Positions 1 through 39,597 are shown, numbered from the stretch's first letter. The stretch is DNA of 39,597 bases from a virus (IMGVR_UViG_3300021138_000075:1-39597); one strand, 5' to 3'. Notes: generated by a model from the sequence alone, not told the origin. Program-made: numbers and translations.

Positions 1-2
1 AT

Positions 3-251
3 GTTGACAACGAGACTCCACGCCACTACTTCATCGACGGTCATGCCGATCTTGAGGAAGTAGAAAAATTCGCCCAGTTGATTATTCAAAAATGTGACGA
101 GCTTAATAAAAAGCAATCCTACGAACTACTGGGCGTTATTCATGACGTTGAAGAGGGTGATGGCTTTGATGACATTTGCCTAGACACTGTTAAAAGAGTT
201 GCTACATACTTGAACACGGATTTGAAAGAACATTTTGGAGTTGAAGAATGA
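3..251 (+). CDS. Small phage protein, EKFA-LI paralogue family (5' partial)
   Basis: The reading frame is open from the window edge to a TGA at 249-251, so the start lies upstream. The 82 visible codons contain VEKFAQLIIQKC and end in LKEHFGVEE. The same core and C-terminus recur in the ORFs at 487, 735 and 1104, and more weakly at 1680, so this is one member of a tandem paralogue array. No enzymatic motif is visible and function is unknown. The stop overlaps the next start as ATGA, which suggests translational coupling. Confidence 0.7.
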   Translation, partial: VDNETPRHYFIDGHADLEEVEKFAQLIIQKCDELNKKQSYELLGVIHDVEEGDGFDDICLDTVKRVATYLNTDLKEHFGVEE

Positions 252-490
252 ACAAACAGATGGATCGCTGGGACAACAGTAAACCCACAAGCGAACAAGC
301 TTTTTTGGGCGAAGTGACAATCATTGTCGAAACCGAACACGCTCGCGAACAGTTGCTGCTGGCATTAGAATATATTCATGATGTTAGTCTTAATAAACAC
401 GCTAAAATTGATACCGACTACATGGCGGTAAACTCTTTACTTCATGGCTACCAAGACTATAAAATATTGGTCAACGGAGTTGATGAATGA
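248..490 (+). CDS. Small hypothetical phage protein (80 aa)
   Basis: An 80-aa acidic, probably helical protein with no motif I recognise. It lacks the EKFA core of its neighbours. Its ATG overlaps the TGA of the upstream gene, and its own TGA overlaps the ATG at 487, so it sits inside a translationally coupled run of small genes. The sequence GAGTTGAAGA just upstream can serve as a weak ribosome site. Real by context; function unknown. Confidence 0.6.
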   Translation: MNKQMDRWDNSKPTSEQAFLGEVTIIVETEHAREQLLLALEYIHDVSLNKHAKIDTDYMAVNSLLHGYQDYKILVNGVDE

Positions 491-735
491 ACGACCTAAT
501 CAAAGATTTGGCGACTCAATCCATCGTAGAAAACATCTCCTCTGATCGTTGGGTATTCAATGACGCAGAGTTAGAAAAGTTCGCCAAGTTGATTGTGAAA
601 GAATGTATTGAAAAGATTACAAACTATGATTTATCTCCAGGACATTCGGCTAAGTGGGAAGATATCTACGATATACACGCTAGGCTGCTAGAAGACTTGG
701 GTGAAGAATTGAAAGAACATTTCGGAGTTGAGTGA
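487..735 (+). CDS. Small phage protein, EKFA-LI paralogue family
   Basis: An 82-aa protein. The core ELEKFAKLIVKEC lies around residues 27-40 and the C-terminus is LKEHFGVE. Both match the partial gene at 3-251 and the genes at 735 and 1104. The start overlaps the upstream stop (ATGA) and the stop overlaps the next ATG (TGATG). The conserved ends around a divergent middle suggest a common fold with changed surfaces. I know of no assigned function for such proteins. Confidence 0.7.
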   Translation: MNDLIKDLATQSIVENISSDRWVFNDAELEKFAKLIVKECIEKITNYDLSPGHSAKWEDIYDIHARLLEDLGEELKEHFGVE

Positions 736-968
736 TGAACGAACGAATTCGTGAACTAATGGAAAAATCGATGGAGTCAACTGGCGTAGAAGGTCTAGGC
801 GGCTCTTATCAGGAATTAAACCCTGTAAAGTTCGCCCAGTTGATTGCAAAAGATTGTGCCGATATCTGCCTTGAGATGGCAGCAAAGTGTGGAGGCATTC
901 CTGGTGATGGTGCATTAGCAAAAGATTGCGCGTATTGGATTAAAAAAGATTTTGGAGTGAAAGAATGA
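735..968 (+). CDS. Small phage protein, EKFA-LI paralogue family
   Basis: A 77-aa protein starting MNERIRELMEKS. The core is VKFAQLIAKDC and the end is IKKDFGVKE. I chose the ATG at 735, which overlaps the upstream TGA, over the GTG one codon earlier. The N-terminal MNERIR is shared with the copy at 1104, making these two the closest pair in the array. Unknown function. Confidence 0.7.
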   Translation: MNERIRELMEKSMESTGVEGLGGSYQELNPVKFAQLIAKDCADICLEMAAKCGGIPGDGALAKDCAYWIKKDFGVKE

Positions 969-1132
969 CAGACTATGAATTAGCAGAAACATTGAAAATT
1001 GCTGCCAGGAGTGCGAGAGATAACATTGCTCTTGAAATGCTGTTGTTGATGGCGGCAGAACGAATCGAACAGTTGAGTGTGGTGCAAACTCCGGGAAACT
1101 ATAATGAACGAACGAATTCGACAACTTGCTGA
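965..1132 (+). CDS. Very small hypothetical protein (55 aa)
   Basis: A short ORF starting with an ATG that overlaps the upstream TGA (ATGA). It has a helical segment with MLLLMAAERIEQL and ends by overlapping the next gene by 29 bp in another frame. Coupling to the upstream gene is the main reason to believe it is translated. It does not carry the EKFA core. No function can be proposed. Confidence 0.45.
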   Translation: MTDYELAETLKIAARSARDNIALEMLLLMAAERIEQLSVVQTPGNYNERTNSTTC

Positions 1133-1319
1133 TCAGGCTGATATTGTATTTGGTCATTACAACAATAATGCGGTATTATGTTCCGCTATTGATATTGAAA
1201 AGTTCGCCGAGTTGATTGTAGAAGAATGCGGTGTAGCATTGAGTCCTATGTTGCGTGATATGGTTAGTCGTGGACAAGCATACAATTTGATTAAACAACA
1301 TTTCGGAGTTGAAGAATGA
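1104..1319 (+). CDS. Small phage protein, EKFA-LI paralogue family
   Basis: A 71-aa protein starting MNERIRQLADQAD, with core IEKFAELIVEEC and C-terminus IKQHFGVEE. It is the clearest member of the local paralogue set. I placed the start at the ATG at 1104 because MNERIR matches the paralogue at 735, rather than at the upstream alternative start at 1077. Its stop overlaps the ATG at 1316. Function unknown. Confidence 0.7.
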   Translation: MNERIRQLADQADIVFGHYNNNAVLCSAIDIEKFAELIVEECGVALSPMLRDMVSRGQAYNLIKQHFGVEE

Positions 1320-1498
1320 ATGAACAATTGATTCAACTGTTCAAAAACGAATGCTCTGATAGAGCGTCAGAAATTGATCCAAACAATGATTTTCATTGGC
1401 TACATTTGACTCTTGGGTGGGCTATAGCCAAAGGTTTGAATCCTGAAGCAGCCTATGATTTTGCTGTACACATTCGCTATAAAACGGATTTGGGGTGA
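1316..1498 (+). CDS. Small hypothetical protein (60 aa)
   Basis: A 60-aa protein that begins at an ATG overlapping the TGA of the preceding paralogue. It is predicted to be helical, with no cysteine pairs or catalytic motifs that I can see, and no EKFA core. It is followed at 3 nt by the next ORF. Real by coupling and spacing; function unknown. Confidence 0.6.
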   Translation: MNEQLIQLFKNECSDRASEIDPNNDFHWLHLTLGWAIAKGLNPEAAYDFAVHIRYKTDLG

Positions 1499-1501
1499 AG
1501 A

Positions 1502-1687
1502 ATGAAAGTATATAAGACTAGTCTCAAAGAAGTATTCTCCGACGATCCTAACAGCCCATTTTGGCAGCGATTGCGGGCTAGTCCGGGCTACACCAAGTTT
1601 GAAGAAGATTTGGCTCATATTATGGAAGAAAGTCTAAAACACGGAGTGCCCTATAACGACATTCCCGAAGAATCTAAAGATGAATAA
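1502..1687 (+). CDS. Small hypothetical protein (61 aa)
   Basis: A 61-aa protein with GAAGA just before the ATG. The sequence FWQRLRASPGYTKFEEDL stands out but matches no family that I recognise. It ends by overlapping the next small ORF at 1680 by 8 bp. It belongs to the dense array of small genes that typically codes for accessory, often early, proteins in T4-like phages. That last point is inference. Confidence 0.55.
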   Translation: MKVYKTSLKEVFSDDPNSPFWQRLRASPGYTKFEEDLAHIMEESLKHGVPYNDIPEESKDE

Positions 1688-1856
1688 CAGAATTATAGAA
1701 TTGGCTAAGGAAGCAGGAATCAATTTTGGTGGTCATCCTATGAATCCACTACATGTATACCCATCACAATTGGAAAGATTTGCTCACTTAATCGAAGAGG
1801 ACTTTGTTAAAAGTTTGTTGTATAAGACTACCGTACCCGAAGAAAACAAACCGTAA
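1680..1856 (+). CDS. Small protein, divergent EKFA-LI paralogue (58 aa)
   Basis: A 58-aa ORF starting MNNRIIELAKEAG, with LERFAHLIEEDF in place of the array core EKFAxLIxxEC. The C-terminal HFGVEE is missing and the protein ends in EENKP instead. It therefore looks like a shortened or drifted member of the family found at 3, 487, 735 and 1104. It overlaps the upstream gene by 8 bp. Unknown function. Confidence 0.55.
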   Translation: MNNRIIELAKEAGINFGGHPMNPLHVYPSQLERFAHLIEEDFVKSLLYKTTVPEENKP

Positions 1857-1910
1857 CTTCATTGCAACAAAAAGATTGCTAAATATCATCGTGGTATAAG
1901 GATAACTGCA

Positions 1911-2042
1911 ATGAACTATATCGATCAGTGGATAAAAAAAGTCCACAAAATAATTAACCATTGGATTCACCCCCAACCCGTGCCTGGTGATGGGCACCGT
2001 AGACGCCATCGCAGACTAAAGCGGAGACGCGCCAGTGAATAA
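1911..2042 (+). CDS. Very small basic protein (43 aa)
   Basis: A 43-aa ORF with AAGGA at 1898-1902, 8 nt before the ATG. The N-terminal half is amphipathic with several Trp/His residues, followed by PQPVPGDG and an Arg-rich tail (RRRHRRLKRRR). A tail this basic suggests nucleic-acid or membrane binding, but that is inference. The stop overlaps the GTG start of the next gene by 8 bp, so translation may be coupled. Confidence 0.5.
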   Translation: MNYIDQWIKKVHKIINHWIHPQPVPGDGHRRRHRRLKRRRASE

Positions 2043-3351
2043 AATTGCCTTTTGTACAACTTGCAAAGGACGACTATCTCACCTAATAGAAACACTACCA
2101 AAAAATATAGAGGATAACAAAGATTATCCTAATTGTATTTTTGTTGTGGTTGATTATGGCTATGATTTAGAAGTTCAAAAATACATACTAACCAACTTTG
2201 CTAAAGAAGTTGAAGAGGGTACTGTAGTATTTTACTCTTATCCTTACAGCGGTAAATTCCGTATGGCCCATGCAAAGAACATGGCCCATAGATTGGGAAT
2301 CTTGCACGGTGCTGATATCTTAGTTAACATGGACGCCGATAACTTTACTGGCAAAAGTTTTGCTAAGTATGTTTCTGAGTCGTTTGACAAGAATGGTACA
2401 AAGTCTTTCTTGTGGTCTAATATGATTCCAGGAGTCTTACCTCGAGGCATTAGCGGTAGAATCGCTGTTAACAAAGAAGCCTTCTTAAAAGCAGGTGGGT
2501 ACGATGAACGCTATGCTGCTTGGGGCAGAGATGATAAAGATTTCAACGAGCGACTAACTGCGCTAGGCTATCAAAAGCATGAAATCGATCCTGCATATCT
2601 GCTAGCAATCAGACACAATGACAAGATACGATTTAAAGAATATCCTCACATAGCAAAAATTGCGGTCGAAGATGAAGAAATTGCCGGTCATTTAACTAAC
2701 CGAGTAGTCAACGAAGGTAATGTAGGAACTGGTACTGTAATCAGATGTTATGACGGTAAGGTTATTGACCTTAAACCAATCCCCGCTCGTATCTTTAATA
2801 TTGGTTGGCACAAGACCGGTACTACTAGTTTGAATGAGGCCCTAAATATTTTAGGACTAGATTCAGTTCATTGGCCCTCAGCACATTGGGCTAAGCGTCT
2901 GTACAACGAAGTAATGAACTACAAGCTGTCCCCAACCGTAGAAAGTCATTACTCGCTAACTGATATGCCAGTTGGATTAATGTACAGAGAACTAGACACT
3001 GCCTATCCTGGATCAAAGTTTATTCTTACAATCAGAAACAGTGAAGATTGGCTTAACTCAGTAGAACGTCATTGGAATCCAGAATTCAATAAGTATCGCG
3101 CTAATTGGGATACAGATCCATTTACCCATAAACTACATTCATTGATGTATGGGCGTAAGAAATTTGATGCAGAGATTTTCCTTTCTGCATACAGAAAACA
3201 CAATTCTGATGTACTATCGTATTTCTACACTCGTAAACAAGACTTGTTGATACTTGACATGGATTCCGAACATAAATGGGAACAGCTTTGTGAGTTTTTA
3301 GAACAGCCCATACCTGACTTACCTTATCCCGCTAAGAACATTACCAAGTAA
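2035..3351 (+). CDS. Glycosyltransferase-sulfotransferase fusion protein
   Basis: A 438-aa two-domain protein. Residues 1 to about 235 look like a GT-A (family 2/GalNAc-transferase-like) glycosyltransferase: nucleotide-binding N-terminus IAFCTTCKGR, a metal-binding NMDADN near residue 100, and WGRDDKDFNERL near 163, typical of the acceptor side. Residues from about 250 look like a PAPS-dependent sulfotransferase: GWHKTGTTSLNEAL is the 5'-phosphosulfate loop and FILTIRNSEDWLNS the 3'-phosphate-binding strand and helix. The start is a GTG with GGAG 8 nt upstream. The likely role is to add a sugar and a sulfate to phage or host surface glycan. The acceptor is unknown. A C-terminal sulfotransferase is uncommon in phage genomes. 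Confidence 0.8.
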   Translation: MNKIAFCTTCKGRLSHLIETLPKNIEDNKDYPNCIFVVVDYGYDLEVQKYILTNFAKEVEEGTVVFYSYPYSGKFRMAHAKNMAHRLGILHGADILVNMDADNFTGKSFAKYVSESFDKNGTKSFLWSNMIPGVLPRGISGRIAVNKEAFLKAGGYDERYAAWGRDDKDFNERLTALGYQKHEIDPAYLLAIRHNDKIRFKEYPHIAKIAVEDEEIAGHLTNRVVNEGNVGTGTVIRCYDGKVIDLKPIPARIFNIGWHKTGTTSLNEALNILGLDSVHWPSAHWAKRLYNEVMNYKLSPTVESHYSLTDMPVGLMYRELDTAYPGSKFILTIRNSEDWLNSVERHWNPEFNKYRANWDTDPFTHKLHSLMYGRKKFDAEIFLSAYRKHNSDVLSYFYTRKQDLLILDMDSEHKWEQLCEFLEQPIPDLPYPAKNITK

Positions 3352-3352
3352 T

Positions 3353-3381
3353 TTGACATTTTTTGAGAATATCATTATCAT
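3353..3381 (+). promoter_or_regulatory. Sigma70-like promoter
   Basis: TTGACA at 3353-3358, a 17-nt spacer and TATCAT at 3376-3381. It begins just after the stop of the sugar/sulfate transferase and drives the genes from 3405, which has AGGAG at 3392-3396. Confidence 0.65.
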
Positions 3382-3404
3382 ACAGTATAACAGGAGAATA
3401 ATAT

Positions 3405-3677
3405 ATGTCGATTTTTAGTTCTATGCTATCCTCTGAAAACAGAGACGACGCACTTACTCGCCGAGTAAAGAACATTATGGAAAAATACGCGCTACAGGAA
3501 TCCCCATTCACTGAAGAAATGTGTGATCATATTTTGGCAGACACACTTGCTGAATTTGGTGAGAAGAATCCTGCTAAGGTTATGATTGATACTGATACTA
3601 ACGAAATTGAGATCACTGTTCCTGACCTTACTGGCAGGCCCATGATGTTCTCGTCACTCAGACTGTTTAAGCGATAA
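3405..3677 (+). CDS. Hypothetical protein (90 aa)
   Basis: A 90-aa acidic protein with an AGGAG ribosome site 8 nt before the ATG. The N-terminal half is helical; the C-terminal half has an alternating strand pattern (VMIDTDTNEIEITV). I recognise no family. It is the first gene behind its own sigma70-like promoter, and its TAA overlaps the ATG of the phosphoesterase, so the two are probably co-translated. Confidence 0.6.
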   Translation: MSIFSSMLSSENRDDALTRRVKNIMEKYALQESPFTEEMCDHILADTLAEFGEKNPAKVMIDTDTNEIEITVPDLTGRPMMFSSLRLFKR

Positions 3678-4237
3678 TGGAAAAAATCTGGTTTACTTCG
3701 GACAATCATTTTGGTCACACTAGAATCAAGACCTTCTGCCCCAACACTCGCAAGGGTGATACTGTAGAAGAAATGGATCGTTTGATGATTGAAATGTGGC
3801 AAGCGCAAGTTGCCCCGGACGATCATGTATATACGCTTGGTGATGTATTCTTCTGCGACGCAAAACGCGCAAAATCTATTATGCGACAGTTACCCGGAAA
3901 GAAGCACTTGTTATACGGTAACCATGATAAAATCATTAGAAACGACCGTGAACTACAGAGTATGTTTGAGTCGGTCAACGAATATCTTGAACTAAACATT
4001 CAAGGTATAAAAGTTGTTTTGTTCCATTACCCAATTTGGGAATGGAATCAAATGCATCGTGGGGCATATCATCTATTTGGTCATGTGCATGGTAATACCA
4101 CTGTGCCGGGCAGAACAGTTGATGTGGGTATAGATGGTGAACTATCATCTGGCGATATGAGTCTTTATTCTTGGGATAGAGTGCATCAGCATCTTTCTAA
4201 AAAAGAAATTCGCACTCATCATCCTAAATCATTGTGA
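3677..4237 (+). CDS. Calcineurin-like metallophosphoesterase
   Basis: A 186-aa protein with the full metallophosphoesterase signature: TSDNHFGH at 7-14 (Asn in place of the usual Asp-x-His pattern's middle), LGDVFF with GD at 55-56, GNHD at 81-84, a His at 117 and GHVHG at 135-139. These residues bind the two metals. The family hydrolyses phosphomonoesters or diesters; the short length and lack of extra domains resemble small phage and bacterial enzymes of unsettled substrate. It lies downstream of the 3405 gene with a stop-start overlap. Nucleic-acid or cyclic-nucleotide substrates are possible but not shown. Confidence 0.85.
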   Translation: MEKIWFTSDNHFGHTRIKTFCPNTRKGDTVEEMDRLMIEMWQAQVAPDDHVYTLGDVFFCDAKRAKSIMRQLPGKKHLLYGNHDKIIRNDRELQSMFESVNEYLELNIQGIKVVLFHYPIWEWNQMHRGAYHLFGHVHGNTTVPGRTVDVGIDGELSSGDMSLYSWDRVHQHLSKKEIRTHHPKSL

Positions 4238-4243
4238 GGAATT

Positions 4244-4402
4244 ATGAAAAATTGGTTTAAAAGTTGGAGCCCTTTGATTATTTCGGTCATTTCATTGTTG
4301 ACCGCGTTTATTGCTACTTTCACCGGTAACGGCGATATCGGCACTGGTTACTTCTTGGCATTTGCTGGCTGGGCTTATATCTTTGCCAAGTCAAATGACT
4401 GA
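4244..4402 (+). CDS. Small two-helix membrane protein (52 aa)
   Basis: A 52-aa ORF with GAGGAA just before the ATG. It contains two hydrophobic stretches, about residues 10-26 (PLIISVISLLTAFIATF) and 35-47, separated by a short Gly-rich loop (GNGDIGTG). That predicts a hairpin membrane protein. It overlaps the next start as ATGACTGA. A role in the host inner membrane is likely; whether it is a holin, an inhibitor or something else cannot be told. Confidence 0.6.
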   Translation: MKNWFKSWSPLIISVISLLTAFIATFTGNGDIGTGYFLAFAGWAYIFAKSND

Positions 4403-5129
4403 TACTGCACATTTCTTTATTGATGGCACTCTATTAAAAATTGACTTGCCATTCAATTCTAAATTTATCAAAAAGTTTAGAAAAGATATTCACAATACCT
4501 TTGTCTGGGATAAAGTAGACAAAGTATACCAAACTAAGTTTAGCACCTATGCATTAAAGAACGCAGTTAGGGTATGTAGCGATTTCTTTGCAGTAACTTA
4601 TTGCAGTGAACTCAAGCCTGTTATGGATTTTTTAAACACTAACTCGTTTGGGACATTTGAACCTACGCTAGTAAAAGTAAACGATCAATACTATGTTTCG
4701 GGGATCAATGAACCGCTCTACCAGCAACTAGTAGATATTGAACTAAATGATTCAATGGAAGTCTTGTTTAAGTGTTCTCTATTGGGAATCAAAGTAGATA
4801 AAGAATTACTATCTGATCCGGCTAAAGAATTTGCAGCAACTAGAATCTATACAACAAGTATAGATAACTTAGATTTGGCTGATTGGATCAAGCAATTAAA
4901 TGTAAATAGTATTTGCTCTTCTAATCGATTTTCAAGAGTTAGTGCAAAACATAAATTTAACCTTCAGGAATTTGTGAAAAATAATAATATAGAAATTAGA
5001 AACCTGAATAGCGAGAAAGAAACATTTACAGAACCATATTTTTATATTGGTTCTGTACTTGAACACAACACATCGGCTATTGGAAGGTCTAGCGCGGCTA
5101 AGATAATTTTGTTAAGGTTGATGCCATAA
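4395..5129 (+). CDS. Hypothetical protein with possible HARP-like N-terminus
   Basis: A 244-aa protein. I chose the ATG at 4395 because it overlaps the upstream stop; the open frame extends further but without a better start. Residues about 1-70 (FFIDGTLLKIDLPF, WDKVDKVYQTKF) have the spacing of HARP-type domains, which accompany SF2 annealing helicases. The rest is unrecognised. It ends one base before the uvsW N-terminal ORF, so it may work with that helicase. Both domain and partnership are inference. Confidence 0.6.
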   Translation: MTDTAHFFIDGTLLKIDLPFNSKFIKKFRKDIHNTFVWDKVDKVYQTKFSTYALKNAVRVCSDFFAVTYCSELKPVMDFLNTNSFGTFEPTLVKVNDQYYVSGINEPLYQQLVDIELNDSMEVLFKCSLLGIKVDKELLSDPAKEFAATRIYTTSIDNLDLADWIKQLNVNSICSSNRFSRVSAKHKFNLQEFVKNNNIEIRNLNSEKETFTEPYFYIGSVLEHNTSAIGRSSAAKIILLRLMP

Positions 5130-5130
5130 T

Positions 5131-5694
5131 ATGTCAAAATGTAAAATCATCATTAAAGATGAAGTTAATGTAAAGATCGAGGGTCTTGAACTAGACGCTA
5201 GACGAGCATTAATGAAGAAGTTTGAGTTTGAGATACCTGGTGCTAGGTATCTTCCTGCGGTTAGATTGGGCAGATGGAACGGCAAAATCAGTTATTTTAG
5301 TTTAGCAGGTAGTTCGTACATCAATCTGTTAGATAAGATCATTCCAGTATTAGAAGACTATGGATATGATATTGAACTAGAAGATTTGCGAACCTACACT
5401 ACTACTTTTAATTTTACTCAAGTAACTACTGATTCCTTTGCTGATCGTACTTGGCCAAAAGGGCATCCTGTAGAGGGACAACCAATTACGCTAAGAGACT
5501 ATCAAGTAGAAATTGTCAATAACTTCTTGGCTAACCCACAGTGCTTACAAGAAATTGCTACGGGTGCAGGTAAATGTGTTACAAAGAATACTAAACTAAA
5601 AATTATATTAGACGAAAATACTCCTTTTGGTAAATTTATGATAAGTAAATTACAACAGGAGCAGGATAACAATGTTACAAATCATAATAAATAA
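5131..5694 (+). CDS. uvsW: UvsW helicase N-terminal part fused to N-intein 1
   Basis: A 187-aa ORF. Residues 1-148 are the UvsW N-terminus: a small substrate-binding domain, then the Q-motif-like region (LRDYQVEIV) and the start of Walker A, ending ATGAGK. Residue 149 is Cys (codon 5575-5577), the first residue of an intein whose block A reads CVTKNTKLKII. The ORF stops 39 residues into the intein. The rest of Walker A (Thr) is found at 7090 in another ORF. T4 UvsW is an SF2 helicase that unwinds D-loops and R-loops and drives fork regression; the product needs trans-splicing to be active. The stop overlaps the endonuclease gene. Confidence 0.9.
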   Translation: MSKCKIIIKDEVNVKIEGLELDARRALMKKFEFEIPGARYLPAVRLGRWNGKISYFSLAGSSYINLLDKIIPVLEDYGYDIELEDLRTYTTTFNFTQVTTDSFADRTWPKGHPVEGQPITLRDYQVEIVNNFLANPQCLQEIATGAGKCVTKNTKLKIILDENTPFGKFMISKLQQEQDNNVTNHNK

Positions 5695-7089
5695 TTTTAA
5701 AGAAAAAAGTTGGCTACGAATGTGTACCCTATACGGAATCCATAAATGGGAATTACTTGCAGCTATTAAAAAACCAGTATATCCCAGTAGATGTTTGATT
5801 AACAAAGCTCCGCCGATTACTAATACATCTTGTCGTAGCTGTGGTGCAGTGTTTGATCTTGGTATATACAAAGGTAATTATATTGCGTATAAAACCTGTC
5901 AATGTGGCTACGACGGGACAAATTTGATGACCCTGCAAAAATTGCAATGTTTTTACACACAAGAAGATACTAGCATCATTATTAACTTGGTAAATTTAGC
6001 CAAAAGAAAAGGATTGCCGAATACTAATGAATATTGGATTAACCGTGGAAATACCTTAGAGGAAGCAGCTAAAAAAGTTTCTAGTATACAACAAAAGCGA
6101 TCTGCTAAATCACCTGCATCGCAAAAAGGCGCCCGTGGCTATTCTGTTAGGACAATTGAGTATTGGATTAAAAAGGGATATTGCCACGAAATGGCAGTCA
6201 TTAAAGTAAAAGAATCTCAAACTCAAAATGGGCTAATTTGGTATATTAAAAAATACGGGGAAGAAAAAGGACAAGCCAAGTTTAATGCGCGTGTTAATAA
6301 ATGGAATTTACAAATGGCTAAATTGCATCGCGGCGTTAGCCAAGTAGCAACTGAATTATTTACAGCGATTGATCCGCTAAGGATTGGCAAATTTGGTGAC
6401 GAAGAAACAACGGTTCGAGCCAAAAATAAAATATACCGAGTAGATTATTATCGAAAAGAATCCCGAAAAATAATTGAATTTAACGGAGAGTACTGGCATG
6501 CTGATTCAAAAAAGTACTTATCATCTGACCTTATTAAAGGTAAAACAGCACAACAAATATGGGATAATGACGTAAAAAAACTAGATGCACTAAGAAAGAA
6601 TGGATTTGCTGTTTTGGTAATTAAAGAAGCAGATTATTATGCAGATAAGGATAAGGTAATCAATGAGTGCCGAGAATTTTTGAAATGAAAGAAGTAATAA
6701 CTACATTTGGTCAATTATCTCAGTATATTGAAGAATTTACATGTCAACAATTAGAAAACTGCAAAGAAGTTGACATATCAAATTTTGGAATTAGTATACC
6801 TACGCCTAATGGGCTACAACAAGTTAATTATTTTATTAAAAAAGAAAATTTGTCCGGAGTAGAATTAACAATCAATAATAAAATCTTAGGATGTGCGGAA
6901 AACCACATTCTACTTAGTGCAGGCTGTGATATATTTGCCAAAGATTTGACTATAGGAGATTCGATTGATACTATTAATGGACCGGCAGAAATAACAAATA
7001 AAACATCAATTAAATGTGATGATTATTATGATGTTAGCATCAATGCCCCTCATCTTTATTACGACGGAGATGGAATTATTCATCATAAT
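5575..7089 (+). other. Split intein 1 in UvsW Walker A (two halves, endonuclease ORF between)
   Basis: The N-half is 5575-5691 (39 aa, starting with catalytic Cys). The C-half is 6685-7089 (135 aa, ending in His-Asn before extein Thr, GIIHHN|T). The split falls between block A and block B, because the block-B TxxH-like segment (CAENHILLS) is in the C-half. That is the rare atypical N-terminal split also known from metagenomic phage TerL inteins. Joining the exteins restores GAGKT. No endonuclease domain lies within the intein itself; a separate ORF sits in the gap. Confidence 0.85.
5672..6688 (+). CDS. Vsr-like homing endonuclease in the split-intein gap
   Basis: A 338-aa ORF, in a different frame, placed exactly between the two intein halves. 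A zinc-ribbon-like segment comes first (CRSCGAVF near 49-56, CQCG near 76). Two repeats follow (EYWINRG, EYWIKKG), resembling DNA-binding helices of phage homing enzymes. The C-terminus has a Vsr/EDxHD-type nuclease core: RVDYYRK, IIEFNGEYWHAD, IWDNDVKKLDALRKNGFAVLVI. This is the type known from 'fractured genes' interrupted by split inteins in marine phages. AGGAGCAGGA lies upstream of the ATG. Its TGA overlaps the ATG of the next ORF, so the C-intein is probably translated by coupling. Confidence 0.8.
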   Translation: MLQIIINNFKEKSWLRMCTLYGIHKWELLAAIKKPVYPSRCLINKAPPITNTSCRSCGAVFDLGIYKGNYIAYKTCQCGYDGTNLMTLQKLQCFYTQEDTSIIINLVNLAKRKGLPNTNEYWINRGNTLEEAAKKVSSIQQKRSAKSPASQKGARGYSVRTIEYWIKKGYCHEMAVIKVKESQTQNGLIWYIKKYGEEKGQAKFNARVNKWNLQMAKLHRGVSQVATELFTAIDPLRIGKFGDEETTVRAKNKIYRVDYYRKESRKIIEFNGEYWHADSKKYLSSDLIKGKTAQQIWDNDVKKLDALRKNGFAVLVIKEADYYADKDKVINECREFLK

Positions 7090-7662
7090 ACAATCATGAC
7101 TGCGGCTCTTAGCAAAAGCGTAGAAAAGTATGGTAGGTCAATTGTGATTGTACCAAACAAAAGCTTGGTAACGCAGACTGAAGAAGATTATGTCAATCTT
7201 GGATTAGATGTTGGTGTTTATTTCGGTGATCGTAAAGAATACAATAAAACTCACACTATCTGTACTTGGCAATCATTGAACAATCTACTAAAGAACACTA
7301 AAGCTGGCGAAGCTGATATACCTATTAACGAATTTATTGATAATGTTGTATGTGTCATGGTTGACGAGTGTTTTGACGGAGAAACGAGGGTGTTGACCAC
7401 GCACGGATATGTTCCTATCAAGAACATTAAATCCGGTGATAAAATAATTAATTATTGCGAACAGACCAAAATCTTCAAAGAAGATACGGTGATAAAACAG
7501 CACCATAATCTTACCGTATCTTCCCTTGAAAAAATGTATGAGCTAGAATTTGATAATGGAAGTGTAATCAAGGTTACTGGAAATCATAAGTTTCTAACAA
7601 CTCTAGGATGGTGCCGAGCAGATGAACTTACTGAAAATCATGAAATCGTGAACAAATCATAA
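6685..7662 (+). CDS. uvsW: C-intein 1 + UvsW middle segment + N-intein 2
   Basis: A 325-aa ORF in three parts. Residues 1-135 are the C-half of intein 1 (ends IIHHN). Residues 136-228 are UvsW extein, from Walker A Thr (TIMTAALS) through motif Ia (IVIVPNKSL) to VMVDE, the first half of the DECH box. Residues 229-325 are the N-half of intein 2, starting CFDGETRVLTTHGYVP and containing block B VTGNHKFLT. I used the ATG at 6685, which overlaps the endonuclease TGA, instead of the GTG at 6667. Both ends need protein trans-splicing, so this middle piece must undergo two splicing reactions. I know of few natural proteins arranged like this. Confidence 0.88.
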   Translation: MKEVITTFGQLSQYIEEFTCQQLENCKEVDISNFGISIPTPNGLQQVNYFIKKENLSGVELTINNKILGCAENHILLSAGCDIFAKDLTIGDSIDTINGPAEITNKTSIKCDDYYDVSINAPHLYYDGDGIIHHNTIMTAALSKSVEKYGRSIVIVPNKSLVTQTEEDYVNLGLDVGVYFGDRKEYNKTHTICTWQSLNNLLKNTKAGEADIPINEFIDNVVCVMVDECFDGETRVLTTHGYVPIKNIKSGDKIINYCEQTKIFKEDTVIKQHHNLTVSSLEKMYELEFDNGSVIKVTGNHKFLTTLGWCRADELTENHEIVNKS

Positions 7663-7821
7663 ATACACATCTTTCTAAATTTGATGAAAAAACCGCAATA
7701 AAGATAAGGAAGTTGTATGAAATTAGTAAGAAAAACTGAAATAGATAAACCTGATGAAGTGTTCAATCTTCACATTGAAAATGATCATAACTATGTGGTC
7801 GATGGTGCAGTAGTATCTAAT
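7369..7821 (+). other. Split intein 2 in UvsW DECH box (canonical split)
   Basis: The N-half is 7369-7659 (97 aa, Cys1) and the C-half is 7717-7821 (35 aa). They are separated by only 57 nt, which hold a stop, no endonuclease and a ribosome site. The split lies at the usual endonuclease-insertion site. Removal joins VMVDE to CHMAKAD, restoring the DECH motif. The C-half ends VVSN|C, with Ser in place of the usual penultimate His. Confidence 0.88.
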
Positions 7822-8553
7822 TGTCATATGGCAAAAGCAGATGCCCTAAAAACTCTATTGACGGGCGTGTTCAGTCAAGTACCCATCAGATGGGGACTAA
7901 CAGGAACTATCCCTAAAGCCGAGTATGAAAGGACCTCATTACTAGTAAGTTTAGGTCCTGTTATCAATAAACTTGCTGCAAGCGAGTTGCAAGATTTGGG
8001 AGTCTTAGCCAAATGCCATGTAAACATTGTACAATTAAAGGATGAAGTCGAGTTCTCAAACTATCAAAGCGAATTAAAGCACCTTCTTGAAAACGAAGAG
8101 AGACTAGACAAGATAGCTGAACTTATTAGTAAGATCAACGAAACGGGCAATACTTTGGTCTTAGTTGACAGAGTAAATGCTGGCAAAGAATTGGTTACTA
8201 GACTTCCTGATTCGGTTTTTGTAAGTGGTGAAACTAAACTAACAGAAAGAAAAGAAGAATACGATGAAATCAAAACAAGCACAAATAAAATATTGGTTGC
8301 TACTTATGGCGTTGCTGCTGTTGGAATTAATCTTCCTAGGATCTTTAATTTGGTTCTTATTGAGCCCGGTAAATCATTTGTTAGAGTTATTCAAAGCATT
8401 GGTCGTGGCATAAGAAAAGCAGAAGATAAAGACCACGTTGAAATTTGGGATATCACTTCAAGTTGTAAATTTGCCAAGCGTCACTTGACACAGCGTAAGG
8501 CATACTATAAAGAGGCTAACTATCCTTTCAGTATGGAAAAATTAAGTTATTGA
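7717..8553 (+). CDS. uvsW: C-intein 2 + UvsW C-terminal helicase domain
   Basis: A 278-aa ORF. Residues 1-35 are the C-half of intein 2 (MKLVRKTEID ... VVDGAVVSN). Residue 36 is Cys of DECH. The 243-residue extein has motif III (GLTGT), motif V (VATYGVAAVGINLP) and motif VI (QSIGRGIRK), the second RecA-like domain of an SF2 helicase. AAGGAAG lies 4 nt before the ATG, so this piece has its own ribosome site. The spliced UvsW would be 148 + 93 + 243 = 484 residues, close to T4 UvsW (about 500). The stop overlaps the -35 of the next promoter. Confidence 0.9.
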   Translation: MKLVRKTEIDKPDEVFNLHIENDHNYVVDGAVVSNCHMAKADALKTLLTGVFSQVPIRWGLTGTIPKAEYERTSLLVSLGPVINKLAASELQDLGVLAKCHVNIVQLKDEVEFSNYQSELKHLLENEERLDKIAELISKINETGNTLVLVDRVNAGKELVTRLPDSVFVSGETKLTERKEEYDEIKTSTNKILVATYGVAAVGINLPRIFNLVLIEPGKSFVRVIQSIGRGIRKAEDKDHVEIWDITSSCKFAKRHLTQRKAYYKEANYPFSMEKLSY

Positions 8554-8578
8554 TTCTTTGATTAATAGGTGCTATAAT
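8550..8578 (+). promoter_or_regulatory. Sigma70-like promoter, predicted leaderless start
   Basis: TTGATT at 8550-8555, 17-nt spacer, TATAAT at 8573-8578, then exactly 6 nt before the ATG at 8585. Transcription would begin at or within a base of the start codon. Confidence 0.7.
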
Positions 8579-8584
8579 ATCGAT

Positions 8585-9085
8585 ATGAAAATTTTAACAT
8601 TAGAAAATACCAGTTACAATCTAGAAACTCTTCCCGAAGAAATTGATGATTTGCGATTTGCCATTTTAGACAACTCTACTCCGGCAAATGTAGACTATCA
8701 TTATATTCCCTTAATCTTTCTAGAATCATTTAATGCACCTGCACTAGTGCTTAAGATAGGATCTTTTAAGATCAAAATGCCACTAGATTGGCAGATTTTA
8801 ATTGGTGAAAACGATCATGGTGACTTAGAAACACTACCCCTTACTAGTTTGAATGATAGGGGATTTAGTGCGTTTGAGTTTAACCCACTATCGTCTTTCT
8901 CTCCAACTTTCTTGCCCATTGAGATTTTAGACATATATAATGAAGTTACTTGGTATGCTCCTAGGCTAAGAAACGGGCAGTTTTTGTGCGTTCCATTAGA
9001 AGACACGCCCAAGCCCAAGTGTGTTTACTTTGTCAAAGAGATTAGCAGAAATTGCGAAATTGTAGATTACAACTTAGTTTTTTAA
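8585..9085 (+). CDS. Hypothetical phage protein (166 aa)
   Basis: A 166-aa acidic protein rich in Leu, Pro and Phe, with no motif that I can name. I placed the start at the ATG at 8585, which sits 6 nt behind a clear -10 TATAAT, rather than the earlier alternative. No ribosome site fits between promoter and start. It opens a run of tightly spaced genes leading to the clamp-loader-like gene, so a replication or transcription role is possible. That is inference only. Confidence 0.65.
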   Translation: MKILTLENTSYNLETLPEEIDDLRFAILDNSTPANVDYHYIPLIFLESFNAPALVLKIGSFKIKMPLDWQILIGENDHGDLETLPLTSLNDRGFSAFEFNPLSSFSPTFLPIEILDIYNEVTWYAPRLRNGQFLCVPLEDTPKPKCVYFVKEISRNCEIVDYNLVF

Positions 9086-9094
9086 GGAGACTAT

Positions 9095-9409
9095 ATGTTT
9101 AAGTGGTTTGATAACTGGTTCTATAACCAATGTAAGAAGGCTTGGGACAGAAAACATGTACCCGCTATAGTGTTGAATGATGAGTTAGATACCTGCACTC
9201 AACCCCGACCTGATATTAATCTATCAGGTACTGGAGTATCATTTACTGTTTATAATGCTAGCGGCGGATATGTCGTTCAGCATTATGTTTTGATCCAAGA
9301 TAAAAGAGGAATTGTAGAATCTGTGCCCAGACTGACTATTGTAACTAGAGATCAAGATTTGGGAGAAGTACTTGCTCATATTATGACTTTAGAAGCACTT
9401 AAAAACTAA
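9095..9409 (+). CDS. Hypothetical protein (104 aa)
   Basis: A 104-aa protein with AAGGAG 5 nt upstream of the ATG. The aromatic N-terminus (MFKWFDNWFYNQCKKAWDR) is amphipathic; the rest alternates strands and turns. I recognise no family. Its stop overlaps the ATG of the clamp-loader-like gene (TAATG), suggesting they are translated together. Confidence 0.6.
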   Translation: MFKWFDNWFYNQCKKAWDRKHVPAIVLNDELDTCTQPRPDINLSGTGVSFTVYNASGGYVVQHYVLIQDKRGIVESVPRLTIVTRDQDLGEVLAHIMTLEALKN

Positions 9410-10002
9410 TGGCAAAAGCAAAAACAAAAGCACCAGAAGATGAAAAATTAGAACAAGTAGAATTTAGTTTGTTCGAAGCCATTGCAGCTTGTGATCGTAA
9501 AGACTATGGCTGGTGGGATCGTCTTACCCCAGAACAGCAAAAGAAGTTTCATCCTTATGTAATGCTTACTTTTCTAAGTTCAGTCAAGTCTAGCAGGGCT
9601 ATGCAAGAGTTTCATGTGCTTAGCGTCAATGAAATGGCTAACAAGTACGCACTACACGAAGTAGTTAGCAAGCATCCAAAACTGCAATGGCTAATGCTGT
9701 GTGCTGCTACGTTAGGTAAAGGCAAGCAGTATCATCAGTGGATCCCAAACTTGCGTCCTAAAGTAACTAAGTTACAAGAACCCGCTACAGTAAAAGAAAT
9801 TAGCGAATACTTTAGTAAAGTATATCCAGATGCTGACGAAAATTTGATAAAAGAAATTTCAGAAAATTTTGTCAAACAGCATAAAAGAAAAGTGTATCTT
9901 TCAGATAGATTTCCTAACTTAAAGATTGACGATATAGATTTATTAAACAACTTGGTGACTGATGAAGAAATTGAAAAGTACGAAAGAGACCTCGGAAACT
10001 AA
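9409..10002 (+). CDS. 62: Clamp-loader small subunit, gp62-like
   Basis: A 197-aa helical protein of the right length for T4 gp62 (187 aa). The best-matching stretch is a run of helices with ANKYALHEVVSKHPKLQWL, then a Gly-Lys-rich turn (GKGKQYHQWIP) that resembles RGKRYGKWAKL in T4 gp62 as I remember it. gp62 with gp44 loads the gp45 sliding clamp for replication and late transcription. The other clamp-loader subunits are not in this window. The N-terminus is an Ala/Lys-rich tail. The call rests on pattern and context, not on an alignment. Confidence 0.6.
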   Translation: MAKAKTKAPEDEKLEQVEFSLFEAIAACDRKDYGWWDRLTPEQQKKFHPYVMLTFLSSVKSSRAMQEFHVLSVNEMANKYALHEVVSKHPKLQWLMLCAATLGKGKQYHQWIPNLRPKVTKLQEPATVKEISEYFSKVYPDADENLIKEISENFVKQHKRKVYLSDRFPNLKIDDIDLLNNLVTDEEIEKYERDLGN

Positions 10003-10672
10003 GAACAGTTGCGAGTTTTGCAATCGTAGTTTTATTAGAGAGTCTACCTTAATCAATCATTTGTGTGAATACAAGCACAGATGGATGAATAAGGACCATC
10101 ATGGTAACCGTGTAGGCTTTCAGTCTTGGTTACAGTTTTTCAATAAAAGCAGCCCCAATCACAAGACTAGAACATATTTAGACTTTATCAAAAGTTCTTA
10201 CTATACAGCATTTGCTAAGTTTGGCAGTTACTGCGTAGATGCTAGAGTAATCAACATTCCTAGATATGTAGATTGGCTGCTTAAGAATCAAATTAGAATC
10301 GATTCTTGGAATACAGATACAAATTACACTAAGTTTATTATCGCTTATCTCAAGGATGAAGATCCACTAGACGCTATTGCCAGAAGCATTGAAACAACTA
10401 TGAGATTGGCAGAAGCAGAAAAGTTACAAACTAAAGATTGTTTGCGTTACGGCAATCGTAATCGTCTGTGCTATGAAATCACAGCGGGCAGAATTAGTCC
10501 ATGGATGCTTTATCATAGTGAGAGTGGTAAAGAGTTTTTGTCTAGTCTAGATGAAATACAAGTTAAACTAGTAGTCGATTATATTCAGCCAGAGCAGTGG
10601 GCTATAAAATTCAATCGTGATCAAAATATAGTGCAGCAAGTCAAAGAACTATTGAGCCTGGCTGGCTATTAA
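9962..10672 (+). CDS. C2H2-type zinc-finger phage protein
   Basis: A 236-aa protein beginning inside the end of the gp62-like gene (41-bp overlap, different frame). Residues about 17-40 contain CEFCNRSFIRESTLINHLC and a later His, a C2H2-like zinc finger. The rest is a helical domain rich in aromatic and charged residues with no known signature. The finger suggests binding to nucleic acid or to a replication partner. The only early ATG is at 9962, so the overlap is likely genuine. It is followed by TAATG coupling to the next gene. Confidence 0.65.
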   Translation: MKKLKSTKETSETKNSCEFCNRSFIRESTLINHLCEYKHRWMNKDHHGNRVGFQSWLQFFNKSSPNHKTRTYLDFIKSSYYTAFAKFGSYCVDARVINIPRYVDWLLKNQIRIDSWNTDTNYTKFIIAYLKDEDPLDAIARSIETTMRLAEAEKLQTKDCLRYGNRNRLCYEITAGRISPWMLYHSESGKEFLSSLDEIQVKLVVDYIQPEQWAIKFNRDQNIVQQVKELLSLAGY

Positions 10673-10896
10673 TGACTTACTACAACTACTACGACGGGGT
10701 AGATTGGGAAAACACTAAGCCTGGATGGTACGAAGCGTCTGTAAATCTAAAACATTATGATTCAGTAATGGAATGGTTACATAAAAATATAGGAAAATAC
10801 GAAAGACATACCAGATGGCATATTTTTGATGAAACTATGAAATTTAAGTTTAGATATGAAAAAGATTGTATGATGTTTATATTACGTTGGTCATAA
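10672..10896 (+). CDS. Small protein, 'F-LRW' C-terminal family
   Basis: A 74-aa protein, Tyr/Trp-rich, ending FKFRYEKDCMMFILRWS. The pattern of aromatic and charged residues just before a final LRW/LKY recurs in the small proteins at 10896, 14584, 14808 and 15348, so these look like diverged paralogues. Start and stop overlap both neighbours by 1 nt or so (TAATG). Unknown function. Confidence 0.6.
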   Translation: MTYYNYYDGVDWENTKPGWYEASVNLKHYDSVMEWLHKNIGKYERHTRWHIFDETMKFKFRYEKDCMMFILRWS

Positions 10897-11156
10897 TGGC
10901 TAACATACCACTCGACTTTCAAGACTACGATGACGATGATCCTAATATTGAATTTAGACGATCTAGGCAAAAGTATTGGTCTGCTCTAAAAGAACTTAAG
11001 CGGGAATATTCTGACGAGGATAATATTTCTTTTATCCAGTGGGTAGAAGAAAAATATGGATTTATAATCACCCTAGAGAACGGGATAGGGATTTCCGACG
11101 TTTATACGGTGGTAAATGAAGCAAAATTCGTATTTTTCAAGCTAAAGTATCTGTAA
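10896..11156 (+). CDS. Small protein, 'F-LRW' C-terminal family
   Basis: An 86-aa protein with an acidic N-terminus (DYDDDDPNIEF) and C-terminus AKFVFFKLKYL, matching the end pattern of the neighbouring 10672 gene. I placed the start at the ATG at 10896, overlapping the upstream TAA by 1 nt, instead of an earlier in-frame start at 10866. It closes the run that began at 8585. Function unknown. Confidence 0.6.
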   Translation: MANIPLDFQDYDDDDPNIEFRRSRQKYWSALKELKREYSDEDNISFIQWVEEKYGFIITLENGIGISDVYTVVNEAKFVFFKLKYL

Positions 11157-11184
11157 GTCATTGATTCTATTGGGAATATAATAG

Positions 11185-11213
11185 TTGACAACAGGCTGAC
11201 TAAATAGTATAGT
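11185..11213 (+). promoter_or_regulatory. Strong sigma70-like promoter for nadM
   Basis: Perfect TTGACA at 11185-11190, 17-nt spacer and TATAGT at 11208-11213. The predicted start near 11220 places the hairpin at 11222-11244 at the very 5' end of the mRNA. Confidence 0.8.
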
Positions 11214-11221
11214 ATTAAACA

Positions 11222-11244
11222 TAGAGAAGGGTAGACCATCTCTA
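11222..11244 (+). promoter_or_regulatory. 5'-terminal stem-loop in nadM leader
   Basis: TAGAGA (11222-11227) pairs with TCTCTA (11239-11244) around the loop AGGGTAGACCA. The same 11-nt loop with a different stem precedes nadV at 13126-13146, so the stem covaries. Followed by AAGGAGTAGATCCA before the ATG in both leaders. Confidence 0.75.
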
Positions 11245-11269
11245 ACACAAAAACAAGGAGTAGATCCAG

Positions 11270-12328
11270 ATGAAAAAGAACAAATCTCAGGGTTGGACCG
11301 ATCACGGTGTCGAAGCAAGACGCTATGACCTAGCAGTGGTAATTGGTCGCTTTCAGCCCTTTCACAATGCCCATGAAGAACTGATTGAACGAGCCAAAAA
11401 GCACAGCGACAACGTCCTGGTACTGATTGGTAGTTCATTTATTGCCCGCAACATCAAGAATCCGTTCACTTATGACGAGCGAGTTCAGATGCTGCCCAAA
11501 GGTGTAGTGTCTGCACCTATCGAGGACGAACTTTACAATGACCAGCATTGGGTAGCCCGCGTTCAACAGGAAGTTGAAAACGAGCTGAGCCAACTCTATG
11601 ACGATATCAGCGAATGCACCGTTTGCATCGTGGGTCATGAGAAAGACGATAGCAGTCAGTATCTCCGCTGGTTCCCTCAGTATACATTTGAAGAGGTGCC
11701 CAGTCTTGCAGTGCTGGACAGCACCCGAATCCGCGACATTCTGTTCGGGAACGAAATGATTCCAGCAGATGTTATGCCCCTCCGAGTAGAGAACTTTATC
11801 CGCGAATGGCGTAAGTCTAATTCGGAAATCTACAAGAACCTGTGTGATGAACACAAGTTCATCAAAGATTACAAGCAGATGTGGAGCGCGGCGCCCTTTC
11901 AGCCCGTGTTCGTTACTACTGATGCAGTAGTCATCTGTCAGGGCCACATTCTTTTGATCAAGCGTCGCATGGCCCCGGGTAAGGGTCTTTGGGCTCTGCC
12001 CGGAGGCTTCTTGGGTACTAACGAAAAGATTGAAGATTCTATGATCCGCGAGTTGGAAGAAGAGACTCGCATCAAGGTCAGCAGCGACATGCTGCGAGCC
12101 TGCACTAAGGGTAATCATGTATTCGATCATCCCCGCCGTAGCGAACGGGGCCGGACGATCACTCATGCTTATCTGGTTGTCTTGCAAGAGCGCACTCTTC
12201 CTAAAGTGCGTGGATCAGACGATGCCGAACGCGCTAAGTGGTTTCCGCTTTCGGAGTTTTATGACATGACAGACCAGCTCTATGAGGATCATTGGAGCAT
12301 AGCCAGTCATCTTATAAACCGTTGTTAG
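11270..12328 (+). CDS. nadM: Bifunctional NMN adenylyltransferase / Nudix hydrolase
   Basis: A 352-aa protein. The N-terminal nucleotidyltransferase has GRFQPFHNAH (GxFxPxHxxH ATP-binding motif) near residues 26-35 and DSTRIRDIL near 152, the ISTxxR-like motif. The C-terminal domain is Nudix: GGFLGTNEKIEDSMIREL followed by EEET. The fusion is the NadM-Nudix type; the first half makes NAD from NMN and ATP, the second typically cleaves ADP-ribose or related nucleotides. With nadV it completes NAD synthesis from nicotinamide, as in the vibriophage KVP40 pathway. AAGGAG lies 9 nt before the ATG. The gene avoids TTA/CTA/TCA codons for about 250 codons. Confidence 0.92.
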   Translation: MKKNKSQGWTDHGVEARRYDLAVVIGRFQPFHNAHEELIERAKKHSDNVLVLIGSSFIARNIKNPFTYDERVQMLPKGVVSAPIEDELYNDQHWVARVQQEVENELSQLYDDISECTVCIVGHEKDDSSQYLRWFPQYTFEEVPSLAVLDSTRIRDILFGNEMIPADVMPLRVENFIREWRKSNSEIYKNLCDEHKFIKDYKQMWSAAPFQPVFVTTDAVVICQGHILLIKRRMAPGKGLWALPGGFLGTNEKIEDSMIRELEEETRIKVSSDMLRACTKGNHVFDHPRRSERGRTITHAYLVVLQERTLPKVRGSDDAERAKWFPLSEFYDMTDQLYEDHWSIASHLINRC

Positions 12329-13061
12329 ATTTTAGGCCCCAATTCCAAGTACCGTCATCATTATAGACCCGTTTACGAAGTTTAGATTTTGCTGAATATT
12401 CGGGTCTTTTTTGTCCTTTTATCTTGGGTCTACTGCCGGTTCTTTTTGCATTACAAGCCCTACTACAACATCTATTCTCTTTCTTAGGATGATGCAACAA
12501 TTCGTTTTTCACAAATTTACATTGACATACGGGGCATTGATATTCTCTATCTTCTCGAGGCATGGCATTTTTCTTACCCATAATTCGGGCTTGTACGGAA
12601 GAAAGTTTTTTATGTTCTTTAGTTCCGATCCATGTATCAAGACCTAACTTAACCCGTTCTTTACGTTCGGCCCATCGTGCTTTCATTTTTTCACGGGTTT
12701 TTTCTGAAACTGTATGCCCTGAAAGTATTCGACTCATCTTTTCTTTGTGTTCTGTAGAATGTTTTTTACCTTTGAATCCGTGTGTAACGTGTGGGGCCGA
12801 TGACATGTTATACCAATCTCGGCTGTTAACCGCATCAAATTCCGAAATAAAATATTCTTCTAAGAAGTTTAAATCAGCCTTAGAAAAAGCAAAGGCTATT
12901 ATTTCTCGCTCAAAGTTTACAATTCCGTATTTTCGTATTGCGCGATTGATAGCGCGACCAGAACCAAAGTATATAACATCAACTGGCTTACGCGATTGGC
13001 CAACGTACCGTTTTCCATTTATTCGGTTAGTAGTAATGTATATAAATCCAAAAGGCTTCAT
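12312..13061 (-). CDS. GIY-YIG homing endonuclease
   Basis: A 249-aa minus-strand protein. The N-terminus has the GIY-YIG core: GFIYITTNRINGKRYVGQS, YFGSG, and FEREIIAF, with an acidic LEEYFI further on. The middle has NUMOD3-like DNA-binding repeats (GKKHSTEHKEKMS, SEKTREKMKARW). A four-Cys cluster (CPVC ... CCSRAC) follows. It is a free-standing mobile endonuclease wedged between nadM and nadV on the opposite strand; its 3' end overlaps the nadM stop by 17 bp. A perfect late-promoter octamer lies 5 nt before its ATG. Confidence 0.88.
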   Translation of the reverse strand: MKPFGFIYITTNRINGKRYVGQSRKPVDVIYFGSGRAINRAIRKYGIVNFEREIIAFAFSKADLNFLEEYFISEFDAVNSRDWYNMSSAPHVTHGFKGKKHSTEHKEKMSRILSGHTVSEKTREKMKARWAERKERVKLGLDTWIGTKEHKKLSSVQARIMGKKNAMPREDREYQCPVCQCKFVKNELLHHPKKENRCCSRACNAKRTGSRPKIKGQKRPEYSAKSKLRKRVYNDDGTWNWGLKSNNGL

Positions 13062-13066
13062 ACAAA

Positions 13067-13074
13067 TATTTATA
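13067..13074 (-). promoter_or_regulatory. T4-type late promoter, leaderless
   Basis: TATAAATA on the minus strand, the T4 late consensus, 5 nt before the ATG of the GIY-YIG gene. The expected start site falls at the ATG. Confidence 0.65.
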
Positions 13075-13089
13075 CATCTAAGAAAAAGG

Positions 13090-13117
13090 TTGACTAAATA
13101 GATTTATAGTATATAAT
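13090..13117 (+). promoter_or_regulatory. Sigma70-like promoter for nadV
   Basis: TTGACT at 13090-13095, 16-nt spacer, TATAAT at 13112-13117. The predicted start, about 13124-13126, again puts a hairpin (13126-13146) at the 5' end. Confidence 0.75.
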
Positions 13118-13125
13118 ATACTATA

Positions 13126-13146
13126 ACAGCAGGGTAGACCAGCTGT
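13126..13146 (+). promoter_or_regulatory. 5'-terminal stem-loop in nadV leader
   Basis: ACAGC (13126-13130) pairs with GCTGT (13142-13146) around AGGGTAGACCA, the loop found in the nadM leader. Inside the loop GG and CC could pair to give a GUAGA pentaloop. AAGGAG at 13159-13164 is 9 nt before the ATG. Confidence 0.75.
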
Positions 13147-13173
13147 AGATTACAAACTAAGGAGTAGATCCAA

Positions 13174-14547
13174 ATGAACATTATTCTCAATACAGATAGT
13201 TATAAGACCAGCCATTTCGTTCAGTACCCAGAAGGTACTACTAACGTGTTCTCATACATTGAGTCGCGTGGTGGCGAATACGACCATACACTGTTTTTTG
13301 GCTTGCAGGCATTCATCAAAGAATATCTGCTCAAGCCCATTACCAAATCGGACATTGATGAAGCTGAGGAAGTGTATCAGCTTCACGGAGTTCCCTTCAA
13401 CCGTCAGGGTTGGGAGTACATTCTGTATCATCACAATGGGCTGCTTCCGCTCAAGATCAAGGCAGTGAAAGAGGGTACGATTGTCCCCACTCATAATGTT
13501 TTGGTCACGGTGGAAAATACAGACCCCAATCTTCCGTGGTTGACCAGTTACGTGGAGACTGCTCTGCTCCGCGCAGTGTGGTACCCAACTACTGTGGCAA
13601 CTATCAGCCACAGCATTCGCAAGATCATCGCCGAGCGTCTTAAGATCAGTGCAGACAGCACCGACGGTCTGGACTTTAAACTTCATGACTTTGGTGCGCG
13701 TGGTGTCAGCAGCCTCGAAAGTGCAGGACTTGGTGGACTTGCACACCTTGTGAACTTCAAGGGTACTGATAACGTTCCGGCACTGATGTATGCTCGCAAG
13801 TACTATGGCGAGCGTATGGCGGGCTTCTCTATCCCAGCAGCAGAACACAGCACGATCACCAGCTGGGGCCGCGAGAACGAAGAGGCTGCTTACGCTAACA
13901 TGCTCAAGCAGTTTGCTAAGCCCGGCGCACTGGTCGCAGTAGTTTCGGACAGCTATGACTTGTTCAACGCTGTAGAAAATGTCTGGGGTGGTACGCTTCG
14001 CCAGCAAGTGATCGACAGTGGTGCGACCGTTGTGATTCGCCCAGACTCGGGTAATCCAGCAGACATTGTTGCTCATACTGCGGTCTTGTTGGACAAGCAG
14101 TTTGGCAGCACTGTTAACGGGCAGGGATTCAAGGTCCTCAATCATGTTCGCATCATTCAGGGTGACGGCATCAACGAGCAGAGCATCAGGGACATTCTTG
14201 CCCGTTTGCAGATTCTGGGCTTTAGCGCAGACAATGTAGCATTCGGTATGGGTGGTGCTCTGCTTCAGCACATGAATCGTGACACGCAGAAGTTTGCAAT
14301 GAAGGCTTCGGCTGCTAAGGTCAACGGTGAGTGGAGGGACGTTTTCAAAGATCCGGTCACGGACTTTGGCAAGCGCAGCAAAAAGGGTAAGTTGGATTTG
14401 TTCTACAATCACATGAATAATACTTACTCGACTGCCCGCGAAAACGAGGATCATGTTCACTTTCGTATGCTGGAAACGGTCTATGAAAATGGTAAACTGA
14501 TTCGCAATCAGTCGTTGACAGAGATCAGGGAAATTGCTAAACTGTAA
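13174..14547 (+). CDS. nadV: Nicotinamide phosphoribosyltransferase
   Basis: A 457-aa protein of the usual NAMPT/NadV length. It converts nicotinamide and PRPP to NMN. Motifs: HDFGARGVSSLESAGLGG with AHLVNFKGTD, the PAAEHSTITSWG segment with the catalytic His, VVIRPDSGNP (PRPP binding), QGDGI and FGMGG. These are the strands and loops of the type II phosphoribosyltransferase barrel. NMN then passes to NadM. The gene has the same leader as nadM and avoids TTA/CTA/TCA codons over about 400 codons, unlike the surrounding genes. The GIY-YIG gene separates it from nadM. Confidence 0.95.
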   Translation: MNIILNTDSYKTSHFVQYPEGTTNVFSYIESRGGEYDHTLFFGLQAFIKEYLLKPITKSDIDEAEEVYQLHGVPFNRQGWEYILYHHNGLLPLKIKAVKEGTIVPTHNVLVTVENTDPNLPWLTSYVETALLRAVWYPTTVATISHSIRKIIAERLKISADSTDGLDFKLHDFGARGVSSLESAGLGGLAHLVNFKGTDNVPALMYARKYYGERMAGFSIPAAEHSTITSWGRENEEAAYANMLKQFAKPGALVAVVSDSYDLFNAVENVWGGTLRQQVIDSGATVVIRPDSGNPADIVAHTAVLLDKQFGSTVNGQGFKVLNHVRIIQGDGINEQSIRDILARLQILGFSADNVAFGMGGALLQHMNRDTQKFAMKASAAKVNGEWRDVFKDPVTDFGKRSKKGKLDLFYNHMNNTYSTARENEDHVHFRMLETVYENGKLIRNQSLTEIREIAKL

Positions 14548-14583
14548 TCTCTGTACTAACCTTCACACATTGAGTTGGGAATA

Positions 14584-14811
14584 ATGAATCGTTTTGTTGT
14601 CAATAATGTTCCTACTAAAGAAGTAGAACTTTGGTGTTGGAATAACATCGGCCCCGGAGGTTCACCGTTAAGAAAAGTTGTGGGCAGTAGGGGTAGTCAG
14701 GAATACGAAGATCCGTGGGAAGGCGACTTGTGGCAACGAATTCCTACTACTTCAATCTTTATTATTAAAGAAGATCGCCATGCTTTCTGGTTTAAGTTGA
14801 GATGGGAATGA
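14584..14811 (+). CDS. Small protein, 'F-LRW' C-terminal family
   Basis: A 75-aa protein ending DRHAFWFKLRWE, with a Gly-rich middle and several Trp residues. It shares the terminal aromatic pattern with the genes at 10672, 10896, 14808 and 15348. I preferred the ATG at 14584 to the TTG at 14575; GTTGGGA is a weak ribosome site. Its TGA overlaps the next ATG (ATGA). Unknown function. Confidence 0.6.
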   Translation: MNRFVVNNVPTKEVELWCWNNIGPGGSPLRKVVGSRGSQEYEDPWEGDLWQRIPTTSIFIIKEDRHAFWFKLRWE

Positions 14812-15107
14812 CAAATTGGTATATGGATACTGAATTTAAAAATTTAATTAATCGATCTGTTAAACATGTTACACCTTTCCAGCCTAATATTAAGACTAGA
14901 GAATTCTCACCTCACTTGTCTTCTATCAATGATGCATTAAACCACGTAAAGAATTACCAAAAGGATATTGCGTTAAGAATGATGCAAGAACGCTTTCCTG
15001 GAAGTTATACTTTAGAGCAGTACTTTCATTTTGGTAGATATTTTTATAAAGTTAAATGGACTGGAAATGAAGCAGACTACACTTTTTGGATGTTGAAGTA
15101 CGCATAA
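14808..15107 (+). CDS. Small protein, 'F-LRW' C-terminal family
   Basis: A 99-aa protein with C-terminus NEADYTFWMLKYA. I placed the start at the ATG at 14808, overlapping the TGA of the gene before it; an ATG two codons upstream is also possible. The N-terminal part is helical and basic. It belongs to the family of small proteins with an aromatic-rich end listed for 10672. Unknown function. Confidence 0.6.
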   Translation: MTNWYMDTEFKNLINRSVKHVTPFQPNIKTREFSPHLSSINDALNHVKNYQKDIALRMMQERFPGSYTLEQYFHFGRYFYKVKWTGNEADYTFWMLKYA

Positions 15108-15124
15108 ATTTATAGGAAAATAAT

Positions 15125-15361
15125 ATGACAGAAGAACAAGCAGAATATAAAGCAGACCGTCCCCTAGACACTTATAGCAATCATGAAGCACTAGACCGTG
15201 TTCATTGCGTTATGGTTATGATAGAAGAACTTCTATACAACCACCCATACTTTGAACAAAATAAAAAAGCAAAGTATTTTATAGAGTTAGCAGAAGATCA
15301 TCTTGCCAGAGCCTACCAAATGATAGGTGTAGGACACTTGACCGACGATGCAAAAAGTTAA
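15125..15361 (+). CDS. Hypothetical helical protein (78 aa)
   Basis: A 78-aa protein with AGGAAAA 6 nt before the ATG. It is predicted to be mainly helical (ALDRVHCVMVMIEELL, IELAEDHLARAYQMI). It lacks the aromatic end of its neighbours. It overlaps the next ORF by 14 bp. No function recognised. Confidence 0.6.
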   Translation: MTEEQAEYKADRPLDTYSNHEALDRVHCVMVMIEELLYNHPYFEQNKKAKYFIELAEDHLARAYQMIGVGHLTDDAKS

Positions 15362-15536
15362 CCACTCGTACAACTTTCTTAAAAAGAAAGAAGATCCCAG
15401 AGACATTGTAAAATGGTGCCGCCGAAATTTCGGTGACAGAGGTGCTGGTTGGGACTTTTATTTGACTAGAGGATGTGTTAATATAGAAATCTGGGAGCAT
15501 AAGTATGAAGTTATGTGGAAGTTGTGGAAAGAATAA
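15348..15536 (+). CDS. Small protein, 'F-LRW' C-terminal family
   Basis: A 62-aa basic protein starting at an ATG inside the end of the previous ORF. Its last residues, IEIWEHKYEVMWKLWKE, fit the aromatic/charged ending of the genes at 14584 and 14808. It ends directly against the exonuclease start (TAA then ATG). Unknown function. Confidence 0.55.
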   Translation: MQKVNHSYNFLKKKEDPRDIVKWCRRNFGDRGAGWDFYLTRGCVNIEIWEHKYEVMWKLWKE

Positions 15537-16067
15537 ATGGATATAATGATCGACATTGAAAGTTTAGATACTAGCCCCTATTGCGTTATTCTAACGATAG
15601 GTGCAGTAGCATTCGACCCTAAAGGCAAGGGCATTGTCGAGCGTTTAGAATTGCGTCCTACTATTGAAGAGCAAACAGAAAAGTTCAACAGAATTATCAA
15701 TGATGATACTATTAGATGGTGGAGTGAACAGTCACCCGCTGCAATAGATGAAGCAATGAGCGATAGAGATCGTATCTCATTTGCAGAAGCAATGGACAAA
15801 CTTTATAAGTTTTGTTGGAATCGCAGAGCAATTTGGAGTCATGGTGCAGGATTCGACGTAGTTGCTATGGAAACTGCTTTTAGGCAGTTAGAAATGCCTA
15901 TTCCCTGGCCCTTTTATACTATAAGAGATACCAGAACACTCTACGAACTCGCACGGGTAAAACTAAGAGATGGTGGACATGTTACTACGCACAAGGCTAT
16001 CGAAGACGCTGAACGTCAGGCTATCGTAGTACAAGAAGCATACAGGAAACTAAATCTTGCAAATTAA
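15537..16067 (+). CDS. dexA: DexA-like 3'-5' exonuclease
   Basis: A 176-aa DnaQ-fold exonuclease. Motif ExoI is IDIESL (Asp6, Glu8). The signature WWSEQSP, around residues 61-67, resembles WWKNQSP of T4 DexA as I remember it. ExoII is SHGAGFDVVAME with Asp107, and ExoIII is HKAIEDAERQA with His152 and Asp157. T4 DexA degrades single-stranded DNA from the 3' end; relatives also act on RNA. It is about 50 residues shorter than T4 DexA. It overlaps the following mini-DnaE-like gene. Confidence 0.85.
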   Translation: MDIMIDIESLDTSPYCVILTIGAVAFDPKGKGIVERLELRPTIEEQTEKFNRIINDDTIRWWSEQSPAAIDEAMSDRDRISFAEAMDKLYKFCWNRRAIWSHGAGFDVVAMETAFRQLEMPIPWPFYTIRDTRTLYELARVKLRDGGHVTTHKAIEDAERQAIVVQEAYRKLNLAN

Positions 16068-16632
16068 AAGCGACATTGACATAGACTTAGCAGACCGAAG
16101 CAAACTACTTTCTATTATCAAGCATATACCTGCGGCTATGTTAAACGTTGATCCAATTAGAAAACACGCAACTGGTGTACACATTACTGAGATTCCATAC
16201 GATCCAATTCATGACATGGCTTCTATTGATTACAAAGAAGCAGAAAGACGCGGGTACTTTAAATTAGATTTACTGAATGTTCACGTTTACGACCATATAA
16301 AAAGCGAAGAACATTTAGTTAGTTTGATGCGGGAACCAAACTGGGCTAAATTATATGACCCCATTTTTGTAGAAAAACTAATACACTTGAGCAATCACTT
16401 TTATGCAATCAAGCGAATGCCCGAACCTATTAACAGTATACCCCGTCTTGCTATGTTCTTGGCTGCGATCAGACCTAGCAAAAAACATTTGATAGGTAAG
16501 AAGTTTAAAGAAGTTAGTGAAACAGTGTGGGATAAGGACCCGAGTGGATACGTATTCAAGCGTTCGCATAGCCTAGCTTACGCACAACTTGTAGTAATCC
16601 ATATGAACTTGCTAGAAGAGCAAAGACAATAA
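16057..16632 (+). CDS. Miniature DnaE-like (DNA polymerase III alpha-like) protein
   Basis: A 191-aa protein with motifs in the order found in bacterial DnaE: DIDIDLADR (residues 6-14; DnaE has PDIDIDF with catalytic Asp), HATGVHI (about 38-44; cf. HAAGVVI), FKLDLLNVHVYDHI (about 68; cf. KFDFLGLKTL) and KRSHSLAYAQLVVIHM (near the C-terminus; cf. KSHAAAYA). The whole polymerase is reduced to about one sixth of normal length. I used the TTG at 16057 because later starts would remove the DIDID motif. Whether it can polymerise is doubtful; a regulatory or nucleic-acid-binding role is possible. Confidence 0.65.
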   Translation: MQIKSDIDIDLADRSKLLSIIKHIPAAMLNVDPIRKHATGVHITEIPYDPIHDMASIDYKEAERRGYFKLDLLNVHVYDHIKSEEHLVSLMREPNWAKLYDPIFVEKLIHLSNHFYAIKRMPEPINSIPRLAMFLAAIRPSKKHLIGKKFKEVSETVWDKDPSGYVFKRSHSLAYAQLVVIHMNLLEEQRQ

Positions 16633-16976
16633 TGCAACCAAGAATCGAAACAACGAATTCTTTTCCTGTAAGTATTTTTATAGCAGGCCATTATCACAGG
16701 GCCCGTAAATGCGCCAGGCAATACTGCGACGCAATAGGTTATTGTGTAACAGTTACACGCACGGTCTATGTCTACACAGGTGGTGAAGAAGATGGGGTAA
16801 TTATTGGACTTATCAATTACCCGAGATTCCCTGCTAGCAGGCAACAAATCATGGAACACGCTGAAAGATTGGGCGTGCTTCTTTGCAAAGAATTGGGGCA
16901 AGAATCATTCAGTATTCAAAACCCAGAAACTACTACTTGGTTTAGTTACCGATCAGAGGATACTATTAATGTTTAG
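16632..16976 (+). CDS. Hypothetical protein (114 aa)
   Basis: A 114-aa protein with an N-terminal strand (VSIFIAGHYHRARKCARQYC), a central VTVTRTVYVYTGGEEDGVIIG and LINYPRFP. I have a sense of seeing this pattern in other marine T4-like phages, but I cannot assign a function. Its ATG overlaps the upstream TAA. Its end overlaps the deformylase start by 8 bp. Confidence 0.6.
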   Translation: MQPRIETTNSFPVSIFIAGHYHRARKCARQYCDAIGYCVTVTRTVYVYTGGEEDGVIIGLINYPRFPASRQQIMEHAERLGVLLCKELGQESFSIQNPETTTWFSYRSEDTINV

Positions 16977-17460
16977 TCTTTTAAAAGAAAACGATCCCTT
17001 ACTGTTAGAAGTAAGCGAACCTTGGGATTTTGATACTGACGGAGATCCAAATGATCTAGTTAGAAACATGATCAAACTTATGTTTGAAAGTAACGGCATA
17101 GGCTTGTCTGCCATACAGGTAGGGATTAAAAAGCGCATCTTTATTATGGGTAATGAGCATAATTTAATAGCCTGTATAAACCCTAAAATCTTAGAATCTG
17201 TAGGGGAAATCAGAGACACAGAAGGTTGCTTGAGTTTCCCGAATCTTTGGTTGATGGTTAACCGAGCAGAAACAGTCAAAGTTTCTTACACTAATCTTAG
17301 GGGCGAAACGGTAGAACAAGAATTTTCTGGGCTACAAGCCAGAGTTTTTCAGCATGAGTATGATCACCTAGACGGAGTGTGTTTTGTTACTAAAGTAGGA
17401 CCTGTGCAATTAGACAGGGCTAAAGAAAAGCGAAAGAAACGAACTAAGGCATCTTCTTAA
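16969..17460 (+). CDS. def: Peptide deformylase
   Basis: A 163-aa zinc/iron peptide deformylase. All three motifs are present: GIGLSAIQ at 43-50, EGCLSFP at 85-91 with metal-ligand Cys87, and HEYDH at 129-133. It removes formyl from the N-terminus of new proteins. Phage-encoded copies are known in cyanophages and others, possibly speeding processing of phage or host photosystem proteins. The true start is the ATG at 16969, inside the previous gene; the open frame further upstream is an overlap. The C-terminus is basic (KEKRKKRTK). Confidence 0.93.
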   Translation: MFSLLKENDPLLLEVSEPWDFDTDGDPNDLVRNMIKLMFESNGIGLSAIQVGIKKRIFIMGNEHNLIACINPKILESVGEIRDTEGCLSFPNLWLMVNRAETVKVSYTNLRGETVEQEFSGLQARVFQHEYDHLDGVCFVTKVGPVQLDRAKEKRKKRTKASS

Positions 17461-17824
17461 CTAGAGTAATACTTTTTCTTTTAATTCGGCGTTTGTTGAT
17501 TTCTGAGATGCTGACTACTGGGCCGTGTATAATAGTTAGACTTTTGTTTACAAATGTTCTTAGATAAACTTTGAACGGGTCCCATTCTTGCTTTAAGAAT
17601 AGATTTATGGGTATAGTTCTGTTACTCTCCCACCACCAAGCGTCGCCCAAATTCAAGAATTTTTCTTTTGCTGCGGCGTCTATGATAGCCCCATAATCAT
17701 AAATCGTAGTGACTAAATCATCACGATTTTGTACTATGCCTACATAGTCTTGACCGGCATAGGAGCACACCGTTATAAACGGGTGATTTTCACTTAATTT
17801 TTTGAAAAAGTCTTTCGCTACCAT
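17444..17824 (-). CDS. Hypothetical late protein (126 aa)
   Basis: A 126-aa minus-strand protein. It contains GDAWWWESNRTIPINLFL and ends in a basic tail (KRRIKRKS). A late-promoter-like AGTAAATA lies 9 nt before the ATG at 17824. Its end overlaps the deformylase stop by 17 bp on the opposite strand. I recall similar WWWESNR sequences in other T4-like genomes but no function. Confidence 0.6.
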   Translation of the reverse strand: MVAKDFFKKLSENHPFITVCSYAGQDYVGIVQNRDDLVTTIYDYGAIIDAAAKEKFLNLGDAWWWESNRTIPINLFLKQEWDPFKVYLRTFVNKSLTIIHGPVVSISEINKRRIKRKSITLVKKMP

Positions 17825-17833
17825 TATTAAGTA

Positions 17834-17841
17834 TATTTACT
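17834..17841 (-). promoter_or_regulatory. Late-promoter-like element
   Basis: AGTAAATA on the minus strand, 9 nt before the ATG at 17824. Confidence 0.5.
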
Positions 17842-17871
17842 CGACTTTGCCCATTGTTAATATTTTATGTG

Positions 17872-17879
17872 AATAAATA
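17872..17879 (+). promoter_or_regulatory. Late-promoter-like element
   Basis: AATAAATA upstream of the structural gene at 17900; AAGGAG follows at 17885-17890. Confidence 0.6.
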
Positions 17880-17899
17880 CTTGCAAGGAGCAGAAACCA

Positions 17900-18721
17900 G
17901 TGTACACAACCCCAGTATTTTTATTCATTCAACGAAACATAGTTGTTGTACTGTCAGGACCGTCCCCAAGGAGATTTATGCCAGTATATGCTAAGCCTTT
18001 AACCCTGCACAAGGGTGTAGACAATCAATTACAATTTCAGTTCTTGAACCAAGATCAGAAACCTGTAGATGTTACAGGGCTTGAAATAACTTTTAGAGCA
18101 ATAGATCAAACGGGTTCGACTATACTGTTTCAAAAAGCACTAGATCCTGTATACTCTGTTAATGGTATAATGCAACTTAATCTAGACTTGAGTACTCTAG
18201 TTCCTATCACTGCACAGCAATGCTTCTACACACTGTCTATTCCTTCGCAAACAGGCAATGCAACTTATCCTGTATATGTTGATGCTCAAGCGCAGGCTAG
18301 AGGTGATTTATACATAGTTAATTCTGTATTACCTAGCGTTACTCAGTCATTAAGCGTAAGCATTCCTACTACTCAGGGAATTCCTGGCATATACGGGCCT
18401 TACACATTCAACTCTAATAATCAGCCGCTATTTGGAACTAACTCTACAGTTTGGTTTAGCAGCATAATCACTAACGATAATAACCCAATCTTAACTATGC
18501 AAATTCAGTACTACCAGTATACTGGAAACATTGGCATTATGGGTAGTTGCACGGGCAATAGTGATTGGGCTCCTATTCAAACATTCTCATATGCTAATGT
18601 TACAGACACATATGGGTACGTATTGAATGGATTCTATCCATATGTACAAGTAGCATTTGAAGCAAACGCTAACAATATAGCGAACGGATTCGACATTTTA
18701 TCCAACATTTACGCCAGATAA
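17900..18721 (+). CDS. Virion appendage protein, BppU-like N-terminus
   Basis: A 273-aa protein. After a hydrophobic N-terminus, LTLHKGVDNQLQFQFLNQ and PVDVTGLEITFRAID resemble the N-terminal domain of baseplate-upper/tail-appendage proteins. The rest is a beta-rich, Asn/Thr/Gln-rich region (TQGIPGIYGPYTF). GTG at 17900 has AAGGAG with good spacing and follows a late promoter. The ATG at 17978 also has AAGGAG 4 nt before it, so translation could start at either; I prefer the longer form because the N-terminal block looks familiar from relatives. Its role is as a virion protein; exact position unknown. Confidence 0.7.
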   Translation: MYTTPVFLFIQRNIVVVLSGPSPRRFMPVYAKPLTLHKGVDNQLQFQFLNQDQKPVDVTGLEITFRAIDQTGSTILFQKALDPVYSVNGIMQLNLDLSTLVPITAQQCFYTLSIPSQTGNATYPVYVDAQAQARGDLYIVNSVLPSVTQSLSVSIPTTQGIPGIYGPYTFNSNNQPLFGTNSTVWFSSIITNDNNPILTMQIQYYQYTGNIGIMGSCTGNSDWAPIQTFSYANVTDTYGYVLNGFYPYVQVAFEANANNIANGFDILSNIYAR

Positions 18722-18722
18722 C

Positions 18723-18751
18723 TTTACTTCATATTTGTAACAAGTTATACT
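18723..18751 (+). promoter_or_regulatory. Sigma70-like promoter, predicted leaderless start
   Basis: TTTACT at 18723-18728, 17-nt spacer, TATACT at 18746-18751, then 6 nt to the primase ATG at 18758. Confidence 0.65.
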
Positions 18752-18757
18752 CAATAG

Positions 18758-19726
18758 ATGTTTGAGATTCTATCTATTATTCCGGGCAAAAAGAAACTAA
18801 CTGGCTCTGGCTGGCATAGTTTCAATGCTGTATGCTGTCACAATCGGGGACATAAACCAGATCGCAGGATGCGGGGTGGTATAAAGTTTGACGGACCAAA
18901 TCGCTGGACAATGCACTGCTTTAATTGCAGTTTCAAGTGTGCATTCACACTGGGCAGACGAATCAACAAAAATACTGAACAGTTACTGATTTGGTGCGGT
19001 ATAGATCCAGATCAAATTTCTAAATGGAGTTTTGAAAGTCAGCAACACAAAGACTTGTTAGACTTTACAAATGGCAAGCGCAAACTCAGAAGGCTAAAAT
19101 TCAAAGAAGTTACTTTGCCCGAAGGGGAAATGCTAGATGATCGCAATCCTATGCACAAAGTATATGTTGATTATCTGCATAAGAGGGGACTAACTACTAG
19201 TGACTATCCGTTCTTAGTTACTCCAAACGGTGAAGGCCGTTATAAAGACAGAATCATTATTCCATATACTTTTAAGAATAAGATTGTTGGATATACTAGC
19301 AGATTTATTGACAACAAGATTCCAAAGTTCATTAATGAACAACAGCAGGGATATTTGTTTGGCTATGATTTACAAAAGACTAATTGGCAATTTTGTATTG
19401 TAGTAGAGGGTATATTCGATGCGCTAAGCATTAATGGTTGTGCAGTAATGCACAATACAATTAGCGACGAGCAAGCAGTATTACTAAAGAATTTGTATAA
19501 GAAAATAATTGTAGTGCCCGATCAAGATAAAGCAGGTTTGGAGATATGTGATAGAGCGTTAGACTTGGGATTTAGTGTTAGTTTACCCAATTGGGAAGTT
19601 AAAGATGTTAATGACGCAGTAGTAAAATATGGCAAAGTTGCTACTATGTTAAGTATTCTACAACATCAAACTAACAGCAAGATCAAAATAGAAATGAAGA
19701 GGAAGAAAATTGATAAACGACTATAA
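18758..19726 (+). CDS. 61: DNA primase, gp61-like
   Basis: A 322-aa primase. The N-terminal zinc site has Cys26/Cys27, a His pair and CFNC at 54-57. The Toprim core shows VVEGIFDALSINGC and, further on, VVPDQDKAGLEICDRAL with the DxD metal pair. T4 gp61 (342 aa) makes primers on the lagging strand together with gp41. The start is right behind a TATACT box, so the mRNA is probably leaderless. The stop overlaps the helicase TTG start. Confidence 0.88.
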   Translation: MFEILSIIPGKKKLTGSGWHSFNAVCCHNRGHKPDRRMRGGIKFDGPNRWTMHCFNCSFKCAFTLGRRINKNTEQLLIWCGIDPDQISKWSFESQQHKDLLDFTNGKRKLRRLKFKEVTLPEGEMLDDRNPMHKVYVDYLHKRGLTTSDYPFLVTPNGEGRYKDRIIIPYTFKNKIVGYTSRFIDNKIPKFINEQQQGYLFGYDLQKTNWQFCIVVEGIFDALSINGCAVMHNTISDEQAVLLKNLYKKIIVVPDQDKAGLEICDRALDLGFSVSLPNWEVKDVNDAVVKYGKVATMLSILQHQTNSKIKIEMKRKKIDKRL

Positions 19727-21101
19727 CACTGAGATACAAACGCTATTTTTGCGTATGATGGTTACAAATGCTGAGTTGTATACTCGCATTGTAAATATTA
19801 TGAATTCAAAAAACTTTGATCGCACTTTGCGACCAGTCGCTGAGTTTATTGTAGAACACACAGAGAAATATAGTATCATGCCTGATCCCACACAGATCAA
19901 GGCTACAACTGGTATGGAAATTGATCCTATACCTGAACTCAACGAAGGACATTATGATTGGTTCTTAGATGAGTTTGAACAGTTCACTAAGCGTCAAGAA
20001 CTTGAGCGGGCAATTCTTAAAGCAGCAGACTTGCTTGAGAAGGGTGAATTTGAACCAGTAGAAAAACTGATCAAAGACGCGGTACAGATTAGTTTGCAAC
20101 GTGATATGGGCACAGACTACTTTGCTGATCCCAAAGAGCGATTGAACAAGTACTTTAATCAGGGCGGACAAGTAAGCACTGGCTGGCCTAAACTAGATCA
20201 AGTTATGTATGGTGGTATGAGTCGAGGGGAACTGAACATCGTTGCCGGTGGCTCAGGTTCTGGTAAGTCACTACTCATGATGAATCTTGCGCTAAACTGG
20301 CTACAGCGTGGTTTGAGCGGGGCATATATTTCGCTTGAGTTGTCTGAGCAATTGACTTCGCTGCGTACTGACGCAATGTTGACCAACATGAGTACCAAAG
20401 AGATTAGAAAGAACATTGACGATACTGAACTTAAAGTCAAAATGGCTGGAAAGAAGTTTGGGCAGTACAGAGTAAAATCTATGCCATCTCAGTCTTCGGT
20501 AAATGCTATACGTGCATATATCAAAGAAGTGCAAATTCAAACTGGGATTAAGATCGACTTTGTTATGATAGATTATCTTGATCTGGTTATGCCCTCTACC
20601 ACAAAAGTTGATCCTAGTGATCAGTTTATTAAAGACAAATATGTATCGGAAGAACTTAGAAATCTAGCGATTGAATTGGGTATCTTGCTAGTAACTGCTT
20701 CACAGTTGAATCGTGGGGCAGTAGAAGAAATCGAATTTGATCATAGTCATATTGCAGGTGGTATTTCAAAGATCAATACTGCTGACTTTTTGTTTGGTAT
20801 TTTTACTTCTAGGTCTATGCGTGAGCGGGGGAAATATCAGATTCAATGCATGAAATCTCGTAGTTCTACGGGTGTAGGTATGAAAATAGACTTAGACTAC
20901 AACATTGAGACTATGCGTATTACCGACGATGGGGTAGATGAAAATCCTAAAAATGACTCTCCAAGTCAAATTATGAACAAGATTAAGACGGTTTCTACGG
21001 TTTCTACAGCCCCTGTCGCCCCAGAACCCGAAACTAAGAAGATTGTAGCCGATATACATAGCACTAAACTAAAGAATTTGCTAAATCAACTAAACAAATA
21101 A
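19710..21101 (+). CDS. 41: Replicative DnaB-type helicase, gp41-like
   Basis: A 463-aa hexameric helicase. The N-terminal helical domain is followed by a RecA-like motor with Walker A GGSGSGKS near residues 178-185, the Walker B strand FVMIDYLDLV near 284, SQLNRG (motif H3-like) and AGGISKINTADFLFG. The start is a TTG with GAGGAAG 7 nt upstream, overlapping the primase end; no ATG fits better. T4 gp41 unwinds the fork on the lagging strand and binds the primase. An acidic, Pro/Val-rich linker precedes the C-terminus. Confidence 0.92.
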   Translation: MINDYNTEIQTLFLRMMVTNAELYTRIVNIMNSKNFDRTLRPVAEFIVEHTEKYSIMPDPTQIKATTGMEIDPIPELNEGHYDWFLDEFEQFTKRQELERAILKAADLLEKGEFEPVEKLIKDAVQISLQRDMGTDYFADPKERLNKYFNQGGQVSTGWPKLDQVMYGGMSRGELNIVAGGSGSGKSLLMMNLALNWLQRGLSGAYISLELSEQLTSLRTDAMLTNMSTKEIRKNIDDTELKVKMAGKKFGQYRVKSMPSQSSVNAIRAYIKEVQIQTGIKIDFVMIDYLDLVMPSTTKVDPSDQFIKDKYVSEELRNLAIELGILLVTASQLNRGAVEEIEFDHSHIAGGISKINTADFLFGIFTSRSMRERGKYQIQCMKSRSSTGVGMKIDLDYNIETMRITDDGVDENPKNDSPSQIMNKIKTVSTVSTAPVAPEPETKKIVADIHSTKLKNLLNQLNK

Positions 21102-21115
21102 ATCCCTGAATTTCC

Positions 21116-21123
21116 GATAAATA
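21116..21123 (+). promoter_or_regulatory. Late-promoter-like element
   Basis: GATAAATA in the context CCGATAAATACTT, the same extended form as at 38402. Followed by AGGA and the ATG at 21141. Confidence 0.65.
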
Positions 21124-21140
21124 CTTCATAGGACCTTTGT

Positions 21141-21386
21141 ATGCAAAGAAAAACTAGAAGTCTGTTGGAAGAATTAGAAGCGATCGGCAGTAATCGTGAT
21201 ATTAACCATATCATAGAAAGCCGAGCCAATAATGTGATCGCCAGCGCAATAAATTTGCTAGAGCTTATTAGCAAACACTATCCTGGCGAGAAAGCGGAAA
21301 TCTTAGAAAAGAAGCTGCTAAGTTCCATAAAGAGCAAGGACCAAAACAGGTTCTCTAAGTCTTTAAGGAAGAAAAATGAGATTTGA
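21141..21386 (+). CDS. Hypothetical late protein (81 aa)
   Basis: An 81-aa helical, charged protein: RSLLEELEAIGSNRDINHII near the N-terminus and ASAINLLELI in the middle. It lies behind a late promoter and is followed, with an 11-bp overlap, by the 21376 gene. I suspect a structural or assembly role from its position but have no motif to support it. Confidence 0.6.
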   Translation: MQRKTRSLLEELEAIGSNRDINHIIESRANNVIASAINLLELISKHYPGEKAEILEKKLLSSIKSKDQNRFSKSLRKKNEI

Positions 21387-22605
21387 GCAATTTTCAGAAG
21401 CCTGGACTCCCAGAATTCCACCTCCTAAATTAGACCCAACCAGAAAAGGATTTCATTGGTTGGATAAAGCAACACACAATTTAGCTACTAATATCGCATT
21501 AGCTGGCCTAGCACAAGAACCATTCGATCCTGACACAAGTAATCCAGTTGATGTCAGATACGCTGAAATGTATGGACTAGGTCCAACATTTAATATTTCT
21601 CCAGACGAATTAGAAGATAGATTTAGAAAAGCTAGAGAGTCCGTAAATAAAGAAAAATATGCAAAAGCATTTGTCGCCGACATGGAAAAAATCTTAGGTA
21701 GAGATAGAAAAGATTTCTTAAATGGGGACAAGACTGCTATGCCCACTACCGCCACTCAGTGGAAACAATGGTTAGATCATACACTTTCTGAAAGAATTCA
21801 AAAAGCTATGAAAAATGACATTATTACTAATGATGAACTTCTTAAAACGATTAACCAACTGTACTGGAAACAAATTAAACAAACTTATAAAGGTCAATTA
21901 AGCGATAAGTTTGCAGATGTTCTTCTAAACAGCCAAATAATGAAAAGTTTAGATAAAAGAGTTGAACAAGATCCTAACATAAAGAATATTTTATACAAAA
22001 TAGGCGAAGTGGTTTATGATGACATATTTGTTCTTATACCTAAGTTAGCAAGAAAACCAGGCAATACCGCTAGCATTGGCGGAAGAAGACAAGCGTTCTC
22101 TGCTAATCCTGCACCAGCCTCTGCATCAACCCGCAGCGGTAATAACAATGACACAAACGATCATAAGCAAGATTGGCTTAGTCCTAATACCGATACTCGC
22201 AGCACAGGTGATGCTACAGGTAACACTGAAAATAGCACTAACCAAACTATTACATTAGGGGGAGAACGCTGGACTAAAAAGGCTAATGGTTGGGTTGATG
22301 CTAGCGGAAAACCGGCTAGAGCCGATATTGCTAAATCATTAGATTCAATTTTAGCACAAGCACAAAATCCTCAACAACCTAGACCAAATACTGGACCTAG
22401 ACGACGCACACCGGCACCTAATAATTCCCCAAATGTTAATATGACTTACCAAGGACAAAGAGTTAATCCTTCTACTGCAATATCGTTTAATCCGCCATCT
22501 AGTGGATTAAGTGAGTCGTTGATAAATACTATAAGCCAATTGTCTGCCAAAGAAAAAGCACGACTATTGAACGAGATTAAGAGAAGTTTGAGGAAACAAA
22601 AATGA
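21376..22605 (+). CDS. Virion-associated protein with NMTYQG domain (409 aa)
   Basis: A 409-aa protein. Residues 1 to about 230 are helical; an Asn/Thr/Ser-rich linker follows; then a small segment (GGERWTKKANGWVDASGKPA) and a C-terminal domain NVNMTYQGQRVNP ... ISQLSAKEKARLLNEI. The last part is repeated in the next protein. The low-complexity linker and late position suggest a core, scaffold or ejected protein. I cannot name it further. It overlaps both neighbours (11 bp and 4 bp). Confidence 0.6.
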   Translation: MRFEQFSEAWTPRIPPPKLDPTRKGFHWLDKATHNLATNIALAGLAQEPFDPDTSNPVDVRYAEMYGLGPTFNISPDELEDRFRKARESVNKEKYAKAFVADMEKILGRDRKDFLNGDKTAMPTTATQWKQWLDHTLSERIQKAMKNDIITNDELLKTINQLYWKQIKQTYKGQLSDKFADVLLNSQIMKSLDKRVEQDPNIKNILYKIGEVVYDDIFVLIPKLARKPGNTASIGGRRQAFSANPAPASASTRSGNNNDTNDHKQDWLSPNTDTRSTGDATGNTENSTNQTITLGGERWTKKANGWVDASGKPARADIAKSLDSILAQAQNPQQPRPNTGPRRRTPAPNNSPNVNMTYQGQRVNPSTAISFNPPSSGLSESLINTISQLSAKEKARLLNEIKRSLRKQK

Positions 22606-23345
22606 AAATTAACGATTTAGTTGTAAAAGAGTCTAAAATATATTACCTTGAGCAAATGCATCTTGATCACCAGTATCTTGAAGAAGGATTTGCTTCCTCT
22701 GTAGGCTCCGGATTAGGTAAGGCTTCTCAATGGTTAGGAAAAGGAGTCGGCGGTGTAGTAGGCGGCGCAGTAGGTATGGGCAAACAGTTTGCAAAGGGAT
22801 TTGGTGGAGGGTATCATGGTGCTCAAGCAGCAGTAACCGGTCAAGCCTCTGCCCCACGTGGCCAATCTGCCCCACGTGGCCAATCTGCCCCACGCGGTCA
22901 ATCTGCTCCTAGACGATTTGGTCATAATGTAAATATGACTTATCAAGGTATGCCAGTAAACACTTCTGGGCTAAGTTCATATAATCCTGCCACTGCTACA
23001 ATGCCAGGCGGCACAGCATCATCTTATCAACAAGTTGCAAGTCAAATCGCAAAACTTTCTCCACAAGAAAAGCAGCAACTGGTTTCGGTACTGCAAAAAG
23101 AATTAACCACTCAACCAGCAGCAACGGCAACACCTCCAGAACAACCACAGCAACCCGAAGCACCAGCAGCACCAGCAGCCCCGGCAGCAGCCCCTACAGC
23201 AGGAACTACCGCTACTGGCGTTAACTATAGCTCGAACTTTCAACCAGCGGCAAACCCATTGGGTATAAATGCAACTAATTGGATTAACCCTAAATCTTCT
23301 CAGGTAACAATGAATCCTAACTTGCAAGGTAGACGCAACAGATAA
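22602..23345 (+). CDS. Virion-associated protein with glycine zipper and NMTYQG domain (247 aa)
   Basis: A 247-aa protein. Residues about 30-70 form a Gly-rich amphipathic/hydrophobic stretch (GVGGVVGGAVGMGKQFAKGF). Three SAPRGQ repeats follow, then NVNMTYQGMPVNT and QIAKLSPQEKQQLVSVLQKE, matching the C-terminus of the preceding protein. A Pro/Ala-rich linker and an Asn-rich tail end it. The Gly zipper suggests interaction with membrane, as in injected phage proteins; this is inference. The start overlaps the upstream stop as ATGA. Confidence 0.6.
   Translation: MKINDLVVKESKIYYLEQMHLDHQYLEEGFASSVGSGLGKASQWLGKGVGGVVGGAVGMGKQFAKGFGGGYHGAQAAVTGQASAPRGQSAPRGQSAPRGQSAPRRFGHNVNMTYQGMPVNTSGLSSYNPATATMPGGTASSYQQVASQIAKLSPQEKQQLVSVLQKELTTQPAATATPPEQPQQPEAPAAPAAPAAAPTAGTTATGVNYSSNFQPAANPLGINATNWINPKSSQVTMNPNLQGRRNR
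22848..22901 (+). repeat. 18-bp tandem repeat (three copies)
   Basis: Three copies of an 18-bp unit (TCTGCCCCACGTGGCCAA) at 22848, 22866 and 22884, with the last slightly changed and a degenerate fourth beginning at 22902. It encodes SAPRGQ repeats. Confidence 0.9.
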
Positions 23346-23353
23346 TCTTCAAT

Positions 23354-24505
23354 ATGAACCTTACAGAATCACTACGCGAATTAACAGATAAACTCTCTAA
23401 GATAAGTTTAGTAGAGGCTAAGGGCCATTTGGATCATCCTGAAGACTTAGTATTCTTGCGCGATGCACCTGGGGCAGTCGAAGCACTAAACAGTATAATT
23501 AATACTATCGAAAATCCTAGAAATGTAACTATTAAATGGGATGGATATCCTGCACTTATTTTTGGACACGATGCTAATGGTAGATTTTCTATCATGGACA
23601 AGCACATGTTTAACAAAGCAGGTGGCACAGGTAGACAAGTATACAGCCCAAGTGATTTTATCAAATACGATGCAGACCGTGGCGTTAATCGCGGGGAATT
23701 GTCACGAATTATAACTGATATATGGCCAGGCTTAGAAAAAGCATCTAAAGGCACAAAAGGTTACTATTGGGGAGACTTGTTGTTCAGCAATACACTCGTA
23801 CCTAATAATCAAGGCGTTTATAGTTTCAAAGCAAATCCTAACGGTATTACTTATACTGTAAATCCTGACAGCGATATCGGTAAACTAATGACCAATAAAA
23901 CAGCAGGGGTAGCAGTTCATCAGTTCTTAAACACTGATGCAGCAACTACAGACGATGCACAGTCATTAAATGGAACAATTGGTAAGTTAAAAAATAACAG
24001 CAATGTAGCAATTATTCCAAGTGCGATGCCTAGCCCACCTGCGCTAAAAGCAGATGCAAGACTAGTAAGAAAGGCTCAAAATAACATTAGTAAATACGGT
24101 CCTGCTATACAAGAACTAATGACAACTGCACCACAAGCAAGAAATACATTTAATGGGCTATTCACCACATTCATCAATCAGCGTATTAGAAATGGTGACT
24201 TAAAGAACCTGTACAGTGAATTTACTAAATATTTTGAAACTCGTCCTATGACTGCTTCCATGAAGCAAAAACTAACAGATCATTTAAGAAAGAATAAAGA
24301 AGGTTTAGTTGGTGCTTTTACAGTTTGGGTAGATTTGTACAACTTAAAGCAGCACATAGTTCATCAGTTGAATAAAGCAGCAGAATCCAGCCCAGTTCAG
24401 GGCTATCTTCAAGATGGGACTGCTTCTCAAGAGGGATTTGTTGCTAACGGGTTGAAATTTGTAGACAGATTAGGTTTCAGCCGTCAAAATCTACAAGGCC
24501 GCTAA
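23354..24505 (+). CDS. Ligase-like nucleotidyltransferase domain protein
   Basis: A 383-aa protein. IKWDGYPALIFG near residues 60-71 has the KxDG form of motif I of the covalent nucleotidyltransferase (DNA/RNA ligase) fold. GYYWGDLLFSN near 136 and YSFKANPNGITYTV near 156 follow at ligase motif III/IV spacing, and RGEL precedes them. The region matches a family I recall from T4-like cyanophages as DUF6267. The C-terminal half is helical. No standard ligase OB domain is obvious. Whether it joins nucleic acids or only binds them is unknown. It lies among structural genes. Confidence 0.65.
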   Translation: MNLTESLRELTDKLSKISLVEAKGHLDHPEDLVFLRDAPGAVEALNSIINTIENPRNVTIKWDGYPALIFGHDANGRFSIMDKHMFNKAGGTGRQVYSPSDFIKYDADRGVNRGELSRIITDIWPGLEKASKGTKGYYWGDLLFSNTLVPNNQGVYSFKANPNGITYTVNPDSDIGKLMTNKTAGVAVHQFLNTDAATTDDAQSLNGTIGKLKNNSNVAIIPSAMPSPPALKADARLVRKAQNNISKYGPAIQELMTTAPQARNTFNGLFTTFINQRIRNGDLKNLYSEFTKYFETRPMTASMKQKLTDHLRKNKEGLVGAFTVWVDLYNLKQHIVHQLNKAAESSPVQGYLQDGTASQEGFVANGLKFVDRLGFSRQNLQGR

Positions 24506-25164
24506 ACTAATCTCCAATTTCTTCTGTGTTTATATTTCCCCCTTATCAGTTTGGACATAGCATCATCGTTCAGCTGGGTTTTCAACATAAGTTCCTTTCT
24601 AGTACCTGTTACAATTTCTCCAGTAATAATGTTTTCTAAATTATAAAATGTTTTATCACTTTTGGGGTGATTTAAACCGGTAACTCCTTTAAAATGCATA
24701 GGGGGAGTATAGTTCCTTAAATCTCTATTTTTAGCTAACCATGGATGTGACTCATTTTTTACTTTATTAAATTGTCTAATTCTACTTTTTTCTGCAAACT
24801 CTCCTTTAAAATCACCTCTCGCTTTTCTCATAGCAATAAGGGCTCTGTTACGCTCACTTGAAAAATTATGTATGCCTTTTTTACTTCTTTCTAACTGTTG
24901 TTTTCTTGCCATAGCTGATCTTTCTTCAGGCGTTAATTTCATTCTTTTTGCTAAAGCGAGACATGCACCATAATCACCTTGTTTTTTGTGTATATCATAA
25001 TGTTCTTGTATTGTTACTGCAATTAAATTATTTGGATCGTTGTTGTTATGCTTGCCATCAATATGATGTATATCATAACTTCTATTATTTTCATCTTTGG
25101 GTATCGGGCCTACGTGATTTTCATAAATTTTACGATGTTTATTAGTTCCACAATATTTACACAT
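24502..25164 (-). CDS. HNH homing endonuclease
   Basis: A 220-aa minus-strand protein. The N-terminus has CKYC and a His-Asn-His core: YDIHHIDGKHNNNDPNNLI and QEHYDIHKKQGDYG. Basic DNA-binding helices follow. The ATG has AAGGAA 6 nt upstream and a late-promoter-like octamer further up. Its end overlaps the ligase-like gene by 4 bp. It is a free-standing mobile endonuclease inserted in the structural cluster. Confidence 0.88.
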   Translation of the reverse strand: MCKYCGTNKHRKIYENHVGPIPKDENNRSYDIHHIDGKHNNNDPNNLIAVTIQEHYDIHKKQGDYGACLALAKRMKLTPEERSAMARKQQLERSKKGIHNFSSERNRALIAMRKARGDFKGEFAEKSRIRQFNKVKNESHPWLAKNRDLRNYTPPMHFKGVTGLNHPKSDKTFYNLENIITGEIVTGTRKELMLKTQLNDDAMSKLIRGKYKHRRNWRLV

Positions 25165-25194
25165 ACTATTTCCTTAGCACTGTCTGCATACAAT

Positions 25195-25202
25195 TATTTA
25201 TT
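25195..25202 (-). promoter_or_regulatory. Late-promoter-like element
   Basis: AATAAATA on the minus strand, about 30 nt before the HNH gene start. Confidence 0.5.
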
Positions 25203-25251
25203 CCAATATGATAAAAAAATGAACCATAAAACCTACTTTTTTGAAAAAAAT

Positions 25252-25259
25252 AGTAAATA
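25252..25259 (+). promoter_or_regulatory. Late-promoter-like element
   Basis: AGTAAATA within the palindrome AGTAAATACT, upstream of the abundant virion protein candidate at 25304. Confidence 0.55.
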
Positions 25260-25303
25260 CTATCATGCTACAGTAGGTAGCAACAAACATAGGAATTAAT
25301 AAC

Positions 25304-25729
25304 ATGGCACAATTTACACGTACAAACGGTGACTTTTATCCAGTAATGAACTTAGACTGGCCTGCATATACTAACCCTGGCGTTAACGCAATTGACTCGG
25401 GTTACGTAGTACAGCCACAAGGTCCAAAGTTAGACTTCTTCACAATTTCAGCAGCTTCAACTACACACTTCAGTGCAACACAGGCTAACGTTATTGTTGA
25501 AACAATCCAACAATTAGCAACAGTTTACATGTATGAATATACATCAACAACAACTGATACTCTTGCTTTTGCCGTATACCCAACAGGTGCATGGGCAGTA
25601 GACAACAGTTACGGTGCAAATGCTAACGTAACAGCTGCTGTAATCTCAGCATTGTCAACAGCAGGCGTTGCAAACACAGTTACTGGTGCAAACTCAGCAA
25701 CATTCACAACAATCTACACTGGTCTCTAA
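25304..25729 (+). CDS. Probable abundant virion protein (141 aa)
   Basis: A 141-aa protein rich in Thr, Ala, Asn and Ser, with few charged residues and a beta-rich pattern (TISAASTTHFSATQANVIVE). AGGAATT lies upstream, a late promoter before that, and a strong intrinsic terminator directly after, so it forms its own transcription unit. Such a unit suggests high expression, for example a decoration or tail protein. No family recognised. Confidence 0.65.
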   Translation: MAQFTRTNGDFYPVMNLDWPAYTNPGVNAIDSGYVVQPQGPKLDFFTISAASTTHFSATQANVIVETIQQLATVYMYEYTSTTTDTLAFAVYPTGAWAVDNSYGANANVTAAVISALSTAGVANTVTGANSATFTTIYTGL

Positions 25730-25755
25730 TACTAGTCTGATTGTTCAAAACAAAG

Positions 25756-25783
25756 AACCCGAGATTTATTCTCGGGTTTTTTT
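25756..25783 (+). terminator. Intrinsic terminator
   Basis: AACCCGAG / CTCGGGTT stem of 8 bp (25756-25763 with 25771-25778) and a run of seven T at 25777-25783. It ends the 25304 unit. Confidence 0.9.
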
Positions 25784-25788
25784 GCCTC

Positions 25789-25796
25789 TCTAAATA
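25789..25796 (+). promoter_or_regulatory. Late-promoter-like element, near-leaderless
   Basis: TCTAAATA ends 4 nt before the ATG at 25801. Confidence 0.5.
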
Positions 25797-25800
25797 CAAC

Positions 25801-26256
25801 ATGAATCATCTTTTCAGTTGTTATACACTTTTTGATTGTACACAAACTCATGTGCTTAACAGATCAAAGCCAATGGCTAGTGATATTCCTGAAGTGTGGA
25901 TGCATAAAAGGAATACACAGGCTAACTTTGATACTATATTGCAAGCAATCTCACTAAGATCACAGCCCGAAATAGTAAAGATTCCTACAAAGATCATGAT
26001 TACACTTGATGATGACAAATTTGGGTTTCTTTATAAGGGCTATGAAGAAGAAGTAATAGCGTGGACTTTTGATTTTTACATACAGCATCCTAGCGTGTTT
26101 AATGACGGGATAGAAGATTTGGGATACTTATACAGCGATTGTGATGGAGTGCCAATGATAAAATGTAACACTGAATGGCACCGAGTGTCTAATTTCTTAG
26201 ATACTACGCCTGAACTTAGAAACATCTATTTCTTATACCATGAACAAAGCCAATAA
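25801..26256 (+). CDS. Conserved hypothetical late protein (151 aa)
   Basis: A 151-aa protein starting MNHLFSCYTLFD, with RNTQANFDTILQAISLR, GYLYSDCDGVPMI and TPELRNIYFLYHEQ. I recall this pattern from other T4-like marine phages, which is why I chose the ATG at 25801 over the earlier frame start and the later ATG at 25873. There is no ribosome site; the late octamer is only 4 nt away. Function unknown. It overlaps the next gene by 17 bp. Confidence 0.65.
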   Translation: MNHLFSCYTLFDCTQTHVLNRSKPMASDIPEVWMHKRNTQANFDTILQAISLRSQPEIVKIPTKIMITLDDDKFGFLYKGYEEEVIAWTFDFYIQHPSVFNDGIEDLGYLYSDCDGVPMIKCNTEWHRVSNFLDTTPELRNIYFLYHEQSQ

Positions 26257-26722
26257 AATAAAACAGTTCTTTTCTAAGGAACTGGCTAAAGACATTCAAA
26301 GCATATTGCTCTTAGAAGCATCTGATGGTACTTATTTGGCTTTTGGTAAGTATAGTATACGTCCAGTTAACGATTGTTATGAAGTACTCACAATTAAAGA
26401 ACCCTGGCGTACGAAACCCATATTCTCAAGTCTCAAGATAGCACTGGCATGGTGCGTTTACGACAAATACTGTATGGTAAAAGAAGCAAATAGATTGCCC
26501 CACATTGACACCGAATTATCTGGAATTCAAATAAGTTTGGCTGTTCTGCAACAAAAATTAAAAAAGACTAACAGTTCAGAAGATAAATTCATATATCTAG
26601 CCAAAATACAAGAATCTAAATATAGAAAAGCACAGATTCTAAAAGAAATAAACTACCATGTTGGTATTACTTCACTTTGGCAAAAAGAGAAATTTAGGAA
26701 ATTTGATCCTACATATTCTTAA
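26240..26722 (+). CDS. Hypothetical protein (160 aa)
   Basis: A 160-aa basic protein starting at an ATG within the end of the 25801 gene. It has an N-terminal alpha/beta region (LLEASDGTYLAFGKY) and a helical C-terminal half (ISLAVLQQKLKKT, LKEINYHVGI). I recognise no family. It probably shares the transcript of the previous gene. Confidence 0.55.
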   Translation: MNKANKIKQFFSKELAKDIQSILLLEASDGTYLAFGKYSIRPVNDCYEVLTIKEPWRTKPIFSSLKIALAWCVYDKYCMVKEANRLPHIDTELSGIQISLAVLQQKLKKTNSSEDKFIYLAKIQESKYRKAQILKEINYHVGITSLWQKEKFRKFDPTYS

Positions 26723-26728
26723 TACTCT

Positions 26729-26736
26729 GATAAATA
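26729..26736 (+). promoter_or_regulatory. Late-promoter-like element
   Basis: GATAAATA followed by a leader of about 24 nt to the ATG at 26761. Confidence 0.6.
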
Positions 26737-26760
26737 CACTAATAAGACTGGAAACACACT

Positions 26761-27468
26761 ATGAAACTCAACGATTTGACTCCTAAAAATCATGCTGTAA
26801 AGGCTCTAAAAGAAAGTTTTAATTATGACTTTGATCCCTCACATATGGGTAGAGAAACAGCAATTAGAATGCTTAGAAAAGTGCAGGGCTTAAAAAATGA
26901 AGTAAGAGCCAGCCAAAATTTCTATGAAAATCAAAACTCACCTTCTTATATGAAGTTAGTATTCATGGAACAAGCATTGCACCAGCATATTATTGCTAAC
27001 AAGCCGCGCGCTCCTAGAATCGTTGTTGAAAATGAAGAAGTAGAAAAGTCGCAAGTTATTTTGGCTGCACAAGACATGGTTGACTCTATTCAGAAAATGG
27101 TAGAAGAAGTTAACGACATGCTTGTTAAAGAGTTACCTGCTCTTACAACTAGCATTGAAAATGAAATTGGCGTTAACGAAAGCGGACAATTTAATCAACA
27201 AGCAACAGAATCATTGAGTGGGCTAAACCAAGCCTTGACACAAGCCAAGACTGCAATGCAAAATGCATTAAATGGTTTAACAGGTCAGGGTGGAAGCCCA
27301 GAAGCATTTGCTCCTCCTGGGGGAGAAGCACCGCCTGCAGGCGGAGAAGAAGGGCCACCTGCCCCACCAGAAGGAGAAGCACCTCCTGAAGAGGCTGCAC
27401 CTGAAGAAGCACCAGCAGAAGAACCTGAAGAAATGCCCGAACCTAACGTTGGTCGTGAAAAGAGATAA
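26761..27468 (+). CDS. Late protein with acidic Pro/Glu/Ala tail (235 aa)
   Basis: A 235-aa protein. Residues 1 to about 180 are helical and likely coiled coil (SQVILAAQDMVDSIQKMVEE, ESLSGLNQALTQAKTAMQ). The last 50 residues are Pro/Glu/Ala/Gly repeats. Such a layout suits a prohead core/scaffold or virion linker protein, but this is inference. Late promoter upstream; the next ORF follows 3 nt after the stop. Confidence 0.6.
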   Translation: MKLNDLTPKNHAVKALKESFNYDFDPSHMGRETAIRMLRKVQGLKNEVRASQNFYENQNSPSYMKLVFMEQALHQHIIANKPRAPRIVVENEEVEKSQVILAAQDMVDSIQKMVEEVNDMLVKELPALTTSIENEIGVNESGQFNQQATESLSGLNQALTQAKTAMQNALNGLTGQGGSPEAFAPPGGEAPPAGGEEGPPAPPEGEAPPEEAAPEEAPAEEPEEMPEPNVGREKR

Positions 27469-27471
27469 TTA

Positions 27472-27813
27472 ATGTATCTTTTTGAATTAGACAGTGAAGA
27501 GCCATTGGTCGCTAAAATTATTGCAGTAAGCGACCAATTGGCTACCGATGTTAAGTTAGGCAAAATAACGCCCGATTGGACAGTGGAAGATTTGCTCAGG
27601 TATTACAGCAAATATGATGTAGTGTTAAGCAGAAATGATTTGTACAACATGATCAAGCAGCCGCCCTTAATGAATTACATTACTAATATCCAAGGTGATA
27701 ATGTAATCTTCAAGGGTCAGAAAGAAAAACCAGTAAATACTGAACCGCCTCCTGCCCCAGAAGATCAGCAAAAAATTGTAAAGAAGATGGCTAAAAAAGC
27801 ATCAAAGAAGTAA
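27472..27813 (+). CDS. Hypothetical late protein (113 aa)
   Basis: A 113-aa protein. An alpha-helical N-terminal domain (VAKIIAVSDQLATDVK, TVEDLLRYYSKYD) is followed by a Pro/Lys-rich tail (TEPPPAPEDQQ ... KKMAKKASKK). It begins 3 nt after the 26761 gene, which has a tail of opposite charge (acidic), so the two may interact. Unknown function. Confidence 0.6.
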   Translation: MYLFELDSEEPLVAKIIAVSDQLATDVKLGKITPDWTVEDLLRYYSKYDVVLSRNDLYNMIKQPPLMNYITNIQGDNVIFKGQKEKPVNTEPPPAPEDQQKIVKKMAKKASKK

Positions 27814-27841
27814 TTGACATTATTACAATTTTTGCTATAAT
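27814..27841 (+). promoter_or_regulatory. Strong sigma70-like promoter, predicted leaderless start
   Basis: TTGACA at 27814-27819, 16-nt spacer, TATAAT at 27836-27841, then 6 nt to the nuclease ATG at 27848. Confidence 0.8.
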
Positions 27842-27847
27842 GATCTA

Positions 27848-28534
27848 ATGTATATACCTGACAAATTTCCTTATAAAGCACTACAGCGAGAAACTCTAAA
27901 CGGTTCTAGACACTATGTAACACCAACTGGTGAAAAAGTACCCAGTGTTACTACAATCTTAGACGCTACCAAATCTGAAGAATCTAAGAAAGCATTAAGC
28001 GAATGGCGTAAACGAGTAGGTGCTGAAAAAGCACAGCAGATTACTACTGAAGCCGCAGGACGCGGTACTAGAATGCACAAATGGTTAGAGAACTATGTTA
28101 AGACGGGAGAAATGGGTACCCCGGGTACTAATCCCTACAGCATTCAAAGTCACAGAATGGCTGACTCTATTATCCAGCAAGGTCTTGTAAATTGCACTGA
28201 ATTTTGGGGTACCGAAATATCACTTTACTATCCTGATATATATGCAGGTACTACTGATTTAGTAGGAGTACATGGAGGTTCTCCTGCTATCTTAGACTTC
28301 AAGCAAACTAACAAACCTAAAAAGCAAGAATGGATCGATGACTACTTTATACAGTTAGCAGCATATGCTAATGCACATAATAAAGTTTGGGGAACTGATA
28401 TTCAGAAAGGTGTTATTCTGATGTGTAGCGCAGATAACATTTATCAAGAATTTATCATCGAAGGTAAAGAATTCGATCAATGGACAGATCGATGGTTTAA
28501 TCGTTTAGAAGAATACTACAAGAAATTCTTATAA
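27848..28534 (+). CDS. PD-(D/E)XK exonuclease (RecB/Cas4-like)
   Basis: A 228-aa nuclease. The N-terminal PSVTTILDATKS and GRGTRMHKWLE (with the His of RecB-type motifs), then TEISLYYPDIYAGTTDLVG (Asp) and AILDFKQTNK (D-x-K) form the PD-(D/E)XK core; YFIQLAAYANAH is the QxxxY helix. Similar phage enzymes are annotated as exonucleases in cyanophages. It processes DNA ends. It sits among late genes but has a consensus sigma70-type promoter whose start falls on the ATG. Confidence 0.85.
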   Translation: MYIPDKFPYKALQRETLNGSRHYVTPTGEKVPSVTTILDATKSEESKKALSEWRKRVGAEKAQQITTEAAGRGTRMHKWLENYVKTGEMGTPGTNPYSIQSHRMADSIIQQGLVNCTEFWGTEISLYYPDIYAGTTDLVGVHGGSPAILDFKQTNKPKKQEWIDDYFIQLAAYANAHNKVWGTDIQKGVILMCSADNIYQEFIIEGKEFDQWTDRWFNRLEEYYKKFL

Positions 28535-28544
28535 CCCCAAAAAT

Positions 28545-28552
28545 GATAAATA
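28545..28552 (+). promoter_or_regulatory. Late-promoter-like element for tail fibre
   Basis: GATAAATA, whose last two bases begin the inverted repeat 28551-28578. Confidence 0.6.
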
Positions 28553-28578
28553 GATTTAATACGAGTATATTAAATCTA
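28551..28578 (+). promoter_or_regulatory. Hairpin abutting the tail-fibre start codon
   Basis: TAGATTTAAT (28551-28560) pairs with ATTAAATCTA (28569-28578) around an 8-nt loop; the last A is the A of the ATG. No ribosome site is seen. Confidence 0.65.
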
Positions 28579-30530
28579 TGGCCATCATACAAATTTCCCA
28601 ATTACAACAAAGATCAGGTAATCTTACAGATTTACCACAACTAAATGAAGCAGAATTTGGTTGGGCAACAGACACCAAACAACTGTTCATTGGTAAGACT
28701 ACTCCACCTGAAAATGTAGAAGTACTTACTTCCTATTCTAGTATTGCGTTTGATCAAATACTAGGAGCAAAAGGAAACTTAAATATTACCGGTGTTTTAA
28801 GTACTGGGGAAATACTAGCCTATGATGGCAATAATTGGATTAACGCAGGCGGCACTGCTGGTGGTGTAATTAATCTAGGTAATGTCAGCAATGTACATAT
28901 AGGTGGCGGCGCGTCTGGGTATGTTCTGCAAACTGATGGTACCGGAAATTTAAGTTGGACTCCGCAAACAGGTGGCGGTGGAGGTAGTGGTAATCCTGCA
29001 GGATCAAACACTGCTGTACAATATAACGCCAGTGGTGTATTTGGAGCAAGTTCAAGTTTCACATATAACTATGCTAGTTCAATACTAACAGTTAACGGCA
29101 ACATAAACACTGGCAACATAAATGCAAGTAGCGCAGTAAGTGCGTCTACATTTAATTCAAATGTTGCAACAGGAACTCCTCCTTTAACAGTTCAATCAAC
29201 TACTAGAGTTCCTAACTTAAACGCAACTCTTGCTGGAACTGTAACAACCGCAGCACAACCTAATATCACTTCAGTTGGTACTCTAACTTCATTGAGTGTC
29301 ACAGGAAATACTGTAACAGGTAGTTTATATGCTAATTCAGGAACAATAAAAGGTCAATACTTAGCAGGTGACGGTAGTAACATTACTAATATTTCTGTCG
29401 CTGCTGGGTCATACATTGTGAATGGTACAAGTAACGCTGCTTTAGCGACCAATGGCAACTTTACAGTACAAGTAAACGGAATAACTAACGTATTTCAAGT
29501 TTCTCAGGCAGGTACTACAGTTCAAGGATACTTAAATGCTAGTACGTTGGGGGGCAGTTTAACAACAGGAACACAACCAAATATTACTAGTGTTGGTACT
29601 CTAACTTCTCTTTCAGTAACAGGGAATATCTCAACAGGGAATATTACAAGCGGCGGCTTAGTTACTGGTAATGGTGCTGGGTTAAGTGGATTAGTAGGTT
29701 CTAACGTAACTGGTCAAGTACCATATGCAGCGGTAGCCAACTCAGTAGCGGGTGCTAATGTTACAGGACAAGTAAACTATGCAGCAGTCGCATATTCAGT
29801 TGCCGGAACTAATGTCATTGGTCAGGTTGCTTACGCGAATACTGCAAATTCAGTAGCCGGTGCTAATGTATCTGGGCAAGTAAATTATGCAAATGTAGCA
29901 AATAATGTTGCAGGTGGTAATGTATCTGGTCAGGTCAATTATGCCGCAATCGCTAATTCCGTTGCAGCAGCAAATATTGTTGGTACTGTTGCTAATGCAA
30001 ATTATTCCACTTATTCAGGAACAGCAGGATTGGCAAATTCTATAGCTGGTAGCAACGTTGTGGGCAATGTTGCCAGTGCTAATACTGCTGGAAATGTGTC
30101 ACATGGCATATTCTTCAATAATAGTGGTACAGGCGTGATATCTGGCACCGGTTACGATGGTACAGCCGCTACTACGGTTAGTTGGAATACGATCGGTGCC
30201 TTAGCAGCTAATATATTCTCCGGGGCTAATCAATCTTTAAATACTACTGGATTCCAAGTATTTCCCGGTGGACTAATTTTAAATTGGGGCTACACATTCA
30301 TTAGTAGTGCAACTAATGGAGTACAAACCGCTTTTGTTACGTTTGCTAAACCATTCCCTAATATGGCATTCACTGGAGTTTGCTGTGCCAATCGATATGT
30401 TCCTGCTGTAGGTGCGGGCGCCGGCGGCACTAACTACATATATGGTTTGCAAACTACCGGTATGTATGTGGGTGTTGATACTAATGCACAGACTGGAACT
30501 TATGCCTATTGGTTGGCTATAGGACATTGA
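28578..30530 (+). CDS. Tail fibre protein with gp53-like tip
   Basis: A 650-aa fibre. The N-terminus (MAIIQISQLQQRSGNLTDLP, EAEFGWATDTKQLFIG) is the attachment domain common in T4-like tail fibres. Two copies of a PNITSVGTLTSLSVTGN segment follow, then about seven repeats of GxNVxGQVxYAxxANSVAG near residues 375-510. The C-terminus (FPGGLILNWGYTFI ... VTFAKPFPNMAF ... YWLAIGH) resembles the gp53-like receptor-binding tip. It recognises the host surface. Late promoter and a hairpin at the start codon regulate it. Confidence 0.88.
   Translation: MAIIQISQLQQRSGNLTDLPQLNEAEFGWATDTKQLFIGKTTPPENVEVLTSYSSIAFDQILGAKGNLNITGVLSTGEILAYDGNNWINAGGTAGGVINLGNVSNVHIGGGASGYVLQTDGTGNLSWTPQTGGGGGSGNPAGSNTAVQYNASGVFGASSSFTYNYASSILTVNGNINTGNINASSAVSASTFNSNVATGTPPLTVQSTTRVPNLNATLAGTVTTAAQPNITSVGTLTSLSVTGNTVTGSLYANSGTIKGQYLAGDGSNITNISVAAGSYIVNGTSNAALATNGNFTVQVNGITNVFQVSQAGTTVQGYLNASTLGGSLTTGTQPNITSVGTLTSLSVTGNISTGNITSGGLVTGNGAGLSGLVGSNVTGQVPYAAVANSVAGANVTGQVNYAAVAYSVAGTNVIGQVAYANTANSVAGANVSGQVNYANVANNVAGGNVSGQVNYAAIANSVAAANIVGTVANANYSTYSGTAGLANSIAGSNVVGNVASANTAGNVSHGIFFNNSGTGVISGTGYDGTAATTVSWNTIGALAANIFSGANQSLNTTGFQVFPGGLILNWGYTFISSATNGVQTAFVTFAKPFPNMAFTGVCCANRYVPAVGAGAGGTNYIYGLQTTGMYVGVDTNAQTGTYAYWLAIGH
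29698..30100 (+). repeat. Imperfect 57-66 bp repeats in the tail fibre
   Basis: About seven protein repeats of the form NVxGQVxYAxxANSVAG, encoded in imperfect tandem DNA copies. Range is approximate. Confidence 0.75.
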
Positions 30531-30570
30531 TCTTTAGCATCGTTCCAAAACGTAAAAAATAATATTGTTT

Positions 30571-30578
30571 GATAAATA
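30571..30578 (+). promoter_or_regulatory. Late-promoter-like element
   Basis: GATAAATA in TTTGATAAATACTTT, heading an 85-nt leader to the gene at 30663. Confidence 0.6.
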
Positions 30579-30587
30579 CTTTCATAC

Positions 30588-30629
30588 ACTCTCATAGTGA
30601 GAGTTTATGCAGTACCCACTGCGTAGTGG
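30588..30629 (+). promoter_or_regulatory. Two stem-loops in the 30663 leader
   Basis: ACTCTCA/TGAGAGT (30588-30594 with 30598-30604, 3-nt loop) and CCACT/AGTGG (30616-30620 with 30625-30629). AAGGAG follows at 30649-30654. The leader is unusually long for this genome. Confidence 0.6.
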
Positions 30630-30662
30630 CTAGAACCCACACCATTTTAAGGAGAAAAACAA

Positions 30663-32090
30663 ATGGGACGTCCTCTAAAAATTGCAAAATCACAAGCAGT
30701 CTTAACAATTACAGGAACAGGTAGTGGCTTAGGCGCTGCTGTGACAGTATCGCAGAATTTAACAACAGCCCCAACAGTAGGAGTCATTCCAGGAATGCCT
30801 TTCGTAGTAGCATCTACAGTTGGTGGATTAACTGCCGGTACAATCTATTATATTAATGCTATCACTGGAAACCACACATTTACAGTATCAACTACACAGT
30901 TGAGTGTTCAACCGCGAGTACTTGCTACATTAACTACAACAACAGGTCAATCAGTTGCAGCAACTGTAGGCTTAGTAGACTATGGTTTCAACAATCCAAA
31001 CAATTCAAATACTTCAGCACCATCAGGCAGCAATGCTTCATTTGGTGTTGTAGGTGGAAACACTACACAATATGGCAAGCAAACACTATGTAATGTAGCA
31101 TTCGGTGCTAACATTGCTGGTACAATTTTTGCAAGTAATGCCAGTCCGACAGTTGTTGGTTTAGGTACTGATTTTGCTAACGTAGCAAATGGAACTCATC
31201 TTTATGCATACCAGGGTAATCCAGGTTCTTATAGTCTAAATCTATTAGGAACAGTATCAAACAATGTAGGCAACGTATCAATTGGTATCGCTAACACTAG
31301 TGCTACTGGTAACGTTATTGGTACTTCTGGAAACGCACAGTTACTAGTTTCAGGTGACCCAGTTGTGTTCGATACAACATTTGGTGGTCTCACAGCAGGT
31401 AATACTTACTTTGTTCACACTATTGCAAATGCTGCTGCATTTACTGTTAGTGCGACACCAGGTGGTGCAAACGTTGGTTTAACTTCAAACTCAAGTGTAA
31501 CTGCTATCGCACTTCAACAACAAATAGTATTAAGTGCTAATTCAATAGTTAATGCAGCCGGCTACAATGGTTATGGTGATCCAATTCTAGGTGCGTTACC
31601 AGAAGCAGGGTACATTGTTCGTCAGAAGGGAAAGACAAAGTATCTAGTCACTGGTCTTACAACTGGCATTACTGCACAGGCATACACTGCAAATGTTGCT
31701 AATACAGCATTGACCCCAAATACAATGTCAATTATTGCAACAGATTCGGCATCTGATACACTTTATGTTTCTTCATTGAGTGATTATCAAACACGATTGT
31801 TCCCAAATCAAGTTGCAGACGGTTCATTGACTCCTGGTACACAGTATGTAATTTACTACTCTGGTAATACAAACTGGACAGCAATTGGTGCAGCAAGTAA
31901 TATCACTGGTATTACATTTACTGCAACAGGTGCAGGTGGCTCAGGTACAGGTACAGCAGTGTTGTCATCATCATCTGGTGAAACACCATCTGACTCAAAT
32001 CCTGACGTGATTGCTTCGTTTAATACAGCGTATCCTGCTAACCAGTTCTATACGCCAAGCAATCCAATCGTAACTATTAACAACGCTTAA
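30663..32090 (+). CDS. Repeat-built virion structural protein (475 aa)
   Basis: A 475-aa Thr/Asn/Ser/Gly-rich protein. It has a repeated module with GLTAGTIYYINAITGNHTF and GLTAGNTYFVHTIANAAAF followed by TVSTT/TVSAT. These alternate with beta-rich segments such as GTDFANVANGTHLYAY. No enzymatic motif. AAGGAG 8 nt before the ATG and a structured leader from a late promoter suggest high late expression. Likely a capsid, fibre or tail-decoration protein; identity unknown. Confidence 0.75.
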   Translation: MGRPLKIAKSQAVLTITGTGSGLGAAVTVSQNLTTAPTVGVIPGMPFVVASTVGGLTAGTIYYINAITGNHTFTVSTTQLSVQPRVLATLTTTTGQSVAATVGLVDYGFNNPNNSNTSAPSGSNASFGVVGGNTTQYGKQTLCNVAFGANIAGTIFASNASPTVVGLGTDFANVANGTHLYAYQGNPGSYSLNLLGTVSNNVGNVSIGIANTSATGNVIGTSGNAQLLVSGDPVVFDTTFGGLTAGNTYFVHTIANAAAFTVSATPGGANVGLTSNSSVTAIALQQQIVLSANSIVNAAGYNGYGDPILGALPEAGYIVRQKGKTKYLVTGLTTGITAQAYTANVANTALTPNTMSIIATDSASDTLYVSSLSDYQTRLFPNQVADGSLTPGTQYVIYYSGNTNWTAIGAASNITGITFTATGAGGSGTGTAVLSSSSGETPSDSNPDVIASFNTAYPANQFYTPSNPIVTINNA

Positions 32091-32095
32091 CAGTT

Positions 32096-32419
32096 ATGTC
32101 TACCGCAGCGCGTTTACCAAAGATAAAAGCCGTGAAAGCAGAAACTGATATCGCCGTACTTCAAGTCCAAGTTAAAATGTTGGACGAGAAGTTCGACGGT
32201 ATCAAGGACGACATTAAAGAAGTCAAAGAGACTCTAGTGGCGCAATCACAGCACACTACTGAACTACTTAGAACTATGCAAACATCGAGTTCTAACGCTC
32301 ATGCTTCTTTAGGTAAGAAAGTTGCCGATTTAGAAAAATGGCGATGGATGGTAATGGGAGGCGCTGCTACACTGGGCGCCTTAGGCTTTCACTTCATTAG
32401 TAAACTATTTGGAGTATAA
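32096..32419 (+). CDS. XhlA-like coiled-coil membrane protein (holin candidate)
   Basis: A 107-aa protein. Residues about 15-82 form a coiled coil (VLQVQVKMLDEKFDGIKDDI). ADLEKWRWMVMGGAATLGAL leads into a C-terminal transmembrane helix near 83-101. This is the layout of XhlA/haemolysin-type proteins, which assist holins in lysis. It lies at the end of a late operon and is followed by a terminator. No endolysin is seen beside it, so the lysis role is inference. Confidence 0.7.
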   Translation: MSTAARLPKIKAVKAETDIAVLQVQVKMLDEKFDGIKDDIKEVKETLVAQSQHTTELLRTMQTSSSNAHASLGKKVADLEKWRWMVMGGAATLGALGFHFISKLFGV

Positions 32420-32447
32420 AAAATAGGGAGAGAAATCTCCCTATTTT
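32420..32447. terminator. Bidirectional intrinsic terminator
   Basis: A 12-bp perfect stem, AAAATAGGGAGA/TCTCCCTATTTT, with a GAAA loop between the convergent XhlA-like and Nudix genes. A and T runs on both flanks let it work both ways. The Nudix stop codon lies inside the stem. Confidence 0.9.
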
Positions 32448-32839
32448 CTTATAAGTGCTTTTAATTTTTCTTGCACTAAGTCTATATTGACAGTGCTGAA
32501 TAATCCTGTATGTAAGGGCTTTGGATACTGATCTTCCCCTACCCACGCATAACCGCAATGCTCGTCATTTAATACAGGAATAAACTCGTTTTCTATTGCA
32601 CAAAAGAATGTGTGATATGTAAAAGTACCATTAACAAATTTTTGAATTGGAATCAACTTGGTGATTTCAGAGAAGTTCATTTCTTCTACGCATTCTCTGC
32701 GTAACCCGTCTAGAAGAGATTCATCTTTCTCTATCTTACCGCCCGGAATACTCCAGGTGTAGTTCTTGTCATTTCTAAGCAAGTATAGAAAACGACTAGT
32801 ACTACGACAATAAAAGAAGATTCCCGCTGATACATTCAT
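32441..32839 (-). CDS. Nudix hydrolase
   Basis: A 132-aa minus-strand Nudix protein. The box is GGKIEKDESLLDGLRRECVEE with Asn in the last Gly position. Such enzymes hydrolyse nucleoside diphosphate derivatives. I chose the ATG at 32839, because the TTG at 32854 is closer to the gp15 stop and overlaps the late promoter octamer (32845-32852). The spacing octamer-N5-ATG predicts a leaderless mRNA. It lies just after gp15 on the same strand. Confidence 0.85.
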   Translation of the reverse strand: MNVSAGIFFYCRSTSRFLYLLRNDKNYTWSIPGGKIEKDESLLDGLRRECVEEMNFSEITKLIPIQKFVNGTFTYHTFFCAIENEFIPVLNDEHCGYAWVGEDQYPKPLHTGLFSTVNIDLVQEKLKALIRK

Positions 32840-32844
32840 ACTAT

Positions 32845-32852
32845 GATTTATC
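32845..32852 (-). promoter_or_regulatory. Late-promoter-like element, leaderless
   Basis: GATAAATC on the minus strand, 5 nt before the Nudix ATG at 32839. Confidence 0.5.
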
Positions 32853-32854
32853 AA

Positions 32855-34234
32855 TTAAATCACGATGCTGTAATTTCCTTGATCGTACCAACCTTCGTAT
32901 GATTTTCTCCATACTTGTTCTTCGCGCACATATCTGTATTGAATGTTAGTAGCCAAATTAGTAACAAATTGAGGAGTAGTAGCGGCTTGCGAGTCAAATG
33001 CAACAAACCATTGATTGGTAGTACCGTTATATTGAATAATATCATTAGCGTTTGCTTCAAATCCCGGCCCCCAAGATACAGTAGGACTACCAATCGCCCC
33101 AATTGGTTCTACTATTAAGTAACGAACACCGGGTACTGGTCCTGGTAGTCCCGCATTTGGTCCTGTAACTTGCGGATTAATCACTGCTGTGATCGGATTA
33201 AGAGTATTTTGAGGTAGTGTATCTGGGTCGATGTTGAAAATCAAGAATCTGTCATCTATAGGGTTTGGTACAATAGTACCCACAATATCAGTATCCATAT
33301 ATGGATTCTCTAACCATATCTGAGATATTCCCGGTCTTACAGTACCATAAACATTCAACAAACTAGACCAATATAAACTAGTATCAGGCGGTGTAACATT
33401 GTACAGATCAGTATTAGGTGGGTAAAAAGGTTCATCTGCTGGTAATAGTTGTAGCATATTACCTTGTAGTAATAACTTATATCCATATGGTGTAACTTTT
33501 AAACGAGTACCTAATAACAAGTCATCATTCTGCATATCTTGCAAAGCAGAACCCTTATAGATAGACATGATAATTTTTTCGATAACGCCCATTTTGAGCA
33601 ACTTAGCAGGTGTGCTTAACCATATAGGCATATAGAATTTCCAAGTCATTATATCTATAGGATTTCCAGTGCCTACTGGGATAGTTCGACTACTGAATGT
33701 CAAGCCATCTTGAAATACTGTACTCAATGAAGTCCAGTCTATGAAGTTATCAGTACTTTGAATTTCTAGCGCGGGGTTGAAAAGAGTTCCCAACTGCTCA
33801 ATTAATTGTAACTTTTGATTATAATTTGAAGTCCAAAAGTCTACAGTTATTCTTAGTGTGTAAGGCACAGGCATCAATCTCTGAATAGAAAATGCTTGCC
33901 CTTGAATAGTTTCATAATTGCCAGTATCTTCATTATAATTACGTTGTCTTACTTGCATTTGATCTACGAATGTAGGTTCAGTAGTCCATTTTTGATTGTA
34001 TTCTAGACCGCTGATATAATATGTGATCATAGGTACGCTTGGTAAGTTACTAGCAGTATTGTTACCAATTACGGTAGCAACTTGTCTGCTTTGATCTCCG
34101 TACATAATAGGCACGCGAACTAATATATCGTTGCCCGCAGGATCTTTACCAAAAGTAACACTCCAGGAACTAAAAATCTTAGCAAATTGAATCAAAAATC
34201 TGCGTATTTGGTTATCATAAAAAAAGGCGGCCAA
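32855..34234 (-). CDS. 15: Tail completion/sheath stabiliser, gp15-like
   Basis: A 459-aa protein. The N-terminus FFYDNQIRRFLIQFAKIFSS followed by ILVRVPIMYGDQSR matches T4 gp15 (FGYFYNSSFRRY ... FIRVPITYAS). VPYTLRITVDFWTSNYNQ and the LIEQLGTLFNP stretch also fit. gp15 caps the tail tube and sheath and joins the neck. The C-terminal 180 residues are extra relative to T4 (272 aa), with segments such as GVRYLIVEPIGA. The start is a TTG with GAGG about 9 nt upstream. It probably shares a transcript with gp14. Confidence 0.82.
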   Translation of the reverse strand: MAAFFYDNQIRRFLIQFAKIFSSWSVTFGKDPAGNDILVRVPIMYGDQSRQVATVIGNNTASNLPSVPMITYYISGLEYNQKWTTEPTFVDQMQVRQRNYNEDTGNYETIQGQAFSIQRLMPVPYTLRITVDFWTSNYNQKLQLIEQLGTLFNPALEIQSTDNFIDWTSLSTVFQDGLTFSSRTIPVGTGNPIDIMTWKFYMPIWLSTPAKLLKMGVIEKIIMSIYKGSALQDMQNDDLLLGTRLKVTPYGYKLLLQGNMLQLLPADEPFYPPNTDLYNVTPPDTSLYWSSLLNVYGTVRPGISQIWLENPYMDTDIVGTIVPNPIDDRFLIFNIDPDTLPQNTLNPITAVINPQVTGPNAGLPGPVPGVRYLIVEPIGAIGSPTVSWGPGFEANANDIIQYNGTTNQWFVAFDSQAATTPQFVTNLATNIQYRYVREEQVWRKSYEGWYDQGNYSIVI

Positions 34235-34248
34235 AATATTAATCCTCG

Positions 34249-34256
34249 TATAAATA
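34249..34256 (+). promoter_or_regulatory. T4-type late promoter for GIY-YIG gene
   Basis: TATAAATA, perfect T4 consensus, 60 nt before the ATG at 34317; AGGAGC precedes that ATG. Confidence 0.6.
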
Positions 34257-34316
34257 TTCGTGTAGTTCGCGGAATGGGGATTCCCAACTACTCTAATGCT
34301 TTATAGGAGCACCAGC

Positions 34317-34928
34317 ATGAATATTTATCTTTATAAAAAGACCCACAAAGTAACCGGTCTTAAATACTTAGGAAAAACTACAAACAGTGATCCTCATTCA
34401 TATTCAGGATCGGGTAAATATTGGAAAAGACATTTAGATAAACATGGATATGTTTATGACACTGAAATACTAAAAGAATGTCACTCCAAAGAAGAAATAA
34501 AAGAATGGGGAAGGTATTACTCTGAACTATGGAATATAGTTGAAAGTGACGAGTGGGCAAATCTAAAACCCGAAATGGGGGACGGTGGAGATCCGGGCCC
34601 GGATGGTAGAAAGAAAATATCTGAAACAAAAACTGGTAAAAAGCATACTCCTGAACAAAATCTTCAAAAAAGTAAAAGACAGCGGGGAATAAAAAGATCA
34701 CCAGCGTATTTGGCTAAAAAGATAGGATTAAAATATAAAACTCCTAAGGCAAGAGTATTTCCTAATAAAAATAAAGGTAGACCTTTACGTAAAGAATGGG
34801 TAGATAAAAGCGCCGCTACAAGAACCGGTATGAAGTATAAATTAGTAGAATGCCCGCACTGCGGTAAAAAAGGCGGATCCTGTACTATGCCTAGATGGCA
34901 TTTTAATAACTGTAAATTAAAATCTTAA
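34317..34928 (+). CDS. GIY-YIG homing endonuclease (Seg-like)
   Basis: A 203-aa protein. The GIY-YIG core is MNIYLYKKTHKVTGLKYLGK, SYSGSGKYWKRHL, and ELWNIVESDEW with the catalytic Glu. NUMOD3-like basic repeats (SETKTGKKHTPEQN) and a C-terminal zinc-like motif (CPHCGKKGG) follow. It resembles T4 Seg proteins. It is on the plus strand between two minus-strand neck genes (gp14 and gp15), overlapping the gp14 stop by 4 bp. AGGAG lies 8 nt before the ATG. Confidence 0.88.
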   Translation: MNIYLYKKTHKVTGLKYLGKTTNSDPHSYSGSGKYWKRHLDKHGYVYDTEILKECHSKEEIKEWGRYYSELWNIVESDEWANLKPEMGDGGDPGPDGRKKISETKTGKKHTPEQNLQKSKRQRGIKRSPAYLAKKIGLKYKTPKARVFPNKNKGRPLRKEWVDKSAATRTGMKYKLVECPHCGKKGGSCTMPRWHFNNCKLKS

Positions 34929-36682
34929 TCAATTACTGGTGGTAAAGGTGGATATGGTTGATTTAATATAGTAGAAAGCGGTTGCGATTCTGGTATTCTA
35001 GTACCATTTGTAAGTACAGTAACATTTGAATCGTTGATAAATCCTGATAGTAGCGATTGGTCGTTAGCAGTAAAGCCAGTATCTGTTCTTACACTCTCGC
35101 TAATTCTTAACCAAAGTAAACCATCCCATCTATATAATACTTGCGGTAAATAATCTATACGCAAGAAGTAGTCACCTACAGCAGGATTTGGTGGGAAACT
35201 AATTCCAGCACCACCAAGTCTTGCAGCCATAGCCATGTTACCATTAACAGGGAAGCCGTTTGGTGCTTGACCGTCGCCAGTCAAGTATCCAGCCAAGTAA
35301 CCAAACGACTGAGGTGAGTATCTAGAAATATATTGGAATCTAGGATCACAGTCTGCTCTAAAGTCCATTTGTTGCGACACTGTACCAGTAAATCCTGGTG
35401 CTACTGGATCTTGATCAGCAGTAGCATAAGTGTTATCAGCCGTACCGTATGGTCCTGTGATTACGATTGGTGAAGCAGCAAACTCTAATAACTTATGCCC
35501 GCTTACAAATCCTGATCCTGAACCAATCTTATCAGGTGCAATAGTTCTCATCTGCAAGTGTGCTGTTGTGAATTTCTTTATACCGGCGTTGTTCTTTCTA
35601 AGATTGTCTAATGCTTGTTTAGATATTCTAACGACAGGGCTAGCAAACTTATACTTAGGATTGTTAATCATTTGTATCTTGCCTACTGTAGCCCCAGCAG
35701 GTTGACCACCTTGACCTGTATAGACAATAACATCGACTGGTGGAGCAGGTTGACTATTCTTTTCTGATAGTACTGTATTGCCATCGACATCAGTTACAAA
35801 GTCGCCATATGTTGGTACAACATACAAGTTATTAACAGTATATCCTGACTTAGGAACTATACGCTGTGCTTCTTCTAAGACAGCATTGTTGATTTCTATA
35901 TTCTTGTTGTAAGTAGACAATACAGAACTGAGTGTAGGATCGGTATCTACCTTCCAATAAGTAGCATTTGGTGGAGTAATGCCTGGTGGAACTGGCTGAG
36001 TTGAAATATAATTCACTCCGCCATATGTAACCACATATCCTTGAGGATATGGTTTTAGAGGATCGAATGGTCCAAGATAGTTGTCTGTGTTTGTAGGTTG
36101 AGTAAGAATCTGATTGAACTCTTCACTATTGACAAGTGGCTCACACTTGATGCGCCAAAGATGCGGATACCAAGTTGGAGAAAATCCCTCACTAGCCCAG
36201 TTGGCGTCAGTGATTTGCATAAATCTTTTTAGTGCTACAGGTACTTTAGCAGAATCTAGTGGATCGTAATCTAACAAGTGTGGTAATTCTATTACGTCAC
36301 CTACCATTAATTTTCTACCTACCTGTTCAATCATATCATTGTAGTGAACTACAATAAAGATGATATTGTTGTTTAAGAATAAACCAAACTGACTTAAATC
36401 AAAGTCTAAATTTTGTACTTGATAGTGACCGCGCAGTCGGTAAATATTAGTATCATATGCACGATCACGATTCTCTAAAAATAACAAGTCTTGAATATTT
36501 GTAGGATTTGATGTATCGTACTGGGGTTGTGTATAGTCATTACTAGGTCCTTGATTTGTAGGACCTATGAACTTGTGAATATATAAATCAGTTCCGCCCA
36601 CAGTCAATTGCTCTGATATAAGACGATCAAAGAAAGTGTAATCCTGAGTTTTCTGCGGGTGGTATAGGCTTAATCTTGGCAT
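34925..36682 (-). CDS. 14: Neck protein, gp14-like, with extra domains
   Basis: A 585-aa minus-strand protein. The N-terminal block (YRLRGHYQVQNLDF, FGLFLNNNIIFIVVHYND, GRKLMVGDVIELPHLLDYDP) matches the gp14 pattern from T4-like phages. About residues 210-250 a carbohydrate-binding-like module is inserted (YPQGYVVTYGGVNYISTQP). The C-terminus adds more. T4 gp14 is 256 aa. It joins the head to the tail. I used the ATG at 36682, 8 nt after a late-promoter octamer, not the open frame up to 36721. Confidence 0.78.
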   Translation of the reverse strand: MPRLSLYHPQKTQDYTFFDRLISEQLTVGGTDLYIHKFIGPTNQGPSNDYTQPQYDTSNPTNIQDLLFLENRDRAYDTNIYRLRGHYQVQNLDFDLSQFGLFLNNNIIFIVVHYNDMIEQVGRKLMVGDVIELPHLLDYDPLDSAKVPVALKRFMQITDANWASEGFSPTWYPHLWRIKCEPLVNSEEFNQILTQPTNTDNYLGPFDPLKPYPQGYVVTYGGVNYISTQPVPPGITPPNATYWKVDTDPTLSSVLSTYNKNIEINNAVLEEAQRIVPKSGYTVNNLYVVPTYGDFVTDVDGNTVLSEKNSQPAPPVDVIVYTGQGGQPAGATVGKIQMINNPKYKFASPVVRISKQALDNLRKNNAGIKKFTTAHLQMRTIAPDKIGSGSGFVSGHKLLEFAASPIVITGPYGTADNTYATADQDPVAPGFTGTVSQQMDFRADCDPRFQYISRYSPQSFGYLAGYLTGDGQAPNGFPVNGNMAMAARLGGAGISFPPNPAVGDYFLRIDYLPQVLYRWDGLLWLRISESVRTDTGFTANDQSLLSGFINDSNVTVLTNGTRIPESQPLSTILNQPYPPLPPVID

Positions 36683-36690
36683 ACTAAATG

Positions 36691-36698
36691 TATTTATC
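36691..36698 (-). promoter_or_regulatory. Late-promoter-like element for gp14
   Basis: GATAAATA on the minus strand, 8 nt before the ATG. Confidence 0.6.
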
Positions 36699-36714
36699 GC
36701 ACTTAATAATGGGC

Positions 36715-36743
36715 TTGACAATAGGTAATTGTTCTGTTAGACT
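36715..36743 (+). promoter_or_regulatory. Sigma70-like promoter
   Basis: TTGACA at 36715-36720, 17-nt spacer and TAGACT at 36738-36743, divergent from the gp14 late promoter. Confidence 0.65.
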
Positions 36744-36753
36744 ATATAAATCT

Positions 36754-36765
36754 GTGATAGATCAC
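36754..36765 (+). promoter_or_regulatory. Short 5' stem-loop
   Basis: GTGA TAGA TCAC, a 4-bp stem near the predicted 5' end. It is followed by TGGAGTAAGGC before the ATG, a layout like that of the nadM and nadV leaders, though the loop differs. Confidence 0.45.
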
Positions 36766-36776
36766 TGGAGTAAGGC

Positions 36777-37931
36777 ATGTCTAAGTCATTGATTAAAAAC
36801 GAAGTTAAAGAATTGAAGCCCAAAGACCCCCATACTAAGTATTTGGGCAACGAGCCCATTTTCACGACTCAGCCCAAAACCGCAGAAGATTACCAAAATG
36901 CGCTAAGGGGCGCACTTAATTGGTACAACTATTTCTATAGCAACAAAGACGCCAAGGAAATGTTGGCAGACTACTTGGATCACAATAATCGATCCAAGGA
37001 CGCAAAGTATGTTCGCAAAGTTCCCGATTCGGTGATCATCACTACTTACGCTTGGGTAGCCCGAGCAACTATGCGCGGTTTGGTGCTCTCCGACAATCAC
37101 ACACTTACGTTGGAAAGCGAGATTCAGCGACTGATTGGTTTGGTCAACAAGAACGAACCCGACGCCGAAGAAACAGTCACTACTCGCCCAAATGTTCAAG
37201 AGATTATGCGTGAGCGCACTACTGAAGCCGGTGGTGAACTGGAAGGTCTCTTTGATGAATACCTGAAGTCGGGTGCAAAGAAAGAGTTTACCGTCAAGGT
37301 AATGGACGAGTTTACCAAGCGCAATATTCTGCCTCAGCATATCAGCATGATTATTGAGCCTTGGACTCGCCGCAAAGAAGAGTACGAAGAAGTACTCAAG
37401 GGCAAAGACCCGCAACTTAAGGAAGCGTACTCTCGGTTCACTAAGCCTCAGATCAAGAACATCATTAGTTATGTTGACACACTGTTGAGCGACCTTAACA
37501 GTTATGTCTCCGTGAAGAAGGCTGCTAAGGCGCCCCGCGCTAAGAAGCCTGTCACTCCCGAAAAGCGAGTTGCCAAACTTAAGTATCTTAAAGTCTTCAA
37601 GGACGTAAAGAACAAGATTGACCTTACTAGCGTAAGCCCAACTAAACTTGTTGGTGCTACTGAAGCGTGGGTCTACGACACTAAGCGGCGCAAACTGCAT
37701 CACTATGTTGCCGACCCTTATAGCAAGGAACTTAGCGTCAAAGGCAATGCTTTGATTGGATTCGACACTAAGGACAGCGAAGTTAAAACGCTACGCAATC
37801 CTGCAAAGCAGTTGAAAGAAGTTACTGGCAGCAAGCCCGCTGCTCGTAAGTTCTTCAAGGATATTAAAGCAGTTGCGACTACGCCTAAGGGTCGGTTCAA
37901 CTCGGATATGATCATCTTGCGAGCATTTTAA
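36777..37931 (+). CDS. Conserved-looking unknown phage protein (384 aa)
   Basis: A 384-aa basic protein. The N-terminal two thirds are helical; residues about 245-270 are Lys/Ala/Pro-rich (KKAAKAPRAKKP); the C-terminal domain has WVYDTKRRKLHHYVADP, VKGNALIGFD and GRFNSDMIIL. I recall this C-terminal pattern from other T4-like phages but know no function. Like nadM and nadV it has a strong promoter, a 5' hairpin, a GGAGTA ribosome site and avoids TTA/CTA/TCA codons over about 265 codons. It is therefore probably an abundant early protein. DNA binding is possible given the basic tail. Confidence 0.7.
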   Translation: MSKSLIKNEVKELKPKDPHTKYLGNEPIFTTQPKTAEDYQNALRGALNWYNYFYSNKDAKEMLADYLDHNNRSKDAKYVRKVPDSVIITTYAWVARATMRGLVLSDNHTLTLESEIQRLIGLVNKNEPDAEETVTTRPNVQEIMRERTTEAGGELEGLFDEYLKSGAKKEFTVKVMDEFTKRNILPQHISMIIEPWTRRKEEYEEVLKGKDPQLKEAYSRFTKPQIKNIISYVDTLLSDLNSYVSVKKAAKAPRAKKPVTPEKRVAKLKYLKVFKDVKNKIDLTSVSPTKLVGATEAWVYDTKRRKLHHYVADPYSKELSVKGNALIGFDTKDSEVKTLRNPAKQLKEVTGSKPAARKFFKDIKAVATTPKGRFNSDMIILRAF

Positions 37932-37940
37932 AGGAGAGTT

Positions 37941-38387
37941 ATGAATATTGATTTGGAAAAGTATCAGGATTTTGTCGAAGCCGTAACAAGCGAGACTAGC
38001 AATGACCTAACCGCATTCATGAATAGGTTGGATAGGCTAGACGGCAATTGGGAAGCATTCGGAGAAGACGGGGAGCATATGCATGGGCCAAATGTTAATG
38101 TACCTCTATTGCTAACTGGTGCTATGGGGCTATCATCTGAAACTGGCGAGTTCATGGAAATCGTCAAGAAGATGTTGTTTCAAGGAAAACCTCTCAGTGA
38201 TGAAACACTCTTTCATTTGAAGCGTGAACTGGGAGACGTAATTTGGTACTGGGTGAACGCTTGCAGGGCACTTGACTTAGATCCAAACGAAGTTATTGCA
38301 GAGAACGTAAAGAAACTAGAAAGCCGCTATCCCGGTGGATCGTTTGATCCATACTATAGTGAGAATCGTAAGACTGGGGATTTGTAA
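37941..38387 (+). CDS. mazG: MazG-like nucleotide pyrophosphohydrolase
   Basis: A 148-aa protein with GLSSETGEFMEIVKKMLF and RELGDVIWYWVNACRAL, the E-x-x-E and E-x-x-D metal-binding pattern of the MazG/all-alpha NTP pyrophosphatase fold, and ENVKKLESRYPGG after it. It hydrolyses nucleoside triphosphates to monophosphates. Phage MazG may trim host nucleotide pools or signals. AGGAGAGTT precedes the ATG; it follows the 36777 gene at 9 nt. Confidence 0.9.
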   Translation: MNIDLEKYQDFVEAVTSETSNDLTAFMNRLDRLDGNWEAFGEDGEHMHGPNVNVPLLLTGAMGLSSETGEFMEIVKKMLFQGKPLSDETLFHLKRELGDVIWYWVNACRALDLDPNEVIAENVKKLESRYPGGSFDPYYSENRKTGDL

Positions 38388-38392
38388 ACAGT

Positions 38393-38431
38393 TTGAATTC
38401 CGATAAATACTTGTAATAAATCGGAATTCAA
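38393..38431 (+). promoter_or_regulatory. Inverted repeat enclosing a late promoter
   Basis: TTGAATTCCGAT (38393-38404) and ATCGGAATTCAA (38420-38431) form a perfect 12-bp inverted repeat; the GATAAATA promoter (38402-38409) straddles the left arm. Confidence 0.75.
38402..38409 (+). promoter_or_regulatory. Late-promoter-like element for gp13
   Basis: GATAAATA, the same extended CCGATAAATACTT as at 21116. Confidence 0.65.
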
Positions 38432-38434
38432 TAT

Positions 38435-39244
38435 ATGGCAATAAATCCAGGCATACCAGTTTTAAATAATCCATTAGACACCCCTAACGGATATAATCTA
38501 GAACAGATGAAACAGGCTGTATTTCAAAATATAGCCTTGCGTTTAGGTTCGGGAATCGTAGATGTTGAATTAGACCCTGAACACTATGAAGCCGCATATG
38601 TGTACGCTATTAAGGTGTACAGACAACGCGCTCAAAATGCCACGGTAGAATCTTATACTTTAATGACCGCAATTGAGAATGTTGATACTTACACTCTACC
38701 TCAAGAGTTTATCAACATACGCGCAGTCTTTAGAAGAACAGTAGGCTTAGAAACTGGCCCTAGTTCTTCATCTTTTGATCCATTCTCAAGTGCAATTCTT
38801 AACACTTATCTACTGAACTATAACTACACAGGTGGCATGGCAACATACGACTTCTATGCAGGTTACGTAGAATTGGCTGCTAGAATGTTCGGTGGCTACA
38901 TCACATATACTTTTAACCCAGTAACTAAAGTGATTAGAGTTGTTCGTGACTTTAAGGGAACTGGTGAGAGAATTCTTATTTGGGGCGACGTTCAACGCCC
39001 TGAACTAGAACTATTACAAGATCCTGGTGCTGGTGTATGGATCGGTGACTTTATCTTAGCTACTTGCCAAATTATTCTAGGCGAAGCCCGTGAAAAGTTT
39101 GCAAGCATCAATGGTCCAGGTGGCGGCACATCTCTTAATGGTGGTGCCATGAAACAACAAGGTATAGCTTTACAAGAACGATTACTTAAAGACTTGAGAG
39201 AGTACCAAGACTACTCGCAACCACTTACTTGGGTACAAGGATAA
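38435..39244 (+). CDS. 13: Neck protein, gp13-like
   Basis: A 269-aa protein. YNLEQMKQAVFQNIALRLG, IVDVELDPEHYEAAYVYAI and YTLPQEFINIRAVFRR are in the positions of T4 gp13 segments as I remember them (ILRKLGWPVINVEVTDEQLE, ILPSYVQEVLEV). gp13 and gp14 complete the head so tails can join. It is 40 residues shorter than T4 gp13. A late promoter within an inverted repeat precedes it; no ribosome site is clear. Its stop overlaps the next ATG. Confidence 0.78.
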   Translation: MAINPGIPVLNNPLDTPNGYNLEQMKQAVFQNIALRLGSGIVDVELDPEHYEAAYVYAIKVYRQRAQNATVESYTLMTAIENVDTYTLPQEFINIRAVFRRTVGLETGPSSSSFDPFSSAILNTYLLNYNYTGGMATYDFYAGYVELAARMFGGYITYTFNPVTKVIRVVRDFKGTGERILIWGDVQRPELELLQDPGAGVWIGDFILATCQIILGEAREKFASINGPGGGTSLNGGAMKQQGIALQERLLKDLREYQDYSQPLTWVQG

Positions 39245-39597
39245 TGAGAGCGGTTGAGTTTCTTATTGAGAACCAACATGTGTATAAAACAGGATTATGT
39301 GATGTAATGGCTCTAGCATTACATGATCTAACTGACTTACCTTTGGGTGCATGGGCAGGAATTTATTATGATGATTTGTTCGAAGAGGACGCATATGAGT
39401 ACTGTCATTTGTGCGTCATAGTTTCTGCAAAAAATAATACATGGCTAGATGTAGACGGGCTTCATAATTCCTCACCAAACAATTGCTATTTTAATAACAA
39501 AATTAAAAAGCTTGTATTAGTTCCTGTTACCGTAAATGAAGCTAGAGAAATGTTTACGAGTGAAGAAATAAGCCCTGAAGATATTGCAATTGCAAAG
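39244..39597 (+). CDS. Possible papain-like protein (3' partial)
   Basis: An ORF of 118 codons running off the window. GLCDVMALALHDLTDLPLG, EYCHLCVIVS and TWLDVDGLH give a Cys - His - Asp order with the spacing of papain/transglutaminase-like folds (Cys at 19, His at about 60, Asp at about 73). It overlaps the gp13 stop (TAATG). The role is unknown; a peptidase or amidase is possible but not shown. Confidence 0.5.
   Translation, partial: MRAVEFLIENQHVYKTGLCDVMALALHDLTDLPLGAWAGIYYDDLFEEDAYEYCHLCVIVSAKNNTWLDVDGLHNSSPNNCYFNNKIKKLVLVPVTVNEAREMFTSEEISPEDIAIAK

Follow-up and report, generated by a model that had tools for sequence, protein, structure and literature searches.

A phage UvsW helicase encoded in three open reading frames with two split inteins at its ATPase motifs

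Introduction

Split inteins, including atypically split ones, are already known, as are fractured genes that carry Vsr-like endonucleases. The DnaE inteins end in SN followed by C. Fractured phage genes of DNA metabolism, in which a free-standing Vsr-like endonuclease lies between the halves of a split intein, were reportedly described by Dassa et al. 2009 (NAR 37:2560). In the characterised atypically split inteins the N-terminal intein fragment (IntN) has 15-37 amino acids (PMC13014065).

Here we describe a locus of a freshwater phage at which one UvsW helicase is distributed over three ORFs. Two split inteins, which differ in split type, interrupt it at its Walker A motif and its DECH box. 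This arrangement had been proposed in a sequence-only reading of the window (the whole 39,597-nt stretch of phage DNA analysed). Homology and catalytic residues bear it out, as do intein-free alleles, independent contigs and purifying selection.

Results

UvsW in three open reading frames

The three ORFs are ORF N (5131-5694), ORF M (from 6685) and ORF C (7717-8553), and the coordinates given earlier for the ORFs, the junctions and the intein ends were correct in every case. A sequence resembling a ribosome-binding site (AAGGAAG, Shine-Dalgarno) can be read 5' of ORF C. Promoter-like sites numbered 26, compared to 15.8 in shuffles, and no terminator was found in a terminator search. Positions 1-24000 of the window gave no match to phage records by megablast. 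The halves of the intein in Walker A (intein A) are called IntN1 and IntC1, and those of the intein in the DECH box (intein B) IntN2 and IntC2. The features of the locus are the following:

5131..5574, plus strand: UvsW N-extein, 148 aa, ending ...ATGAGK (Walker A); UvsW_N PF21241, 3.8e-5; gapless to the middle extein in 80 intein-free relatives
5575..5694 (coding to 5691), plus strand: intein A IntN, 39 aa, Cys1, then a stop codon; an atypical, short N-fragment; dN/dS 0.23 compared to contig L003
5672..6688, plus strand: stand-alone homing endonuclease ORF, 338 aa, with a probable C-terminal Vsr/EDxHD-type catalytic domain; profile, AF2 and Foldseek, dN/dS
6685..7089, plus strand: intein A IntC, 135 aa, ending HHN, +1 residue Thr; sequence and fold match to VidaL 6vgv; invariant CA..H and HHN; dN/dS 0.10
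7090..7368, plus strand: middle extein, 93 aa, TIMTAALS...VMVDE, with an IntC in front and an IntN behind; ResIII PF04851
7369..7662 (coding to 7659), plus strand: intein B IntN, 97 aa, Cys1, TGNH block B, then a stop; PF14890, 43.8 bits in ORF M
7665..7739, plus strand: remnant, the C-terminal 24 codons of a deleted site-B endonuclease, THLSKFDEKTAIKIRKLYEISKKN followed by a stop; identity of 19/24 with contig L008, in which the ORF is intact
7717..7821, plus strand: intein B IntC, 35 aa, ending VVSN, +1 residue Cys; catalytic residues conserved
7822..8553 (coding to 8550), plus strand: UvsW C-extein, 243 aa, CHMAKAD..., then a stop; Helicase_C PF00271, 9e-9; phrog_9690, 7.9e-54, for the whole ORF C

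The endonuclease ORF (5672-6688) and the endonuclease remnant (7665-7739) were absent from the sequence-only reading.

Joining the exteins of ORFs N, M and C gave a gap-free UvsW of 484 aa, which matched T4 UvsW (2oca) over residues 14-475 (E 3.4e-28) and the phage helicase family phrog_16 (E 6e-82). In Pfam, PF04851 and PF00271 were above their cut-offs and PF21241 was slightly under its own. Uninterrupted UvsW/helicase homologues in reference phages could be aligned over their full length with 50-56 % identity, and the closest uninterrupted homologue among the viral contigs, which has neither insert, was 90 % identical to the joined exteins. At both junctions the intein-free viral contigs had zero extra bases (80/80). 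The exteins thus form one continuous UvsW, as had been anticipated. Judged from its sequence, the joined product would be full-length, with the UvsW N-terminal domain, the Walker A and DExH motifs and a pair of RecA-like domains.

The intein in Walker A and its endonuclease

Intein A lies after GAGK of Walker A, and its two parts of 39 and 135 aa belong to different ORFs, the first ending in a genuine stop and the second starting anew. It has Cys1, the block B His, the penultimate His, the terminal Asn and a +1 nucleophile, as an intein should. In the loci examined Cys1, a conserved H74, HHN and a +1 Thr were present, and block B CA..H and the HHN terminus were invariant across divergent loci. 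The earlier assignment of both inserts to inteins held for insert B at the level of Pfam profiles, where it scored above the PF14890 cut-off, while a Pfam search with intein A gave no match. Intein A did, however, match the VidaL intein structure 6vgv by sequence (E 1.8e-6). In a Foldseek search with a model of ORF M, VidaL was ranked at the top (9.5e-6), and the top 50 were all inteins or intein-like domains; the AlphaFold model itself was poor (pLDDT 48) and served solely as the query for this fold search.

Homologues of intein A have an IntN of 27-41 aa and an IntC of about 135 aa. With its short IntN and long IntC, intein A is atypically split (VidaL/AceL-TerL-like), although its 39-aa IntN is slightly above the published range. 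The tail of this IntN is variable. An overlap or duplication at the split point, i.e. between the IntN1 tail (TPFGKF...) and the IntC1 head (TTFGQL...), was considered and rejected, the scores being no higher than those of shuffles in seven of the eight loci. No similarity was detectable between intein A and intein B when they were compared half to half. The dN/dS values compared to L003 were 0.23 for IntN1, 0.18 for the endonuclease, 0.10 for IntC1 and 0.10 for the C-extein, and the value for IntN2 between contigs L003 and L004 was 0.07. These sequence comparisons indicate purifying selection on the parts measured.

The endonuclease ORF shares 23 nt with ORF N and 4 nt (ATGA) with ORF M. A PDB search with the single sequence gave chance hits only, and a profile of 14 relatives was required to obtain matches to Vsr (1odg, E 0.0025) and to the EDxHD homing endonuclease I-Bth0305I (3r3p, E 0.11). 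With an AF2 model (pLDDT 82), Foldseek returned 3r3p and Vsr at probabilities of 0.97-1.00, among them 1.00 for 3r3p and 0.99 for Vsr, with E-values of just 0.03-0.06. The ORF is probably an endonuclease of the Vsr/EDxHD type, the match being weak by sequence and clear by fold. Site A therefore has the form of a fractured gene, with a free-standing Vsr/EDxHD endonuclease ORF between the intein halves. The endonuclease would be expected to cleave the empty uvsW site. In contigs L046 and L050 the endonuclease is fused in frame to IntN1, at the place where contig L005 has its stop.

The intein in the DECH box

Intein B lies after VDE of the DECH box and has a canonical split into 97 and 35 aa, with matches to PF14890 and PF07591. 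Cys1 and the terminal Asn were found in all of the 87 intein B loci (87/87 each) and the block B TxNH in 81/87. The +1 residue was Cys at all sites occupied by intein B, and at empty sites it was Val (81), Ala (2) or Cys (3). A rule that the +1 Cys occurs only together with the intein was dropped, since three intein-free contigs (L171, L172 and L182) carry DECH. Insert B thus has the first Cys/Ser, the block B TxxH, the C-terminal Asn and the Cys/Ser/Thr at +1 that define an intein.

Only 54 nt are left between the halves of intein B. The remnant at 7665-7739 corresponds to the C-terminus of an endonuclease of roughly 300 aa which relatives keep at this place, and 0/2000 shuffles reached its score in seven of the eight comparisons. 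The presence of this C-terminal remnant at site B indicates that intein B has lost its endonuclease. Among relatives the site B endonuclease is intact, degraded, reduced to a remnant or absent. The fractured-gene layout at site B is thus complete in relatives with an intact endonuclease and represented in the window by the remnant only.

Occupancy and mobility of the inteins

Of the contigs fetched, 80 had neither intein, 64 intein B only, 6 intein A only (one of them truncated) and 20 both split inteins; as the retrieval was biased by the query, these counts are not frequencies. A further four (L049, L051, L076 and L079) combined a contiguous LAGLIDADG intein at site A with the split intein B. 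Those LAGLIDADG inteins were considered as contiguous ancestors of intein A and rejected, since they have no match to it. The best reading is that they invaded the site separately. The 20 double-split contigs, of which L021 and L025 are truncated at the 5' end, form 9 groups at 90 % nucleotide identity, and both halves of intein A are present in 8 groups. The same arrangement can thus be found in other metagenomic contigs. The view that it is unusual was fair, yet it recurs in these 9 groups of freshwater phage contigs.

When the exteins of 90 sequences were placed in a tree, the window came out as sister to an empty allele, L084, with a support of 100. On strongly supported branches, at least four changes were required for double occupancy in which the gap at site B has the size of an endonuclease, and two for the form without such a gap. 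Double occupancy appears to have arisen repeatedly, as judged from the tree, and the repeated gain may partly reflect recombination.

Intein B and the intein of Salmonella phage S16 are 66 % (IntN) and 52 % (IntC) identical, whereas the UvsW exteins are 25 % identical. Since the intein is 66 % and the helicase only 25 % identical to those of S16, intein B moves horizontally. In S16 and in Proteus phage PM2 the gene has been annotated as helicase, hypothetical protein and helicase. Contigs L183 and L184 are 99.3 % identical over the 7.6 kb up to site B, after which one of them has intein B and the flank is 81 % identical. Their alignment places a recombination breakpoint at the insertion point of intein B. 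Synonymous divergence between the window and L084 was 0.32 over the initial 216 nt of the middle extein; it reached 0.69 across the N-extein and 0.91 immediately to the right of site B. This weakly suggests two separate conversions from outside, with the middle spared. The intein A family also occurs in Walker A of UvsX, in contig L194 and the cultured Pseudomonas phage MIJ3, and in Walker A of gp41/DnaB-like helicases, in contigs L195 and L196 and Vibrio phage VmeM-32. With 80 precise empty alleles, horizontal spread of intein B and a breakpoint at site B, the sequences have the marks expected of homing elements.

Discussion

The locus is very probably the result of two unrelated split inteins which homed independently into uvsW, fractured the gene and are removed by predicted protein trans-splicing. 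Intein A, of the VidaL type, and the canonical intein B would have homed into codons of the two most conserved ATPase motifs of UvsW, and the two insertions would have broken uvsW into three ORFs. The simplest view is of two homing parasites lodged where the codons of an ATPase are least free to mutate. Intein A would have brought the endonuclease ORF that now lies between its halves, and intein B would formerly have had an endonuclease of its own, since deleted to the remnant. After translation IntN1 would pair with IntC1 and IntN2 with IntC2, and both inteins would splice in trans to give the scarless 484-aa UvsW. Restoration of a scarless helicase by trans-splicing is most likely on the basis of the anatomy and the conserved catalytic residues. 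All three polypeptides would have to meet for UvsW to form.

In ORF M the order of IntC, extein and IntN is the layout used for protein cyclisation. Two inteins of the same type would cyclise the middle piece, and double occupancy would therefore be viable only with orthogonal inteins, as found. Orthogonality of intein A and intein B thus seems to be required. A more extended reading, on which we find the balance even, is that of a natural three-polypeptide protein with two mutually orthogonal split inteins, kept from cross-reacting by selection against cyclisation of the middle piece; possibly the remaining endonuclease, that of intein A, also helps intein B, which lacks one and lies about 280 bp away, to spread by co-conversion.

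The window is of metagenomic origin, and false stops in a contiguous gene with inteins could in principle arise by sequencing or assembly; small indels do occur, as the endonuclease-IntN1 fusion of L046/L050 compared to the L005 stop shows. However, L001, from another metagenome, is 98.4 % identical to window positions 4654-9850 with no indels and the same ORFs, and L002, also from another metagenome, is 99.9 % identical to 6799-13095. Both agree with the window base for base over the stops that each covers. The ORF overlaps are clean (ATGA), ORF C has a Shine-Dalgarno sequence and divergent lineages share the split. Assembly error, raised earlier as a possible source of the stops, is thereby ruled out, and an artefact of any such kind has practically no chance of being the explanation. 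It is also very improbable that no splicing takes place and that UvsW is either a non-covalent complex of fragments held together by the intein halves or dispensable and decaying. Genes in pieces that work unspliced are known, for instance in a phage whose ribonucleotide reductase is interrupted by a homing endonuclease, as cited in PMC3322345. Against this, Cys1, the terminal Asn and the +1 Cys are strictly conserved at site B, as is HHN at site A; dN/dS is low in the exteins, IntN1, the endonuclease, IntC1 and IntN2; and decay would not preserve the frame in 20 contigs.

A regulatory gate was also considered, in which active UvsW would be held back until late in infection because three polypeptides and two splicing steps are needed to make it. 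T4 UvsW is a late function which shuts off origin replication. A role of UvsW in inactivating initiation at origins is cited in PMC3322345, and insertions at Walker A and DECH would inactivate the unspliced pieces. Nevertheless, occupancy varies among the orthologues in close relatives: some have a single intein (A or B), some both and some none, and the nearest relative is of the last kind. Homing elements in general insert at conserved ATPase motifs; the intein A family is also found in Walker A of UvsX and of gp41-like helicases, and site A itself has been taken by unrelated LAGLIDADG inteins in L049/L076/L079. We therefore regard gating as highly improbable. Selfish insertion fits better, because close relatives carry one, both or neither intein, and the three-piece layout is most likely the legacy of two selfish homing elements and did not evolve as a means of control.

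The locus is a natural counterpart, within one gene, of the orthogonal split-intein assemblies made by engineers, and it recurs in several phage groups. The related loci make up a natural series of unusual completeness, in which sites are empty, hold a contiguous intein, or hold a split intein whose endonuclease is present, decayed or missing. In this series one can test how split inteins originated, how the homing cycle runs and how far inteins are orthogonal. Intein B is present in cultured phages of the Salmonella S16 group and a VidaL-type element in the UvsX of cultured Pseudomonas jumbo phages, so that experiments are feasible now.

In the literature searched, which did not cover Dassa et al. 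2009, neither UvsW nor UvsX was reported to carry a split intein, and no natural protein was described that two split inteins assemble from three pieces. As a predicted natural three-piece assembly, the locus is rare. Compared to the fractured genes of Dassa et al. 2009, intein A fits fully and intein B fits in relatives, whereas in the present locus two unrelated split inteins each break one and the same gene, and the middle polypeptide has the order IntC, extein, IntN. VidaL (PDB 6vgv) is related to intein A by sequence and fold, is likewise split near the N-terminus and has the CAxNH block B, but its IntN has 16 aa (PMC13014065) compared to the 39 aa of intein A, and the host gene here is UvsW. 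The intein in UvsX of MIJ3 (IntN 17 aa) looks nearer to VidaL. Intein B resembles the canonical split inteins of the gp41-1/DnaE type in its sizes (about 97 and 35 aa), in TxNH and DHNY and in ending SN before C; it differs in its location in the DECH of UvsW and in the loss of the endonuclease in the window. Campylobacter phage IBB_35 (nrdA, phoH; PMC3322345) likewise combines several inteins in a phage gene, and one of these contains an ORF. In the nrdA record, however, there are three inteins, one alone with an internal ORF, and two split inteins or three polypeptides are unreported. The middle fragment between the IntC and the IntN of two inteins has its closest parallel in engineered three-piece ligation, e.g. 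triple-vector dystrophin (PMC11271493); that assembly is engineered, whereas the layout of the phage UvsW is natural.

Endonucleases and other inteins around split UvsW

Contiguous LAGLIDADG maxi-inteins fill the Walker A site (after GAGK) in four compared phage loci (L049, L051, L076 and L079), the first residue of the one in L079 being Ala, and none of the four matched the VidaL-type atypical split intein at this site in the window. Two relatives, L046 and L050, carry a fusion at this site.

L046/L050, 4332-5993: single 553-aa ORF, N-extein + IntN1 (the N-half of the split intein) + endonuclease

In the near-identical contig L005, unlike this fusion, a stop follows IntN1, and the two forms show the endonuclease's switch between a fused and a free state still under way.

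L001, a near-identical contig from another metagenome, shows 82 differences from the window, and about 50 of them lie within window 4745-4962, part of the ORF directly upstream of uvsW (4311-5129), for which no family match was found. Elsewhere, an endonuclease-like ORF adjoins the nicotinamide phosphoribosyltransferase gene (13174-14547).

Window, 12315-13061, minus strand: homing-endonuclease-like ORF (phrog_314, 7e-33)

Comparable splits in other phages

UvsW and UvsX are partners in recombination, and one phage contig, IMGVR_UViG_3300033064_008235 (loci L176 and L194), carries both UvsW split at Walker A and DECH and UvsX split at Walker A. Fractured genes also occur in cultured and named phages.

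Salmonella phage S16, 3162-5888: UvsW split at DECH
Proteus PM2, 3030-5762: UvsW split at DECH
Vibrio phage vB_VmeM-32, 1538-2236, 2339-3475, 3447-4613: split gp41-like helicase
Vibrio phage vB_VmeM-32, 652-1203: split UvsX
Pseudomonas phage MIJ3 (LR588166.1), 763-1008, 1061-2494, 2498-3769: UvsX split at Walker A

In the cultured phage S16 and in PM2 a nuclease-like ORF separates the halves of the DECH intein, which is not annotated as an intein in either. Several genes are fractured in the cultured phage vB_VmeM-32, with an atypical split intein at Walker A of the gp41-like helicase, an endonuclease between its halves, and UvsX split at another place. In MIJ3, for which the consulted passages of its paper name no split intein but that of PolB, a VidaL-like atypical intein (IntN CLPETAKVKIRLSKKQS, 17 aa) breaks uvsX at Walker A, a 477-aa endonuclease ORF lying between the halves, and matches to this split were also found in PA5oct, Callisto, Cassandra and others.
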